Positions 1 to 64,000 of a stretch of 64,000 nucleotides of DNA are shown piece by piece (position 1 is the stretch's first letter; each line of letters begins with the position of its first letter). The translations under genes were made by a program, and so were the position numbers. The notes under the pieces were generated by a model. It had not been told where the DNA came from. It saw only the letters and a list, made by a program, of their open reading frames with translations, and ran no database searches. The stretch is from Rhodococcus xishaensis (lineage in GTDB: Bacteria; Actinomycetota; Actinomycetes; Mycobacteriales; Mycobacteriaceae): the NCBI RefSeq assembly GCF_004011825.1, contig NZ_RKLO01000001.1:333575-397574 (forward strand), written 5' to 3'.

Positions 1-594
1 GGGCACCGAACGATCCGCCGGAGCGATCACCGGCAGCACCGTGGTCATCACCAGCAGCGCCGAGATCACGAACCCGGCGACGGTGCCGAGGAACAGGTAG
101 TTGTACGTCATCACGGACAGCAACGCCGCGGCCAGGAGCGGGCTCAGGAGTGATTCGAGGTCGTAGGCCAGTCGGGACAGGGACAGCCCGCGCGTGTACT
201 CCCTTTCGTGGACCAGGACCGAGGGGATCATCGACTGGAAGGCCGGGGTGAACGTCGCCGACGCCGACTGCAACACGAAGATCAGCACGTAGATCTGCCA
301 CGGCTGATCGACGAACGGCAGCAGCAACGCGATCGACGCCCGCACCACATCCGCGCTCACCAGTAGTACCTTCCGCGGCACCCGATCGGTCAACGCCGAG
401 ATCACCGGCGCAACGAGCACGTAGGCGACCATCTTGATCGCCAGAGCCGTACCCAGCACCGCACCGGCCTGCGCTCCGGCCAGGTCATATGCAAGAAGGC
501 CGAGCGCCACGGTCAACAAGCCGGTGCCGACGAGCGCGACGACCTGCGCGGCGAACAAGCGACGGAACGACCGATTCCCCAGGATCTCGAGCAC
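1..594 (-). CDS. MFS exporter, N-terminal part (gene runs off the window)
   Basis: This is the first 198 codons of a major facilitator superfamily permease; the stop lies beyond base 1. The GTG start is chosen because AGGAGG sits 6 bases upstream (601-606). The protein opens with LEILGNRSFRRLFAAQVVALVGTG and has about six hydrophobic segments. A short loop reading TDRVPRK after the second segment resembles MFS motif A (D-R-x-x-R-K). The opening 'NRSFRRLFAAQ' is typical of the EntS/MFS_3 drug or siderophore exporter group. Substrate is unknown. It is divergent from the nitroreductase at 787, sharing a roughly 190-base intergenic region. Confidence 0.8.
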   Translation of the reverse strand, partial: MLEILGNRSFRRLFAAQVVALVGTGLLTVALGLLAYDLAGAQAGAVLGTALAIKMVAYVLVAPVISALTDRVPRKVLLVSADVVRASIALLLPFVDQPWQIYVLIFVLQSASATFTPAFQSMIPSVLVHEREYTRGLSLSRLAYDLESLLSPLLAAALLSVMTYNYLFLGTVAGFVISALLVMTTVLPVIAPADRSVP

Positions 595-774
595 CCGGAA
601 CCTCCTCGCTAGTCGGGCTACCCACACACCATACGCCAATAGGTGCGCACTTACGCACTCATGGCAATCATCGCGGTCCGCGAGCAGATCAGGCGCAGAT
701 CTTCATAGTGTGTGCCCACAAATGCACCGTCGAAGTTTGATGGAACCCGTTCGGGAGGAGCCGAGCTGGGCGGC

Positions 775-780
775 TAGCGT
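775..780 (+). promoter_or_regulatory. -10 box for leaderless bluB-like gene
   Basis: TAGCGT fits TANNNT and lies 6 bases before the GTG at 787, so transcription would begin at or next to the start codon. No usable Shine-Dalgarno is present there. Inferred from spacing only. Confidence 0.5.
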
Positions 781-786
781 GGAGCG

Positions 787-1416
787 GTGACCGAACCTTC
801 AGCTTCCGTGTATGACGTCATCCGTCGCCGCCGCGACGTCCGGGCCGAATTCAGCGGTGACCTCATCCCGGATGAAACGTTGCAGCGGGTTCTCGGCGCC
901 GCGCACGCCGCACCGAGCGTCGGGAACACTCAGCCGTGGGACTTCATCGTGGTGAGAAGCTCGGAAACCCTCGACGCCTTCGCCCGGCACGTGGCGGGGC
1001 GGCGCAAGGCTTTCGCGGACTCCTTGCCGGAGGATCGCCGCAAGACGTTCGATCCCATCAAGATCGAGGGAATCCGGGAGAGCGGCACGGGAATCGTCGT
1101 CACCTACGACCCGTCCCGCGGAGGTGAGAACATCCTCGGCCGGCACACGATCGACGACACCGGACTGTTCTCGGTGGTGCTCTCCATCCAGAATCTGTGG
1201 CTGGCTGCGGCAGCAGAGAACCTCGGCGTCGGCTGGGTGTCGTTCTACGAGGAGGACTTCCTCACCGAATTGCTTGACATCCCCTCGCCGGTGCGGCCGA
1301 TCGCGTGGCTGTGCATCGGCAAGGTGGACAAGTTCCAGGACGTACCAGACCTCGAGCGCTTCGGGTGGCGCAGTCGTCGGGAACTAGCCGACGCGATCCA
1401 CTGGGAACGCTTCTGA
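787..1416 (+). CDS. bluB: BluB-like 5,6-dimethylbenzimidazole synthase / nitroreductase-fold protein
   Basis: A 209-residue flavin protein of the nitroreductase superfamily. BluB uses oxygen to cleave reduced FMN and makes 5,6-dimethylbenzimidazole, the lower ligand of vitamin B12. Seen here: RRRRDVRAEF near residue 13, the FMN-contact run APSVGNTQPWDF (about 42-53), IKIEGIRESG (about 92), and the GLFSVVLSIQNLWLAAAAENLGVGWVSF segment (about 126-153), all in the order typical of BluB. Length fits the family (about 200-230). The GTG start is supported by the -10 box 6 bases upstream. No cobalamin gene is adjacent, so the specific role rests on family resemblance. A general nitroreductase is the alternative. 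Confidence 0.82.
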   Translation: MTEPSASVYDVIRRRRDVRAEFSGDLIPDETLQRVLGAAHAAPSVGNTQPWDFIVVRSSETLDAFARHVAGRRKAFADSLPEDRRKTFDPIKIEGIRESGTGIVVTYDPSRGGENILGRHTIDDTGLFSVVLSIQNLWLAAAAENLGVGWVSFYEEDFLTELLDIPSPVRPIAWLCIGKVDKFQDVPDLERFGWRSRRELADAIHWERF

Positions 1417-1421
1417 GCAGA

Positions 1422-2813
1422 TCAGCTCCCGTGGCGGCGTGAGCTGACCGCACGGCTGCCCCCGGATCGGCGACGGCTGTTGCCCCTGGAGCGGGGGCCC
1501 CGACTGCCTCCCTGACTGCCCTGCGGGTGGTGACCTCGAGTGGCCGGCTTGTCGGGCCTCGGCGCCGGCGCGACATGCGGGGCGGGCTCACCGACCAGCC
1601 GAATCACGTGCTCGGACTCGGCGGTCACCTGTACCGGGGTGGCTTTGACAGCGGCCTTGCGCATCAGCGCGGACAGATCCTTGCGCTGGTCTGGCAGCAC
1701 GATCGTGACGACATCGCCGGCGCTGCCGGCCCGCGCTGTGCGGCCCGAGCGGTGCAGGTACGCCTTGTGCTCGGCGGGCGGATCGACGTGAACGACGAGC
1801 TCGACCTCGTCGATGTGGACGCCGCGCGCCGCAACATCGGTGGCGACCAGGACGCGAGCGCTACCGTCGGCGAAGGCGGCCAGGTTCCGGTCGCGCGCAT
1901 TCTGGGACAGATTGCCGTGCAGATCGACCGACGGGATACCCGCATCGGTGAGCTTGCGAGCAAGCTTGCGGGCCTGGTGTTTGGTGCGCATGAACAGGAT
2001 TCGCCGACCGCGACCCGATGCCAGCGTGTGGACGAGGGCCTTCTTCGCGTCGGCTCCGCTGACCTCGAACACGTGGTGGGTCATCGCGGCAACTGGCGAG
2101 TTCGCTTCGTCGACCGAGTGCAGCACCTCGTTCTGCAGGAACCGTTTGACGAGCTTGTCGACGCCGTTGTCGAGCGTGGCGGAGAACAGCAGACGTTGGC
2201 CGCCCTTCGGGGTCGCCGCGAGGATCCGAGTGACGCCGGGCAGGAACCCGAGATCGGCCATGTGGTCGGCCTCGTCGAGGATCGCGATCTCGATGTCGTC
2301 GAGTGTGACGAAGCCCTGCTGCATCAGGTCCTCGAGCCGGCCAGGGCAGGCGACGACGATGTCCACTCCACCCTCGAGGGCGCGCACCTGCCGATGCTGC
2401 GAGACACCACCGAAGATCGTGGTTACCCGCAGACCGAGAGCGGTGGCCAGCGGCTCGACCGTCGCGGTGATCTGCGTAGCCAGTTCGCGGGTCGGCGCGA
2501 GCACCAGTCCTCGGGGCCTCCGCGGGCGACGCCGCCCGCCGGCGAGCCGGGCCGCGAGCGGGATCGCGAACGCGAGCGTCTTGCCGCTACCGGTCTTCCC
2601 GCGACCCAGGACGTCCCGGCCCGCCAGTGTGTCTGGGAGAGTGTCGATCTGGATCGGGAACGGCGCGGTGATCCCTCCGCCGGTCAGGGCCGCAACGATC
2701 GGGGCGGGCACACCCAAGGACGCGAACGAGGTCGACTCGCCGGACGCTGGGATGACGCCGGACGTTGGGATGACACTGTTGGACAAGTTTCTCGGTGCCT
2801 TTCGAGCATTCAT
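1422..2813 (-). CDS. DEAD-box ATP-dependent RNA helicase
   Basis: A 463-residue RNA helicase that unwinds structured RNA using ATP, probably in ribosome assembly or cold-shock RNA remodelling. Motifs in order: a Q-motif region (FASLGVPAPIVAAL...PFPIQIDTLP), Walker A GRGKTGSGKT, PTRELA, a DEAD box (ILDEADHMADLGF), SAT (LLFSATLD), then the second RecA domain with ATDVAARGVHI and HRSGRTARAG. A Pro/Arg/Gly/Ser-rich basic tail of about 60 residues likely binds RNA. The ATG at 2813 is chosen over an upstream GTG at 2858: the extra 15 residues do not resemble the family, and a GATACT -10-like element falls inside that stretch. It converges on bluB, with only 5 bases between them. Confidence 0.93.
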   Translation of the reverse strand: MNARKAPRNLSNSVIPTSGVIPASGESTSFASLGVPAPIVAALTGGGITAPFPIQIDTLPDTLAGRDVLGRGKTGSGKTLAFAIPLAARLAGGRRRPRRPRGLVLAPTRELATQITATVEPLATALGLRVTTIFGGVSQHRQVRALEGGVDIVVACPGRLEDLMQQGFVTLDDIEIAILDEADHMADLGFLPGVTRILAATPKGGQRLLFSATLDNGVDKLVKRFLQNEVLHSVDEANSPVAAMTHHVFEVSGADAKKALVHTLASGRGRRILFMRTKHQARKLARKLTDAGIPSVDLHGNLSQNARDRNLAAFADGSARVLVATDVAARGVHIDEVELVVHVDPPAEHKAYLHRSGRTARAGSAGDVVTIVLPDQRKDLSALMRKAAVKATPVQVTAESEHVIRLVGEPAPHVAPAPRPDKPATRGHHPQGSQGGSRGPRSRGNSRRRSGGSRAVSSRRHGS

Positions 2814-3055
2814 GATGCAGGCGCCGACAGCCGGAAGTATCCGGTGCACGGCCCGCACAAGGTGGCGACATTGCCGGTCGGCAAGATCGATTGCCGCAAG
2901 AAATGCTCGAGCCGGCGCGTGGGTGGTGCCCGATCGGGCGTTCGAGCGGTTGCTCGGATCCGGTTCAGTGAAGCGTTCTACGACACTGGACGCCCCTTCA
3001 AGGAACGTCCTGGGCCGCCACCCTACCGGCTAGCGGGTCGGGGTGTGCCGCTCGG

Positions 3056-3469
3056 CTACAGCCCAACCCACTCGGAGACCCCGGTCGCGAAGCGCTGACG
3101 CTTCCAGATCGGCACCTCGGCCTTGATCCGTTCGACCAGTTCGGCGCATGCTGCGAAGGCCTCCGCCCGATGCGGCGCGGCGACCGCGGCGACCAACGCC
3201 AGGTCCCCGATCGTGAGTTCTCCCACGCGGTGCACGGCGGCGACTGGCAACCCGGTGCGCTTGGACACCTGCTCGAGGCACTGGCGGAGGAACCGTTCGG
3301 CGTCGGGGTGGGCCTGGTACTCGAGCGCGGACACCGACTGGCCGTCGTCGTGGTCACGGACGACGCCCGTGAACACCACCACGGCCCCGTGCTCGGGCCC
3401 GGCCACGGCCGCGTCGACCACCGCGGGATCCAGGGGTTCGGCTGAGATGGCGGCCAGCAGTTCACGCAT
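3056..3469 (-). CDS. moaE: Molybdopterin synthase catalytic subunit MoaE
   Basis: 137 residues, the usual MoaE length. MoaE accepts sulfur from the MoaD thiocarboxylate and converts precursor Z (cyclic pyranopterin monophosphate) to molybdopterin. Visible family signatures are GAVVVFTGVVRDHDDG (about 28-43), ALEYQAHP (about 48), AAVHRVGELTIGDLALVAAVAAPHRAEAF (about 77-105), and VPIWKRQRFATGVSEWVGL, which carries the conserved Lys pair region. Its ATG overlaps the TGA of moaCB by 8 bases, so it is the last gene of a moeA-moaCB-moaE operon. Its partner moaD lies on the opposite unit after moaA. Confidence 0.95.
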   Translation of the reverse strand: MRELLAAISAEPLDPAVVDAAVAGPEHGAVVVFTGVVRDHDDGQSVSALEYQAHPDAERFLRQCLEQVSKRTGLPVAAVHRVGELTIGDLALVAAVAAPHRAEAFAACAELVERIKAEVPIWKRQRFATGVSEWVGL

Positions 3470-4475
3470 CGTGTGCGCCCCCTCCCGCGATCTGCGCGAG
3501 CAGATGGTCGAGGAGTGGATGCAGGACCGAGAGCCCGTCCTTCACTCCACCCGGCGAACCCGGCAGGTTGACGATCAGCGTCCGGCCGGCCAGGCCGACG
3601 ACGCCGCGGCTGAGCGTCGCGTGCGGCGTCACCTCGGTTCCGCGGCGACGCATCTCCTCGGCTATCCCGGGCAGTTCCCGGTCCAGCACTGTGCGGGTCG
3701 CCTCCGGGGTGGCGTCGGTGGGGGAGGCACCCGTCCCGCCCGTGGTGATCACCAGGGCGGGGGAGGTCGAGAGTGCGTCGGCGAGTCCGGCGGCGATGTC
3801 GGCGTCGGCGTACACAAGCGGCCCGCGGACGGTCAAGCCACGACCGGCCAACCAGTCCGCGATCACTGGCCCGGTCGTGTCCGGTCGGGTGCCGCGTGCC
3901 CCACCCGTCGACGCGACGAGCACGGTAGCCGAGCCGGGTTGCACAGCGGGCCTCGTCTCGGCTGCTTGCCCAGCCTCTGTCTGCCCCGCTTCGTCGCGCA
4001 GCCACACCCCGCGTTTGCCGCCCTCCTTGGTCAACAGCCGGACACCGTCGAGCGTCGCGGCCGGATCCACCGCCTTGACCATGTCGTGCAGGGTGAGCCC
4101 GGCCACCGCGACCGCCGTCAGCGCCTCCATCTCGACTCCGGTGGGCCCCTTGGTCTTTGCGGTCGCCTCGATCGTGATCGACGACTCGGTGAAACCGAAC
4201 TCGACCTTCACCGACGACAGAGCCAGCTGGTGGCAGAGGGGGATCAGCTCGGACGTCTTCTTCGCGCCGGCGATCCCCGCAATCCGTGCGGTTGCCAGGA
4301 CGTCGGCCTTGGGCATCTCGTCGGCCCGCACAAGCGACACCACCTGCGGGGTGGTCACCAGTTCGCCGGCCGCGACGGCGACACGCGTCGTGTCCGCCTT
4401 CGCGCTCACGTCGACCATCCGGGCGCGGCCCTCGCCGTCGAGGTGGCTCAGTTCGTTCTTGCTCTGGTCGGTCAT
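3462..4475 (-). CDS. moaCB: Bifunctional MoaC-MoaB/MogA molybdenum cofactor protein
   Basis: A 337-residue fusion. Residues about 1-155 are MoaC, which with MoaA forms cyclic pyranopterin monophosphate; KKTSELIPLCHQLALSSVKVEF and GPTGVEMEALTAVAVAGLTLHDMVKAVD are plain. After a short linker, residues about 180-337 are a MoaB/MogA domain (molybdopterin adenylyltransferase fold) with VITTGGTGASPTDATPEAT and the NLPGSPGGV loop. The ATG at 4475 is chosen because GAGGAA lies 5-6 bases upstream; an earlier in-frame start at 4502 would overlap moeA. It lies 14 bases after moeA. Fused MoaC-MoaB proteins are known in actinobacteria. Confidence 0.93.
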   Translation of the reverse strand: MTDQSKNELSHLDGEGRARMVDVSAKADTTRVAVAAGELVTTPQVVSLVRADEMPKADVLATARIAGIAGAKKTSELIPLCHQLALSSVKVEFGFTESSITIEATAKTKGPTGVEMEALTAVAVAGLTLHDMVKAVDPAATLDGVRLLTKEGGKRGVWLRDEAGQTEAGQAAETRPAVQPGSATVLVASTGGARGTRPDTTGPVIADWLAGRGLTVRGPLVYADADIAAGLADALSTSPALVITTGGTGASPTDATPEATRTVLDRELPGIAEEMRRRGTEVTPHATLSRGVVGLAGRTLIVNLPGSPGGVKDGLSVLHPLLDHLLAQIAGGGAHDA

Positions 4476-4489
4476 GCGTTCCTCGGTCA

Positions 4490-5698
4490 CTAGAGGGGCC
4501 ACACCTTCACTCGATCACCCGCCGCCAGGGAGGTCACTTCGACGGGAATATCCAACAGCACGTCGGCCCAGGCCAGTGCCGCCACCAGGTGTGAGCCCGG
4601 CCCGGACACCACCGCGACACCCGATGCTGTGCTGCGGCCGCGGAGGAACTGTCGTTTGCCAGGTACCGAGGTCACGTCGTGGTCGAGGACTGCCTCCGCC
4701 GCAGTGACCGGTGGCAGCCCGGCCGCACGGCGCAGTAGCGGACGCACGAACACTTCGAACGAGACCAACGTGCTCACCGGGTTGCCTGGGAAGGTCAGGA
4801 CCGGGACTCCGTCGACGACGGCCAGCCCCTGCGGCCCACCTGGTTGCATCGCGATCCGGCCGAACCGGGCACCCAGATCGGTGAGGACATCCTTGACCAC
4901 CTCGTAGTCCCCCATCGACACCCCACCCGACGTGATCACCAGCTCGGCGCCGGCCACCGCGCGTCGCAACACAGAGCGGAAGGTGTCCGGTTCGTCGCCA
5001 CTGCGGTCGACGATGACGACTTCGGCACCGTTCGCTCGCACGCTCGCCGCCAGCGCGGCGCCGTTGGAATCGAAGATCTGGCCCGGGCCCGGCGTCGTTC
5101 CGGCGTCCACCAACTCGGCTCCCGTCGTGATTATCGCCACTCTGGGTCGGGTCCGCACCGCCACCGAAGCCAGGCCGACCGCCGCGAGCACGCTGATATG
5201 CCGGGGCGCGAGCAGGGTGCCCGATGTCAGTAGGAGCGCCCCAGCGCGCACGTCGCTGCCGCGCTCACGAACGTACTCGCCCGCCGACCGCGAACGGTGG
5301 ACAGTGACTTTGCCGTCGGATACTTCTGTATCCTCCACCGGCACAACAGCATCCGCGCCGTCCGGCATTACCGCGCCGGTCATGATGCGCACCGCGGTCG
5401 CCGGTACGTGCGCGGCCGGTTCCGCTGGGCCGGCCGGCACTGTCGCGACGATAGGCAGTGTCGCCGGGACGGTCCGGACCGACGCCGCGTCGACCGCGAA
5501 CCCGTCCATCTGCGAGTTTCGGAACAGCGGCAGGTCGACGGGGGAGGAGATGTCGTCGGACAGGACCCGGCCGAGTGCGTCGCCGAGCCGGATCGTCTCG
5601 GACGGCCTGGTCAGGAGCGGTCCGAGCAGGTCGGACACATCGGCGGCGTGGTCTTCGACGGACCTCGCGGTGCCTGCGTGCCGCTGCGGGTGGGCCAT
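4490..5698 (-). CDS. moeA: Molybdopterin molybdenumtransferase MoeA
   Basis: 402 residues, the normal length for MoeA, which inserts molybdate into adenylylated molybdopterin. Signatures: PLFRNSQMDGFAVD near residue 60, a central IMTGAVMPDGADAVVPVEDT, ITTGAELVDAGTTPGPGQIFDSNG, ITSGGVSMGDYEVVKDVL, and the QPGGPQGLAVVDGVPVLTFPGNPVSTLVSFE region that contacts the pterin. The ATG at 5698 has AGGA about 9 bases upstream; the in-frame TTG at 5707 is less likely. First gene of the leftward Moco operon, divergent from moaA across about 100 bases, so the two units may be co-regulated. Confidence 0.95.
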   Translation of the reverse strand: MAHPQRHAGTARSVEDHAADVSDLLGPLLTRPSETIRLGDALGRVLSDDISSPVDLPLFRNSQMDGFAVDAASVRTVPATLPIVATVPAGPAEPAAHVPATAVRIMTGAVMPDGADAVVPVEDTEVSDGKVTVHRSRSAGEYVRERGSDVRAGALLLTSGTLLAPRHISVLAAVGLASVAVRTRPRVAIITTGAELVDAGTTPGPGQIFDSNGAALAASVRANGAEVVIVDRSGDEPDTFRSVLRRAVAGAELVITSGGVSMGDYEVVKDVLTDLGARFGRIAMQPGGPQGLAVVDGVPVLTFPGNPVSTLVSFEVFVRPLLRRAAGLPPVTAAEAVLDHDVTSVPGKRQFLRGRSTASGVAVVSGPGSHLVAALAWADVLLDIPVEVTSLAAGDRVKVWPL

Positions 5699-5789
5699 GA
5701 CTGCCAATCCTAGGCGGTATCGGCACCTCGATCAGGCTTCGGCGTTCGGGCGTGTAGGTAGGTAGCAGGCGGCTTGTCGCGGGCGGCTG

Positions 5790-5795
5790 CATACT
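5790..5795 (+). promoter_or_regulatory. -10-like box for leaderless moaA
   Basis: CATACT lies 6 bases before the GTG start of moaA and no Shine-Dalgarno is visible. Its first base departs from TANNNT, so this is a weaker case than others in the window. Confidence 0.35.
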
Positions 5796-5801
5796 GGGGT
5801 A

Positions 5802-6890
5802 GTGACAGCAGCGACACAACAGACGCCTCCGGTGGACCTCGGACTTCCGTCGGTCCGTGCGCTGTCGTCGACGGCGGAGACGGCGACGGGGCGTCCCGAG
5901 GTGCACGAACTGGTAGACCAGTTCGGAAGGATCGCCCGGGATCTGAGGGTCTCGCTCACCGAGAAGTGTTCGCTGCGTTGCACGTACTGCATGCCGGTCG
6001 AGGGTTTGCCAGAGATACCGCAGCAGCAGTTGCTCAGTGCCGACGAAGTGGTCCGACTGGTCACGATCGCGGTGCACAGGCTCGGGATCCGGGAGGTCCG
6101 GTTCACAGGCGGCGAGCCGCTGATGCGTCGCGACCTCGAGGCCATCGTCGCCGGCTGCGCCGAGGCGGTGCCCGGGGTGCCGCTGTCGATGACCACCAAC
6201 GCCGTGGGGCTCGAACACCGGGCCGAAGCCCTCACACGAGCCGGCCTGTCCCGGATCAATGTGTCGCTGGACACCATCGATCGGCACTACTTCGCCGAAC
6301 TCACCCGTCGCGATCGCTTGGACTCGGTGCTCGCCGGGATCCGCGCCGCACAGGAGGCCGGGCTGACACCCGTGAAGATCAATGCGGTATTGATGCCCGA
6401 AACCCTCTACGGGGCAGCCGATCTGCTGCAGTGGTGCCTGGAATCGGGATGCGCACTGCGATTCATCGAGCAAATGCCGCTCGACGCAGACCACGTGTGG
6501 GCGCGTGCGAACATGGTCGACGCACGAACTCTGCTGGATGTGCTCGGTGAACGGTTCGACCTGCGGGAGGTCGGGCGCGAAGACTTGTCTGCACCCGCCG
6601 AGGAGTGGCTGGTGAACGGTGGACCGGCCACGGTCGGGATCATCGCGTCGGTGACCCGTTCCTTCTGTGAGGACTGCGACCGCACCCGGATCACCGCCCA
6701 GGGCACGGTGCGGTCCTGCCTGTTCAGTGATCGCGAGGTGGACCTGCGGGACACTCTGCGATCCGGCGCCGACGACGAGGAGCTCGCCCGGTTGTGGCGG
6801 ACCGCGATGTGGAACAAGTCGGCCGGGCACGGCATCAATGCAGCGGGATTCGTTCCCCCGCAACGCAGTATGGGAGCAATCGGTGGCTGA
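5802..6890 (+). CDS. moaA: GTP 3',8-cyclase MoaA
   Basis: A 362-residue radical-SAM enzyme that rearranges GTP in the first step of molybdenum cofactor synthesis. The N-terminal 4Fe-4S cluster ligands are C56, C60 and C63 in [11 protein letters not shown]. The C-terminal cluster that holds GTP uses C289, C292 and C306 ([19 protein letters not shown]). FTGGEPLMR is the GGEP SAM-contact motif. The protein ends in Gly-Gly, as MoaA proteins do. There is an unusually long N-terminal extension of about 35 residues before the first strand. The final 8 bases overlap moaD, so the two are co-transcribed and translationally coupled. Confidence 0.96.
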
Positions 6891-7149
6891 GACACTTGCG
6901 GTCCGCACGGTCGAGGTCCGGTACTTCGCGGCGGCGGCGGAGGCCGCCGACCGCACCGAGGAGACGCTGACGCTGCCGACGGATGCCGATCTCGCGCTGT
7001 TGCGGACGACGCTGATCGACCGCTACGGCCGACGGATGGAGAAGATCCTCACAGTCTCGGCCTACCTGGTCGACTCCGAACTCACCCGTGACCTCACCCG
7101 CTCCGTCGGCGTCCAAGTGGACGTGCTGCCGCCCTTCGCAGGAGGGTAG
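6883..7149 (+). CDS. moaD: Molybdopterin synthase sulfur carrier subunit MoaD
   Basis: An 88-residue ubiquitin-fold sulfur carrier ending in Gly-Gly (DVLPPFAGG); the terminal glycine is thiocarboxylated and gives its sulfur to MoaE. The GTG at 6883 overlaps the moaA stop by 8 bases, and the reading [22 protein letters not shown] is standard MoaD. A longer in-frame ORF from 6667 is only read-through of the moaA region. The stop codon TAG (7147-7149) lies inside the first unit of the tandem repeat that follows. Confidence 0.93.
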
Positions 7150-7260
7150 CGGGCGCTACTGTGCTGGAGGGTAGCGGGCGCTACTGTGCTGGAGAGTAGC
7201 GGGCGCTACTGTGCTGGAGAGTAGCGGGCGCTACTGTGCTGGAGGGTAGCGGGCGCTACA
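7141..7260. repeat. Tandem repeat: 4.8 copies of a 25-bp unit holding a palindromic stop
   Basis: Units start at 7141, 7166, 7191, 7216 and 7241; the last is 20 bases long. They differ only at one position (GGAGGG or GGAGAG). Each contains GTAGCGGGCGCTAC, a 6-bp inverted repeat with a GG centre that encodes TAG on both strands. The first unit supplies the moaD stop and the last supplies the nadE stop on the opposite strand. Because 25 is not divisible by 3, the array places TAG in all three frames of each strand. It may act as a two-way barrier between convergent genes; that is inference. Confidence 0.9.
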
Positions 7261-8104
7261 GCGTTGCCCGCCACCACGTGTCGAGCGGGGTCACCGGTAC
7301 GGCCCTCTTGTGGCGGGTGTTGCGGTACATCGCCTCGAGCTTGTCGGCGACTTCCGAGTCGACCTGCTTGCCCTCGAGGTAGTCGTCGATCTGCCTGTAG
7401 GTCACACCGAGCGCGACCTCATCGGGAAGCGACGGGCGGTTGTCCTCGAGGTCCGCGGTCGGCACTTTCTGCCACGTGCTCTCGGGGGCCCCGAGTTCAC
7501 GCAGCAGTATGGCTCCCTGACGCTTGGTAAGTCCGGTGAGCGGGGTGACGTCGACGCCTCCGTCGCCGTACTTGGTGAAGAATCCGGTGAGCGCCTCGGC
7601 AGCGTGGTCGGTGCCGACGACGAGGTATCCGAGTTCGCCCGCGATCGCGTACTGGATCATCATCCGCTCGCGCGCTTTGATGTTGCCGCGCACGAAGTCT
7701 CGCAATCGGTCCCCGTCCTCGAGCAGATCGTGCATCGCCTCCGACGCCTCGGAGATCGTCGCATCCGCCCCCGGCTTCACGTTCACCGTCAGCGACCGGT
7801 CCGGGGCGATGAACTTCAACGAGACCTGAGCGTCGTCCTCGTCGAACTGGCTACCGTACGGCAGGCGCACCGCGATGAACTCCGCGGTGTGGCCCTCTAC
7901 GCGCAATTCCTCGGCCGCGAGTTGCGTCAGTCGGCCCGTCAGGGTGCTGTCCTGTCCGCCGCTGATTCCCAGCACGAAACCCCTCGCCGGGGTCGAGCGC
8001 AGGTAGTCCTTGAGGAACTGCACGCGCCTGCGGATCTCGGTAGCCGGATCGATCTCCGCCACGACGCCAAGTTCCTCGATGATCTGTGCCCGTGGAATCG
8101 CCAT
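7256..8104 (-). CDS. nadE: Ammonia-dependent NAD+ synthetase NadE
   Basis: 282 residues. Converts deamido-NAD, ATP and ammonia to NAD+ in the cytoplasm. The PP-loop SGGQDST (48-54) binds ATP pyrophosphate. Other family marks are [71 protein letters not shown] and the HKRAVPVTP ending. No glutaminase domain is present, so this is the short ammonia-using type. The ATG at 8104 is supported by a TACAGT -10 box 6 bases upstream on this strand. Convergent with moaD. Confidence 0.95.
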
Positions 8105-8110
8105 GGCAGA

Positions 8111-8116
8111 ACTGTA
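8111..8116 (-). promoter_or_regulatory. -10 box for leaderless nadE
   Basis: TACAGT on the minus strand sits 6 bases before the nadE ATG (8104), predicting a leaderless message. Confidence 0.5.
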
Positions 8117-8209
8117 GCGAGCACGAGTCGGGGGTGCACACGTGTAGATCGCGCGGCAGAATGTGACCCGGGCGTCCGACCGGCGCCGGACCAGACTCGG
8201 GAGACCGTC

Positions 8210-8788
8210 ATGAGCAGCACCGGAGTCCTTGTAGTGAGCGCCACCGAGGGGGAAGCCGCGCACGTGCCCGGCGGCCTCGACATCGTCATCACCAGGATGG
8301 GCAAGGTGGCGGCCGCGGTCGCCGTGACCCGCGCTCTTGCGCAGTACCCGCCGGGGAACCCGCCCCTCGTCATCAACATCGGTACCGCTGGTGCGCTGCA
8401 CCCGCACCACAGCGGCCTGTACGTCCCCTCCAAGGTGCTCAACCACGACATCAGCAGTGAGATCCTGCTGAGCGCACTGCACCACCGGGTCGTCGACTCC
8501 ATCGACCTCGAAGACGGTGACGGCACAGTCCTCGCGACCGGCGACGCTTATATCTCGGACGAGGAGACCCGGGACGCGCTGGCTGCGCGTGCCGACCTGG
8601 TCGACATGGAGGGATTCTCGATCGCATTCGCGTGTGCGCAGTTCGGCGCCCGGTGCCGGCTGGTCAAGTACGTCAGCGACAATGCCGACGACTCCGCCAT
8701 GGACTGGCTGTCGCAGGTGGATACCAGCGCACGCGCGCTTGGGGCCTGGCTCGAGCAGGAACTCGAGCTGGAACTCGAGCGCGACTAG
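8210..8788 (+). CDS. Nucleosidase of the MTA/SAH nucleosidase-like phosphorylase fold
   Basis: 192 residues. Family members hydrolyse the glycosidic bond of 5'-methylthioadenosine, S-adenosylhomocysteine or related nucleosides. Seen: [16 protein letters not shown] at the N-terminus, [16 protein letters not shown] (the glycine-rich phosphorylase-fold loop), [16 protein letters not shown], and [30 protein letters not shown], which carries the M-E-G substrate motif and the catalytic-type Asp. ATG with GGGAG about 5 bases upstream. Exact substrate is not clear from sequence. The C-terminus is a run of ELELE. Confidence 0.75.
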
Positions 8789-8794
8789 TCCGGA

Positions 8795-9628
8795 CTACTC
8801 GCCGCGTAGCCCCAGCCCGAATCCGTCGGGCCCGATCAGTCTCATCGCGCCTCCGCTCACCGAGTACGTCACCTCGCCGTTGAGCACGTGCATCACGGAC
8901 TGTGCGACCTCCGCCACGTCGGTAGGGCAGGTCAGCTGGGTGGTCGATAGGCGGCCGAAGGTGATCGTGTCGTCACCGACGTGGGCCGTACCGCTGAGGC
9001 GGCCGCACCCGGTCGAACCCGTCACCCGGTCGTCTGGGGTGATCGTCAGGTTCGGGGCCGCGGTGTCGAGTGCGGCGGACATCGTGATCGCGTCCGGGCT
9101 GATCAACGTGTCGACCACCCACGTCGTACCGACGACGGGCCGATCCGGGTCGGCGGCAACCTTGCTCTCGAGGGTTATGGTCACTCCCGGCGAGGACAGG
9201 ATGAGGACACCGTCCTCGGTGAGCGTCCACTCGGGTTCCGCGGCGAACAGGTCGATCATCCATGAGTCGGCGTCGGCGAGTTCACCGGCGCAGGCCATCT
9301 GCGTCGTCGCGATTGGACCGGTCCGGACGACCCCACCGGACAGGTTGACGCTGCCCACGCCGCGGTTGCACCCCGCGAACATCGCGATCTGGCCCCGTTC
9401 CGGGAATCCGACCTCGAGTGGGCCGTTTCCAGGGATCGTCGTGCCGGTCACCGAGGTGGAGACGAACGTCCGTCCCCACAGCCCATCGGCTGGAGACATG
9501 GGGGTCACCGGCACCATGGTGCCGGTGGGTGTGGTCGCTCTGGTGCCCGGGGGACTCTCGGCGGCGCCACCGCATGCATTCAGCGCCGCAGCGGACAGCA
9601 GGACGAGAACGACCAGCAGCGTGCGCAT
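8795..9628 (-). CDS. Secreted lipoprotein with two META (HslJ-like) domains
   Basis: 277 residues. The N-terminus is a lipoprotein signal (RTLLVVLVLLSAAALNAC, lipobox LNAC), so the mature protein should be anchored to the membrane outer face. Two repeats of the META/DUF306 type follow: one with FAGCNRGVGSVNLSGG...TTQMAC, the other with STGCGRLSGTAHVGDD...TTQLTC. The paired cysteines in each could form disulfides. META proteins are linked to heat shock and antibiotic tolerance in other bacteria, but no reaction is known. The ATG at 9628 is chosen over a GTG at 9634 because TAGGGT lies 6 bases upstream of it. Confidence 0.82.
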   Translation of the reverse strand: MRTLLVVLVLLSAAALNACGGAAESPPGTRATTPTGTMVPVTPMSPADGLWGRTFVSTSVTGTTIPGNGPLEVGFPERGQIAMFAGCNRGVGSVNLSGGVVRTGPIATTQMACAGELADADSWMIDLFAAEPEWTLTEDGVLILSSPGVTITLESKVAADPDRPVVGTTWVVDTLISPDAITMSAALDTAAPNLTITPDDRVTGSTGCGRLSGTAHVGDDTITFGRLSTTQLTCPTDVAEVAQSVMHVLNGEVTYSVSGGAMRLIGPDGFGLGLRGE

Positions 9629-9634
9629 GGCCAC

Positions 9635-9640
9635 ACCCTA
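9635..9640 (-). promoter_or_regulatory. -10 box for leaderless META lipoprotein gene
   Basis: TAGGGT on the minus strand, 6 bases before the ATG at 9628. It overlaps the stop of the upstream TetR gene, so the lipoprotein can be transcribed separately. Confidence 0.5.
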
Positions 9641-10261
9641 GTAGCCGGACGCGCCGCGGGCGATGCGTCGAACGAGGTCTTCCCACCCGTCGGCAATGCG
9701 TGTGAGCGACATTCCGAGGACGCGCATCTGGTGCAGGACCAGACTTGCCTCGAGTGGGGCGAGCAGGGCGCTCGCGAGCAGTTCGATGTCTCCGTCGCCG
9801 CCGGCGTCGGCGTCGGTGAGCAGTTTCTCGAGATGCCGCAGGCTCACCGCGCGCGCCGGACTCGAGAACCGGGACTTGCGGGAGTCCTCGGCCGCGCGCA
9901 GCACCTCGCCCTGCACCGTGACCATGTCGAGGCGGGCTCGGCCGAACGCGACGAGCCGGACGATTGCGTCCGCGTCCGGGCCGAGGGGGGGCGGGCCGAA
10001 CATGAACTCCTGCTGCAATGCGCGCTCGCTGCGGTCGAGCAGCGCATTCATGAGGCCGGCGCGATTACCGAACCGCCGGAAGACGGTGCCCTTGCCGACG
10101 CCGGCCCGTGCGGCGACGGCCTCCATCGTCACCGCGTCGGCGCCCAGCTCGGCAACCAGATCGGCCGCCGCGTCGAGGAGCAGCTTCCGATTGCGGGCAG
10201 CGTCACACCGCTCGGGGATCTCGGCATCCACCAGCGGAAGTTGCGGCAGCGGGCTGTTCAC
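9638..10261 (-). CDS. TetR-family transcriptional regulator
   Basis: 207 residues. The helix-turn-helix lies in about residues 20-66 (RNRKLLLDAAADLVAELGADAVTMEAVAARAGVGKGTVFRRFGNRAGLMNALL), followed by a ligand-binding helical domain. The GTG at 10261 is chosen because TACGAT lies 7 bases upstream; a GTG at 10300 would lie inside the likely operator. It is divergent from an NAD(P)H-dependent FMN reductase gene, and the palindrome between them suggests that this protein represses both. M. tuberculosis has the same pairing (Rv3055/Rv3054c). The inducer is unknown. Confidence 0.9.
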   Translation of the reverse strand: MNSPLPQLPLVDAEIPERCDAARNRKLLLDAAADLVAELGADAVTMEAVAARAGVGKGTVFRRFGNRAGLMNALLDRSERALQQEFMFGPPPLGPDADAIVRLVAFGRARLDMVTVQGEVLRAAEDSRKSRFSSPARAVSLRHLEKLLTDADAGGDGDIELLASALLAPLEASLVLHQMRVLGMSLTRIADGWEDLVRRIARGASGY

Positions 10262-10268
10262 GTGAGGA

Positions 10269-10274
10269 ATCGTA
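10269..10274 (-). promoter_or_regulatory. -10 box for leaderless tetR gene
   Basis: TACGAT on the minus strand, 7 bases before the GTG at 10261. Confidence 0.45.
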
Positions 10275-10293
10275 GCCCAACGGGAATAGAAGT

Positions 10294-10305
10294 GGACCAC
10301 GGTCC
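10294..10305. promoter_or_regulatory. Candidate TetR operator (GGACC-AC-GGTCC)
   Basis: A perfect inverted repeat with 5-bp arms and a 2-base centre lies between the divergent tetR and reductase genes. It sits roughly 12 bases upstream of a TATATC -10-like element for the reductase, so a bound regulator would cover the -35 region. Position and symmetry are seen; binding is inferred. Confidence 0.5.
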
Positions 10306-10365
10306 GGTTTCCTTGCTATATCTGTTCCCGAGTCATCAACCGCACCACGAAGGAAACCTCGAATC

Positions 10366-10929
10366 ATGGCCCAGACCCGCGTACTCGCTCTCGTCGGCAG
10401 CCTCCGCACCGGCTCCGTCAACCGTCAGATCGCCGAGACCGCAGCGGCGGTCGCACCCGAGGGCACCGAGCTCACGATCTTCGAGGGCCTCGGCGACGTG
10501 CCCTTCTACAACGAGGACGTCGACGTCCCCGGTGCCACGATTGCGGGTGCCGACGAGCTCCGTGCCGCTGCCGCCGAGGCCGACGCCCTGCTTCTGGTCA
10601 CACCGGAGTACAACGGCACCGTTCCCGCCGTCCTGAAGAACGCCATCGACTGGCTGTCGCGCCCGTATGGTTCCGGTGCCATCGCGAACAAGCCGGTCGC
10701 CGTGATCAGCGCCTCCCCGAGCCGGAATGGGGCCAAGTGGGCACACGACGATGCCCGCAAGTCGCTCCGGGTCGCCGGCGGCACGGTTGTGGATGCCGAG
10801 CTGTCGATCGGCAGCACCAGCCACAAGCTCGGCGAGCAGCACCCGCGGGAGAACGCCGAGGTCGCGCGGGAGGTCGGCGAACTCGTCCGCGCCCTCGTCG
10901 CGGCGTCCGGGCAACTCGTCAACGCCTGA
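10366..10929 (+). CDS. NAD(P)H-dependent FMN reductase / quinone reductase
   Basis: 187 residues, a flavodoxin-like fold reductase of the NADPH-dependent FMN reductase (ChrR/SsuE-like) family. GSLRTGSVNRQIA (about 11-23) forms the FMN phosphate loop and TPEYNGTVPAVLKNAIDWLSRP (about 79-100) is the diagnostic FMN-ring segment. It likely reduces quinones, azo dyes or nitro compounds, or supplies reduced FMN. AAGGAAA precedes the ATG by about 8 bases. The divergent TetR neighbour points to induction by an electrophile or quinone-like ligand; that is inference. Confidence 0.88.
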   Translation: MAQTRVLALVGSLRTGSVNRQIAETAAAVAPEGTELTIFEGLGDVPFYNEDVDVPGATIAGADELRAAAAEADALLLVTPEYNGTVPAVLKNAIDWLSRPYGSGAIANKPVAVISASPSRNGAKWAHDDARKSLRVAGGTVVDAELSIGSTSHKLGEQHPRENAEVAREVGELVRALVAASGQLVNA

Positions 10930-10956
10930 TCCCGTCGGCGAGGGACCGCGCCGTTG

Positions 10957-11928
10957 TCAGCCGGTCCCTGTGATTCTCCCGCCTACGGTGTGGAGCACGA
11001 CCACGTCGGGCGACCACGGAAGCAGACCGTCGACCGTGTCTTGCAACTCCGCGATAGGCGGAAGCAGTTCGGGGCTGAGAATGCTTACGGTGGCGGTGTT
11101 TCCGTGGAGGGTCACGTCGGTGACCACTGCACCGGGAACGTCGCCGATCCACTGTCGAGCCGCGGTCGAAATCTGCTCTGTCCATATCGAGGACATCGAG
11201 TTGACGATCATCGGTACGGCCACGACGACCAGAGCGACCGCGAGGACCAGGTATGCGTAGCCGCGACGCGTTCGGAACTTGCCGGCGGCCCGGGCGTAGC
11301 CGGCGCTCACGAACACCAGCGTGGAGGTGATGATCATCGCGAGGACGTTCGACGCGAACAGCACACCGGCGCCCACCGCGAGTCCGGGGGCGCCCGACCC
11401 GAGGCACACCCCGGCGACGGCGAGTGGCGGAACGAGGGATATCGCGATAGCCACCCCGGGCAGCACGTCGCCGACGTCGCGCCGGGTGACGGCGATAGCA
11501 CCAACCAGTCCGGTGGCGAGCGCGGCGAGCAGGTCCATCAGGGTGGGCGACGTCCGGCCCAGCACCTGCGAATTGGTCAGCACGTTCAATGGATTCGGTA
11601 GAAGCTGGGCGAATACGAAGCCCAGTGCGGTCACGACTGCCACCCCGGCCACCACGGTCAGGACGGAGCGTCCGATGAGCCCGGCAGCCCCGGTCGTGAT
11701 GCCGAGGCCGATGCCGAGGATGGGCGTCGAGAGCGGTGCGACGATCATGGCGCCGATGACGGTCGCCGTCGAGTCGCCGATGACGCCCGCGACGGCGATG
11801 ATCCCGGAGAGCACCAGCTTGGTCCAGAACGCGGAACGCTTGGCGGCCGCATCGCCGACGGCGAAGTCGAGTCCGTCTGCCAGTTCCTCGGATGTTCGAC
11901 GCTGGCTGGCCGGTACGAGTACTCGCAT
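10957..11928 (-). CDS. DUF389-family integral membrane protein
   Basis: 323 residues with about six hydrophobic segments from residue 36 to 240. The early segment AGVIGDSTATVIGAMIVAPLSTPILGIGLGI is the family hallmark, and AIAISLVPPLAVAGVCLGSG is also typical. The C-terminal 80 residues look like a soluble domain outside the last membrane helix. Function in bacteria is not established; the family was named only as a conserved membrane protein. Convergent with the reductase. ATG start, with no clear Shine-Dalgarno. Confidence 0.8.
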   Translation of the reverse strand: MRVLVPASQRRTSEELADGLDFAVGDAAAKRSAFWTKLVLSGIIAVAGVIGDSTATVIGAMIVAPLSTPILGIGLGITTGAAGLIGRSVLTVVAGVAVVTALGFVFAQLLPNPLNVLTNSQVLGRTSPTLMDLLAALATGLVGAIAVTRRDVGDVLPGVAIAISLVPPLAVAGVCLGSGAPGLAVGAGVLFASNVLAMIITSTLVFVSAGYARAAGKFRTRRGYAYLVLAVALVVVAVPMIVNSMSSIWTEQISTAARQWIGDVPGAVVTDVTLHGNTATVSILSPELLPPIAELQDTVDGLLPWSPDVVVLHTVGGRITGTG

Positions 11929-11952
11929 GTGATACCCGCTCGTCTACTTCGA

Positions 11953-12014
11953 AGTGAAGACACACGGAGGTCAAGACATAGAGCAGTCAGACATACAGCA
12001 GTGAAGACACACGG
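11953..12014. repeat. Two direct copies of a 15-base sequence
   Basis: AGTGAAGACACACGG occurs at 11953-11967 and again at 12000-12014, with partial copies (AGCAGTCAGACATA) between. It lies in the gap between the DUF389 gene start and the end of the siderophore-interacting protein gene, so it could be a regulator site for DUF389. No known box is recognised. Confidence 0.5.
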
Positions 12015-12074
12015 TAGTACCGACGTCGCCGGGATCAGTGGATATCCGCGAATGTGATTGCTGCCAGTTCCGAC

Positions 12075-12968
12075 TCAGAGGCCGGCGTCGTCCATCGCCG
12101 CGTCGACGGCGTCGCGCAGCGAGTCGAAGTCCCCGCCTGCGGTGAGGGCTGCCACTCGAGCGGCTTCGATCTGCCCACGCACCTCCTCGTACCGCGCGGT
12201 CCACGCCTCCTTGTCGGCGCGCCAGTAGCCGATGACGTCGTACCGCTCGGACGACCAGCCCAGACCGTGCCGAAGCCAGCGGCGCACCTCGCGAGACAGT
12301 CCGGCCTCGCCCGCGAACCAGACATAGCCTGGCCCGTCGGGACGGGTCCACTCGCGGGCGGTGGTGGCCAGGGCGCTCGGTCCGACGCCGTTGCCGGTGC
12401 CGTGCAGCCACGTGTACGTGACGTCGCCCGCGGTTTCGGGGCTCTGTGTGTCGCCGGCAGTGGTGACCTCGGCGATCACATGCACCCGGATTCCTGATGC
12501 GAGCTCCTCGAGGATGCGGCTGACTGCGGGTAGCGCGGCCATGTCGGCGATCAAGAGTTGCCAGGCAGTGTCGTCGGGTGGCCGGTACCAGCCTGACGCC
12601 GTCGTTACCCCCAGAACCTGGCCGGGCCGGGCCTGCAGAGCCCACCGCACAGCCACGCCGCTGTCGTGGACCACGAAGTCGATGTCCATCTCAGCGGTTG
12701 CCGAGTTCCAGTGTCGGACGGTGAAACTGCGCATCTCGGGCCGGGGCCCGTCGGCTGGGTAGTCCCAGGTGTCTCCGATCGGCTGAGGCACGGGAGGGTG
12801 GTTCTCGCCGTCGGCTGGGAACACGACGAGCAGACGCTCGTCCGGATCGCCGCTCGAGACGAACCGGGAGAGGTCGCCGCCGGACAGTGTGATTCGCAGC
12901 ATGTTGGGCGTGATGCGGGCGACGCGCGACACCGGTGCGAAGTAGTAGGGGTTCGCGTTCGAGGGCAC
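12075..12968 (-). CDS. Siderophore-interacting protein (FAD-dependent ferric-siderophore reductase)
   Basis: 297 residues of the SIP/ViuB family, which use NAD(P)H and FAD to reduce iron in imported ferric siderophores. An N-terminal FAD-binding barrel carries PYYFAPVSRVARITPNMLRITLSG and RSFTVRHWN (the RxYTxR-type FAD contact). The C-terminal NAD(P)H domain carries LIADMAALPAVSRILEEL and the family signature WFAGEAGLSREVRRWLRHGLGWSSERYDVIGYWRADK. The GTG at 12968 has AGGG 6 bases upstream; a longer frame to 13169 adds unrelated sequence. No IdeR/DtxR box is visible nearby. Confidence 0.9.
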   Translation of the reverse strand: MPSNANPYYFAPVSRVARITPNMLRITLSGGDLSRFVSSGDPDERLLVVFPADGENHPPVPQPIGDTWDYPADGPRPEMRSFTVRHWNSATAEMDIDFVVHDSGVAVRWALQARPGQVLGVTTASGWYRPPDDTAWQLLIADMAALPAVSRILEELASGIRVHVIAEVTTAGDTQSPETAGDVTYTWLHGTGNGVGPSALATTAREWTRPDGPGYVWFAGEAGLSREVRRWLRHGLGWSSERYDVIGYWRADKEAWTARYEEVRGQIEAARVAALTAGGDFDSLRDAVDAAMDDAGL

Positions 12969-13169
12969 GTGCAACCCTGGCACACGTCGGTGATCGCGAC
13001 GTTCCCAGTGCACCCGCGCGCAGGTGCGAGTGGGGTCGGCGAACACGTGCGCAATGGTGGCCGGCACCCAGATGTAGGTGTGGCGGAAATCACGATGAAA
13101 ATGTGACCTGCGACACGCTGATGACTGGCTCTGGGAGGGGTGCCGACCTGGGAATTTCAAGCATGTCAC

Positions 13170-13217
13170 TCACAAGATCTCGGGTTATGCGCTTCTGTCG
13201 GACACAAGGTGTAGTGT
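13170..13217 (+). promoter_or_regulatory. Two NrdR-like boxes upstream of nrdHIEF
   Basis: The downstream site at 13202-13217 (ACACAAGGTGTAGTGT) matches the published consensus acaCwAtATaTwGtgt at 13 of 16 positions, and GACAC/GTGTC forms an inverted repeat. The upstream site at 13170-13185 (TCACAAGATCTCGGGT) matches at 11 of 16. Their starts are 32 bases apart, three helical turns, the phasing known for NrdR pairs. NrdR is the ATP/dATP-sensing repressor of ribonucleotide reductase genes, so this should repress the operon when dATP is high. Confidence 0.7.
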
Positions 13218-13347
13218 CTAGACAGCCGGAAGGGCACCACGGGAACGAGTTGGATCCCGGACTTGAAAACGGGCCCCGCTCACGGCGTAGAGACTGCACA
13301 AACCCAAGCTCGTCACGCTCGCTAGGCCATTGGAAAGAGGGACCAAT

Positions 13348-13581
13348 ATGAGCATCACCGTCTACACCAAGCCCGCCTGCGTTCAGTGCAATGCCACCTA
13401 CCGTGCTCTCGACAAGGTCGGTCTCGATTACGAGGTCGTCGACATCTCCGAGAACCCCGACGCCCGCGACTACGTGATGGCCCTGGGATACCTCCAGGCC
13501 CCCGTCGTGGTGGCCGGTGACGATCACTGGTCGGGGTTCCGTCCGGACCGCATCAAATCCCTTGCCGCAAGCGCCGCCTGA
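13348..13581 (+). CDS. nrdH: Glutaredoxin-like electron donor NrdH
   Basis: 77 residues. NrdH passes electrons from thioredoxin reductase to class Ib ribonucleotide reductase. The redox site is CVQC in YTKPACVQCNATYRAL. The C-terminal WSGFRPDRIK motif is diagnostic of NrdH proteins. The ATG at 13348 is chosen because AAAGAGGGA precedes it at good spacing; the in-frame ATG at 13330 lacks one. First gene of the nrdHIEF operon, about 130 bases downstream of the NrdR-like boxes. Confidence 0.95.
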   Translation: MSITVYTKPACVQCNATYRALDKVGLDYEVVDISENPDARDYVMALGYLQAPVVVAGDDHWSGFRPDRIKSLAASAA

Positions 13582-14057
13582 AACGGCGGGAAGCGCGGCC
13601 GCGGGTTCTGATCCACGCTCGATCGAAGATGGTGAACACCGATGGCATCGCTGGTGTACTTCTCCAGCGCGTCGGAGAACACACACCGATTCGTCCAACG
13701 ACTCGGTGTCCCCGCTACGCGCATTCCGCTTCATGACCGCGACGGCACGTTCGAGGTCGACGAACCGTACGTCTTGATCGTCCCCACCTACGGGGGCGGC
13801 ACGACGGCAACGGGGCGCGACACCAGCTACGTACCGAAGCAGGTCATCCGATTTCTGAACAACCAGCACAATCGTTCTCTCATCCGGGGAGTGATTGCTG
13901 CCGGCAACACGAACTTCGGCGAATCCTATTGCTTCGCCGGGAACGTGATCTCGCAGAAGTGTCGGGTCCCGTACCTGTACCGCTTCGAACTCATGGGAAC
14001 AGCAGAGGACGTCGTCGCCGTGCGCGAGGGCCTCGAACAATTCATGGAGAGTGAACA

Positions 14058-17280
<3,223 letters not shown>

Positions 17281-17309
17281 TTTACCTTGCTGCTGTGGCC
17301 GAATGGCGA

Positions 17310-17328
17310 AACGCCACTGAAAGGCGTT
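17310..17328 (+). terminator. Weak hairpin after nrdF
   Basis: AACGCC (17310-17315) pairs with GGCGTT (17323-17328) around a 7-base loop, 30 bases past the nrdF stop. There is no T-run. A competing TGGCG/CGCCA hairpin overlaps it. May help end the nrd transcript. Confidence 0.3.
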
Positions 17329-17435
17329 CGCACGGGCGGAGATTCGCTTGAGCCGTTGTCAGAGAGGGTGGGCTGCGCCTACTGTCGAACTGTAGGACCG
17401 AGCCGAAATACCCGACGATGATCGAGGAGACGGCA

Positions 17436-17822
17436 ATGAGTGGTCGAGTAGTGCACTTCGAGGTCCCGTTCGACGACGGTGACCGAGCACGCAATTTCTA
17501 TCGGCAGGCGTTCGGTTGGCAGCTCACCGAGATGCCCGAGGTGAAGTACACCGGTGTGTCCACCGGGCCGGTCGCGGAGTCAGGGATGGCGGCCGAGCCC
17601 GGGTACATCGGCGGCGGGATGTTCGAACGCGTCGAGCACTTGCCGAAGGGGCCGGTGATCACGGTCGGCGTGGACGACGTCGACGCGGCGCTCGCCAAGA
17701 TCGAGTCGCTCGGTGGGGCAACCGTCTCGGCGAAGCAAGCGGTTGGCGAGTTCGGGTTTGCGGCGTACTTCCGGGACCCCGAGGGCAACGTCATGGGGCT
17801 CTGGCAGTCCGCGCAGGGCTGA
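17436..17822 (+). CDS. VOC-superfamily (glyoxalase-like) protein
   Basis: 128 residues with one vicinal-oxygen-chelate domain: VVHFEVPFDDGDRARNFYRQAFGWQL at the start and AAYFRDPEGNVMGLWQ at the end, the two ends of the paired beta-alpha-beta-beta-beta modules. VOC proteins include glyoxalases, dioxygenases and resistance proteins; no substrate can be assigned. The ATG at 17436 is chosen because GAGGAGA lies 6-8 bases upstream; an in-frame ATG at 17418 lacks one. Confidence 0.85.
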   Translation: MSGRVVHFEVPFDDGDRARNFYRQAFGWQLTEMPEVKYTGVSTGPVAESGMAAEPGYIGGGMFERVEHLPKGPVITVGVDDVDAALAKIESLGGATVSAKQAVGEFGFAAYFRDPEGNVMGLWQSAQG

Positions 17823-17897
17823 CCTGCCACCGCGTGGACCGGCGGGGGTGCAACGAATTCCGGCACCGCCAGTGTGTTCCCAGCCGACGCCGCGTGC

Positions 17898-18911
17898 CTA
17901 ACTGACGTATGCGTTGAGGCTTTGCTGCAGATCACTGAGGACCGCGCGAGCCGCGACTACACCGTTGCCGGCGTTCCAGACCTCGTCGTCGACGGCGAAG
18001 ACGCGGTTGTCGGTCACTGCTCCGAGGTCGCTCCAGGCGTCGGATTCCATCACCGAGGTTCCATGCGCGAGCCCGTCGGGTCCGTCGAAGCTGACGTAGA
18101 TCAGGTCACCCTCGGCGTCGGCGAGATCGTCGATATCCTTCGACGCCACTTCGATTCGCTGGTAGGCCGGACGCTGGACATCCGCGTCGGCGAGCACCTG
18201 ACCGGAGAAGCTGCCCGGTCCTTCGATTGAGGTCTCGCCCGAACTGAACCGGATGACCGACGCCTGGGTCTGACGTGCGTTGATCTCGGTGCCGATCCGA
18301 GCCGCGTCGGCCGTGTACGCGTCGAGCGCCTGCCGTGCGGCGCCCGAGCGCCCGAGCGCCCTGCCGGCCGCGAGGAACTGCGACTTCCACTGGACCGGAT
18401 CGTCGCCGACGAACACGGTAGGCGCGATGGCGTCGAGTCGGTCGGCGAGGTCGGGCGCGGCCGGGACGGATCCGAGGATCAGATCCGGCGCCGCCTCCGT
18501 GATCTGGGCGACATCCGGTGCAGACTCGGGACCGACACTGGGCAGCACCGAGATTCCGGTTCCGAGATACGACGGGTGCGGGTCGTCGCCAGGCGCTGTC
18601 GCCGCGCCCACGACACGTTCCCACAACCCGAGGGCGCAAACGGAATCCATTGCAGCGCTGTCGAGTACGACGATGCGTTGCGGATCGGGCGCGCCCGGGT
18701 CGGGTGCTGTGGGTCTCGCACACGCAGCGCTGGTGTCGCGTTCGACGTTCACGACACCCGCGCCGGCGATCTTGGTCGTCGTCCGCACGATGGTGCTCGC
18801 GTCGTCGTCCGTAGAGTCAGCGCACGCGGTGAGCCCGGCCAGGACCGCGGTTGCCGCGACCACGGTGACGGCGGCGCGGCGGACGGTGCGAACGGGCTGG
18901 GAACTGGACAA
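17898..18911 (-). CDS. fecB: Iron-siderophore ABC transporter substrate-binding lipoprotein (FecB-like)
   Basis: 337 residues. A lipoprotein signal SSSQPVRTVRRAAVTVVAATAVLAGLTAC (lipobox LTAC) precedes a helical-backbone-type periplasmic binding protein: QRIVVLDSAAMDSVCALG, then EAAPDLILGS, GDDPVQWKSQFLAAGRALGR, and a C-terminal DNRVFAVDDEVWNAGNGVVAARAVLSDL. Such proteins capture ferric siderophores or haem for an ABC importer. No importer genes are adjacent. M. tuberculosis fecB (Rv3044) is likewise divergent from ctaD. The TTG at 18911 is preferred because AGGAAG lies 8 bases upstream; the GTG at 18938 is an alternative. Confidence 0.85.
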   Translation of the reverse strand: MSSSQPVRTVRRAAVTVVAATAVLAGLTACADSTDDDASTIVRTTTKIAGAGVVNVERDTSAACARPTAPDPGAPDPQRIVVLDSAAMDSVCALGLWERVVGAATAPGDDPHPSYLGTGISVLPSVGPESAPDVAQITEAAPDLILGSVPAAPDLADRLDAIAPTVFVGDDPVQWKSQFLAAGRALGRSGAARQALDAYTADAARIGTEINARQTQASVIRFSSGETSIEGPGSFSGQVLADADVQRPAYQRIEVASKDIDDLADAEGDLIYVSFDGPDGLAHGTSVMESDAWSDLGAVTDNRVFAVDDEVWNAGNGVVAARAVLSDLQQSLNAYVS

Positions 18912-19302
18912 GGCGTCGACTTCCTGTTCGGCGAGCACGGAGTGTTGCAGGCCGATCCAGGCTAGCTGTTGTGTGGATTCCCACGAACCGCGGCGCGAGG
19001 TCGCGTCGGCCCTGTTACGCCGCGCACGAGCGGCGAGGCCGTGAGAACCCGATCGCCGAGGTGGTCGTTGCGCACGGGGGCTGCACCCCGCCTGGCCGGT
19101 CGGGACCAAAGTCCTGCTCGCGCCCCTACTGGCCGGAGGGTGGAAGGGCCCAATTACGACGGGGAGTAGGACCCGGTCCAAATGGTCCGAAAGGACCGTC
19201 TACGATTCGATGAGCGCAAGCCAGGAGAACGTCCGCCTCGAGCAATGGGGAGGGGTTCGGAGCGGGCCTGCGGAGCGACCAAGGGCACATTCAGGAGGAT
19301 CA
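18912..19302. other. Divergent fecB/ctaD intergenic region
   Basis: No gene is supported in these 391 bases. A small hairpin GGTCC-GAAA-GGACC (19184-19197) with a GNRA-type loop lies about 105 bases before ctaD, in what would be its 5' leader. No IdeR box was found by eye. Confidence 0.5.
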
Positions 19303-21039
19303 GTGACTGCCGTAGCGCCCCAGCCAGTCAGAGAGGTAGCCACGCGGCCGTACCCGCCGCGGCAGGGACCCAAGGGCTCATTCATCTACAAGATGGTCAC
19401 GACCACCGATCCCAAGGTCCTCGGGATCATGTACCTGGTCACCTCGTTCGCGTTCTTCCTCATCGGCGGCCTGATGGCGCTGATAATGCGCTCCGAGCTC
19501 GCGGTTCCCGGCCTGCAGTTCCTGTCGAACGAGCAGTTCAACCAGCTGTTCACGATGCACGGCACGATCATGCTGCTGCTGTACGCGACCCCGGTCGTGT
19601 TCGGCTTCGCGAACTACATCGTTCCGCTGCAGATCGGTGCGCCCGACGTCGCGTTCCCGCGCCTGAACGCGCTCAGCTACTGGCTGTACCTCTTCGGCGC
19701 CCTCATCACGACGGCCGGCTTCATCACCCCCGGTGGTGCGGCGGACTTCGGTTGGACCGCCTACACCCCGCTGACGAGTGCCGTGTACTCGCCGGGCCTG
19801 GGCGCTGACCTGTGGATCATGGGTCTGGCCGTCGCCGGACTCGGCACGATCCTCGGTGGTGTCAACTTCATCACCACCATCGTGTGCCTGCGTGCACCCG
19901 GCATGACCATGTTCCGGATGCCGATCTTCACGTGGAACATCCTCGTCACCAGCCTCCTCGTGCTGCTGGCGTTCCCGATTCTGACGGCCGCATTCTTCGG
20001 GCTGTTCGCCGATCGTCACCTCGGTGCCCATATCTTCGATCCGGCCTCCGGCGGCGTCCTGCTGTGGCAGCACCTGTTCTGGTTCTTCGGTCACCCCGAG
20101 GTGTACATCATCGCGCTGCCGTTCTTCGGCATCGTCTCGGAGATCTTCCCGGTCTTCTCGCGCAAGCCGATCTTCGGCTACAGCGGCCTGGTCTACGCGA
20201 CCATCGGCATCGCGGCGCTGTCGATCGCGGTGTGGGCGCACCACATGTACGCCACCGGCGCGGTGTTGTTGCCGTTCTTCTCGTTCATGACGTTCCTGAT
20301 TGCGGTCCCAACAGGTGTGAAGTTCTTCAACTGGATCGGCACGATGTGGAAGGGCCATCTGACCTTCGAGTCACCCATGCTGTTCTCGGTCGGATTCATC
20401 GTGACCTTCCTGTTCGGCGGCCTGTCGGGTGTGCTGCTGGCGAGCCCGCCGATCGACTTCCAGGTCACCGACTCGTACTTCGTGGTCGCGCACTTCCACT
20501 ACGTCCTGTTCGGCACCATCGTGTTCGCCACCTACGCCGGCATCTACTTCTGGTTCCCGAAGATGACAGGACGCTTGATGGACGAGCGCCTGGCCAAGTG
20601 GCACTTCTGGACCACGTTCATCGGCTTCCACGCCACCTTCCTCGTGCAGCACTGGGTCGGGGCCGAGGGCATGCCGCGCCGCTACGCGGACTACCTGCCC
20701 TCCGACGGGTTCACCACGCTGAACACGATCTCGACAATCGGTTCGTTCGTCCTCGGTGCCTCGACGCTGCCGTTCCTGTGGAATGTCTTCAAGAGCTACC
20801 GCTTCGGCCAGGTCGTGACCGTCGACGACCCGTGGGGCTACGGCAACTCGCTCGAGTGGGCCACCAGTTGCCCGCCGCCGCGGCACAACTTCACCGAGCT
20901 GCCCCGGATCCGCTCGGAGCGTCCGGCGTTCGAGTTGCACTACCCGCACATGGTCGAGCGCATGCGGGCCGAGGCCCACGTCGGACCGGGACACGGCGGC
21001 AAGCACGCCGCCACGGTCCTCGAGGACAGCAAGCCTTAG
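19303..21039 (+). CDS. ctaD: Cytochrome c oxidase (aa3) subunit I CtaD
   Basis: 578 residues with about 12 membrane helices. Catalytic core of the terminal oxidase that reduces oxygen to water and pumps protons. Haem and copper ligands are all visible: TMHGTIM (low-spin haem a His), [14 protein letters not shown] (CuB His with the cross-linked Tyr), WAHHMY (two CuB His) and [11 protein letters not shown] (haem a3 and haem a His). The GTG at 19303 follows AGGAGGATCA at good spacing; a longer in-frame ORF from 19210 has no support. Subunits II and III are not in the window, as is usual in this group. Confidence 0.97.
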
Positions 21040-21064
21040 AGGCCCGGTAGGTCCGCGCACTATC

Positions 21065-21095
21065 GGAAGGCCCCGCCCATGGGCGGGGCCTTTCC
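21065..21095 (+). terminator. Strong hairpin after ctaD
   Basis: AAGGCCCCGCCC and GGGCGGGGCCTT pair around a 2-base centre 25-30 bases after the ctaD stop. The stem is very GC-rich and lacks a clean T-run, as in many actinobacterial terminators. It separates ctaD from serB. Confidence 0.8.
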
Positions 21096-21112
21096 GTTGT
21101 CTGCGGGTGTGA

Positions 21113-23157
<2,045 letters not shown>

Positions 23158-23216
23158 GCGGGGGAGCGACGTGCAGGTCCGGTCCAGTCGGAGGCCTCCG
23201 GGGGCGGTACGCGAAG

Positions 23217-24071
23217 ATGATCACCGTGTCGAACACGAAGGTGGTGGCTGTGTCGGAACCAGACCCTGATTTCCTCATCGATTTCGAAGATGTTCTGATT
23301 CGCCGGGGCGGAGCGACCCTCGTCGGCCCGGTCTCCTGGAAGGTTGAACTCGACGAGAAGTGGGTGATACTCGGCCCCAACGGTGCGGGCAAGACAACCC
23401 TGATGCGCATCGCCGCCGCCGAGGTCCACCCGACATCCGGTGGTGCGCACCTTCTCGGCGAGCGCCTCGGGAGCGTCGACGTCACCGAGTTGCGCCCCCG
23501 CATCGGCCTGTCGTCGTCAGCCCTCGCGAATCGGGTCCCGGCCGACGAGGTCGTGAAGGATCTGGTTGTCTCCGCCGGGTATGCGGTCCTGGGCCGTTGG
23601 CAGGAACAGTACGAGAACATGGACACCGACCGCGCGATCGACATGCTCGAGAGTCTTGGCGCCGAACACCTCGCAGACCGCACCTACGGGACACTGTCGG
23701 AGGGTGAGCGCAAGCGTGTGCTCATTGCCCGCGCACTCATGACCGATCCGGAATTGTTGCTGCTCGACGAGCCCGCCGCCGGTCTCGACCTGGGCGGCCG
23801 TGAGGAGCTCGTCGCACGTCTGAGTGATCTCGCCGAAGACCCCGATTCGCCGGCGACCGTGCTGATCACGCATCACGTCGAGGAGATCCCGCCCAGCTTC
23901 ACGCACGCGCTGCTGCTGTCCGAGGGGCGCGTCGTCTCCCAGGGCCTGCTCGACGACGTCATCACCGCCGAGAATCTCAGCGCAGCGTTCAGCCAGTCGA
24001 TCAGCCTCGACCGCGTCGGCGGTCGGTTCTTCGCCCGGCGCACCCGCCGTCCGGGGCTGCACCGCGCGTGA
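23217..24071 (+). CDS. ABC transporter ATP-binding protein
   Basis: 284 residues: Walker A GPNGAGKTT (about 61-69), Q-loop region RPRIGLSSSAL, signature TLSEGERKRV, Walker B LLLLDEPAAGLD and H-loop ITHHVEEI. No permease is adjacent, and the sequence resembles the stand-alone ModF/YnjD-like ATPases. The M. tuberculosis counterpart in this order is Rv3041c. Several in-frame starts exist (ATG 23217, GTG 23226, GTG 23253); the first is given. The substrate or partner is unknown. Confidence 0.85.
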   Translation: MITVSNTKVVAVSEPDPDFLIDFEDVLIRRGGATLVGPVSWKVELDEKWVILGPNGAGKTTLMRIAAAEVHPTSGGAHLLGERLGSVDVTELRPRIGLSSSALANRVPADEVVKDLVVSAGYAVLGRWQEQYENMDTDRAIDMLESLGAEHLADRTYGTLSEGERKRVLIARALMTDPELLLLDEPAAGLDLGGREELVARLSDLAEDPDSPATVLITHHVEEIPPSFTHALLLSEGRVVSQGLLDDVITAENLSAAFSQSISLDRVGGRFFARRTRRPGLHRA

Positions 24072-24148
24072 GGACCGCTCGATCCGGCCTGACACGCCGG
24101 GGCACGTCCTCGATGGGGCTGGTGGTGAGGCCTGGTTCACACGGGGCG

Positions 24149-24154
24149 TAGGTT
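24149..24154 (+). promoter_or_regulatory. -10 box for leaderless NUDIX gene
   Basis: TAGGTT ends 6 bases before the ATG at 24161. Confidence 0.45.
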
Positions 24155-24160
24155 CCCGGT

Positions 24161-25027
24161 ATGGGAACCAGTCGAGACGCGGGCGCCTCTTCCCCCGGCG
24201 CCACACAGCAGCCCGTAATGTTCGACGAGACGCAGACCGCGTCCACCGCACCCACGCCGAAGGACGCGTCGACAGTCATTCTCGTGCGTGACGGGCAGTC
24301 GGGCGTCGAAGTGTTCCTGCTGAGGCGGGCCACGGAGATGGCGTTCGCAGGTGGCATGACGGTGTTCCCGGGCGGCGGCGTCGACCCCTCCGACGGTGTC
24401 GCCGACGTGCGCTGGGCGGGACCGCCCGTGTCCTGGTGGGCCGAGCGATTCGGTGTCGACGAACCCAGTGCCAAGGCCCTCGTGTGCGCGGCCGTCCGGG
24501 AGACGTTCGAGGAGTGCGGAGTACTGCTGGCCGGCCCGACCGAGGACAGTGTCGTCGAGAGCACCGCCGGGTTTTCGGAAGCACGGCGTCAACTCGAGGC
24601 GCGGGAGTTGTCGTTCGCGGACTTCCTTGCGCGCGAGAACCTTGTTATGCGAACCGATCTGCTGCGACCGTGGGCCAACTGGATCACCCCGGTCCAGGAG
24701 GGGCGTCGTTACGACACGCGTTTCTTCGTCGCGATCCTGCCGGAGGGGCAGGACGCCGACGGCGAGACATCGGAGGCGGCGGAGGTCGCATGGCGGACGC
24801 CGGCCGCGGCGGTGGACGACTGGCGCGAGCGCCGCAGCGTCCTGTTGCCGCCAACCTGGAGTCAGCTCGCGACGCTGGAGCAGTTCGACGACGTCGACGC
24901 GATTCTCGCTGCCGAGCCGGAGATCTCACCCATCCTGCCGGAGTTACGCTTCGTCGACGGCAAGCCGTGGGTGTTGTTCCCGGGTGACGCGGGCTACTAC
25001 GGCACCGGGGCGCTGCCCTGGGGGTGA
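24161..25027 (+). CDS. NUDIX hydrolase
   Basis: 288 residues. NUDIX enzymes cleave nucleoside diphosphates linked to another group; larger ones of this type often act on CoA esters or NADH. The fold opens with STVILVRDGQSGVEVFLLRRATEMAFAGGMTVFPGGGVDPSDG and continues to VCAAVRETFEECGVLL, i.e. the GG...REtxEExG Nudix box, here stretched by an insertion of about 35 residues as in the NUDT19-like group. The first 30 residues are low complexity. Leaderless start predicted. The stop is 20 bases before the enoyl-CoA hydratase gene, so a link to acyl-CoA metabolism is plausible. Confidence 0.88.
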   Translation: MGTSRDAGASSPGATQQPVMFDETQTASTAPTPKDASTVILVRDGQSGVEVFLLRRATEMAFAGGMTVFPGGGVDPSDGVADVRWAGPPVSWWAERFGVDEPSAKALVCAAVRETFEECGVLLAGPTEDSVVESTAGFSEARRQLEARELSFADFLARENLVMRTDLLRPWANWITPVQEGRRYDTRFFVAILPEGQDADGETSEAAEVAWRTPAAAVDDWRERRSVLLPPTWSQLATLEQFDDVDAILAAEPEISPILPELRFVDGKPWVLFPGDAGYYGTGALPWG

Positions 25028-25034
25028 CGCCCAG

Positions 25035-25040
25035 TAGCCT
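25035..25040 (+). promoter_or_regulatory. -10 box for leaderless echA gene
   Basis: TAGCCT lies 7 bases before the ATG at 25048 and supports that start over the upstream GTG at 25024. Confidence 0.5.
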
Positions 25041-25047
25041 GGGCCGC

Positions 25048-25827
25048 ATGGCTGAGTTTGTGACCCTCGAGGTTTCCGAAGGCATCGGCACGATTCGTCT
25101 CGCGCGCCCCCCGATGAACGCCCTGAACCGTCAGGTGCAGGAGGAGATTCGGGCTGCGGCACGGCACGCGAGCGTCGATCCGGAAGTCAAGGCTGTCATC
25201 GTGTACGGCGGGGAGAAGGTGTTCGCTGCGGGCGCCGACGTCAAGGAGATGGCAGAGCTGGACTTCGGTCAGATGAGCGACATCATCGCCGAACTGCAGT
25301 CGGCCCTGGGGTCGATCGCCGACATCCCGAAGCCGACGGTCGCCGCGATCACCGGCTACGCGCTCGGCGGGGGCCTCGAGGTCGCGCTCGGCGCGGATTA
25401 CCGCGTCGCCGGCGACAACGCCAAGCTCGGCGTCCCGGAAATCCTCCTCGGCATCATTCCCGGCGGGGGCGGAACGCAGCGCCTGGCCCGCCTGGTCGGC
25501 CCGGCGAAGGCCAAGGACATGGTCTTCACGGGACGCTTCGTCGGCGCCGAGGAGGCCCTGCAGATCGGTCTGATCGACGAGATGGTCGCGCCCGACGAGG
25601 TCTACAACGCCGCCCGTAAGTGGGCATCTCAGTTCACCGGCGCCGCCGGTCGCGCGCTGGCCGCCGCAAAGGCCGCGATCGACCAGGGCCTCGATGCCGA
25701 CCTCGCGACGGGCCTGAAGATCGAACAGCACCTGTTCGCGTCACTGTTCGCGACCGCTGACCGCACCATCGGTATGGAGTCGTTCATCGAGAACGGTCCG
25801 GGCAAGGCGAAGTTCACCGGCAAGTAG
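25048..25827 (+). CDS. Enoyl-CoA hydratase/isomerase family protein (EchA17-like)
   Basis: 259 residues of the crotonase fold. Members hydrate or isomerise enoyl-CoA in beta-oxidation. The oxyanion-hole segments are KVFAAGADVKEM (about 58-69) and ITGYALGGGLEVALGADYRVA (about 103-123). Both catalytic-type glutamates of classical hydratases are present (GGGLEVAL and GVPEILLGIIPGGGGTQRL), so hydratase activity is likely. In M. tuberculosis the gene at this place is echA17 (Rv3039c). Confidence 0.9.
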   Translation: MAEFVTLEVSEGIGTIRLARPPMNALNRQVQEEIRAAARHASVDPEVKAVIVYGGEKVFAAGADVKEMAELDFGQMSDIIAELQSALGSIADIPKPTVAAITGYALGGGLEVALGADYRVAGDNAKLGVPEILLGIIPGGGGTQRLARLVGPAKAKDMVFTGRFVGAEEALQIGLIDEMVAPDEVYNAARKWASQFTGAAGRALAAAKAAIDQGLDADLATGLKIEQHLFASLFATADRTIGMESFIENGPGKAKFTGK

Positions 25828-25844
25828 CCGCACCGAGAAGGCCA

Positions 25845-25874
25845 AAAGGTAGAACTTGTTCATCCGTTACCTTT
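25845..25874. promoter_or_regulatory. Inverted repeat before the methyltransferase gene
   Basis: AAAGGTA (25845-25851) and TACCTTT (25868-25874) are perfect complements 16 bases apart, just upstream of the TAGGAT -10 box. It may be an operator or a weak terminator for the hydratase gene. Confidence 0.35.
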
Positions 25875-25877
25875 CGC

Positions 25878-25883
25878 TAGGAT
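25878..25883 (+). promoter_or_regulatory. -10 box for leaderless methyltransferase gene
   Basis: TAGGAT lies 7 bases before the ATG at 25891. Confidence 0.5.
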
Positions 25884-25890
25884 TCCCCGC

Positions 25891-26865
25891 ATGAGTGCAA
25901 GCCCGACAGATCCCACTCCCAACCCGCACGCCACCGCCGAAGAGGTCGAGGCTGCGATGCAGGACACGAAGCTCGCTCAGGTCCTCTACCACGACTGGGA
26001 GGCCGAGACCTACGACGAGAAGTGGTCGATCTCGTACGACGAGCGCTGCATCGACTACGCGCGCGGTCGGTTCGACGGCGTGGCCGGCGATCAGCCGCTG
26101 CCGTACGAGCGGGCACTGGAACTGGGCTGCGGTACGGGCTTCTTCCTGCTCAACCTGATGCAGGGCGGCGTCGCGAAGACGGGGTCGGTCACAGACCTGT
26201 CGCCGGGCATGGTCAAGGTCGCCCTGCGCAACGCCGAGAACTTGGGGCTTCCGGTCGACGGCCGGGTCGCCGATGCCGAGACGATTCCCTACGACGACGA
26301 CACCTTCGATCTCGTCGTCGGGCATGCGGTGCTGCACCACATCCCGGACGTCGAGCAGTCGCTGCGGGAGGTGCTGCGGGTCCTCAAGCCCGGCGGCCGC
26401 TTCGTGTTCGCCGGTGAGCCGACGACGGTCGGCAACTTCTACGCCCGCTGGCTCGGCCGCGCCACCTGGGCGGCGACGACGAACATCACCAAGCTGCCGT
26501 TCCTGTCGGATTGGCGTCGACCCCAGGCCGAGTTGGACGAGTCCTCCCGCGCCGCCGCGCTCGAGGCCGTTGTCGACCTGCACACGTTCGATCCCACTGA
26601 TCTCGAGAACATCGCCAAGTCCGCCGGTGCGGTCGAGGTGAAGGCGAAGACCGAGGAGTTCGCCGCGGCCCTGCTGGGCTGGCCGGTACGCACGTTCGAG
26701 GCGGCCGTCCCGCCGGAGAAGCTCGGCTGGGGCTGGGCCAGGTTTGCGTTCGGTAGCTGGAAGTCGCTCAGTTGGATCGACGAGAAGGTGCTGCACCGCG
26801 TTGTGCCCCGCGGATTCTTCTACAACGTCATGGTCACCGGCGTGAAGCCCGGCGCCACCGACTGA
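25891..26865 (+). CDS. Class I SAM-dependent methyltransferase
   Basis: 324 residues. SAM motif I is ALELGCGTGFFLLNL (about 74-88); SVTDLSPGMVKVA is motif II, IPYDDDTFDLVVGHAVLHHIPD holds motif III-IV, and LKPGGRFVFAGEPT follows. The C-terminal 140 residues have an unusual helical, Trp-rich region (WLGRATWAATTNITKLPFLSDWRRP; GWGWARFAFGSWKSLSWID). The order matches M. tuberculosis Rv3038c. Substrate unknown; the nearby polysaccharide cluster is a possible but unproven link. Confidence 0.87.
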   Translation: MSASPTDPTPNPHATAEEVEAAMQDTKLAQVLYHDWEAETYDEKWSISYDERCIDYARGRFDGVAGDQPLPYERALELGCGTGFFLLNLMQGGVAKTGSVTDLSPGMVKVALRNAENLGLPVDGRVADAETIPYDDDTFDLVVGHAVLHHIPDVEQSLREVLRVLKPGGRFVFAGEPTTVGNFYARWLGRATWAATTNITKLPFLSDWRRPQAELDESSRAAALEAVVDLHTFDPTDLENIAKSAGAVEVKAKTEEFAAALLGWPVRTFEAAVPPEKLGWGWARFAFGSWKSLSWIDEKVLHRVVPRGFFYNVMVTGVKPGATD

Positions 26866-26882
26866 ACGACCCGCACGACGTA

Positions 26883-28040
26883 TTGGGCTACCCCTTCACG
26901 ATCGACGACGTCGACTACCTGCGCAGCGACGAGGGCGCCGCGGCGCTGGCGATGGTCGCAGGTTCGGAATTGTCCACGCGCACGCGTCTGGCCGATATCG
27001 GCCGGGCGCGTGCGCGCTTTGGAGAGCGGGCGGGCCCGCTGATCGAGACGGTCTTGCTGCGGCGCAAGGCGCAGGCCAAGCTCGTCGACGCCGACTCGTG
27101 GCTGTTCACCGGCGACGCACTGCAGCAGGCGACGCCGCGCGTGGTCGCTCGGCACCGTGGGACCCGGTTGACGGGTCGACGTGTCCACGACGTCACCTGC
27201 TCGATCGGTACAGAGCTGTCGGCCCTGATCGAGCTGACGGATGTCGCGATCGGCAGCGACCTGGACCCGGTGCGGCTGGCGATGGCCGCGCACAACGTGC
27301 CCGGGGCGACCCTTCTGCGCGCGGACGCGCTGCACCCGTGCACACGGGACACCGTCGTGGTGGCGGACCCCGCGCGTCGGTCAGACGGCAAACGCAGGTT
27401 CGATCCGGCCGCATCGATGCCGCCGTTGCCGGATCTGCTGGATGTCTACGCGGGCCGCGATCTGGCGGTCAAGTGCGCCCCAGGCCTCGATTTCGATCGG
27501 CTGGGCTGGGATGGCGAAGTGGAGATCGTCTCGCTCGACGGCGGTGTGCGTGAGGCGTGTCTGTGGTCGCCGGGACTGTCGGATCCGGGTGTTCGACGCC
27601 GGGCGAGCGTGCTGCGCTCGGACGGGACGGCGTGGCAGATCACGGACACCGAACCGGACGACATCCCCGAGCGCGAACCGGGGGAGTGGATCATCGAGCC
27701 GGATGGCGCCGTCGTCCGTGCGGGACTGGTGCGCCACTACGCGGCCCGGCACGGGCTCTGGCAGCTGGATCCGCGGATCGCCTACCTCACCGGTGACCGC
27801 GTGCCCGAAGGGGTGCGCGGGTTCCGGGTGCTGACCCGGCTCGGGTATACGGAGAAGGCCCTGCGGCGGGAGTTGGCCGCCCGCGACTGCGGTTCGGCCG
27901 AGATCCTGGTCCGGGGGCTCGACATCGATCCGGCGGTGCTACGCCCGCGCCTCAAGCTGCGCGGCACCACGCCGCTGTCGGTGGTGCTCACCCGGATCGG
28001 GCATGCTCCCGTCGCGTTCGTGTGCGCCGCACGAAACTAG
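26883..28040 (+). CDS. THUMP-like-domain methyltransferase (Rv3037c-like)
   Basis: 385 residues from a TTG at 26883. The middle part has a SAM-fold segment VHDVTCSIGTELSALIELTDVAIGSDLDPVRLAMAAHN and a VVVADPARRSDGKRRFDPA motif (DPAR in place of a DPP-type site). The C-terminus (about 310-385; VLTRLGYTEKALRRELAARDCGSAEILVRGLDIDPAVLRPRLKLRG) matches THUMP-like RNA-binding domains. Together these suggest an RNA or polysaccharide methyltransferase; the target is unknown. The start is uncertain: CTG at 26862 overlaps the preceding stop, and no Shine-Dalgarno is seen. Probably in one operon with the preceding gene. Confidence 0.75.
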   Translation: MGYPFTIDDVDYLRSDEGAAALAMVAGSELSTRTRLADIGRARARFGERAGPLIETVLLRRKAQAKLVDADSWLFTGDALQQATPRVVARHRGTRLTGRRVHDVTCSIGTELSALIELTDVAIGSDLDPVRLAMAAHNVPGATLLRADALHPCTRDTVVVADPARRSDGKRRFDPAASMPPLPDLLDVYAGRDLAVKCAPGLDFDRLGWDGEVEIVSLDGGVREACLWSPGLSDPGVRRRASVLRSDGTAWQITDTEPDDIPEREPGEWIIEPDGAVVRAGLVRHYAARHGLWQLDPRIAYLTGDRVPEGVRGFRVLTRLGYTEKALRRELAARDCGSAEILVRGLDIDPAVLRPRLKLRGTTPLSVVLTRIGHAPVAFVCAARN

Positions 28041-28075
28041 GCCGCGCGGAACTGAGGCCGCCCCGAACTGAGTAG

Positions 28076-29383
28076 TCACTTCAGGACGAACAACTCGCCG
28101 ATCAGAGTCGGGGTGAGTACCTCGCCGTCTGGTCCGATCGAGGTGCCGGCCGTGAACCCGGTGGCGCCGGGAAGCGCGTCCTCGTCGACGGTCTCGCCGG
28201 TTTCGGTGTCGAAGGTGAGCAATGCGACGCCGTCTTCGCCGTCACGTACCGTCGTGTAGCCCGTCGAGCCGGCAGCCTGGGCCGCGGCACCCACCTGAGT
28301 GAGATCGCCTCGCTCCCAGATTGATTCGGCCCGGTCCCCGCGATCCCGCAGCGCCAGCAGGAGGCCGTCTTCTCCGCCGGCCGGGATGATCAGCCCGTCG
28401 GCCGATACGGATGGGCTACCGAGCGGCCTGTACCCCAGGTCGTAGCTCCACTTGGCCTCCCCGGTGGCGGCGTCGACTGCCCACAGTTGGCTGGCGTTGT
28501 CGTTGGTGTACACGGTTCTCCCGTCCGCCGACAGGACTGGCGCGGACGCGGCCCCGTCCTCGAGGATCGTCGTGGACCAGTCGGTGTCGATCCGGGCATC
28601 GTCCCCACCCGTGTACGACATCGCGACCAGGTCGGCCTGCGTCGCCCCGGGTCGCCAGAACGTGAGCACGAACTGGCCGCTGTCCAGATCGATCGCGGGG
28701 GAGTTCGCTACCGGGCACGCGGCCGTACCGTCGAAGCACGCGTCCAGGCCGAGCCCGTTCGGGATGGGCGCGACGTTGATCCCCTGCGTGTGCGACGCCG
28801 GCGGGATCAGGTCGTACGACGGGACCACCTTGAAGCCGGTCTGGGGGTCGAGCACGTTGATCTGGCCGAGTTGCGTGACGAAGAGAAGATTGCCGTCACC
28901 GGTGAACTGGGCGGACAGTGGGGTGCCGGTCACCGGTGTGCGCCAGCGCAACTGACCGTGCTCGTTGAACGAGCTCATTGCGCCTTCCTCGCCGACGTAC
29001 ACGTTGGCCACTGCGTCCACGACCGGCGCACCTGTCGCGGCGCCCGGGCCGATCGCGTTGCAAAAACGCTTGCGGCCGGAGTCCATCTGGAAGGACAGAA
29101 GATTGCAGCCCTGCTCGGTCTGCGAAGTCAGGAAGATCTGGCCGTTCTCCGCGACCGTCGCGCGGGTGGGCGTCGGGCCGCCGATCGGTCGCGACCACGC
29201 GAATTCCAGCGAACGCGACCCCGTCAAGGGGCTCGTGTCGCTGTTGCGGGCGTCAGCGTGCATCCCTGGCCAGCCGGCCGCCCCGAAGACGTTCTCTGTG
29301 CCGGAATCCCCGCCGCATCCTGCCAGTAGGAGGGCCGAGATCGTCGCCAGCGCCGCCGCCGACGACCTGAGGGCACGCCGCAT
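28076..29383 (-). CDS. Secreted PQQ-type beta-propeller lipoprotein (Rv3035-like)
   Basis: 435 residues. A lipoprotein signal RRALRSSAAALATISALLLAGC is followed by repeated propeller blades typical of PQQ/WD-like domains, e.g. GNLLFVTQLGQINVLDPQTG, GRTVYTNDNASQLWAVDAATGEAKWSYDL and DGVALLTFDTETGE. Cysteine pairs (EQGCNLL...KRFCNAI; DACFDGTAACPV) may form disulfides. Likely a surface-anchored scaffold or sensor; no enzyme activity can be claimed. AGGAG lies 6 bases before the ATG. Convergent with the THUMP-like gene. Confidence 0.82.
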   Translation of the reverse strand: MRRALRSSAAALATISALLLAGCGGDSGTENVFGAAGWPGMHADARNSDTSPLTGSRSLEFAWSRPIGGPTPTRATVAENGQIFLTSQTEQGCNLLSFQMDSGRKRFCNAIGPGAATGAPVVDAVANVYVGEEGAMSSFNEHGQLRWRTPVTGTPLSAQFTGDGNLLFVTQLGQINVLDPQTGFKVVPSYDLIPPASHTQGINVAPIPNGLGLDACFDGTAACPVANSPAIDLDSGQFVLTFWRPGATQADLVAMSYTGGDDARIDTDWSTTILEDGAASAPVLSADGRTVYTNDNASQLWAVDAATGEAKWSYDLGYRPLGSPSVSADGLIIPAGGEDGLLLALRDRGDRAESIWERGDLTQVGAAAQAAGSTGYTTVRDGEDGVALLTFDTETGETVDEDALPGATGFTAGTSIGPDGEVLTPTLIGELFVLK

Positions 29384-29544
29384 TAGATCTCCTCGAATCG
29401 GAATTTGCTCGGACCAGAGACTATCCCGGCCGGGATTCGGCGTCGTCGAACCTCCCCGGCGTATTTCGTGGGACCCTCGACGAAGACCTATCGGCGACGG
29501 TCGACGTGGCGTTGAACCGCTTGCTTCGGCGGAGGAGAGACATC

Positions 29545-30675
29545 ATGAGAATCGGGGTGCCGAAGGAGATCAAGAACGGCGAGCTGCGGGTCGCCTTGAC
29601 GCCGCTCGCTGTCAACGAGCTCCGGGCGCAGGGGCACGAGCTGCTTATCGAGCGTGGGGCGGGCGACGGGTCGTCGCTGCCCGACGAGGAGTTCGTCGCG
29701 GCCGGCGCCCGCATCATGGATCGGGCGGACCAGGTGTGGGCCGAGGCGGACCTGATCGTGAAGGTCAAGGAGCCGCTGGAACCTGAGTACGCGCTGATGC
29801 GGCGCGGGCAGATTCTCTTCACGTACCTCCATCTTGCAGCGTCGCTCGAGTGCACCCAGGCGCTGCTGTCGAGTGGTGTCACCGCCATCGCGTACGAGAC
29901 GGTTGAGCTGGCTGACAGATCACTGCCTTTGCTCGCGCCGATGAGCGAGGTAGCCGGCAGGCTTGCAACTCAGGTGGGGGCACACGCACTGCAAGCGAGC
30001 GCGTCGGGCGAGCGTCGGGGGCGCGGAATCCTGCTCGGCGGCGTGCCGGGCGTTGCGGCGGCCCGCGTGGTCGTCATCGGCGCCGGCAACGCCGGAATAC
30101 ACGCGACGGCGGTCGCGGTGGGCATGGGCGCGCGGGTGACCGTGCTCGATCGTGACGTCGCGAAGCTGCGGTGGTTGGACACACAGTTCGGTTCGCGCAT
30201 CTCGACGGCCGTGTCCACCCGGACCGAACTCGAGCGGACACTCCTTGATGCGGACCTGGTGATCGGTGCGGTCCTGGTTCCCGGTGCTCGTGCACCGCAT
30301 CTGGTCTCGTCCGAGTTGGTCTCCCGCATGTTGCCGGGGAGCGTGCTGGTCGACATCGCGATCGACCAGGGCGGGTGCTTCGAGGACTCGCGCCCCACCA
30401 CTCACGACCAACCCACATATATGGTTCACAATTCCGTTATTTATGCCGTGCCCAATATGCCAAGCATTGTTCCGCATACGTCGACGCGCGCCCTCGTAAA
30501 TGTCACGCTTCCGTTCGTATCCGCGGTTGCGGGAAAGGGATGGCGTGCTGCGATGCGCGACGACCCTTCTCTCGCGAAGGGACTAAACACCTGGTCCGGG
30601 CAGGTGACGCACACCCCAGTCGCGCTCGCGCACTCTCTCTCTTACGTAACGGTGGACAACGCCCTCCGCGGCTGA
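29545..30675 (+). CDS. ald: Alanine dehydrogenase
   Basis: 376 residues. Interconverts alanine with pyruvate and ammonia using NAD. MRIGVPKEIKNGELRVALTP is the classic start; VKVKEPLEPEY and TYLHLAAS carry the catalytic Lys and His; VVIGAGNAGIHATAVAVGMGARVTVLD is the NAD fold; DIAIDQGGCFEDSRPTTHDQPTY is the conserved active-site loop. GGAGGAGA precedes the ATG at 29545. From about base 30413 to 30540 the codons become strikingly AT-rich (ATT, TAT, AAT, GTT, CAT) although the protein stays conserved, unlike the rest of the gene. Confidence 0.95.
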   Translation: MRIGVPKEIKNGELRVALTPLAVNELRAQGHELLIERGAGDGSSLPDEEFVAAGARIMDRADQVWAEADLIVKVKEPLEPEYALMRRGQILFTYLHLAASLECTQALLSSGVTAIAYETVELADRSLPLLAPMSEVAGRLATQVGAHALQASASGERRGRGILLGGVPGVAAARVVVIGAGNAGIHATAVAVGMGARVTVLDRDVAKLRWLDTQFGSRISTAVSTRTELERTLLDADLVIGAVLVPGARAPHLVSSELVSRMLPGSVLVDIAIDQGGCFEDSRPTTHDQPTYMVHNSVIYAVPNMPSIVPHTSTRALVNVTLPFVSAVAGKGWRAAMRDDPSLAKGLNTWSGQVTHTPVALAHSLSYVTVDNALRG

Positions 30676-30787
30676 TTCGACTGATTCGCGTGAACGTCAT
30701 CGATGGAATTCCCGAGTTTCATGATCGTTGCAGATCATTTATGAATTCCACTCCGATACTCCGCCGAAAATTGTGTCTAATGGTTTC

Positions 30788-31240
30788 ATGCAGCCGGGAA
30801 CGCGAACAGAATCCGAAGTGCAAGCGGGGGAAACTGTTGCGCACGGGACGGCTGATGCGTCGTCGGCGCCCAGAACCGAGGAGGACGCGTCGGACGCAGA
30901 CGTCGACGAGGCAGACGTCGACGAGGCAGACGTCGACGAGGAGGACCACCTCCTCGCGTCCCCGCTGGCCGGCCGGATCGTCACCGCGGCGCTCGTCACC
31001 GGAACGGCGGCGATGGTGGGCATCGTCATGGTGTCGTTCATCGAGATGGTCGTCACTGGCGCCCTCGGCGCAGCGACCGCGTATCTGGTTGCGCACGACG
31101 ACGGCTTGGCGCGCCGGACGCGGCACCGCCGCTCCCGCCTGCTCCACGCCCCTGTCCCGCCTAGGTGGAGGTCGGCGCGCCAGTCTTGGCGCGCGGGGGA
31201 CTGGCGCGAGGACGACGTCGCCGGACGTCATGCCGCCTAG
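30788..31240 (+). CDS. Small membrane protein with acidic DVDEA repeats
   Basis: 150 residues, not recognised. The N-terminal third is acidic and hydrophilic and contains three tandem copies of D-V-D-E-A (nucleotides about 30899-30943, a 15-bp unit). Two hydrophobic segments follow (GRIVTAALVTGTAAMVGIVMVSFIEMVVTGALGAATAYLVA), then an Arg/Trp-rich basic tail (RRTRHRRSRLLHAPVPPRWRSARQSW). This predicts an inner-membrane hairpin with charged ends. The start is uncertain (an in-frame TTG at 30728 exists), and the upstream 110 bases are AT-rich. Confidence 0.55.
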   Translation: MQPGTRTESEVQAGETVAHGTADASSAPRTEEDASDADVDEADVDEADVDEEDHLLASPLAGRIVTAALVTGTAAMVGIVMVSFIEMVVTGALGAATAYLVAHDDGLARRTRHRRSRLLHAPVPPRWRSARQSWRAGDWREDDVAGRHAA

Positions 31241-31282
31241 CCGCCACCGAGGGCGCGTGATGAGACGCACAACGGTGGTCCG

Positions 31283-31288
31283 TAGGCT
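31283..31288 (+). promoter_or_regulatory. -10 box for leaderless acyltransferase gene
   Basis: TAGGCT lies 8 bases before the ATG at 31297. Confidence 0.45.
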
Positions 31289-31296
31289 TATATCTC

Positions 31297-32082
31297 ATGA
31301 CGAGCATGTGGGGCGCACCGTTGCGCACGAGGTGGCGCGGATCCCGACGTCGCGATAGTGAGCAGGCCCGCTTCCTGACGCTGGGTTCGCTGAAGTGGGT
31401 GATCGCGAACAAGGCGTACACACCGTGGTACCTGGTCCGCTACTACCGGTTGGCAAAGTTCAAACTGGCGAACCCGCACATCATCACGCGCGGCATGGTG
31501 TTCCTCGGCAAGAACGTCGAGATCCACTCGACACCGGGACTGTCGCGGATGGAGATCGGCAAGTGGGTCCACATCGGCGACGGCAACGCCCTGCGGTGTC
31601 ACGAGGGTTCGCTCCGGATCGGCGACAAGGTCGTCTTCGGTAAGGACAACGTCGTCAACACCTACCTCGACATCGAGATCGGCGCATCGACTCTCGTCGC
31701 GGACTGGTGCTACATCTGCGACTTCGATCACCGGACCGAGGACGTCACGGTCCCGATCAAGGATCAGGGCATCGCCAAGGGCCCCGTTCGTATCGGTCCG
31801 GACACGTGGGTCGCGGCCAAGGTCTCGGTCCTGCGCAACACTCGCGTTGGCCGTGGCTGTGTGCTCGGTGCGCATGCCGTGGTCAAGGGAGACATCCCCG
31901 ACTTCAGCATCGCCGTCGGTTCCCCGGCGAAACCGGTCAAGAATCGCCTCGCCGACTGGGAGGCCGGCGCCGAGGAGCGGGCGAAGTACATCGCGGCGCT
32001 CGAGGACATCGCCCGCAAGAAGGGCGCGGCTGGTGGTAGTGCTGGGGCTCTGGTGAACGGCAACGGAACCGGCACCAAGTAG
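31297..32082 (+). CDS. Hexapeptide-repeat acyltransferase (Rv3034c-like)
   Basis: 261 residues. From about residue 64 the sequence folds as a left-handed beta-helix of hexapeptide repeats (VFLGKNVEIHSTPGLSRMEIGKWVHIGDGNALRCHEGSLRIGDKVVFG...IEIGASTLVADW), with HRTEDVTVPIKDQGIAKGPVRIGPDTWVAAKVSVLRNTRVGRGCVLGAHAVVKGDIPDFSIAVGSPAKPV typical of the O-acetyltransferase group. In mycobacteria the gene at this place lies beside the methylglucose lipopolysaccharide genes, so acylation of a polysaccharide is plausible. The C-terminal tail is Gly/Ala/Asn-rich and likely disordered. Confidence 0.85.
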   Translation: MTSMWGAPLRTRWRGSRRRDSEQARFLTLGSLKWVIANKAYTPWYLVRYYRLAKFKLANPHIITRGMVFLGKNVEIHSTPGLSRMEIGKWVHIGDGNALRCHEGSLRIGDKVVFGKDNVVNTYLDIEIGASTLVADWCYICDFDHRTEDVTVPIKDQGIAKGPVRIGPDTWVAAKVSVLRNTRVGRGCVLGAHAVVKGDIPDFSIAVGSPAKPVKNRLADWEAGAEERAKYIAALEDIARKKGAAGGSAGALVNGNGTGTK

Positions 32083-32101
32083 TGATCGGTCCGGGCGCCC
32101 G

Positions 32102-33346
32102 CTACCGACCGGGAAGCGGGCGCTCGGGAACCTCCGGACGCGTCAACGGATGCCGAACACGACGCTTGGCCGCGGCGTAGACCTGCACGGTCTCCTCGGC
32201 CACCTTGCGCCAATCGAAGTCGGCGGTCAGCCGATCGCGTGCCGCCTGCGCCCGAACCTGGGCGGAGTCCGGATCGTCAAGGGTTTCTCGCACGGCAGAG
32301 CTGAGTCCGTCCACGTCGCCCGGTGCGAAGGACAGGCCGGTCACACCGTCGACGACGGCCTCGCCGAGCCCGCCCGCTGTCGACGCGATCAGCGGGGTGC
32401 CCGCGGCGGCGGCCTCGAGCGCAATGATCCCGAACGGCTCGTAGCGACTCGGCAGCACGATCGCGTCGGCGCCGTGCAGCCATCCGAGCAGTTCCTCGTG
32501 GTCGAGGTTGCCGAGGAACGTCACCGAGCGCGCTACCCGGTGTGTGCGGGCCTGCTGCCGCAGCCACTCGAACTGGGTGCCTTCACCGGCGACGGCCAAC
32601 GTCGTGCCCGGGTGGCTGCGTCGGATCCGCGGCAACGCCGCGATCGCGTCCTGCACGCCCTTCTCGTACTCGAGGCGTCCGACATACAGCAGAGCCGCCG
32701 GTCCCGACCGAGGCGAGCGTGAACGGTAGTTCCACGTCGTGACGTCGATGCCGTTGCGGATCACGGTGATCGGCGGCAGTTCCGGACCGTACAGCTGGGT
32801 GACCTCGTCCTCCATCGACTTCGAACACGCGATGATCGAGTCGGATTCGTTGGCGAGCCACCACTCCACCGAGTGCACCTGGCGGTTGACCCGGCCGGAG
32901 ATCCAGCCGCTGTGCCGACCGGCCTCGGAGGCGTGCAGTGTGGAGACCAACGGGACGTCGTAGAACTCGGCGAGAGCGATCGCCGGGTGCGCCACCAGCC
33001 AGTCGTGGGCGTGCACGACGTCGGGCTGCCAGCCCTCGCCGATGCCGCCCTTCGACAGCGCCACACCCGCGCGGACCATCGCGTGTCCCATGGCCAGCGT
33101 CCAGGCCAGCATGTCCTCACCGAAAATGAAGTGCGGCGGATCCTCGGCGACCGCGACCACAAGTACGCCCTCGGAGATCTCCGTCGTCGTCGGGTGTGTG
33201 GACGGGTCGGTGCCTGAAGGCCGCCGCGACAGCACGACCACTTCGTGGCCGGCGGAGACCAGTTCGGTAGCAAGGTGGTGGACGTGCCTGCCCAGTCCAC
33301 CCACCACCACGGGCGGGTATTCCCACGACACGATCAGAACTCTCAT
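32102..33346 (-). CDS. GT4 alpha-glucosyltransferase (Rv3032-like)
   Basis: 414 residues, GT-B fold. N-terminus MRVLIVSWEYPPVVVGGLGRHVHHLATEL is the acceptor-loop motif of glycogen-synthase-like GT4 enzymes. DVVHAHDW and VSTLHASEAGRHSGW follow. The donor site shows LLYVGRLEYEKGVQDAIAALP, VAGEG and the E-x7-E motif EPFGIIALEAAAAGTP. The mycobacterial relative Rv3032 is an alpha-1,4-glucosyltransferase for methylglucose lipopolysaccharide and glycogen. The ATG overlaps the GH57 stop by ATGA (33343-33346), so they are co-translated. The 31-residue upstream extension is not conserved. Confidence 0.92.
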   Translation of the reverse strand: MRVLIVSWEYPPVVVGGLGRHVHHLATELVSAGHEVVVLSRRPSGTDPSTHPTTTEISEGVLVVAVAEDPPHFIFGEDMLAWTLAMGHAMVRAGVALSKGGIGEGWQPDVVHAHDWLVAHPAIALAEFYDVPLVSTLHASEAGRHSGWISGRVNRQVHSVEWWLANESDSIIACSKSMEDEVTQLYGPELPPITVIRNGIDVTTWNYRSRSPRSGPAALLYVGRLEYEKGVQDAIAALPRIRRSHPGTTLAVAGEGTQFEWLRQQARTHRVARSVTFLGNLDHEELLGWLHGADAIVLPSRYEPFGIIALEAAAAGTPLIASTAGGLGEAVVDGVTGLSFAPGDVDGLSSAVRETLDDPDSAQVRAQAARDRLTADFDWRKVAEETVQVYAAAKRRVRHPLTRPEVPERPLPGR

Positions 33347-34938
33347 TGCGTGCTCCCAGCGAATGCAGCTGTTTCGGCCGAGCGAACGGGCAGGCGCCGT
33401 GCGTCGAGTGCGGGGAACAGGCCGTCGGCGGCGTTCCATCCGTCGGCGAGTCGGCGTGCGACCTCGTCCCGTCCGGACGCGACGGCGTCGGCGATCTCCC
33501 GCAACGCGTGTGCGTGCTTGTGGGCTCGGTCGCGAGCGTACCCGGCGGCCGAGTCCTTGCTGACCATGAAGGCCCAGTCACTCGAGACCGTCAACAGCGT
33601 CTCACGCAGCATCTGGTCGTGGACCCTTTTGCGAAGTTCCGGGTCGCCCTCGAATCCGTGGTGGTTCGCGTCGCGGTCCTTGTCGATCGTGTCGAGCGCG
33701 GTCTGCACGACCTCGGCGTTGAGCTGGACCAGGTCCTGCACCTGGTCGCCGGCCCACACCCGCCAGTCCTTGCCCGAACCCCACGACGAGTCCTGCAGTT
33801 CGACGGGTGCACCGACGTAGCCACGGGCGCGGGCGTCGGCGAGGGTGCCGATCTCGATGCCGGCCTCGGGAAGTGCCCGCAGCACCTGTTCGAGCCACTG
33901 GGGCCCCTCGTGCCACCAGTGCCCGAACAGTTCGGTGTCGAACGCGGCCACGACGAGTGCGGGGCCGCCGATGCGTTCGGACTCGCTGCGCAGGCGTCGG
34001 CGCACGGTGTCGACGAAGTCGGCGACGTGCTGGTCGACGGCGACCGCCGCGAGCTCCGGGTCGTAGGGCGCCTTCTTCTCCGACGGAACCGTGCGGCCGG
34101 TCACGCGTGCGGGCTTGAGACCGGTGTCGTGGTCGTAGGTGTGGAAGTCGCGGTAGGCCGCGTGGCCGGGGTAGCCGGTCTTCGGCGACCACACGCGGTA
34201 GCTGACCTCGAGGTCGCGGCCGAAGGCGACGACGTCGGAGTCCCACACCGGCCGACCCGCGGTGGTGTCACCGCGCAGCGCCGGGCCGTCGACCATGAAA
34301 TGCGACACACCTGCGGCGGCGTAGCCGATCTCCATGCCCGGGGTGTACCCGCACTCCGGCGCCCAGATTCCAGCGGGGGTGTGGCCCCACCGGGCCTCGG
34401 CGTCTGCGAGGCCCTCGGAGAGCGAGAATGCCCGTAATCGCGGATCGAGCAGCGGCTGGAACGGGTGCGCGAGCGGGCCGCCGAGGAGTTCGATCGTCTC
34501 GGCGTCGATGAGCTCGCGCAGTACGGCGGAACCTCCATGGCGCCAACGGGTTTCGAAGACATCGAGGGCGGCAGCGGACGCGCGGTGCTCGCGGGCGCCC
34601 AGATCGCGGTGCGAGGCCGACGGCATCCCGGCGGCTTCGTGGGCGCGGAGCTGCCAGTTGCCGAGCCAGTGGTGCATACCGTTGAGGCAGTGCGGGTCGT
34701 CGAGTTGCGCGGCGAGCACCGGCGTGACGCCGAGCGTGAGCAGACGGGTGCGCCCCTCGGCAGCCAGTCGCCGCAACACCGCCGTCACCGGTAGGTACGT
34801 CGCGGCCCACGATTGGTACAGCCACTCCTCGCCCACCGGCCAGCGACCGTGATTGGCGAGCCACGGCAAGTGCGAGTGCAGGACCAGGCAGAACATGCCC
34901 GGCTCACGCGAGGTCCCCGTCTCCCGTGCCCCCGTCAC
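33343..34938 (-). CDS. GH57 1,4-alpha-glucan branching enzyme (Rv3031-like)
   Basis: 531 residues. GH57 domain: LVLHSHLPWLANHGRWPVGEEWLYQSW (first conserved region, His-rich), GIWAPECGYTPGMEIGYAAAG carrying the nucleophile Glu, and VVAAFDTELFGHWWHEGPQWLEQVLRAL carrying the acid/base Asp. A C-terminal helical domain follows (RETLLTVSSDWAFMVSKDSAAGYARDRAHKHAHALREI), as in branching enzymes. The GTG at 34938 overlaps the upstream stop by GTGA and has AAGGAT upstream. It works with the GT4 enzyme on an intracellular alpha-glucan. Confidence 0.92.
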   Translation of the reverse strand: MTGARETGTSREPGMFCLVLHSHLPWLANHGRWPVGEEWLYQSWAATYLPVTAVLRRLAAEGRTRLLTLGVTPVLAAQLDDPHCLNGMHHWLGNWQLRAHEAAGMPSASHRDLGAREHRASAAALDVFETRWRHGGSAVLRELIDAETIELLGGPLAHPFQPLLDPRLRAFSLSEGLADAEARWGHTPAGIWAPECGYTPGMEIGYAAAGVSHFMVDGPALRGDTTAGRPVWDSDVVAFGRDLEVSYRVWSPKTGYPGHAAYRDFHTYDHDTGLKPARVTGRTVPSEKKAPYDPELAAVAVDQHVADFVDTVRRRLRSESERIGGPALVVAAFDTELFGHWWHEGPQWLEQVLRALPEAGIEIGTLADARARGYVGAPVELQDSSWGSGKDWRVWAGDQVQDLVQLNAEVVQTALDTIDKDRDANHHGFEGDPELRKRVHDQMLRETLLTVSSDWAFMVSKDSAAGYARDRAHKHAHALREIADAVASGRDEVARRLADGWNAADGLFPALDARRLPVRSAETAAFAGSTQ

Positions 34939-35750
34939 GCCACGGGATCCTTGATCGCTACGGCGACGAGATCGAGGCTGTCGTCGATGTCCGCTTCTCG
35001 CAGGACGAAGTCGTCGGCGGTGATGCCCTCGACGTCGCGACAGAGCTGCTCCGGCCACGGCTCGCCCGCGAGGGCCCGCTCGATCTGGGCGTCGATGAAC
35101 GATCCACCGTGCTCGACATCGAGTTCGCGCAGACGCGGGCCGTGGTGCACGCCGGTCATCAGCGCGACCCTGAAGCCTGCCTCGACCAATAGTTCGGTCA
35201 ATTCGGCGGCGTTGAGCTCACGGGTGTGGAACGGATTGAGGGGCGTATCACGACCGGGGGAGAATGTGATGCGGTTGGGCGTGCTCACGAGCAGTTCCCC
35301 GCCCGGGCGCAGCACCCGATGGCACTCCCGCAGGAACTGTGCCTGATCCCACAGGTGTTCGATCACCTGAAAGTTGACGACGGTGTCGACGGACTCGTTC
35401 GCCAGCGGTAGCTCCGCGAGGTTGCCGTGCACCATCTCCACACGGGGGTAGCAGGCACGCACGTGCTCGACCGCCGAGATGTCGTAGTCGAGCCCAGTCA
35501 CCTTCGTTGCCATGTCGGCAATCATGTTGGCGCCGTAGCCTTCTCCCGATCCTGCCTCGAGTACATCGCGACCGGAGCAGCGCGGGAGAAGGTCGCGGTA
35601 GACGACCTCGTGGCGCCGGAACCAGTAGTTCTCCTCGGGGATTCCGGGGACCGTGCGTTCGCCGGTCAGCGGCAGCGTGGACGCCTGGCTCGCCGGGTCG
35701 GGCGCAGCGTCTGCGCGCTCGGTCGTGCAACCAACAGTGGATTCGCTCAC
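34935..35750 (-). CDS. SAM-dependent methyltransferase (Rv3030-like)
   Basis: 271 residues. SAM motif I DVLEAGSGEGYGANMIA (about 62-78), VTGLDYDISAVEHV, DTVVNFQVIEHLWDQAQFLREC and LRPGGELLVSTPNRITFSPGRDTPLNPFHTRELNAAEL. Its mycobacterial counterpart Rv3030 starts the same three-gene unit and is thought to O-methylate glucose residues of methylglucose lipopolysaccharide. The GTG at 35750 is preferred over 35804 because TAACCT lies 7 bases upstream. It ends in a GTGA overlap with the GH57 gene. Confidence 0.88.
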   Translation of the reverse strand: MSESTVGCTTERADAAPDPASQASTLPLTGERTVPGIPEENYWFRRHEVVYRDLLPRCSGRDVLEAGSGEGYGANMIADMATKVTGLDYDISAVEHVRACYPRVEMVHGNLAELPLANESVDTVVNFQVIEHLWDQAQFLRECHRVLRPGGELLVSTPNRITFSPGRDTPLNPFHTRELNAAELTELLVEAGFRVALMTGVHHGPRLRELDVEHGGSFIDAQIERALAGEPWPEQLCRDVEGITADDFVLREADIDDSLDLVAVAIKDPVA

Positions 35751-35757
35751 CTCAGCG

Positions 35758-35763
35758 AGGTTA
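35758..35763 (-). promoter_or_regulatory. -10 box for the leaderless methyltransferase-GH57-GT4 operon
   Basis: TAACCT on the minus strand, 7 bases before the GTG at 35750. Confidence 0.5.
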
Positions 35764-35990
35764 GTGGCACTACCCCCGAGAGTTGTACGGGTGGTCCACA
35801 TCACAGCCGTGAAGGTGCCTGCTGGTGGTTATTGTGAGACCGGATTCCACCCAAGTTACTGGCCGGTAACTTGCTGTGGGGTAATCTATCGCACAGCCAA
35901 CGTGCAACGAACTTGTCTACGAGAGCTCGGCTTGTCGCGGAGTTCCTCGCGATCATCAGCCAGCTACACACAGGAGGTCGACGAAGACCC

Positions 35991-36791
35991 ATGACGAACA
36001 TCGTCGTTTTGATCAAGCAGGTCCCCGACACGTGGTCCGAGCGCAAGCTCACAGACGGGGACTTCACGCTTGACCGCGAGGCCGCCGACGCAGTGCTCGA
36101 CGAGATCAACGAGCGCGCTGTCGAGGAAGCACTCCTCATCAAGGAGCGCGACGGCGGTGAGGTGATCGTGCTGTGCGCCGGCCCCGACCGCGCCACCGAC
36201 GCCATCCGCAAGGCCCTGTCCATGGGTGCCGACAAGGCTGTTCACGTCAACGATCCGGCTCTGCACGGCTCCGACGCGATCCAGACCGGCTGGACGTTGG
36301 CAGCCGCTCTCGGCCAGATCAGCTTCGACGACGGTGAGGCTGCCGATCTGGTCATCGCCGGCAACGAGGCCACCGACGGCCGTATCGGCGCCGTCCCGGC
36401 CATCATCGCCGAGTACCTCGGCCTGCCGCAGCTGACTCAGCTGCGCAAGCTGACCATCGCCGAGGGCAAGGTCACCGGCGAGCGTGAGACCGACGAGGGT
36501 GTCTTCAACCTCGAGGCCGGTCTGCCGGCCATCGTCTCGGTCAACGAGAAGATCAACGAGCCGCGCTTCCCGTCCTTCAAGGGCATCATGGCCGCGAAGA
36601 AGAAGGAGGTTCAGGTCCTCACCCTGGCCGACCTGGGTGTCGACCCCGAGACCGTGGGCGTCGCCAACGCCGGCACCACCGTCACCGCCTCCACCCCGAA
36701 GCCCCCGCGTACCGCTGGCGAGCGCGTCACCGACGAGGGTGACGGCGGCTCCAAGATCGCCGCGTACCTCGTGGGCCAGAAGATCATCTGA
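35991..36791 (+). CDS. etfB: Electron transfer flavoprotein beta subunit EtfB
   Basis: 266 residues. With EtfA forms the heterodimer that takes electrons from acyl-CoA and related dehydrogenases to the membrane quinone pool. TNIVVLIKQVPDTWSERKL is the typical start; DLVIAGNEATDGRIGAVPAIIAEYLGLPQLTQ carries the AMP-binding signature; EAGLPAIVSVNEKINEPRFPSFKGIMAAKKKEV contains the recognition-loop region that docks partner dehydrogenases. AGGAGG lies 13 bases before the ATG. It is divergent from the methyltransferase operon. Confidence 0.96.
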   Translation: MTNIVVLIKQVPDTWSERKLTDGDFTLDREAADAVLDEINERAVEEALLIKERDGGEVIVLCAGPDRATDAIRKALSMGADKAVHVNDPALHGSDAIQTGWTLAAALGQISFDDGEAADLVIAGNEATDGRIGAVPAIIAEYLGLPQLTQLRKLTIAEGKVTGERETDEGVFNLEAGLPAIVSVNEKINEPRFPSFKGIMAAKKKEVQVLTLADLGVDPETVGVANAGTTVTASTPKPPRTAGERVTDEGDGGSKIAAYLVGQKII

Positions 36792-36836
36792 TCCAGCCCC
36801 CTCGAGACCAGCAGACAAGACAGGGAGAAGTAAGCA

Positions 36837-37793
36837 ATGGCAGAAGTACTCGTGCTCGTCGAGCACGCCGAGGGTGCACTGAAGAAGATCAGCACCGAGC
36901 TCATCACCGCCGCTCGCGCGCTCGGTGAGCCGTCCGCTGTCGTCGCCGGCCCGGCCGGTACGGCCGGCAAGCTGGCGGACTCGCTTGCGGCCGCGGGTGC
37001 CGCGAAGATCTACGTCGCCGAGTCCGACGACGTCGAGGGCTACCTCGTGACCCCGAAGGTCGACGTTCTCGCGAGCCTGGTCGAGTCCGCGAGCCCGGCT
37101 GCCGTGGTCACCGCGGCCAGCATCGAGGGCAAGGAGGTCGCCGGTCGCCTCGCAGCTCGCATCGGCTCCGGCCTGCTGTCCGACGTCGTCGAGATCAAGT
37201 CCGACGGTAGCGCCGTCCACTCGATCTTCGGTGGCGCGTTCACCGTCGACGCCAAGGCCAATGGCGAGGTGCCGGTCATCTCGGTCCGTCCCGGTGCCGT
37301 CGAGGCCCAGCCGCAGGCTGGGGCCGGCGAGCAGGTCGTGGTCGAGGTTCCGGCTCAGGACGAGAGCGCCGTCAAGATCGTCTCGAGTGAGCCGATCGTC
37401 GGTGGCGACCGTCCCGAACTCACCGAGGCGTCGGTCGTCGTTTCCGGCGGCCGTGGCGTCGGGTCGGCTGACAAGTTCTCGGTTGTCGAGGAGCTCGCCG
37501 ATTCGCTCGGTGCTGCCGTCGGTGCCTCGCGTGCAGCGGTCGACTCCGGCTACTACCCGGGCCAGTTCCAGGTCGGCCAGACCGGCAAGACCGTCTCGCC
37601 GCAGCTGTACATCGCTCTCGGCATCTCAGGAGCGATCCAGCACCGAGCCGGCATGCAGACCTCGAAGACCATCGTCGCGGTCAACAAGGACGAAGAGGCT
37701 CCGATCTTCGAGATCGCGGACTACGGCATCGTGGGCGACCTGTTCAACGTCGCCCCGCAGCTGACGGAGGCCATCAAGGCCCACCGGGGCTGA
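36837..37793 (+). CDS. etfA: Electron transfer flavoprotein alpha subunit EtfA
   Basis: 318 residues. The N-terminal half ([29 protein letters not shown]) packs against EtfB, and the C-terminal FAD domain carries [103 protein letters not shown], the family hallmark. GGGAGAA precedes the ATG. It follows etfB after 45 bases and is ended by a long hairpin. Confidence 0.97.
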
Positions 37794-37843
37794 ATCCGGG
37801 CCTGACGCTTCACTGAGATCCCGCCACCGTCCGGCGGGCTCAT

Positions 37844-37891
37844 ACACGGTCGCCGCAACACTCTCTATACGGGAGGTTGCGGCGACCGTGT
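37844..37891 (+). terminator. Long perfect hairpin after etfA
   Basis: A 16-base arm ACACGGTCGCCGCAAC (37844-37859) is perfectly repeated in reverse at 37876-37891, around a 16-base loop. A smaller hairpin (CCCGCC/GGCGGG) lies just before it at 37820-37838. Together they probably end etfBA transcription. Confidence 0.8.
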
Positions 37892-37959
37892 CGTATTCGG
37901 GACGGTCGGCGCGCACTTGTTAAGTAAGCACAACGATCGGATTTCGCTCCACCCGCGAC

Positions 37960-38262
37960 CAGTACCCAGGCGTACTGTTGCGTCTTGGGTTCGTCAGTCA
38001 CGTATAGGACAAATATAGGACGGGCCCAGTCGGGTTCCGAAGTCCCCGAGCCGGGCGACGGATCCGCGCGTGGAGCAAGGAGTATTCGACGATGAACATT
38101 GCGACCACTCCCCACGCCGCACTCCCGCCAGGGTCGTTGTCGTCGGAACCCCGAAGACCGGTTCTGCTTCCGACGACCACGGGATTCGGTGGCTTTCCTC
38201 CGGGCCTCGGATTCAGGTCTTGAACCGTCTCGGGTTCTCGGTTCCTGAGCCCTGCTCTCCAC
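37960..38262 (+). pseudogene. Decayed fourth copy of the secreted Gly/Phe-rich protein gene
   Basis: This stretch aligns with the leader, start and end of the three intact genes at 40.8-42.8 kb. Shared landmarks: CAGGCGTAC, GTCACGTATAGGAC (intact GTCACGTAGAGGAC), GCGACGGATCCGC, GCAAGGAGTATT before ATGAAC, and a 3' part TTGAACCGTCTCGGG. Relative to the intact genes one T is missing after the seventh codon (CCCC-ACGCC for CCCCTCACGCC). This shifts the frame, and most of the signal peptide and repeat region is deleted. A 43-codon frame remains (38092-38223), ending GFGGFPPGLGFRS, like the intact C-termini. Confidence 0.75.
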
Positions 38263-38326
38263 CGTCGTTGATTCGAATCTGATTTCTCGCGCTGAATGTT
38301 GGGTATTTCAGAAGGGGCATTCGATC

Positions 38327-39721
38327 GTGACAGTCAGCTTCCTCGAACGTTCGAGGATCGTCGCCAGGCCCGGATGGAGTCGCTGGCTCGTTCCTCCAGC
38401 CGCACTCTCGATACATCTCGCCATCGGATCGACCTACGCCTGGAGCGTCTTCAAGTCCCCACTCGAGACCTCGATGGGCATCTCCGGAACGGCCAGTGCG
38501 CTGCCGTTCACCGTCAGCATCGTGATGCTCGGAGCCTCGGCTGCGTTGTTCGGAACCCGCGTGGACCACAAGGGCCCACGATGGGCCATGGTCGTGGCGA
38601 CCTCATGCTTCTGCAGCGGCTACCTGATCGCCGCCCTCGGGGTATTCATCGAACAGTACTGGCTTGTCGTGTTCGGCTACGGGTTCGTCGGCGGTATCGG
38701 TCTGGGTATCGGGTACATCTCCCCTGTGTCCACCCTGATGAAGTGGTTTCCTGACCGTCCCGGCATGGCGACGGGCATGGCCATCATGGGTTTCGGTGGT
38801 GGCGCGTTGGTAGCTTCGGCGTTGGCCAACAGCCTGCTCGACGGCTTCGGTCGGGGCACGGCGGGAGTTTCGGCGACCCTTCTCGTAATCGGTTGTGCCT
38901 ATGCGGTATTCATGTCGTTGGGTTGGCTGCTGATCCGTGTACCGGCCCCCGACTGGAAGCCTGCCGACTGGGAGCCTGCGCCGCGAAAGGCCGAATCGCC
39001 GGTCATCACGGGGAGCGTCTCAGCGACGAGCGCGATCAAGACGCCCCAGTTCTGGCTGCTTTGGGCGGCCATGTGCTTCAACGTAACTGCGGGAATCGGC
39101 ATTCTCGAGAGGGCAGCACCCATCTTCCAGGATTTCTTCCCCGACGCATCCAGCGCCGCGGCTCTGGCCGTGGCGGCTGCGGGATTCGTGGCGGTCGTCT
39201 CCCTGGCCAACATGGCCGGTCGATTCGGCTGGTCGACGTTGTCCGACGTCCTCGGCCGCAAGAACATGTTCCGGCTCTATCTCGGCGGCGGTGCTCTGCT
39301 GTATCTGACGCTCGCCCTGACCACGAACGCCAACAAGGCGCTGTTTCTTGTCTGCACGATGTTGATCGTGTCCTTCTACGGCGCAGGGTTCGCAACTGTC
39401 CCGGCATACTTACGCGACTTGTTCGGCAGCCGGGAGGTCGGTGCGATTCATGGCAGGTTGCTTACTGCGTGGTCCGCGGCCGGCGTGCTCGGTCCACTCA
39501 TCGTGAACGCTGTCGCGGACTCGCAGCACTCGGCCGGCAAGAGCGGTCCAGATCTCTACATCCTGTCGTTCTCGGTCATGATTGTGCTGCTGATCGTGGG
39601 GTTCGTCTGCAACGAGCTGATTCGGCAGGTCGACACCAAGTACCACGAAGTCGCTCCGGTCAGGGGCGAGGCCCCCGTCGGGGACTGGACTCCACATAGA
39701 GAGGCGGGGCAGGAAACGTGA
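38327..39721 (+). CDS. OFA-type MFS transporter (oxalate/formate antiporter family)
   Basis: 464 residues with about 12 membrane segments. HLAIGSTYAWSVFKSPLETSMG near the N-terminus is the OFA subfamily mark, and GGIGLGIGYISPVSTLMKWFPDRPGMATGMAIMGFGGGALV is the central MFS repeat. NMAGRFGWSTLSDVLGRKNMF is motif A of the second half. Members exchange small carboxylates such as oxalate/formate; some of this type are linked to acetate, lactate or pyruvate. The substrate cannot be read from sequence. GTG start with AAGGGG upstream. Its stop overlaps the start of a 53-residue partner. Confidence 0.88.
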   Translation: MTVSFLERSRIVARPGWSRWLVPPAALSIHLAIGSTYAWSVFKSPLETSMGISGTASALPFTVSIVMLGASAALFGTRVDHKGPRWAMVVATSCFCSGYLIAALGVFIEQYWLVVFGYGFVGGIGLGIGYISPVSTLMKWFPDRPGMATGMAIMGFGGGALVASALANSLLDGFGRGTAGVSATLLVIGCAYAVFMSLGWLLIRVPAPDWKPADWEPAPRKAESPVITGSVSATSAIKTPQFWLLWAAMCFNVTAGIGILERAAPIFQDFFPDASSAAALAVAAAGFVAVVSLANMAGRFGWSTLSDVLGRKNMFRLYLGGGALLYLTLALTTNANKALFLVCTMLIVSFYGAGFATVPAYLRDLFGSREVGAIHGRLLTAWSAAGVLGPLIVNAVADSQHSAGKSGPDLYILSFSVMIVLLIVGFVCNELIRQVDTKYHEVAPVRGEAPVGDWTPHREAGQET

Positions 39722-39879
39722 CAAGCACCAAGCCCAGCACAGCTGCAAAGCCTGACCCCAGGTCCGGCCAACCCGTCAATCGCGGTCTCATCGCCTTGGC
39801 CTGGCTGTCGGTGGCCGTCCCCTTCGCCTACGGCCTGTCGCAGCTCTGCGCGACGGCCTCCCACCTCTTCGGCCACTGA
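39718..39879 (+). CDS. Small one-helix MFS partner (OFA transporter small subunit)
   Basis: 53 residues. The GTG overlaps the transporter stop by GTGA, with AGGAAA a few bases upstream, so translation is coupled. The first 22 residues are polar (STKPSTAAKPDPRSGQPVNRG), followed by one hydrophobic helix (LIALAWLSVAVPFAYGLSQLCAT) and a short HLFGH end. Small proteins of this form are known to follow OFA-type MFS genes and are called MFS transporter small subunits. Its role (stability or regulation) is inferred. Confidence 0.75.
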   Translation: MTSTKPSTAAKPDPRSGQPVNRGLIALAWLSVAVPFAYGLSQLCATASHLFGH

Positions 39880-40510
39880 CAAACGTCGAACAGTTCTGTG
39901 TCCAAGGCGATTTCGATCAGACGATGTGCCCGAACGACGTGGTGGTCGATGTGGACACCGGGTCGGGATCGAACTGACGTAGGGGGTTTCTGCCGACCGA
40001 GGGGGATTGGCTCGGATCATTCGGGCATCTTCGATCGCTACAGCGATGGCGGACGGCTCTGCTCCTTCGTCCAGCGACTCGATCCCGTTGTCGGACAACA
40101 GCACTCTGAGAACCGAAACGACGTCGCGGACGTTGCATGTGTTGACCCCGGTCGCGGTGTTCCGCTTGGCTTGGCGTGATCGTCGTGCAGGTCAGTGGCG
40201 GGGCATCATTCCTGTTGATCTTCACGAGACCGACCTCGCGCTGATCGGGTTCCTGGGCGGCGCCATGATGCTCGACTCGACCGCATCATCCGGGACCTGC
40301 AGCCTGGTGGTTGCCGGGCGCAATCCAGGTACACCAAGCGATGGGATCGTCCGAAAGATGAGGGGACGGAACCAGTCCGTGGACGCGGCCTGACCCTAGT
40401 CGCTCAGCGAGTCAGTGAGACGGTGATCAAGATCGCCGAGAAGATGCGCAAGAGCTTTCCGGCGTCGGCGTGTGGGAGCTGTTGGCGGCGACGGGCGTTG
40501 ACGTGAGATG
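39880..40510. other. Gene-poor stretch without a supported coding region
   Basis: About 630 bases follow the small subunit. Open frames exist on both strands (e.g. 40007-40393 plus, and minus frames at 39917-40225), but none has a ribosome site, a recognisable family or consistent codon bias. A short segment near 40240 (GATCGGGTTCCTGGGCG) resembles one near 42018 (GATCGAGTTCCTGGGCG), so part of it may be older debris of the repeat block downstream. No function is assigned. Confidence 0.5.
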
Positions 40511-40807
40511 CGTCACGGCTGCGAGCGGACCCGTGACCATCCGGGGGCGCCAGAGTGCTGTTTCCGGGGGACTGTTCGGTTCGCTGGGCGGTCGTTTGTG
40601 CTGCTCATCGTGGTACGGCCGGAACCGAAGATCAGAAGGGGTCAGAAATGACTATTGCGCTTGCGCAGCAGGGGATTCCGCCCCGCTGAAGCCCCACGGC
40701 AACAGGCGTACGTTGGGTTTTGGCCCGTCCGTCTCGTAGAGGACGAGTCCCGTCGTTTCCGACGCCTGCCAAGGCGACGGATCCGTATGTGGACCAAGGA
40801 GTATTTG
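40511..40807 (+). promoter_or_regulatory. Conserved structured 5' leader, copy A
   Basis: This leader is repeated upstream of copy C almost base for base over about 300 bases, and upstream of copy B over its last 190. Predicted hairpins in the last 120 bases: CCCACG/CGTTGGG followed by TTTT (about 40693-40721); CTCGT-AGAGG-ACGAG (about 40734-40748); CGTCG/CGACG (about 40752-40764); CGCCT-GCCA-AGGCG (about 40763-40776). AAGGAG then precedes the ATG by 6 bases. The early stem plus T4 looks like an attenuator. No known riboswitch was recognised. Confidence 0.5.
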
Positions 40808-41263
40808 ATGATGAACACAAAGGCCATCCCCTCACGCCGTACTCTCGCCAAGATCGCTGTCGTCGGAGCGCTTGCCGCGCTGCCCCTCGGGCTCGGAGTC
40901 GCGCCGGCCATGGCAGCGCCCAGCGCGCCGGTTTCGGCCCCAGTCAGCAACATTGATCACGGGTATGGGCACGGCTTCGGACACGGCTTCGGACACGGCT
41001 TCGGTCGCGGTGGCTTCGGATCGATCTCGTCGCCAGTCAACGACGTCGCCTACGGCTATGGACCGCACCCCGCCCAGTACGGGGGACCGGGGTTCCACCC
41101 GGGACCGGGACCTGGGTTCGGAGGACCAGGGTTCGGGGGGCCGGGGTTCCGCCCAGGACCGGGCTTTGGACCGGGTTTCGGAGGACCGGGGTTCCGCCCG
41201 GGGCCGGGTTTCGGACCGGGGTTTGGGGGACCGGGGTTCGGGGGGCCGGGGTTCCTGTCCTGA
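40808..41263 (+). CDS. Secreted Gly/Pro/Phe-rich repeat protein, copy A
   Basis: 151 residues, family not recognised. Residues 1-36 form a Sec signal peptide (MMNTKAIPSRRTLAKIAVVGALAALPLGLGVAPAMA) with an AMA cleavage site. The mature part begins APSAPVSAPVSN, then GYGHGFGHGFGHGFGRGGFGSISSPVNDV, then a long run of GPGFGGPGF / GFRPGPGFGPGF repeats to the end. It has no cysteines, few charged residues and a low-complexity make-up, so it is likely disordered or a structural surface material. It is the longest of three tandem paralogues; its Pro-rich tail is unique to this copy. AAGGAG lies 6 bases upstream of the first ATG. Confidence 0.8.
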   Translation: MMNTKAIPSRRTLAKIAVVGALAALPLGLGVAPAMAAPSAPVSAPVSNIDHGYGHGFGHGFGHGFGRGGFGSISSPVNDVAYGYGPHPAQYGGPGFHPGPGPGFGGPGFGGPGFRPGPGFGPGFGGPGFRPGPGFGPGFGGPGFGGPGFLS

Positions 41264-41312
41264 ACAGTTTCGTGTCTCTCGATTCCTGAGCCGCCAGTCG
41301 GCCAGATCATCG

Positions 41313-41363
41313 GGTGTGTCCACCCATCTCGGCTCCCATGCCGCCGAGGTGGGTGGACACACC
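41313..41363 (+). terminator. 20-bp hairpin after copy A
   Basis: Arms at 41313-41332 and 41344-41363 pair over 20 bases with one G-T type mismatch, around an 11-base loop (CTCCCATGCCG). The arm begins GGTGTGTCCACCCA. There is no T-run. It lies 50 bases after the stop. Confidence 0.75.
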
Positions 41364-41557
41364 GCATCCGAGGGACTGTTCGGTTCGCTGATCGAAACTG
41401 GCTATTCCGCTTGCACAGCATGGGGTTCTGCTCCGCTGAAGCCCCACGCCGACAAGGGTACGTTGGGTTTTGGCCCGTCCGTCTCGTAGAGGACGAGTCC
41501 CGTCGGTTCCGACGCCCGCCAAGGCGACGGATCTGAATGTGGACAAAGGAGTAACTG
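41364..41557 (+). promoter_or_regulatory. Conserved structured 5' leader, copy B
   Basis: Shorter than the leaders of A and C (about 70 bases are missing near its 5' end), but the last 120 bases are nearly identical, including CCCACG/CGTTGGG-TTTT, CTCGT-AGAGG-ACGAG, CGTCGG-TT-CCGACG and CGCC/GGCG. AAAGGAG precedes the ATG at 41558. Confidence 0.45.
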
Positions 41558-41875
41558 ATGATGAAGACAAAGGCCATCGCCTCACGTCGTACTCTCGCCA
41601 AGATCGCTGTCGTCGGAGCGCTTGCTGCGCTGCCCCTCGGACTCGGAGTCGCGCCGGCCGTGGCAGCGCCCAGCGCGCCGGTCTCGGCGCCGATCAACGA
41701 CGTCCGTCATGGCTTCGGGCATGGCTTCGGGCATGGCTTTGGAGGCGGCTTCGGATCGATCTCGGCACCAGTCAACAACGTCGATCGTCATGGCTACGGT
41801 CCGGAGCTCGCCAGAGGACCCTTCGGGGGGCCGTGGGGATCAGGCCCTCCCGGGCAACTATTCGGATCCCTGTAG
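41558..41875 (+). CDS. Secreted Gly/Phe/His-rich repeat protein, copy B
   Basis: 105 residues, the shortest intact paralogue. The signal peptide differs from copy A by a few residues (MMKTKAIASRRTLAKIAVVGALAALPLGLGVAPAVA). The mature region reads APSAPVSAPINDVRHGFGHGFGHGFGGGFGSISAPVNNVDRHGYGPE and ends GPPGQLFGSL. It keeps the HGFGHGFG motif and one GFGSISAPxNNV module. No homologue of known function was recognised. His-Gly-Phe repeats could bind metal or polymerise; both are speculation. Confidence 0.78.
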   Translation: MMKTKAIASRRTLAKIAVVGALAALPLGLGVAPAVAAPSAPVSAPINDVRHGFGHGFGHGFGGGFGSISAPVNNVDRHGYGPELARGPFGGPWGSGPPGQLFGSL

Positions 41876-41938
41876 TGGACCGTCCCGGGTCTCTCGATCC
41901 CTGGGCCGGCCCTGTTCTCGGGTGTGTTCACCCCTATC

Positions 41939-41974
41939 GCCTCCCATGCCGCCGAATCGGCAGGCATGGGAGGC
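41939..41974 (+). terminator. Hairpin after copy B
   Basis: GCCTCCCATGCC (41939-41950) and GGCATGGGAGGC (41963-41974) are perfect 12-bp complements; the loop itself contains CCGAATCGG, which can pair internally. It lies about 65 bases past the stop. Confidence 0.75.
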
Positions 41975-42091
41975 TGGCGATCGCTTGGCTACGAGCCCGG
42001 TCTCACCCCGATCGAGTTCCTGGGCGCGGACCAAGCGTGGCGTCGACGTGACTGCGGCGGGTTGCGGCCGCGGGCGTGATTCGGTGATCTT

Positions 42092-42389
42092 CGTCACGGC
42101 TGCGAGCGTCGTCCGGTGACCTTCGAGGGGCGCCCGAGGACCGTATCGGGGGAACTGTTCGTTCGTGTAGCGAGCGTTTGCGCTGATCATCGCGGTGCGG
42201 CGGGAACCGAAGATCAGATGGGGTCCGAAACGGCTATTGCGCTTGCGCGGCATGGGATTCCGACCCAGTGAAGCCCACCGTCGACAGGCGTACGGTGGGT
42301 TTTGGCCCGTCCGTCACGTAGAGGACGAGTCCCGTCGGTTCCGACGCCCGCCAAGGCGACGGATCCGCATGTGGACCAAGGAGTATTTG
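42092..42389 (+). promoter_or_regulatory. Conserved structured 5' leader, copy C
   Basis: It matches the leader of copy A from CGTCACGGCTGCGAGCG (42092; 40511 in A) to the ATG. Its first late hairpin is the best of the three: CCCACCGT (42274-42281) pairs fully with ACGGTGGG (42292-42299) and is followed by TTTT (42300-42303), the layout of a small intrinsic terminator. CGTCGG-TT-CCGACG follows at 42333-42346. Confidence 0.5.
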
Positions 42390-42776
42390 ATGATGAACAC
42401 AAAGGCCATCCCCTCACGCCGTACTCTCGCCAAGATCGCTGTCGTCGGAGCGCTAGCCGCGCTGCCCCTCGGACTCGGGGTCGCGCCGGCCATGGCAGCG
42501 CCCAGCGCGCCGGCTTCGGCACCGATCAACGACGTCCGTCATGGCTTCGGGCACGGCTTCGGATCGATCTCGGCACCAGCCAACAATGTCGATCGTCACG
42601 GCTTCGGGCGCGGTAGCTTCGGATCGATCTCGGCGCCAATCAACGACGCCCGGTTCGGCTTCGGGCACGGCTTCGGATCGATCTCGGCGCCGATCAACGA
42701 CGTCAGTCACGGCTATGGACACCATGGCTATGGAGGACACCACGGCTACGGAAACGAGTTCGGTAGGTTCTGGTGA
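42390..42776 (+). CDS. Secreted Gly/Phe/His-rich repeat protein, copy C
   Basis: 128 residues. The signal peptide is identical to copy A through AMA. The mature region is built from three GFGSISAPxNDV-type modules separated by HGFGHGFG, HGFGRGS and FGFGHG, and ends in a His/Tyr/Gly tail (HGYGHHGYGGHHGYGNEFGRFW). The three modules are also direct DNA repeats (TTCGGATCGATCTCGGC near 42559, 42618 and 42675), showing that the copies change length by repeat gain and loss. Function unknown; predicted exported and surface-associated or released. AAGGAG precedes the ATG by 6 bases. Confidence 0.8.
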   Translation: MMNTKAIPSRRTLAKIAVVGALAALPLGLGVAPAMAAPSAPASAPINDVRHGFGHGFGSISAPANNVDRHGFGRGSFGSISAPINDARFGFGHGFGSISAPINDVSHGYGHHGYGGHHGYGNEFGRFW

Positions 42777-42907
42777 CCGGGGTTCCACTCGGGACCACGG
42801 AGATTCGGAGGCTTCAACCCGGCCACGGATTCCTGTCCTGAACCGTCTCGGGTCTCTCGATTGCTGAGCCGGTGGCTGGCCCTTTCGTCGGGCACGTCCA
42901 CCCACCT

Positions 42908-42945
42908 CGGCTCCCATGCCGCCGAATCGGCAGGCATGGGAGCCG
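42908..42945 (+). terminator. Hairpin after copy C
   Basis: CGGCTCCCATGCC (42908-42920) pairs perfectly with GGCATGGGAGCCG (42933-42945), with CCGAATCGG-type sequence in the loop as after copy B. It ends the tandem block about 130 bases past the stop. Confidence 0.75.
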
Positions 42946-43101
42946 GAGCTTCTAGTTCGACGAGTCCGTCCGCGTACGAACGGTCTTCCGCGAACGAAGG
43001 GCGGACGGCGGAGGTACGACGCGCGGTCCGTTCACCGAAGCTGCACCGACGCGACACGCGGTTGACGCCCTACCGCCGTTCGGGGGCGATAGACCTGCGC
43101 C

Positions 43102-43935
43102 ATGACAACTTCGTCGTTCGTCGAAACCGTCTGTTCTGCGCCGGAACCCGGCCTCGCCACGAGCGGGTCGCGCTATTCCCTCCTCGTCTCCTCTGACCGT
43201 GAGCACCGAGCGGCTGCGCAGTGCCTGCGTTACCGCGTGTTCTCCACCGAACCCGGCTTCGTGATCCCCCGGTCGAAGGACGGGCGCGACGCCGATAGGT
43301 TCGACGAGTTCTGCGACCATCTGCTGGTCCGCGACAACGCCTCGGGCGACTTCGTCGGCTGCTATCGCATGCTCTCGCCGGACCGTGCGCGCGCGGCCGG
43401 CGGCTACTACACCGGCACTGAGTTCGACCTTTCCATGCTCGACCCCGCTGCCCAGCGGGTCGTGGAGATGGGGCGCGCGTGCGTGGATCCGGCGCACCGC
43501 TCGGGATCCGTTCTCACGCTGATGTGGGCAGGCATCTTCCACTACCTCCAACTCACCGGTCACCACACTGTCATGGGCTGTGTCTCGGTGCCGATGCAGG
43601 ACAGGCCCGATGCTGTCGCCGGCGCGAACGTGCGGGCGGTGCGCGACTTCCTTCTCGATCGCCACGCCGTCGACCGGGCACGGTGGGTGCGGCCGCTACG
43701 CCCGGTGCGGGTGGAGGGGCGCTCGCTCGACGACATCGCGCCGGCTCAACGTCCGGCGGTGCCTCCCCTGCTGCGCGGCTACCTGCGGTTGGGTGCGCGG
43801 ATCTGCGGCGAACCTGCGCACGATCCTGACTTCGGAGTCGCGGACTTCGTGGCGGTCCAGAGGCTCGACGATGCCGACACCCGCTACCTCGAGCGGTTAC
43901 AGCGTGCGTCGGCGGCGATCGAGGTCGCGGCGTGA
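43102..43935 (+). CDS. OlsB-like ornithine-acyl-ACP N-acyltransferase
   Basis: 277 residues of the acyl-homoserine-lactone-synthase-like GNAT fold used by OlsB, which N-acylates ornithine to make lyso-ornithine lipid. Seen: CLRYRVFSTEPGF (about 48-60), DRFDEFCDHLLVRDNASGDFVGCYRMLSP (about 73-101), VVEMGRACVDPAHRSGSVLTLMWAGIFHYLQLTGHHTVMGCVSVPM. The C-terminal region includes PPLLRGYLRLGARICGEPAHDPDFGVADFVAVQRL, typical of OlsB. Its stop overlaps the next acyltransferase by GTGA, matching the usual olsB-olsA pairing. Substrate choice is inferred from that pairing. M. tuberculosis has the same pair as Rv3027c/Rv3026c. Confidence 0.78.
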   Translation: MTTSSFVETVCSAPEPGLATSGSRYSLLVSSDREHRAAAQCLRYRVFSTEPGFVIPRSKDGRDADRFDEFCDHLLVRDNASGDFVGCYRMLSPDRARAAGGYYTGTEFDLSMLDPAAQRVVEMGRACVDPAHRSGSVLTLMWAGIFHYLQLTGHHTVMGCVSVPMQDRPDAVAGANVRAVRDFLLDRHAVDRARWVRPLRPVRVEGRSLDDIAPAQRPAVPPLLRGYLRLGARICGEPAHDPDFGVADFVAVQRLDDADTRYLERLQRASAAIEVAA

Positions 43936-44777
43936 GCCACCCGTGGATGCCGACGAGCCCGTGTGGTGACGGATGTCTGCCGCGGCGCCCTGATCGGGTG
44001 TCGGCTCTGACCGTGTGCGCGCGCTGGGGGGCGCTGGCGCTGACAGTGTCGTGTTCGGCGCTGTTGCCACTTGTGCGCATCCTGCCCCCGACGACAAGGA
44101 CTGCGGTTCATCGCCTTCTTGCGCGGTCGGCGTTGCGTGGCATCGGTATTCGGCTCGACGTCGAGGGACGGGCGAGCATCGGCACAGGGATGCTGGTCGT
44201 GGCGGGGCACGTCTCATGGGCGGATGCCCTGGTTCTCGCCGCGGTGGTGCCCGGCCGGTTCGTGGCGCGCGCCGACCTGGTTGCGTGGCCGCTGGTGGGC
44301 GGGGTGGCTCGGCGGGCAGGCATCATCCCGATCGAGCGGGCCCGCTTGTGGGAACTGCCGGGAACGGTCGCGCAGGTTCGGGAACGTCTCGGGGCGGGTG
44401 AGACCGTGATCGCCTTTCCGGAAGGGACCACATGGTGTGGGCAGGCGTTCGGCCGATTCCGGCCGGCGCTGTTTCAGGCGGCGATCGACGCCGATCGCCT
44501 GGTGCTGCCGGTGTCGATCGACTACATCACCGCGTCGGGTAGCCGGACGACAGGCTTGAGCTTCGTCGGCGACGAGGGCATCGGAGCCTCGATCCGCCGG
44601 GTCCTACGCAGCCGCGGCCTGAGGGTCAAGGTGGTTGTGGGCGCCCCCCAGGTCCCGGGATCCTGCCGCGGCGAGCTCGCGCGGCGGTGTGAGTGGCAGG
44701 TCCGGCGCCGCGTCGATGACAGCACCCGGCGGATCCTCGCTCAGCTGGAGGGACGTCGCCACGAGTCGGCTGCGTGA
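43932..44777 (+). CDS. PlsC-family 1-acylglycerol-3-phosphate / lyso-ornithine lipid acyltransferase
   Basis: 281 residues. HX4D catalytic motif at H93-D98 (AGHVSWADAL) and the substrate motif FPEGT at 162-166 are clear, with a hydrophobic segment (ALTVSCSALLPLVRILPP) before them that anchors the enzyme to the membrane. PlsC enzymes transfer acyl chains to lysophosphatidate; OlsA relatives O-acylate lyso-ornithine lipid. The coupled OlsB-like gene favours ornithine-lipid synthesis, but a phosphatidate role cannot be excluded. Confidence 0.85.
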   Translation: MSHPWMPTSPCGDGCLPRRPDRVSALTVCARWGALALTVSCSALLPLVRILPPTTRTAVHRLLARSALRGIGIRLDVEGRASIGTGMLVVAGHVSWADALVLAAVVPGRFVARADLVAWPLVGGVARRAGIIPIERARLWELPGTVAQVRERLGAGETVIAFPEGTTWCGQAFGRFRPALFQAAIDADRLVLPVSIDYITASGSRTTGLSFVGDEGIGASIRRVLRSRGLRVKVVVGAPQVPGSCRGELARRCEWQVRRRVDDSTRRILAQLEGRRHESAA

Positions 44778-44816
44778 GGCGGATCGCTGCCGACACGCCG
44801 GTTCCCGGTGAACCGC

Positions 44817-44822
44817 TATCCT
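44817..44822 (+). promoter_or_regulatory. -10 box for leaderless cysteine desulfurase gene
   Basis: TATCCT lies 9 bases before the ATG at 44832 and no Shine-Dalgarno is visible. Confidence 0.45.
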
Positions 44823-44831
44823 TGACGGGCT

Positions 44832-46058
44832 ATGTTCTCGTCTGCTCACAGCTCTGCCGTCTACCTCGACCACGCCGCGACGACCCCCATGTACCCGGCC
44901 GTGATCGAGGCGATGGCGGAGGTCTTCGCCACAGTGGGCAACGCCTCGTCCCTCCACGGCTCGGGCCGGTCGGCCCGACGTCGGATCGAGGAGTCTCGTG
45001 AGTCCGTCGCGGCGTGCCTCGGTGCACGTCCGTCCGAGGTGATCTTCACCTCCGGTGGCACAGAGAGCGACAACCTCGCGGTCAAGGGCATCTTCTGGGG
45101 GCGGCGTGATGCCGATCCCCGGCGCACTCGGATCCTCGCGAGCGCCGTCGAGCACCATGCCGTGCTCGACGCCGTCGAGTGGCTTGTCGCGCACGAGGGT
45201 GCCCAGGTGACGTGGCTGCCGGTGGACGCGAGCGGCGCGGTGACCCCTGATGTGGTTCGGGCGGCGTTGGCGATGCACTCCGAGGAGACGGCGCTCGTGA
45301 CCGTCATGTGGGCCAACAACGAGACCGGTACCGTCAACCCGATCGGAGACATAGCTGCGATTGCGTCCGCATACGACGTCCCGGTCCATAGTGACGCGGT
45401 ACAGGCCGCGGCCCAGCTTCCCATCGACTTCGCGGCCAGCGGACTGTCCGCGCTGAGCATCACCGGACACAAGCTCGGTGGCCCGCAGGGGGTCGGTGCA
45501 CTGTTGCTCGGCCGGCAGGTTTCGTGTGTGCCGCTGTCGCACGGCGGTGGGCACGAGCGAGATCTGCGATCCGGGACCCAGGACACCGCGTCGATTGTCG
45601 GACTGGCCTCGGCGCTGCGGATCACGACATCGGAGATGCCAAAGCGTAGCGGCGAGTTGATCGCGTTGCGAGACAGCCTGATCGACGGTGTGCAGCGAAT
45701 CGCACCCGATGCGGTTCTCAATGGCCCGACCGGCACTGGTCGTCTTCCGGGAAGCGCACACTTCACTTTTGCTGGCTGCGAGGGTGATTCGCTGCTGATG
45801 CTGCTCGACGTCGCGGGCGTCGAGTGCTCGACCGGGTCGGCATGCACAGCGGGTGTCGCGAGTGCGAGTCACGTGCTGACGGCGATGGGTGTCGATCCCG
45901 TCGTCGCGCGCGGTTCGCTGCGTTTCTCGTTGGGGCACACGTCGACCGATCGGGACGTCGAGACGCTGCTGTCCGTGCTGCCGCAGGTGATCGAACGTGC
46001 CCGCGCCGCCGGACTGGCGAGTGCCGGGGCCCCGGGAACACACGGAGGGAATCGTTAG
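44832..46058 (+). CDS. Cysteine desulfurase (IscS/NifS-like)
   Basis: 408 residues, PLP-dependent. Takes sulfur from cysteine as an enzyme-bound persulfide. The PLP lysine is K214 in [12 protein letters not shown], and the persulfide cysteine is in [10 protein letters not shown] (C338). [37 protein letters not shown] and [11 protein letters not shown] are further hallmarks of the group I (IscS/NifS) desulfurases. The stop is directly followed by the mnmA ATG, so the sulfur is probably handed to tRNA thiolation. It could also serve MoaD or iron-sulfur cluster synthesis. Confidence 0.93.
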
Positions 46059-47183
46059 ATGCGAGTTCTGGCAGCGATGAGCGGCGGAGTGGATTCCGCG
46101 GTTGCGGCGGCGCGCGCGGTGGCCGCCGGCCACGAAGTCGTGGGTGTGCATCTCGCGCTCTCCACGGCTCCGGGAACCCTGCGCACCGGCTCGCGTGGAT
46201 GCTGCTCCAAAGAGGATGCCGGCGACGCCAAGCGTGCCGCTGACGTGCTCGGAATCCCTTTCTATGTATGGGATTTCGCGGACCGTTTCAAGGAAGACGT
46301 TATCGACGACTTCATCGAGTCGTACGCCGCGGGCGAGACCCCGAACCCATGCCTGCGCTGCAACGAGAAGATCAAGTTCTCGGCCCTGGCCGATCGGGCG
46401 ATCGCCCTCGGCTTCGATGCCGTCGCGACGGGGCACTACGCCCGGCTCGACGACGGCGTGCTGCGCCGTGCTGTCGATGCTGACAAGGACCAGTCGTACG
46501 TTCTCGCGGTGTTGACCGCCGAGCAGCTTTCTCGCGCACTGTTCCCAGTGGGCGATACCCCGAAGGATCAGATTCGGGCGGAGGCTGCCGAACGCGGTCT
46601 TGCGGTGGCGAACAAGCCCGACAGCCACGACATCTGCTTCATCCCGTCCGGTGACACGCGCGCGTTCTTGGGCGCGAAGATCGGGATCCGGCCCGGCGCG
46701 GTGATCGATGCCGACACCGGTGAGGTGCTCGCGCAACACGACGGTGTGCACGGCTTCACCATCGGCCAGCGCAAGGGGCTCGGTGTCCAGGGTCCCGCCG
46801 TCGACGGCAAGCCGCGGTACGTGACCGCGATCGAACCCGAGACCGGGACGGTGCGGGTCGGCTCGGCTGCCAAACTCGAGGTGTGGACCATCACCGCTGA
46901 TCGTGCGGTCTGGACGTCGGGGCAGGCTCCCGAGGGGCCGGTCGAGTGCGTCGTGCAAGTGCGCGCGCACGGTGGAACCGCCCGCGCTGTGGCGCAAGTG
47001 TCCCGGGGCGCACGAGGCGGCCCGGAAAGTGACGACGACGGCATCGTCGTCCAGTTGTCTGAGCCGTTGACCGGTGTCGCACGGGGGCAGGCCGTCGTGC
47101 TGTACCGCCCGGACGAGGCCGGCGACGTCGTCATCGGCAGCGGCACCATCTCGGGCACGGGTTCGCAGTCGGACCGGTCGTGA
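46059..47183 (+). CDS. mnmA: tRNA-specific 2-thiouridylase MnmA
   Basis: 374 residues. Adds sulfur at the 2-position of U34 in Lys, Glu and Gln tRNAs. The PP-loop is [14 protein letters not shown] (about residues 7-20). Catalytic cysteines lie in [15 protein letters not shown] and [19 protein letters not shown] and the C-terminal beta-barrel region ([17 protein letters not shown]...RYVTAIEP) are typical. It directly abuts the desulfurase gene and its stop overlaps the next start by GTGA, so the three genes form one unit. Length is normal. Confidence 0.95.
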
Positions 47184-48211
47184 CGGACGTCCGGATCCCC
47201 GTCGGTGTCGCGACGGGCGTCGGATCCTGGCCGGGCACAGATCCGCGGGAGGCCGCGGAGATCGTCGTCGGCGAGCTGCCGGCGCTCCCACACCTGGTGG
47301 AACTGCCGGCTCGCGGCATCGGCGCGGACATGATCGGCCGGGCAGCGGCGCTGCTCGTCGACATGCCTCTCGACGCCTCCACAACCGGCTACCGTCTCAC
47401 GCAGCGGATCGGCATGGTCACCCGCACGGCGCGCGACCTGCTGGCCCGCGACGTCGACGCGCTCGAGGAAGCATGGGAACTGGCCGGCCGACGCGGTACC
47501 GAGCAGCCGGTCAAGGTGCAAACCGTCGGCCCGTTGACGCTGGCATCGCAGGTCGAGTTGTCCGGGGGGCACCGCGTGCTCACCGATCGCGGCGCCCTTC
47601 GAGACCTGACGGAATCGCTCGCAGAGGGTGTCGCCGAGCATGTTGCCGAAGCTGCCCGACGCCTCGGGTCGCCGATCGTCGTCCAGCTCGACGAACCCGC
47701 TCTGAACGCCGTCCTCGCCGGCTCGCTCCCCGGGGTGTCGATCCTCCAAGCGCCGCGAGCCCTGCCGGAGCCGGAGGCACTCGCGCTGTTGCAATCGGCG
47801 ATCGAACGCATCGGAGCCCCCGTCCTCGTGCACTGCTGCGCGGCGGATGTCCCGTGGGGCCTGCTGCGCCGTAGCGGCGCTGCGATGGTCGGGTTCGACG
47901 TGTCGACGCTGCGAACCGAGGATCTCGATGGTGTCGGCGAACTGCTCGACGCGGACGTCGATCTGGCCTTGGGTCTGGTGCCGGCGACCGCGCCGGAACG
48001 CACGCCGGATTGGAGGGAACTCGCGGAGCCGGCGACGCGACTGCTGGATCGGCTCGGGTTCGCCCGTACGCTGCTGTCGTCGCGGGTGGTCGTGACGCCG
48101 AGCTGTGGTCTGGCCGGAGCGAGTCCCGAATGGTCGCGCTCGGCCCTGCGCGCGGCGAGCGATGTGACCCGCGCCTTTGCCGACGGTGTCGACCCGGCCG
48201 AGATGCCCTGA
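47180..48211 (+). CDS. MetE C-terminal-like (cobalamin-independent methionine synthase fold) protein
   Basis: 343 residues. It opens [38 protein letters not shown], as in the UROD/MetE-like barrels, with [32 protein letters not shown] (the conserved DEPA) and [14 protein letters not shown] (H-C zinc-type site), and [20 protein letters not shown] (second Cys). A His/Cys zinc site resembling MetE is therefore present, but the N-terminal MetE half is absent. Related proteins include core methyltransferases that use other methyl donors. M. tuberculosis Rv3015c is the counterpart. Methyl donor and acceptor are not known. Confidence 0.82.
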
Positions 48212-48306
48212 ACGGAGCTCGAGGCACTTTCGTGGGTCGCAGGAGGATTGCGGGCGCGAGTTCGGCGAGCCTGCCCGCGACCGCGGAACATGTCGTTCGG
48301 CTGCGA

Positions 48307-50457
<2,151 letters not shown>

Positions 50458-50785
50458 CGTCTCGCGGAGAACGGCAGCGCGACAGCGGCATTCACCGAGT
50501 CGAGCAGAGCCTTCCACGTGATCAACGCCACGTCTACGACATTGTGTCGTTGGGCCGACGGTCCGTCGTCCGGAATCGGAAACGCGGCGTGAGTGGTGTC
50601 TCATCCGAGTTGACGGGCTGTCGATGCTGGTCGGAATCGGTTCACGGGCGTCAGGCTCCGCGTGGCTGTCGCCACGCTGCGGGCGTCGTGGTCGAGGGTC
50701 GACTCCGCTCGAGGTGTGGTGCGAGTCTCAGCGCGAGGCCCGGAGCGGGTTTCGGGCAAACCCGACTGGCTGACATCATGACGCC
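50458..50785. other. Intergenic region after ligA with two small hairpins
   Basis: No gene is supported. GCGTGGC-TGTC-GCCACGC (50660-50677) and CGGGTTT-CGGGC-AAACCCG (50746-50764) are perfect 7-bp hairpins. The second sits just upstream of the acetyltransferase gene and could affect its expression. Confidence 0.5.
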
Positions 50786-51274
50786 ATGATCGATATCCGA
50801 CCCGTCACACCTGCCGACTACGAGACCGTCGGCAAGCTCACCGCCGACGTCTACATCGGTGAAGGCTTCGCATCGGGGACTGACAGGTATGCCGAGCTCC
50901 TGCGCGACACTGCGACCCGCGCCGAGAAGGCCGAGGTCATGGTGGCCGAGTTCGAGGGTCAGATCGTGGGGTCGGTGACCATTGCCGCACCCGGGTCGCC
51001 TTTCGCCGATGTCGCCGAGAAGGGTGAGCTCGAGTTCCGGATGCTCGCCGTGGCGAAGTCGGCCCGCGGGAGGGGCGTCGGCTCCGCTCTCGTGCGGTAT
51101 GTACTCGACGTCGCGTACGACCGCGGCGACCACGCCGTGATCATCTCGACGATGCCCGACATGGTCGACGCCCGCCGCATCTACGACCGCAACGGTTTCG
51201 TGCCCGCGCCGGAACGGAACTGGGAACCGGCGCCGGGTATCGAACTCACCGTGCTGGTTCGTGAGCTCGCCTGA
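50786..51274 (+). CDS. GNAT-family N-acetyltransferase
   Basis: 162 residues. The acetyl-CoA motif A is LEFRMLAVAKSARGRGVGSALVRYVL (about 86-110) with RGRGVG as the pyrophosphate loop, and the C-terminal IYDRNGFVPAPERNW is motif B. IRPVTPADYETVGKLTADVY is the usual opening. Acceptor unknown. No clear ribosome-binding site precedes the ATG. It is convergent with the ACT-domain gene, with 6 bases between stops. Confidence 0.88.
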   Translation: MIDIRPVTPADYETVGKLTADVYIGEGFASGTDRYAELLRDTATRAEKAEVMVAEFEGQIVGSVTIAAPGSPFADVAEKGELEFRMLAVAKSARGRGVGSALVRYVLDVAYDRGDHAVIISTMPDMVDARRIYDRNGFVPAPERNWEPAPGIELTVLVRELA

Positions 51275-51280
51275 CGTCGG

Positions 51281-51931
51281 TCACCCGAGGACGGTCGCGA
51301 CGATGCCGGTGAGGTAGCCGAGTCGAGCCACCTCCGACGGGCGGAACTCGGGTCCGCCGGGGCGACCCAGCAGCAGCGCCCGCCCGGTGTTGCCGAGCGG
51401 CGCCGCCGCGAGGGCGGTGTCCATATCGCGCCACGTCTTCGGCACCCAGTCCTCGTCGCCGTGGAGGACGGCGGCCCGCTTCAACGGCATCCACGGTGCA
51501 TCGCCGGCGTGGGTCTCCGGCGCGCCGGGGCTTCCGGCGACGCGGTACGCGCCATGCGGGCCGATGTCCATGACCGTGCACCAACCCACCCGCAGAACCC
51601 TCGGCGCGTTGTCGACGAGGACCTGGAGACGATCCGAGCGCGCGGTTGCGACGTGGTCGATGAGTTCGAGCTCTCGATGCGTGTCGAGGATGCCCGAGTA
51701 CGGGCGGATCGAGTCGACGTGAACCTCGGACAGCTTCTCCGCCGCAGTGATGAGCGTGTCCGGCAGCGAGCCGGACTCGACGTCGACGACGAGATCGTCG
51801 ACCGCGTACCCCGAGCCACGTTCGACGACGTCCAGCGAGAGGATGTCGGCGCCGACCGAACCGAGAGCGACGGCGAGCGCACCGAGGCTACCGGGCCGGT
51901 CGGGAAGCTGGACGCGGAGCAGGTAGGACAC
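51281..51931 (-). CDS. ACT-domain protein (Rv3013-like)
   Basis: 216 residues. An ACT domain occupies about residues 1-75: VSYLLRVQLPDRPGSLGALAVALGSVGADILSLDVVERGSGYAVDDLVVDV. The remainder, with TARSDRLQVLVDNAPRVLRVGWCTVMDIGPHGAYRVAGSPGAPE and RALLLGRPGGPEFRPSEVARLGYLTGIVATVLG, is a conserved actinobacterial region of unknown fold. ACT domains bind amino acids, so this may sense one. The GTG at 51931 has AAAGG 6 bases upstream. Divergent from gatCA, an order shared with M. tuberculosis. Confidence 0.85.
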   Translation of the reverse strand: MSYLLRVQLPDRPGSLGALAVALGSVGADILSLDVVERGSGYAVDDLVVDVESGSLPDTLITAAEKLSEVHVDSIRPYSGILDTHRELELIDHVATARSDRLQVLVDNAPRVLRVGWCTVMDIGPHGAYRVAGSPGAPETHAGDAPWMPLKRAAVLHGDEDWVPKTWRDMDTALAAAPLGNTGRALLLGRPGGPEFRPSEVARLGYLTGIVATVLG

Positions 51932-52070
51932 GAGAGACCTTTCCGTTCGGTCGAAGTCGAGCCCCGACGCTGAGGAGGGACACCGTCCGGGTCCCTGCCG
52001 TCTTCCATCCTTCCATTCCGTATCTGTGCCTGCTGGGGTGACGGGCTGCACGATCGATCTCGCCACGCTC

Positions 52071-52076
52071 TAGGCT
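52071..52076 (+). promoter_or_regulatory. -10 box for gatCA
   Basis: TAGGCT lies 41 bases before the gatC GTG; transcription from there would give a short leader carrying the AAAGGGG ribosome site at about 52101. Confidence 0.4.
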
Positions 52077-52117
52077 GGTTGGGAACGTTCACTTCGACCT
52101 GAAAGGGGTCATCGAAG

Positions 52118-52417
52118 GTGCCTGCCATCTCCCGTGACGAGGTCGCCCACCTCGCCCGGCTGTCCCGGCTCGCCCTGACCGAGGCCGAACTCGACGAGTT
52201 CGCCGGTCAGCTGGATTCGATTCTCAGCCACGTGAAGGCGGTCTCGGAGGTTGCGGCAGATGATGTCCCGCCCACCGCGAACCCCAACCCCGTCTCGAAC
52301 GTGACGCGGCCGGACGTCATCGTGCCGGGCCTCACGCCGGAGCAGGCCCTGTCGGGTGCCCCGGCCGTCGAAGAGGATCGGTTCTCCGTTCCACAGATCC
52401 TGGGAGAGGGCGAATGA
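52118..52417 (+). CDS. gatC: Glutamyl-tRNA(Gln)/aspartyl-tRNA(Asn) amidotransferase subunit C
   Basis: 99 residues. GatC is the wrapping subunit that holds GatA and GatB together in the complex that makes Gln-tRNA(Gln) and Asn-tRNA(Asn). [42 protein letters not shown] is the helical signature; [16 protein letters not shown] is the extended linker. The ATG of gatA overlaps its stop by ATGA. GTG start with AAAGGGG upstream. Confidence 0.95.
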
Positions 52418-53898
52418 GCACCGATCTGACCCGCCTCGACGCGTCCGAGCTCGCGTCGAAAATTCACTCCCGCGAGGTCTCGTCGGTGGAGGTGACGCAG
52501 GCACACATCGACCGGATCGGGCAGGCCGACGGTGCACTGCACGCGTTCTTGCACGTCGCGGGCGAACAGGCACTGGTCGCCGCAAAGGAGGTCGACTCGG
52601 CGATCGCGGCTGGGGATGAGCCGGTCTCTGCGCTCGCTGGCGTACCGATCGCGCTCAAGGACATTTTCGCGACGACCGACATGCCCACGACCTGTGCCTC
52701 GAAGATCCTCGAGGACTGGGTGTCGCCCTACGACGCGACGCTCACCACCAAGCTGCGCGAGGCCGGCATCCCGATCCTCGGCAAGACCAACATGGACGAG
52801 TTCGCGATGGGTTCGTCCACGGAGAACTCCGCGTACGGCCCGACCCGGAATCCGTGGGACACCACGCGGATCCCGGGCGGCTCGGGTGGTGGCTCCGCGG
52901 CTGCCCTCGCGTCGTACCAGGCGCCGCTGGCGATCGGCACCGACACTGGTGGCTCGATCCGCCAGCCCGCCGCCGTGACCGCGACCGTCGGCACCAAGCC
53001 GACCTACGGGACCGTGTCGCGTTTCGGTCTGGTCGCGTGCGCGTCGTCGCTGGACCAGGGCGGCCCGTGCGGGCGCACAGTCCTGGACACGGCGCTGCTG
53101 CACGAGGTGATCGCTGGATACGACCCGCGGGACTCCACGTCTGTCGACGAGCCGGTCCGGCCGGTCGTCGAGGCGGCCCGCCAGGGCGCTTCGGGCGACC
53201 TGAAGGGTGTTCGGGTCGGCGTTGTCAAAGAGTTGCGATCGGACAGCTACCAGCGAGGCGTCATCGCGTCGTTCGACGCCGCCGTCGCACAGTTGACGGC
53301 GCTCGGCGCTGAGGTGGTCGAGGTTTCCTGCCCCAACTTCGAGTACGCACTCGCGTCGTACTACCTGATCCTGCCCAGTGAGGTGTCCTCGAACCTCGCA
53401 CGTTTCGACGCCATGCGCTACGGCCTGCGAGTCGACGACGGCGACATGAGCGCGGAGCAGGTCATGGCCGCGACCCGCGCCGCCGGATTCGGCAAGGAAG
53501 TCAAGCGCCGCATCATGATCGGCACTTACGCGTTGTCGTCGGGCTACTACGACGCCTACTACGGGTCGGCGCTCAAGGTCCGGACCCTGATCGCGCGTGA
53601 CTTCGACGCGGCCTACGAGAAGGCCGATGTTCTGGTCTCGCCGACCAGCCCGTTCACCCCGTGGAAGCTGGGCGAGAAGGTCGACGATCCGCTGGCGATG
53701 TACCTGTCCGACCTGTGCACGCTGCCGACCAACCTCGCCGGCCACTGCGCTATGTCGGTCCCGTCGGGCGTCTCCGCGGACGACGGTCTGCCGGTCGGCC
53801 TGCAGATCATGGCCCCAGCCCTGGCAGACGAGCGTCTGTACCGCGTGGGCGCCGCCTACGAGGCTGCGCGTGGTCCGATCGCGTCGCCGGTGAGCTGA
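52414..53898 (+). CDS. gatA: Glutamyl-tRNA(Gln) amidotransferase subunit A
   Basis: 494 residues. Amidase-signature enzyme that frees ammonia from glutamine and channels it to GatB. Catalytic triad: K82 in ALKDIF, cis-Ser S157 in [10 protein letters not shown] and the nucleophile S181 in [10 protein letters not shown], each offset by three from Staphylococcus aureus Gat[29 protein letters not shown] and [23 protein letters not shown] are further family landmarks. Overlaps gatC by ATGA and is followed by an 18-bp terminator hairpin. gatB lies 9.5 kb away at the window end. Confidence 0.97.
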
Positions 53899-53924
53899 CG
53901 GACCGAACTACCAAGCGTGTCAGT

Positions 53925-53965
53925 CGGACGGCCCGGATCCGCGATGGGCGGATCCGGGCCGTCCG
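53925..53965 (+). terminator. 18-bp hairpin after gatA
   Basis: Arms 53925-53942 and 53948-53965 are perfect complements (core GGCCCGGATCCGC) around a 5-base loop. It lies 27 bases after the gatA stop and is very GC-rich. Confidence 0.85.
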
Positions 53966-53979
53966 CTGTCCGATCGGAC

Positions 53980-53985
53980 TAGGCT
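53980..53985 (+). promoter_or_regulatory. -10 box for the monooxygenase gene
   Basis: TAGGCT lies just after the gatA terminator and about 100 bases before the GTG start at 54088. Confidence 0.35.
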
Positions 53986-54087
53986 GCGTTTCACGAGGGA
54001 TTTCACGGGGGCAGGTCCGCCGGGGCGGCTACAACCGGGGCGGTTGCCCCGGGACATCGGAACAGGTGGCGTGTGAGGAGGCCCGCA

Positions 54088-55602
54088 GTGAGGCAGCCAT
54101 CGATCACGATCATCGGCGCCGGGTTCGGCGGGATCACAATGGCGCTCGAACTGAGGCGGGCCGGATTCACCGACATCACGATTCTCGAGCAGGGTGACGG
54201 CGTCGGCGGCGTATGGCGGGTCAACACCTACCCCGGTGCGGCGTGCGACGTGCCGTCTCCGTTGTATTCGATCTCGTCGAATCCCAATCCGGACTGGTCG
54301 CGCCGGTTCGCGGAGCAGTCCGACATCCTCGCGTATCTGCGCGACGTCGCAGCCAGGCACGATCTGTTGCGGCTCGTCCGGTTCGGGGTCACGGTCACCA
54401 CAGCGGAGTTCGACGAACGTACCAACCGGTGGTCGGTGTGCACTGCCGACGACGAGGTGATCGAGTCGGACGTCCTCGTGACCGCGGTCGGGCAGCTGTC
54501 GCGGCCGTCGCTGCCGAACATCCCGGGGCGGGAGACGTTCGCCGGATCGGCCTTCCACTCCGCCGAGTGGAACCACGACCTGAACCTCTCGGGCGAGCGG
54601 GTCGCGGTGATCGGAACCGGGGCCAGCGCGATCCAGTTCGTGCCGGAGATCGCGCCGGAGGTGGGCCGCCTGACGCTCTTTCAGCGGTCAGCGCCGTGGA
54701 TCCTGCCCAAACCCGATTGCGTCTACGGAGACTGGCATCACCGGGTCTTCCGAACGGTGCCGGCGACGCTGCGGGGCGAACGATTCCTCACCTGGGCGAT
54801 CTTCGAAATCCTCACTGTCGCTCTCGTCGACACCAAGTGGCGGGGCGCCTTGGCCGGGGTTCTCGCCCGCCGCCACCTCGAACGGCAGGTGTCGGATCCG
54901 GCGCTGCGAGCGGCGCTCACTCCGGACTACGAGCCCGGTTGCAAGCGGATGCTGTTGTCCGACGAGTACTACCCGACGCTCACCCGCAGCAACGTCGATC
55001 TCGTCATCGCCTCGATCGACCGGATCGAGCCCGACGGGGTGCGTACCGTCGACGGGACCCTGCACCCGGCCGACGTAATCATCTACGGAACCGGTTTCGC
55101 GGCAACAGAATTCCTCGCCCCCATGACCGTGCGGGGTCGGGACGGGACAAGTCTGGACGACGCGTGGTCGGACGGCGCCCACGCGTACCTCGGCATCACC
55201 ACGGCCGGGTTCCCCAACCTCTTCATGCTGTACGGGCCCAACACGAACCTCGGCTCCGGATCGATCGTCCACATGCTCGAGTCGCAGGCCCGGCACATCG
55301 CCGGGCTCGTCGGGTGGCTCGCCGAGCACCCCGGCTGCGCCATCGAGGTCGACGCCGGCGTCGAGCGGCGTTTCAACGATCGTGTTCAACGCAAACTTTC
55401 CGACTCGGTTTGGAGTCTGTGCAGCAACTGGTACCGCACAGTATCGGGCAAGATCACCAACAACTGGCCCGGTACGGTGACCGCCTATCGGCGTCGGACC
55501 AGGCGCCCGAGCCGGCGTGACTACCGGATCACCGGTCGTCCAACAGGCCCCGCAGATACGCCGCTTGCCCCAGGTGCTGCAGACAGTCACCGATCACGCT
55601 GA
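54088..55602 (+). CDS. Flavin-containing (Baeyer-Villiger-type) monooxygenase
   Basis: 504 residues. An FAD Rossmann motif ITIIGAGFGGITMALELRRAG opens the protein and an NADPH one, ERVAVIGTGASAIQFVPEIA, lies in the middle. Between them is FAGSAFHSAEW, the FxGxxxHxxxW fingerprint of Baeyer-Villiger monooxygenases. DVIIYGTGFAATEFL and NLFMLYGPNTNLGSGSI are also typical. Likely inserts oxygen next to a ketone or oxygenates another lipophilic substrate. The GTG at 54088 has GAGGAGG 6 bases upstream, better than the in-frame GTG at 54073. The 3' end overlaps the convergent DinB gene by 74 bases. Not part of the conserved backbone. Confidence 0.9.
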   Translation: MRQPSITIIGAGFGGITMALELRRAGFTDITILEQGDGVGGVWRVNTYPGAACDVPSPLYSISSNPNPDWSRRFAEQSDILAYLRDVAARHDLLRLVRFGVTVTTAEFDERTNRWSVCTADDEVIESDVLVTAVGQLSRPSLPNIPGRETFAGSAFHSAEWNHDLNLSGERVAVIGTGASAIQFVPEIAPEVGRLTLFQRSAPWILPKPDCVYGDWHHRVFRTVPATLRGERFLTWAIFEILTVALVDTKWRGALAGVLARRHLERQVSDPALRAALTPDYEPGCKRMLLSDEYYPTLTRSNVDLVIASIDRIEPDGVRTVDGTLHPADVIIYGTGFAATEFLAPMTVRGRDGTSLDDAWSDGAHAYLGITTAGFPNLFMLYGPNTNLGSGSIVHMLESQARHIAGLVGWLAEHPGCAIEVDAGVERRFNDRVQRKLSDSVWSLCSNWYRTVSGKITNNWPGTVTAYRRRTRRPSRRDYRITGRPTGPADTPLAPGAADSHRSR

Positions 55603-56056
55603 CCAGCCGCACCGAAACGGAGACCGGTGGATCCCACGAGCGGTCGACGATCCGGTCGAGTTCGTCGACGGTCAACTCGTCGATGTACTCGAGGGTCGCG
55701 AGGTGGACATCGCCGTGATAGTCCGCGAGCAGTTGCGCGTCGGCATGTACCTCGCCGACCTGGACGCTGTTGTGTCCGTAACCGACATCGGCGGCAGGAA
55801 AGGAGAATCCGAAACGCTCCTGCCAGCCCCGCGACGTCCACGCCTGCTCCGCGTCGGCCGCGTCGCTCACGTGGTCGTCCTGGACCCGGGTGAGATGCCA
55901 GAGGAGCCAAGCGATCGAGTTGGCCTTCGGTCCAGGTCGATAATCGGACATCTCGGGAGTCAGACCGTCGGTGGCGTCGACCACCAACTCCCGGATCCGT
56001 TCGAAGTTGTCCCGCAGGATTGCGCGTGCGGCTTCCGTGTCCGTGTTTGCGCTCAT
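55529..56056 (-). CDS. DinB-family metal-binding helix-bundle protein
   Basis: 175 residues. Four-helix DinB/mycothiol-transferase-type fold with the three metal-binding histidines apparently in SIAWLLWHLTRVQDDH, the YHGDVH region and DCLQHLGQAAYLRGLL. Actinobacterial members include mycothiol-dependent transferases, but many are uncharacterised. A TACCGT -10 box sits 6 bases before the ATG. The last 74 bases overlap the monooxygenase end in convergent arrangement. Confidence 0.85.
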   Translation of the reverse strand: MSANTDTEAARAILRDNFERIRELVVDATDGLTPEMSDYRPGPKANSIAWLLWHLTRVQDDHVSDAADAEQAWTSRGWQERFGFSFPAADVGYGHNSVQVGEVHADAQLLADYHGDVHLATLEYIDELTVDELDRIVDRSWDPPVSVSVRLVSVIGDCLQHLGQAAYLRGLLDDR

Positions 56057-56062
56057 GGCTCC

Positions 56063-56068
56063 ACGGTA
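56063..56068 (-). promoter_or_regulatory. -10 box for leaderless dinB-family gene
   Basis: TACCGT on the minus strand, 6 bases before the ATG at 56056. Confidence 0.4.
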
Positions 56069-56099
56069 GGAGCAGCCAGGCGAATGCGCAGCGGATCGC

Positions 56100-57449
56100 T
56101 CAGCAGTCCGGCATGAGCAGGCCCTGGTCGACGCCGTACCGGTGGCCGTGCCCGGTCGGGGCGTCGAGGGAGAACACCATGTCGACCGTCGTCTGGACGA
56201 AGCTCACGAACGGAACCCATTGCGGCACAGGCGCATCGACCCGAGTCCGACTCAGGTCGGGAGGACGCGTGAGCAGCGCACCCGACCACCACACCACAGG
56301 GTCGGAACTGTTCGCGAGTACCGTCGCACCCCTGGAGTCGACCGTGCCGGCCGGTGGGCCGACCCACAGAGCGCTGCACGCGGCCGCCCCGGCGCCGTCG
56401 TCGCCCGTAAAGATCGCGCTGCCGCCGACCGATCCCATACTCTGCCCGAAGACGTGAACGGCCGGGCGCGTGTCGGCGGGCATCGCCGCGACGTGTGTCG
56501 AGACCGCCGCGAACAGTGCCCGCGCGGACCGTTCCGCGTCGGAGCGACCGAACAGGAACGTGACCCAGCTCGGCGCGTACGAGTACTGCTGCCCGACGAT
56601 CGCGACGTCGCCATCGAATCGCTGCTCGATACCGCGTGCCGCTTCGCCGTCGATCCATCCCGAACCGGTCGGGATCGCCACTACGACGTGGCCGCGGTCG
56701 AAGCCGCCCGCACGGTCGAGTTCGCGTACCGCGAGCGCAGCACGCGAGTCGTGGTCGGGCGCGGAGTCGAGTCCGACGTAGGTGCGAATACCCCCGGAGG
56801 AGTCGGCCACGAATCGGCGGCCCTCGACACCCAATGTGCTCCAAGGAACGAACGAATCTTGGTCGTCTGCATCCAGACTGGCGTCAACGGTTGCATTGAT
56901 CGTACGGAAGTGTTGTTCCGCAGCAGAAGCCGCTGCGGGAACCGCCACGAGCCACACGAAGGGGAAGGCGAGGGCCAGCAGGGCGGTGCATCCGAGTGGA
57001 CCCAACCGGCGGGCGACGGCGGCGACGCCGCGGGAAACGCCGAAGGCCACCAGGCACACCGCGGCGGACCAGAATCCGACTTGCGCCCAGTGCTCCGGCC
57101 CGACAGGAGGTAGCGCCATCGCCGCACGGAGCGCGTTCTGCCATTGGTCGGCGCTCGAAACCGACCAGGTCACGGCCGTGATCGACACGACCGCAGACAC
57201 CAGGCGCGGCAAGGGCCCGGTGTTCGGACCCCGGCGGAGCCGGCCGAGTAGCGATGTCAGTCCCCAGAGCGCTGCGACCACCACGCCGGTCAGCATGCCC
57301 TGGACCACAGGTGAGCGCGGGAGCAGGGACGGCGCCAGCGAGACGACGGTTCCGGCCGAGATGGCCAGTGACGTGCCGACGCGGGGCAGTGCGCCCGTGA
57401 TCGAGAGGAATCGATACGCCGTGAATTGGGTGCTCGGGATCGCGCTCAC
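56100..57449 (-). CDS. Membrane-anchored alpha/beta hydrolase (Abhydrolase_9 type)
   Basis: 449 residues. The N-terminal 180 residues hold about four membrane helices (ALPRVGTSLAISAGTVVSLAPSLLP; VVQGMLTGVVVAALWGLTSLLG; LVSAVVSITAVTWSV; LGCTALLALAFPFVWLVAVPAAA). The hydrolase domain shows the nucleophile elbow VHVFGQSMGSVGG, VGLDSAPDHDSRAALAVRELDRAGGFDRGHVVVAIPTGSGWID, and a late His (GHGHRYGVDQG). This layout fits the actinobacterial PF10081-like family of unknown substrate. Its GTG overlaps the phospholipase A2 stop by GTGA, so the two are co-translated, hinting at a joint lipid role. Confidence 0.85.
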   Translation of the reverse strand: MSAIPSTQFTAYRFLSITGALPRVGTSLAISAGTVVSLAPSLLPRSPVVQGMLTGVVVAALWGLTSLLGRLRRGPNTGPLPRLVSAVVSITAVTWSVSSADQWQNALRAAMALPPVGPEHWAQVGFWSAAVCLVAFGVSRGVAAVARRLGPLGCTALLALAFPFVWLVAVPAAASAAEQHFRTINATVDASLDADDQDSFVPWSTLGVEGRRFVADSSGGIRTYVGLDSAPDHDSRAALAVRELDRAGGFDRGHVVVAIPTGSGWIDGEAARGIEQRFDGDVAIVGQQYSYAPSWVTFLFGRSDAERSARALFAAVSTHVAAMPADTRPAVHVFGQSMGSVGGSAIFTGDDGAGAAACSALWVGPPAGTVDSRGATVLANSSDPVVWWSGALLTRPPDLSRTRVDAPVPQWVPFVSFVQTTVDMVFSLDAPTGHGHRYGVDQGLLMPDC

Positions 57450-58063
57450 GCCGTCACCAGCCCTCGGATCCGCTGGACAGTGATCGTGGTGGCCAGTAGT
57501 CCCAGCACGCCGAGCACGCCGGCGAGGCAGTAGCGGATCCACGGTTCGTCGATGGGCACGCCGTATCCCTGCCGCCGCGAGTTCACCGAGACAGCGGTTG
57601 TCGCGATGTTCGCCAGTGCGAAACAGGACGCACGATCCCGTTCCCGGGTGTCGCACGCCGCGTGCATTCGGCGATCGAGCTGGGCGTCGAGCGCGTCTCG
57701 GGCCCATGGACCCAGCTCGCCTCCGGTCAGGTGCGCGTATCGGAGTAGGTCGTATCCGAGATCGTGTGCCTTACAGGCAGTGTCGAACTCGGCGGGCAGG
57801 GGCACCGGTGACGAACAAGCGCCGTGAGGATTCACCAGCATGCCGTCGACCTCCCTGGGCCGATAGCCGAGGAGAGCGGCGAAGTCGGCCGGAACGGCGG
57901 TCGAACCCGATGCCGAGACCTGCGACGTGAGTTGTTGAACCGCATGCGCCGCAGTGGAGCTCTCCCGTAGCGGGGTGTCCGCATCGGCCGACGGGGCCAC
58001 TACCAGGACGGTCACGATCGCGGCGCCGGTGAGAACCGCCGCGGCCCAGCTGTTCGTTCGCAT
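57446..58063 (-). CDS. Secreted prokaryotic phospholipase A2
   Basis: 205 residues. A signal peptide (RTNSWAAAVLTGAAIVTVLVVAPSADA) precedes a domain with CSSPVPLPAEFDTACKAHDLGYDLLRYA, the C-x-x-H-D-x-G-Y catalytic signature of bacterial PLA2, and paired cysteines (CDTRERDRASC). A C-terminal hydrophobic helix (WIRYCLAGVLGVLGLLATTITV) may hold it in the membrane rather than release it, which is less usual for the family. Expected to cleave the sn-2 chain of phospholipids. The ATG at 58063 has a TAGCGT box 8 bases upstream; longer frames are unsupported. Confidence 0.85.
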   Translation of the reverse strand: MRTNSWAAAVLTGAAIVTVLVVAPSADADTPLRESSTAAHAVQQLTSQVSASGSTAVPADFAALLGYRPREVDGMLVNPHGACSSPVPLPAEFDTACKAHDLGYDLLRYAHLTGGELGPWARDALDAQLDRRMHAACDTRERDRASCFALANIATTAVSVNSRRQGYGVPIDEPWIRYCLAGVLGVLGLLATTITVQRIRGLVTA

Positions 58064-58071
58064 GCCATCGG

Positions 58072-58077
58072 ACGCTA
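58072..58077 (-). promoter_or_regulatory. -10 box for leaderless phospholipase A2 gene
   Basis: TAGCGT on the minus strand, 8 bases before the ATG at 58063. Confidence 0.45.
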
Positions 58078-58218
58078 GAAACGGGCTGTAGGCTGCGTCG
58101 TCACTCCGAAGTGCCGAACGTGCACACCGCGACGGAGGCGTCCCCGACGCCCCTCTCGTACCGAGGTACCGGGTCGATCTCACCCCGGGGTATGACGCCG
58201 GACGAGACGCAAGTTTCC

Positions 58219-58224
58219 TAGAGT
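58219..58224 (+). promoter_or_regulatory. -10 box for leaderless histidine kinase gene
   Basis: TAGAGT lies 8 bases before the GTG at 58233. Confidence 0.45.
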
Positions 58225-58232
58225 CGAAACCT

Positions 58233-59417
58233 GTGAGTGGCAAGGAACTGGTCCGCGGAGCGACTGGGCGGTTGCGTGGGCACGGCGTGACCGCCCTCGT
58301 CGGTCTCGTCACCGTGATTCTCTATGCGGTGGCATGGCCGACGCTGCACATCACTCATCAGGTGCCGAGCCCGGTGCAGCCGATCGTCGCGGCGCTCGCG
58401 GCATGGCCGTTCGTCCTGGTCCGCGCCAACCCTGCTCTGGGATGGGCGATTTCGGCGGTCTCGGCGCTGGTCATCCCGCGCGTCTTCGATCTCGTCCCGG
58501 CTTCCGGGTACACCTACCCGTGGCAGGTCGTGCACATCATCGTGATCATGGTGCTGCTGCTGGCAGTGAGTCTCACCGCCGGCCCGCCGACAGTGGTGGT
58601 GGCGTGGATCTCGACGGTGCTGCTGTTCCTCGCCGACACACCGGGGGAGGACGGGCGGGGCTGGGCCGTCGGGCTCACCGCGATGGTCGTCTTCGGATTG
58701 TTGGTGCGCTGGCTGGTGCTCTCGCGTCGGCAGTTGGCTGCGGAGGAGCAGACCAGTGAACTGGAACGGGCACGACGCGCGATCCTCGAGGAGAAGGCGC
58801 GCATCGCACGCGACCTGCACGACGTCGTCGCACACCACATGTCGATGGTCGTCGTGCAGGCGCAGAGCGCGGAGTACCGGCTCACATCGTTGTCCGACGA
58901 GGCCAAGGCCGAGTTCGAGTCCATCGGATCCACCGCTCGCGAGGCGCTCAACGAGATCCGCGGACTCCTCGGGGTGCTGCGAAGCGACGCCGAAGCGGTC
59001 GAGCGAGCACCGCAGCCGGGAGTCTCACAGATCGAGGAACTGCTCGACGGTACCCGGCGGACCGGCATCTCGTTGTCGTGGAACGTGGCCGGAGATCCGA
59101 CGTCCCTGTCCGAGTTATCGGGGCTGACGGTGTACCGGATTCTGCAGGAGTCACTCGCGAACGCGGCGCGGCACCGCCCGGGTGCACACGTGACCGTGGA
59201 ACTCGACTACGGGACGTCCGTTGCGTCACTCGTCGTGGTCAACGGTCCCGCTCTGATCGCCGTGGACGCCCCGTCCCGGCCGGAATCATCGGGCGGCAGT
59301 GGAATTGGTGGTATGCGTGAGCGCGCCGCCGCGGTGGGCGGCACGGTCGAGACCCGTGCCCTCGACGACGGCGGCTTCGAGGTACGGGCCTCGGTACCTG
59401 TCGTGCCGCTCGCCTAG
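58233..59417 (+). CDS. NarL/DesK-type sensor histidine kinase
   Basis: 394 residues. About five to six N-terminal membrane helices (VTALVGLVTVILYAVAWPTL to LTAMVVFGLLVRWLVL) form a small sensor with no extracellular domain. The HisKA_3 dimerisation helix carries the phospho-acceptor H196 in ARIARDLHDVVAHHMSMV. The ATPase domain has YRILQESLANAARHRPGAHVTVEL (N-box) and GGSGIGGMRERAAAVGG (G-box). The likely partner is the LuxR-type regulator at 61551, but the phosphoesterase gene lies between them on the opposite strand. The signal is unknown. Confidence 0.9.
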   Translation: MSGKELVRGATGRLRGHGVTALVGLVTVILYAVAWPTLHITHQVPSPVQPIVAALAAWPFVLVRANPALGWAISAVSALVIPRVFDLVPASGYTYPWQVVHIIVIMVLLLAVSLTAGPPTVVVAWISTVLLFLADTPGEDGRGWAVGLTAMVVFGLLVRWLVLSRRQLAAEEQTSELERARRAILEEKARIARDLHDVVAHHMSMVVVQAQSAEYRLTSLSDEAKAEFESIGSTAREALNEIRGLLGVLRSDAEAVERAPQPGVSQIEELLDGTRRTGISLSWNVAGDPTSLSELSGLTVYRILQESLANAARHRPGAHVTVELDYGTSVASLVVVNGPALIAVDAPSRPESSGGSGIGGMRERAAAVGGTVETRALDDGGFEVRASVPVVPLA

Positions 59418-59447
59418 CTTCGGCTCGAACGTACGGTCACCGACGAT

Positions 59448-59492
59448 CCCCAGCGACAGCACAGCGTGGGTGGCACTGTGCTGTCGCCGGGG
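59448..59492. terminator. Bidirectional hairpin between kinase and phosphoesterase genes
   Basis: Arms 59448-59464 (CCCCAGCGACAGCACAG) and 59476-59492 pair at 16 of 17 positions around an 11-base loop. It lies between two convergent genes and can serve both. Confidence 0.8.
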
Positions 59493-59511
59493 ATGATCGG
59501 GGGATTTGGGC

Positions 59512-61230
59512 TCAGCGACCCGATGCGAGCATCAGTTCGACGTTCTGGTCCTGGGCATTGCCCGCCCTGGTGGAGCTGGGGGCGGCGTCGTTGAAGGCGA
59601 ACTCCCGGTAGAGCGACGCAAGCCCGATCGGTGAGAGATCGGTGTAGTCGACGGCATAGGGGCTGTCGGCCTCGAACAGGGTGGCCAGCAGTGAGACCGT
59701 GCCGTCGGAGTTGTCGGCCACCTCGATGATCCGCCCGAGTTGAGGGAAGTCGATGTGCGACGCCGTGTTGATCTCCCAGAACGACTGCTCCGGGGTGGCT
59801 CCTTCGAAGGGGCGGACCCTGTTCCTATGGCTGTGGCCGTTGACCCACGCGAGCACATTCGGGAACCTGTGCAGCAGATCCACCAACTCGGAACCGGGCA
59901 CCCGGCGTTCGGACGGGTTCGCCGGGTCCGGGAGCAAGGCGTCCATGCTGCTCGTATGGTGGCTGAACAGCACGAACCAGGTGTCGGTGCCCTGTCGTGA
60001 CACCGGTGAGCCGTCGGTGTCGTAGTACCGGCTGCTCCCGGCGATCAGCGTCTCCTCGATCCACTGGAACTGTTCTTCGCCCAGCGAGCCTTCGGCGAGG
60101 CCGACGGGGTTCGTGGAGTCCATGCCTATGCCGACGACGCCGGGGGCGATCTCGAAGGAGTAGTACGCGATCCCGGTCTCGCCGCCATCCGGTGCGAAAC
60201 CGTGGCCGACTGGTCCCGGCCCGGTGTTCTCCGGTTTGAGGTGCTCGGCAACGAACTCGCGTTTCGTGAATGGGGTGCGGGCGAGATCGGGCGTGACCTC
60301 CCGTGGCGGATTGGTGAACGAGGACAGGGCGGCAAGCACGAGTTCGACGTTGCCGGAAACGGCGGCCGAGCTCACGGACGTCACCAGCTCCGGCGATCCC
60401 GGTTCCATGAACTTCAACGAACCCGTGTACATCCTTTCCAGCAGCGGGATTCCGTTGGGGAAAGTACCTATCGGCGTGTCGTCGTGATTGCCGAACACGC
60501 AGTACCACGGGGTGTTCAGGCCGGGGCTGGTGAAGGGGGCGATCGCGGCGTCGAGCAGTCCCGGAATCTCGGGGAACCCGGCCTGCTTGTATTCGTCCTG
60601 GATCGACGAGCCGGGGTTCCAATACATCTCCACATCCGAGTCCTGCACGCCTTCGTAGCGGTCGGATGCACCGGTGTTGGGGGTGATGGTGCCGCCGTTC
60701 AGGGCGGTGAGGAACCAGTCCAGTTCGGCGAACTCCTTGTTGTCGGTGTTGTCACCGGTAGTGACGACTGCGTCGAATTCGCGCTGGGTGTGCGGACCGG
60801 ATGCGAGAGCGTTGATCCTCCTGACCAGGGCGGTGAGGCCCTGGGCGGCCAGTGTCTCCTGGGGGCGGTGGGCAGAGCCGTTGAAGGAGTCGACGAACTC
60901 GAAGCGCATGGGAGACTGAGCATCGATGATGTGAACGTCGGTGATCTGCACGAATGAGGCGAGGGCGGTGCGCCGGTCTTCACGGCCATCCTTTGCCTCG
61001 GCGAGCTCGGTGCGTACCAATGTCGGCCACCCGGGGCCCGCGCCGAGTTTGCGGTACCCGGAGCTACCGAGCGGAATGGCCACCGCCTCGAGGGTGGTGC
61101 CGGCGACGGAGGTGGGGAGCGGCGCTGCGCCCGCGTATTGCAGCCCCCAGGGGCGCGCTCCGAGTCCCGCTGCTCCGATCGCTCCGAGCCCGGCGAATGT
61201 CAAGAAGGATCGTCGATTGATCTCAGCCAC
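59512..61230 (-). CDS. Tat-exported metallophosphoesterase
   Basis: 572 residues. The N-terminus NRRSFLTFAGLGAIGAAGLGARPWG is a twin-arginine signal with an S/T-R-R-x-F-L motif, so folded export is expected. Metal-ligand motifs of calcineurin-like phosphoesterases appear in order: QITDVHIID, VVTTGDNTDN, VFGNHDDTP, LFSHHTSS and VNGHSHRNRV. The sequence resembles the actinobacterial TIGR03767 group. Probable surface phosphatase or phosphodiesterase; substrate unknown. The GTG at 61230 has a TAAGGT box 6 bases upstream. It separates the kinase from its likely regulator. Confidence 0.85.
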   Translation of the reverse strand: MAEINRRSFLTFAGLGAIGAAGLGARPWGLQYAGAAPLPTSVAGTTLEAVAIPLGSSGYRKLGAGPGWPTLVRTELAEAKDGREDRRTALASFVQITDVHIIDAQSPMRFEFVDSFNGSAHRPQETLAAQGLTALVRRINALASGPHTQREFDAVVTTGDNTDNKEFAELDWFLTALNGGTITPNTGASDRYEGVQDSDVEMYWNPGSSIQDEYKQAGFPEIPGLLDAAIAPFTSPGLNTPWYCVFGNHDDTPIGTFPNGIPLLERMYTGSLKFMEPGSPELVTSVSSAAVSGNVELVLAALSSFTNPPREVTPDLARTPFTKREFVAEHLKPENTGPGPVGHGFAPDGGETGIAYYSFEIAPGVVGIGMDSTNPVGLAEGSLGEEQFQWIEETLIAGSSRYYDTDGSPVSRQGTDTWFVLFSHHTSSMDALLPDPANPSERRVPGSELVDLLHRFPNVLAWVNGHSHRNRVRPFEGATPEQSFWEINTASHIDFPQLGRIIEVADNSDGTVSLLATLFEADSPYAVDYTDLSPIGLASLYREFAFNDAAPSSTRAGNAQDQNVELMLASGR

Positions 61231-61236
61231 GCGGTG

Positions 61237-61242
61237 ACCTTA
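61237..61242 (-). promoter_or_regulatory. -10 box for leaderless phosphoesterase gene
   Basis: TAAGGT on the minus strand, 6 bases before the GTG at 61230. Confidence 0.45.
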
Positions 61243-61537
61243 TGTGATGGTTGTGAGGAAGGTCGCTATTCGAGGAAATTGTCTCGTGCCTCACAGTCTT
61301 CGAGGGCTGGTGCGGCCCGATGAAGAGTGTCGAGTGGTGCCGATGGAGCACCGACGCCCGCGACGGCAGCGGAAATGAACTCAGACCCACCCACATTCGC
61401 ACCACCGCAGGTTGCGCCCCATCGCACGGAGGTCTGTAGAGTGCCTCGCCCAGTCACGGCGCGGCCATCGAGCACTTGATTACGTTCGCCAACGACAACC
61501 TAGTGTGTTCGTCGATCGTCGATCGTCCAGGCGAGAC
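61243..61537. other. Divergent intergenic region without a gene
   Basis: Nearly 300 bases hold no supported gene. Frames on the minus strand are Ser/His/Pro-rich shadows. A short direct repeat CGTCGATCGTCGATCGTC (about 61510-61527) lies just upstream of the regulator promoter and may be part of its control. Confidence 0.4.
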
Positions 61538-61543
61538 TAAGCT
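61538..61543 (+). promoter_or_regulatory. -10 box for leaderless response regulator gene
   Basis: TAAGCT lies 7 bases before the GTG at 61551 and supports that start over the TTG at 61476. Confidence 0.5.
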
Positions 61544-61550
61544 GTGCCGG

Positions 61551-62213
61551 GTGGCGATCACGGTCTTCATTGCGGACGATCAGGCGATGGTGCGGCAGGG
61601 ATTCGGTGCCCTGCTGGGCGCGCAGCCCGACATCAGCGTGATCGGCGACGCGCCGAATGGTCGTGTCGCCGTGTCGGAGGTCGCGCGGCTGCGCCCCGAC
61701 GTGGTGCTGATGGACGTGCGGATGCCGGAACTCAACGGGCTCGATGCCGCCCGCGAAATCCTCTCGGCGGCAACAGATCCACCCATTCGAGTGTTGATGT
61801 TGACCACGTTCGACATCGATGAGTACGTGTACGAGGCCCTCGGGCTCGGTGCGAGCGGTTTCATGCTCAAGGACGCGCCCGCCGAGGAGTTGATCCGTGC
61901 GGTGCGCGTCGTTGCGGCCGGGGAGGCGCTCCTCGCTCCCAGTGTCACGCGGCGATTGATTGCCGACGTCACCCGTCGCCGCCCCACCCCGCGCGGTCGG
62001 CAGCGCCAACTCGAGACGTTGACCCCGCGTGAGCGGGAGGTCCTCGAACTCATCGCGGCTGGGCTGTCGAACACCGAGATCGCTGAACGCCTGTTCCTCG
62101 CCGAACAAACGGTCAAGACCCACGTGGGCAAGGTCCTGTCGAAGCTCTCACTGCGGGACCGTGCACAGGCCGTCGTGCTCGCGTACGAAACGGGTCTGGT
62201 CACGCCTGGTTGA
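61551..62213 (+). CDS. NarL/LuxR-family response regulator
   Basis: 220 residues. A receiver domain with acidic pair in VFIADDQAMVRQGFGALL, the phospho-acceptor D55 in VVLMDVRMPELNGLDAA, and K105-type lysine in GFMLKDAPAEELIRAV. The LuxR DNA-binding domain is LETLTPREREVLELIAAGLSNTEIAERLFLAEQTVKTHVGKVLSKLSLRDRAQAVV. Likely partner of the kinase at 58233. pfkA starts about 80 bases downstream on the same strand, so it may be one target. Confidence 0.93.
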   Translation: MAITVFIADDQAMVRQGFGALLGAQPDISVIGDAPNGRVAVSEVARLRPDVVLMDVRMPELNGLDAAREILSAATDPPIRVLMLTTFDIDEYVYEALGLGASGFMLKDAPAEELIRAVRVVAAGEALLAPSVTRRLIADVTRRRPTPRGRQRQLETLTPREREVLELIAAGLSNTEIAERLFLAEQTVKTHVGKVLSKLSLRDRAQAVVLAYETGLVTPG

Positions 62214-62294
62214 TGGCCCGAAAGGTGCCCGATCGGCACAGGAGCGGCAAGATGAGAAGGGACCGCTCTGCTACCGAACGTCGAGGGGGCCGTG

Positions 62295-63326
62295 ATGCGC
62301 ATCGGAATTCTGACCGGTGGCGGCGATTGCCCCGGCCTCAACGCTGTGATCCGCGCGGTCGTACGAACCGCCGAAGGGCGGTACGGCAGCAGCATCGTCG
62401 GGTTCCGGGACGGTTGGCGAGGGTTACTCGAGGACCGCAAGGTCCAGATGCGCAACGAGGACCGGATCGACCGGATCCTCGCGCGCGGCGGAACGATTCT
62501 CGGCACCGCGCGGGTCAATCCTCAGAAGCTGTACGACGGTCTGCACCGTATCAAACAGACCCTCGACGACAACGGCATCGATGTTCTCATTCCCATCGGA
62601 GGTGAGGGAACGCTGACCGCCGGCAGTTGGCTTGCCGACAGCGGCGTGCCCGTCGTGGGTGTCCCCAAGACCATCGACAACGACATCGACTGCACCGACG
62701 TCACATTCGGCTTCGACACCGCCCTGACCATCGCAACCGACGCGATCGACCGGCTCCACACCACCGCGGAGTCGCACCAGCGCGTCATGCTCGTCGAGGT
62801 GATGGGCCGGCACGCCGGCTGGATCGCGTTGCAGTCCGGGATGGCTTCGGGCGCGCACCTGATTCTCGTGCCCGAGCAGCCGTTCGACGTCGACGAGGTG
62901 TGCGACATGGTCAAGAAGCGTTTCCAGCGCGGCGACTCGCACTTCATCTGTGTCGTCGCCGAGGGCGCGGCACCCGACCCGGAGTCCATGACCTTGCGGG
63001 AGGGCGGGATCGACGAATTCGGGCACAAGATCTTCACCGGCGTCGCGCAGCAGCTCGCCGTCGAGATCGAGCGGCGGATCGGCAAAGAGGTCCGCACGAC
63101 GGTGCTCGGGCACGTGCAGCGTGGCGGCACTCCCACGCCGTACGACCGGATCCTTGCGACCCGATTCGGGGTGCATGCGACGGACGCTGCGCATGATGGA
63201 CAGTTCGGCCAGATGGTGGCGTTGCACGGCACCGAGATCGAACTCGTACCGCTGTCGGAGGCGACCAAGCAACTCAAGACCGTACCGCTCGAGCGGTACC
63301 GGGAGGCGGCCGCGTTCTTCGGGTGA
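62295..63326 (+). CDS. pfkA: 6-phosphofructokinase, actinobacterial group III type
   Basis: 343 residues. Phosphorylates fructose 6-phosphate in glycolysis. [23 protein letters not shown] is the phosphate-donor loop. The position that decides the donor is Gly105 in GGEGTLTAG (Gly = ATP; Asp = pyrophosphate), while K125 in [13 protein letters not shown] is the lysine typical of the clade that also includes pyrophosphate enzymes. The catalytic Asp is in [13 protein letters not shown] is the substrate loop. Gly plus Lys is the pattern of Streptomyces ATP-PFK. The ATG at 62295 is preferred over the adjacent GTG, with GAGGGGG upstream. Confidence 0.96.
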
Positions 63327-63335
63327 CGAGGCGCA

Positions 63336-63341
63336 TAAACT
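63336..63341 (+). promoter_or_regulatory. -10 box for leaderless gatB
   Basis: TAAACT lies 7 bases before the ATG at 63349. Confidence 0.5.
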
Positions 63342-63348
63342 CGTGTGC

Positions 63349-64000
63349 ATGACTGCCGCCGTGTCCGCTGACCTTCTCGACTATGACGCCGTTCTCGCGA
63401 AGTTCGAGCCTGTACTGGGCATGGAAGTGCACGTCGAGCTGCACACCGCCACGAAGATGTTCTGTGGCTGCCCCACGACGTTCGGGGCCGAGCCGAACAC
63501 GCAGGTCTGTCCCGTCTGCCTGGGGCTTCCCGGTGCGCTGCCGGTAGTCAACCAGACGGCCGTCGAGTCCGCGGTCCGCATCGGCCTCGCACTGAACTGC
63601 TCGATCACCCCGTGGGGTCGGTTCGCCCGGAAGAACTACTTCTACCCCGACCAACCGAAGAACTACCAGATTTCGCAGTACGACGAGCCGATCGCGCAGA
63701 ACGGCCATCTCGACGTGGTCCTCGACGACGGCACCACGTGGCGGGTAGAGATCGAGCGCGCCCACATGGAGGAGGACACCGGCAAGTCGCTGCACGTCGG
63801 CGGTGCCACCGGCCGGATCCACGGTGCGAGCCACTCGCTGCTGGACTACAACCGGGCGGGTGTACCGCTGATCGAGATCGTCACCAAGCCAATCACAGGC
63901 GCCGGTGCGCGTGCCCCCGAGGTGGCCCGCGCGTACGTCACCGCGCTGCGTGATCTCCTGAAGGCCCTCGACGTCTCCGACGTCCGCATGGACCAGGGTT
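63349..64000 (+). CDS. gatB: Aspartyl/glutamyl-tRNA amidotransferase subunit B, N-terminal part
   Basis: The first 217 codons; the gene continues past the window end. GatB binds the misacylated tRNA and carries the kinase-like site that activates Glu or Asp before amidation. [55 protein letters not shown] carries the two cysteine pairs of the zinc site; [22 protein letters not shown] and [18 protein letters not shown] (ATP/metal site) and [16 protein letters not shown] follow. It lies 22 bases after pfkA with its own leaderless promoter. gatC and gatA are at 52.1-53.9 kb. Confidence 0.96.

Follow-up and report, generated by a model that had tools for sequence, protein, structure and literature searches.

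We analyzed a 64,000-nt window of the Rhodococcus xishaensis genome (GCF_004011825.1, NZ_RKLO01000001.1, 333,575-397,574), which carries on its forward strand a tandem array of three genes with a common leader and signal peptide, unlike mature tails, and a strong 3' hairpin each. An earlier sequence-only reading had proposed three such units with a shared leader at this site, and identities of 93 to 95% among the 103-nt leaders and 94 to 97% among the signal codons bear this out. Unit 1 (40808-41263; 151 aa) encodes a signal, HGFG repeats, GFGSISSPVND, a GPGF/RPGPGF tail, and a C-terminal GFLS; unit 2 (41558-41875; 105 aa) encodes a signal, HGFG repeats, one GFGSISAP, and the tail GPPGQLFGSL with its penultimate serine; and unit 3 (42390-42776; 128 aa) encodes a signal, three GFGSISAPxN modules, and an HHGYG tail, ending in NEFGRFW without an FGS tag. 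The HGFGHGFG, GFGSISAPxND, and GPGFGGPGF motifs of the earlier reading are all present in the mature parts. All three N termini show, as judged by eye, a positive start, a hydrophobic core, and an AxA-type site, and an RR in the signal region leaves the Tat route as an open possibility. Glycine makes up 22 to 37% of the mature residues and histidine 5 to 10%; cysteine is absent. AF2 gave unit 3 a mean pLDDT of 44.6, with helix restricted to residues 9-23 in the signal region (input of 6 sequences); we read this low-confidence model as predicted disorder, and it showed no alpha-helical mature protein such as that of corynebacterial porins.

A 300-nt block comprising the leader and the start of the signal lies at 40565, 41315, and 42147, with copies 2 and 3 being 70% and 88% identical to copy 1. 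The leaders themselves occupy 40704-40807, 41454-41557, and 42286-42389; the first contains a candidate -10 element (TACGTT, 40709-40714), a 5'UTR hairpin, and an AAGGAG ribosome-binding site. Their core 18-mer occurs three times in the window, compared to an expectation of 0.06 (at most 3 mismatches). We considered and rejected a riboswitch: Rfam gave no match to the leader, and of the 17 pairs that RNAalifold predicted from 11 leaders, one had changes on both sides, the covariation term being +0.32. Given no Rfam match and no covariation support, we class the leader as a promoter plus 5'UTR. A decayed fourth leader copy (37968-38096, forward strand) lies 5' of an MFS gene and has no intact gene, as is also the case in R. 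spongiicola. Boxes of the form GTGA-N6-TCAC, which we take to be CRP/GlxR-like, are found at 40503-40516 and 42084-42097, approximately 200 bp 5' of leaders 1 and 3, and both have R. spongiicola counterparts.

The end hairpins that had been described as strong proved to be so. The hairpin 3' of unit 1 (41313-41363) has a 21-bp stem without a T-tract, and those of units 2 and 3 lie at 41939-41974 and 42907-42946, all on the forward strand. Folding energies for the hairpin-bearing stretches of units 1, 2, and 3 are -50.6, -34.6, and -36.5 kcal/mol (z of -6.8, -5.4, and -5.8). When scanned with a pattern for terminator-like sites with a T-tract, none of the three gave a match. At E≤1, Rfam matched only the hairpin of unit 1, to a microRNA model, and we rejected this match (30.1 bits, compared to a gathering score of 83). 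R. spongiicola has a hairpin at the equivalent position to that of unit 1 (L014:3800-3850), with a partly different sequence.

The mature parts had been thought to change rapidly; however, all three genes are present in the sister species R. spongiicola, with order and tail type kept, and the tails are conserved one to one. Mean tail DNA identity is 83% between orthologues compared to 41 to 51% between paralogues, and the mature dN/dS is 0.19 pooled (0.18, 0.13, and 0.26 for units 1, 2, and 3), matching that of the neighboring gene olsB (0.19). The tails are thus not diversifying via substitution. Repeat number does vary, as had been proposed: units 1, 2, and 3 have 1, 1, and 3 FGSIS modules in the window and 2, 4, and 5 in R. 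spongiicola.

The signal region behaves differently from the tails. Its mean DNA identity within species (0.956 and 0.928) is above that between orthologues (0.903), and its dS is 0.09 to 0.12 within the window array and 0.09 to 0.19 within the R. spongiicola array compared to 0.19 to 0.27 between orthologues and to 0.31 to 0.34 for two neighbor genes. This is modest evidence that within-species homogenization may account for part of the likeness of the signals. We dropped the same explanation for the leaders, which are no more alike within species (0.939 and 0.927) than between orthologues (0.944).

The family had not been recognized from its motifs, and databases agree. None of the three units has a Pfam/NCBIfam family at E≤0.1, and no chaplin or rodlin domain was found with Pfam; at E≤1, Pfam gave no match to units 1 and 2 and one unrelated match to unit 3 (0.46). 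PDB sequences gave no match at E≤1 and plasmid records no match, and among viral contigs 49 stretches fitted a pattern, of which none was confirmed.

Absence of homologues elsewhere, which the sequence-only reading held would point to decay, is not what we see. Searching 301 genomes with the leader (E≤0.01) returned 12 matches in four genomes (G000, G012, G117, and G139, the only genomes in which the array leader was found); 10 precede such genes and 2 are relics. Two species of a different genus carry tandem pairs with an array-type leader. More broadly, the array genes resemble a set of small exported low-complexity proteins, with profile matches in 111 of the 118 genomes of genus g22, which we take to be Nocardia. 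With A8, a g22 profile, the array genes are the top three matches in both array-holding g1 genomes, and in the window genome they score 3.2e-8, 6.0e-8, and 2.4e-7, with the next match at 1.3e-4. Alignment of the array to the g22 set by hhalign (6e-14 and 6e-13) runs beyond the cleavage site into a TEVRH/NDVRH motif. Unrelated exported proteins also score in hhalign via the signal region: Rpf-type transglycosylases and NlpC/P60 proteins reach 1.2e-8 and 2.2e-8 with A8, and an unrelated exported protein reaches 3.6e-8 against the array alignment. The g23 array pairs, which are Gly/Pro/Phe-rich with scarce histidine, match A8 at 1.9e-6 to 2.1e-5, within the signal-peptide background, and an unrelated esterase (PF00756) of another g23 genome scores better (7.3e-7). 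Because unrelated signal peptides score too, the array's membership in a g22-type exported low-complexity set is only moderately supported. Used by itself in a family-wide search, the array profile matched 16 of 401 genomes, with much signal-peptide likeness among the matches, and this number was not taken as a membership count. An order-level search matched 4 of 397 genomes, the window's own and three g22 genomes with four proteins, all ending in TGSAF, that were not counted as relatives. Other small His-rich exported proteins exist within the genus.

The best-scoring members of this set mostly terminate in FGS(S/L). Such ends occur in 64 of 4,668 ORFs of at least 60 aa in the collected loci (overlapping loci counted repeatedly), and all 40 distinct FGS(S/L)-ended ORFs among the matches listed are of the small exported low-complexity kind; these counts are partly circular, as the profiles included the tail and sequence was collected from the best-scoring loci alone. 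Among 22 translated non-array loci from the A8 search, just 4 end in FGSS, FGS, or FGSL. Only one window gene, unit 2 (LFGSL), has the exact end and, like PorH and ProtX, a serine in the next-to-last position; the GFLS of unit 1 is degenerate and unit 3 ends in FGRFW. An FGSL end is also seen in G139. The R. spongiicola unit 1 orthologue ends in GFGS and its unit 2 in LGSLS, so the serine of the latter is not penultimate in like manner. A composition test applied to ORF ends lacked discrimination, with 56% of the background passing, and was given no weight. We found no description of this FGS(S/L)-ended exported set in the literature; it appears to be newly defined here and uncatalogued.

Penultimate serines have a precedent. 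According to PMC5310785, Corynebacterium glutamicum PorH (C terminus NFSS) and ProtX are mycoloylated at penultimate Ser56 of 57 and Ser37 of 38, respectively. PMC11066868 describes Cmt1 orthologues in Nocardia and Rhodococcus and mapped O-mycoloylation sites without a strict consensus, and poses the extent of protein O-mycoloylation beyond C. glutamicum as a question. Mycoloylation is reported to promote association of PorB and PorC, and PorH Ser56 to be dispensable for envelope association, and for surface exposure if PorA is intact; a C-terminal mycolate therefore need not be an anchor.

From the computed constraint, conserved tails, low-confidence (disordered) unit 3 model, signal-type N termini, common leader, and recurring C terminus, we infer a model to which we assign slightly less than an even chance: disordered Gly/aromatic/His surface proteins, the tagged members of which are probably mycoloylated at the penultimate serine. 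The three genes, each probably a separate transcription unit by its appearance, would encode exported, intrinsically disordered chains of glycine spacers with Phe, Tyr, and His, most likely displayed at the outer (mycolic acid) surface or in an extracellular matrix and self-associating through aromatic and histidine residues. In tagged members, namely unit 2 and, with its degenerate end, unit 1, the penultimate serine would take a mycolic acid via a Cmt1/MytC-type transferase, which would help to fix the chain to the mycomembrane. Unit 3, having no tag, would either be carried along through association or be released. The leader is a conserved element; exchange between copies probably keeps the signal region uniform. 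Of the earlier proposal of a diversifying surface or extracellular material, an exported low-complexity family stands, with a surface or extracellular role as the likeliest class; diversification by substitution does not, given the tail identities above.

It is doubtful, though with an appreciable chance of being right, that the array is a separate lineage-specific family whose FGSS likeness reflects convergence of signal and composition, making the C-terminal lipidation idea inapplicable. The signal-peptide background in the A8 and hhalign controls and the single exact end in unit 2 fit this; the NDVRH/TEVRH similarity downstream of the cleavage site, the top three A8 ranks in both g1 genomes, and the FGSL ends of unit 2 and G139 argue against it. 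We consider it unlikely that the HG-rich chains are extracellular Cu, Zn, or Ni buffers or scavengers. The histidine content, the lack of cysteine, and the further His-rich proteins of the genus are consistent with metal binding, but histidine is sparse, and Gly, Pro, and Phe abundant, both in the GPGF tail of unit 1 and in the relatives from g23, and the three neighbors scanned (the MFS transporter, its small subunit, and an acyltransferase) give no hint of metal. Secreted antimicrobial or bioactive peptides, with repeats giving several copies per precursor, would explain small, exported, glycine-rich tandem products with a repeated module, yet are very unlikely: the tails are conserved rather than divergent, and a general family scan of the same neighbors showed no immunity or maturation gene. 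Functionless decaying repeats are scarcely credible despite the gene-less relic leader, since gene-by-gene tail conservation and the mature dN/dS of 0.19 indicate constraint, and all six frames are intact across the two species, without the random frameshifts named beforehand as a sign of decay.

Returning to putatively mycoloylated surface proteins, we most likely have in the array one branch of a broader set of small exported low-complexity proteins, from the same bacterial family, with FGS(S/L) as the typical end. A bolder and somewhat unlikely extension is that FGS(S/L)-COOH is a Nocardia/Rhodococcus lipidation tag, by which Cmt1-type mycoloylation of the penultimate serine fixes a large, hitherto uncatalogued disordered aromatic-rich class in a sticker-and-spacer mycomembrane coat; the Rhodococcus arrays would then be variants rich in GF/GPGF, with tagged chains alongside untagged ones. 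In our judgment, little is known about mycomembrane proteins outside Corynebacterium and Mycobacterium. The recurring four-residue end of the widespread, often multicopy g22 and related set offers a sequence handle for candidate displayed proteins, and short defined tails make the reach of O-mycoloylation past C. glutamicum testable. The array is also a case of export and regulatory parts staying alike while functional tails remain distinct.

Streptomyces chaplins and rodlins are small exported surface-assembling actinobacterial proteins; the array proteins are likewise small, exported, and actinobacterial but have no chaplin or rodlin Pfam match. Squid-beak histidine-rich proteins and suckerins are coacervating proteins with Gly-His-aromatic repeats; these are eukaryotic, and the likeness is an analogy of composition alone. 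Closer are the g22 FGSS proteins, whose tested representatives also have no Pfam/NCBIfam family and which share with the array a signal peptide, a TEVRH-like mature start, low complexity, some tandem pairs, and a C-terminal FGS. They differ in their W/D/R/H/N-rich mature chains (GF/GPGF in the array) and in the array leader, which was found only in the four genomes named above, and two of the three window genes are missing the exact end. PorH, ProtX, and PorB, as presented in PMC5310785, PMC11066868, PMC12632848, and PMC9671496, are described as alpha-helical, and PorA, PorH, and ProtX are without a classical signal peptide, unlike the array; the likeness drawn here is one of features, with the array's lipidation putative. 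The features in common are nevertheless several: small exported proteins of mycolic acid bacteria, NFSS ends of PorH and PorB with a penultimate serine that resemble FGSS and FGSL, and gene pairing (PorA/PorH and PorB/PorC).

The array consists of three tandem plus-strand genes for small exported proteins, at 40808-41263 (unit 1, 151 aa), 41558-41875 (unit 2, 105 aa), and 42390-42776 (unit 3, 128 aa), each with an AAGGAG site 6 nt ahead of its ATG. The signal peptides are almost the same and end in ...GVAPA(M/V)AAPSAP, and the mature parts are unlike one another: HGFG repeats followed by GPGF/RPGPGF in unit 1; HGFG, a single GFGSISAP, and GPPGQLFGSL in unit 2; and three GFGSISAPxN modules plus an HHGYG tail, ending in NEFGRFW, in unit 3. 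Mature chains contain 22 to 37% Gly, 9 to 13% Phe, and 5 to 10% His, have no Cys, and carry a net charge of 0 or +1; the AF2 model of unit 3 shows no fold (mean pLDDT of 44.6, from an alignment of only six sequences). We infer that this composition and the absent fold fit multivalent self-association. The representatives tested from the array and from the wider protein set considered here fell below the cut-off of every Pfam and NCBIfam model, and our literature search, assessed from titles, abstracts, and counts of terms, with subscription journals mostly outside its coverage, found no description of the array proteins or of an FGSS tail.

The window (G000:C1:333575-397574) derives from a 3.7-Mb genome, and the array occupies the equal place in one genus-mate, R. 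spongiicola (G012); the available text of PMC11893733 puts both species in the R. equi sublineage. A single-protein search (E ≤ 0.001) matched 5 of 14 genus genomes, but in three of these (G003, G006, and G008) the match reflects signal-region likeness to different, His-rich proteins. Small exported His-rich proteins (for example, HHHHGHH ... MQRDQQGNWHWMC) occur in genus-mates at L006, L007, L022, and L026 (minus strand) and L008 (plus strand), several by eye beside a dnaE-like gene, and are possibly metal-binding. Near the array, an MFS transporter gene (38327-39721) is directly followed by a 53-aa ORF (39718-39879) that matches “MFS transporter small subunit” NF047966 (49.6 bits; cut-off, 24), and the adjoining acyltransferase gene (43102-43935) resembles OlsB (ornithine N-acyltransferase) at 129 bits, below the curated cut-off of 320.

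By tail, the genes pair one to one between the two species, three in each. Over the last 75 nt, DNA identity is 0.79 to 0.86 between orthologues versus 0.38 to 0.54 between within-species paralogues. The array tails were already distinct before the species split. In the signal region, DNA identity is 0.94 to 0.97 within the window array and 0.91 to 0.96 within R. spongiicola, versus 0.90 to 0.91 for orthologues and 0.88 to 0.93 for other cross-species pairs. Because signal-region dS is lower within species (0.09 to 0.12 in the window array and 0.09 to 0.19 in R. spongiicola) than between orthologues (0.19 to 0.27) or for the neighboring olsB-like and cysteine desulfurase genes (0.31 to 0.34), the data suggest exchange between copies in this region; each pair offers a small sample of 35 to 36 synonymous sites, and certain genes of different species lie no further apart than paralogues do (x2-s1 dS, 0.088). 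Leaders show no within-species excess of likeness (mean identity, 0.939 and 0.927 within species and 0.944 between orthologues) and are therefore simply conserved. dN/dS is 0.19 for the pooled mature parts, 0.19 for the olsB-like gene, and 0.13 for the cysteine desulfurase gene, and FGSIS modules in units 1, 2, and 3 number 1, 1, and 3 in the window versus 2, 4, and 5 in R. spongiicola.

The 104-nt leaders, almost identical among units, start at 40704 (unit 1), 41454 (unit 2), and 42286 (unit 3), and a decayed fourth copy without a gene lies at 37968-38096, ahead of the MFS gene. The leader contains TACNNT, which fits a candidate −10 element; the actinobacterial −10 consensus is TANNNT. A 5′ untranslated region hairpin (z, −1.6 to −2.2 across the units) had no covariation support. 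Folding places a strong hairpin 3′ of each unit, where a pattern scan recognized no T-tract terminator. A covariance model of ten leaders, run with stricter filters on 301 family genomes (E ≤ 0.01), gave 12 matches in four: three genes plus a relic in both G000 and G012, the only matching genomes among the 14 of the genus, and a pair of genes apiece in G117 and G139. The latter two belong to genus g23, where 2 of 28 genomes have a protein match (E ≤ 1e-4). Their pairs encode GFGGPHGFGGP/GPGFHPGP proteins, the second ending in LGSL or FGSL. Leaders 1 and 3 each have a GTGA-N6-TCAC box ∼200 bp ahead of them, and R. spongiicola has two counterparts. The whole 64-kb window holds only these two boxes, against an expectation of 0.35 based on 20 mononucleotide shuffles, and the stretches scanned around the g23 pairs showed no such box.

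Weak matches to the array profile came from genus g22, which we take to be Nocardia, with ends in six translated loci of FGSS (3/6), FGSVD (1/6), and TGSAF (2/6). A profile of four of these sequences matched 111 of 118 g22 genomes (E ≤ 1e-5), and its best 30 loci end in FGSS (28) or FGSVD (2), which is not an unbiased rate because the profile includes the tail. A further g22 profile, A8, built from 18 sequences, was searched against a selection of 16 genomes from g1 (the genus of the array), g15, g21, and g23; an FGSS, FGS, or FGSL end occurred in 4 of 22 translated non-array loci (L110, L111, L112, and L115), and among the remaining 18 are Rpf-type, NlpC/P60, esterase, and His-rich proteins. 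At L110, L112, and L115, the scored match ends before the tail, which is thus an independent agreement. Array genes rank first to third with A8 in the window genome (3.2e-8, 6.0e-8, and 2.4e-7; next, 1.3e-4) and likewise in R. spongiicola (next, 5.3e-4). A mixed profile, A9, with two g23 genes and the unit 2 genes of the two array-bearing species among its members, gave matches at E ≤ 1e-8 in 81 of 401 family genomes, spread over 9 of 31 genera; these were checked in part, and some are His-rich or TGSAF proteins. Its best 30 loci, several shared with the earlier best 30 and two being array genes, end in FGSS (19), FGSL (4), or otherwise (7). At E ≤ 1e-5, A9 matched 7 of one set of 30 genomes mostly from other genera; ten translated loci comprised two with FGSS or FGS, one with LGSS, four Rpf-type (by eye), and three others. 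FGS(S/L) ends 64 of 4,668 ORFs of at least 60 aa in the collected sequence (overlapping loci counted repeatedly), and among the matches listed, all 40 distinct FGS(S/L)-ended ORFs are of this exported low-complexity kind, the W/Y/P-rich genes of six g22 loci (below) among them.

In the A9 set of 30 genomes, L144 (minus strand), from a 66%-complete genus g14 genome, has two more ORFs ending in FGSS, with WNN/WDR-rich chains. Six g22 loci (L082, L083, L085, L087, L096, and L097) encode a W/Y/P-rich exported protein, ending in PGWFGSS, ∼120 bp upstream of the FGSS protein, and at L074, L075, L076, and L078 (g22), four low-complexity exported proteins share the end TGSAF.

Exported proteins of this order carry similar signal peptides. 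Control alignments of Rpf-type and NlpC/P60 proteins, picked from among the A8/A9 matches, scored 1.2e-8 and 2.2e-8 in hhalign against A8, and the Rpf control scored 3.6e-8 against the array; in each case the match lies in the signal region, running no more than a few residues past it. Array alignments reached 6e-14 and 6e-13 against A8 and extend into NDVRH/TEVRH. With A8, the g23 pairs (1.9e-6 to 2.1e-5) did no better than unrelated exported proteins (esterase, 7.3e-7). Because the array beats the controls and the g23 pairs do not exceed background, membership of the array in the wider set is likely but not settled.

The recurring FGS(S/L) end, complete within the window array only in unit 2, places Ser at −2. 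It could serve as a mycoloylation tag, a proposal made because this position matches the penultimate sites of PorH and ProtX and because the available text of PMC11066868 states that Nocardia and Rhodococcus have Cmt1 orthologues. That such a tag fixes an uncatalogued class of disordered proteins in the mycomembrane seems doubtful; the PorH-S56A results, which count against anchoring, make it slightly less probable: as described in the accessible parts of PMC5310785 and PMC12632848, this variant remains with the envelope and loses surface exposure only if PorA Ser15 is also changed. The same excerpts report that for PorB and PorC, mycoloylation does favor such association, and those of the preprint (PMC12632848) that PorH and ProtX are linked to the cell wall. 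Mapped O-mycoloylation sites have flexible Gly/Ser/Ala-rich surroundings and no strict consensus, as far as the accessible parts of PMC11066868 and PMC5310785 state. The available text of PMC5310785 gives PorB and PorH a shared C-terminal NFSS, and that of PMC11066868 places PorB modification at Ser-7 and Ser-98, the latter taken to be the penultimate serine if the 126-residue precursor loses a 27-residue signal. PorA, in the portions available (PMC11066868 and PMC5310785), is modified at Ser15, whereas the mycoloylated residues of C. glutamicum PorH (Ser56 of 57) and ProtX (Ser37 of 38) are penultimate in the available text of PMC5310785, as is the Ser of the FGS(S/L) end.
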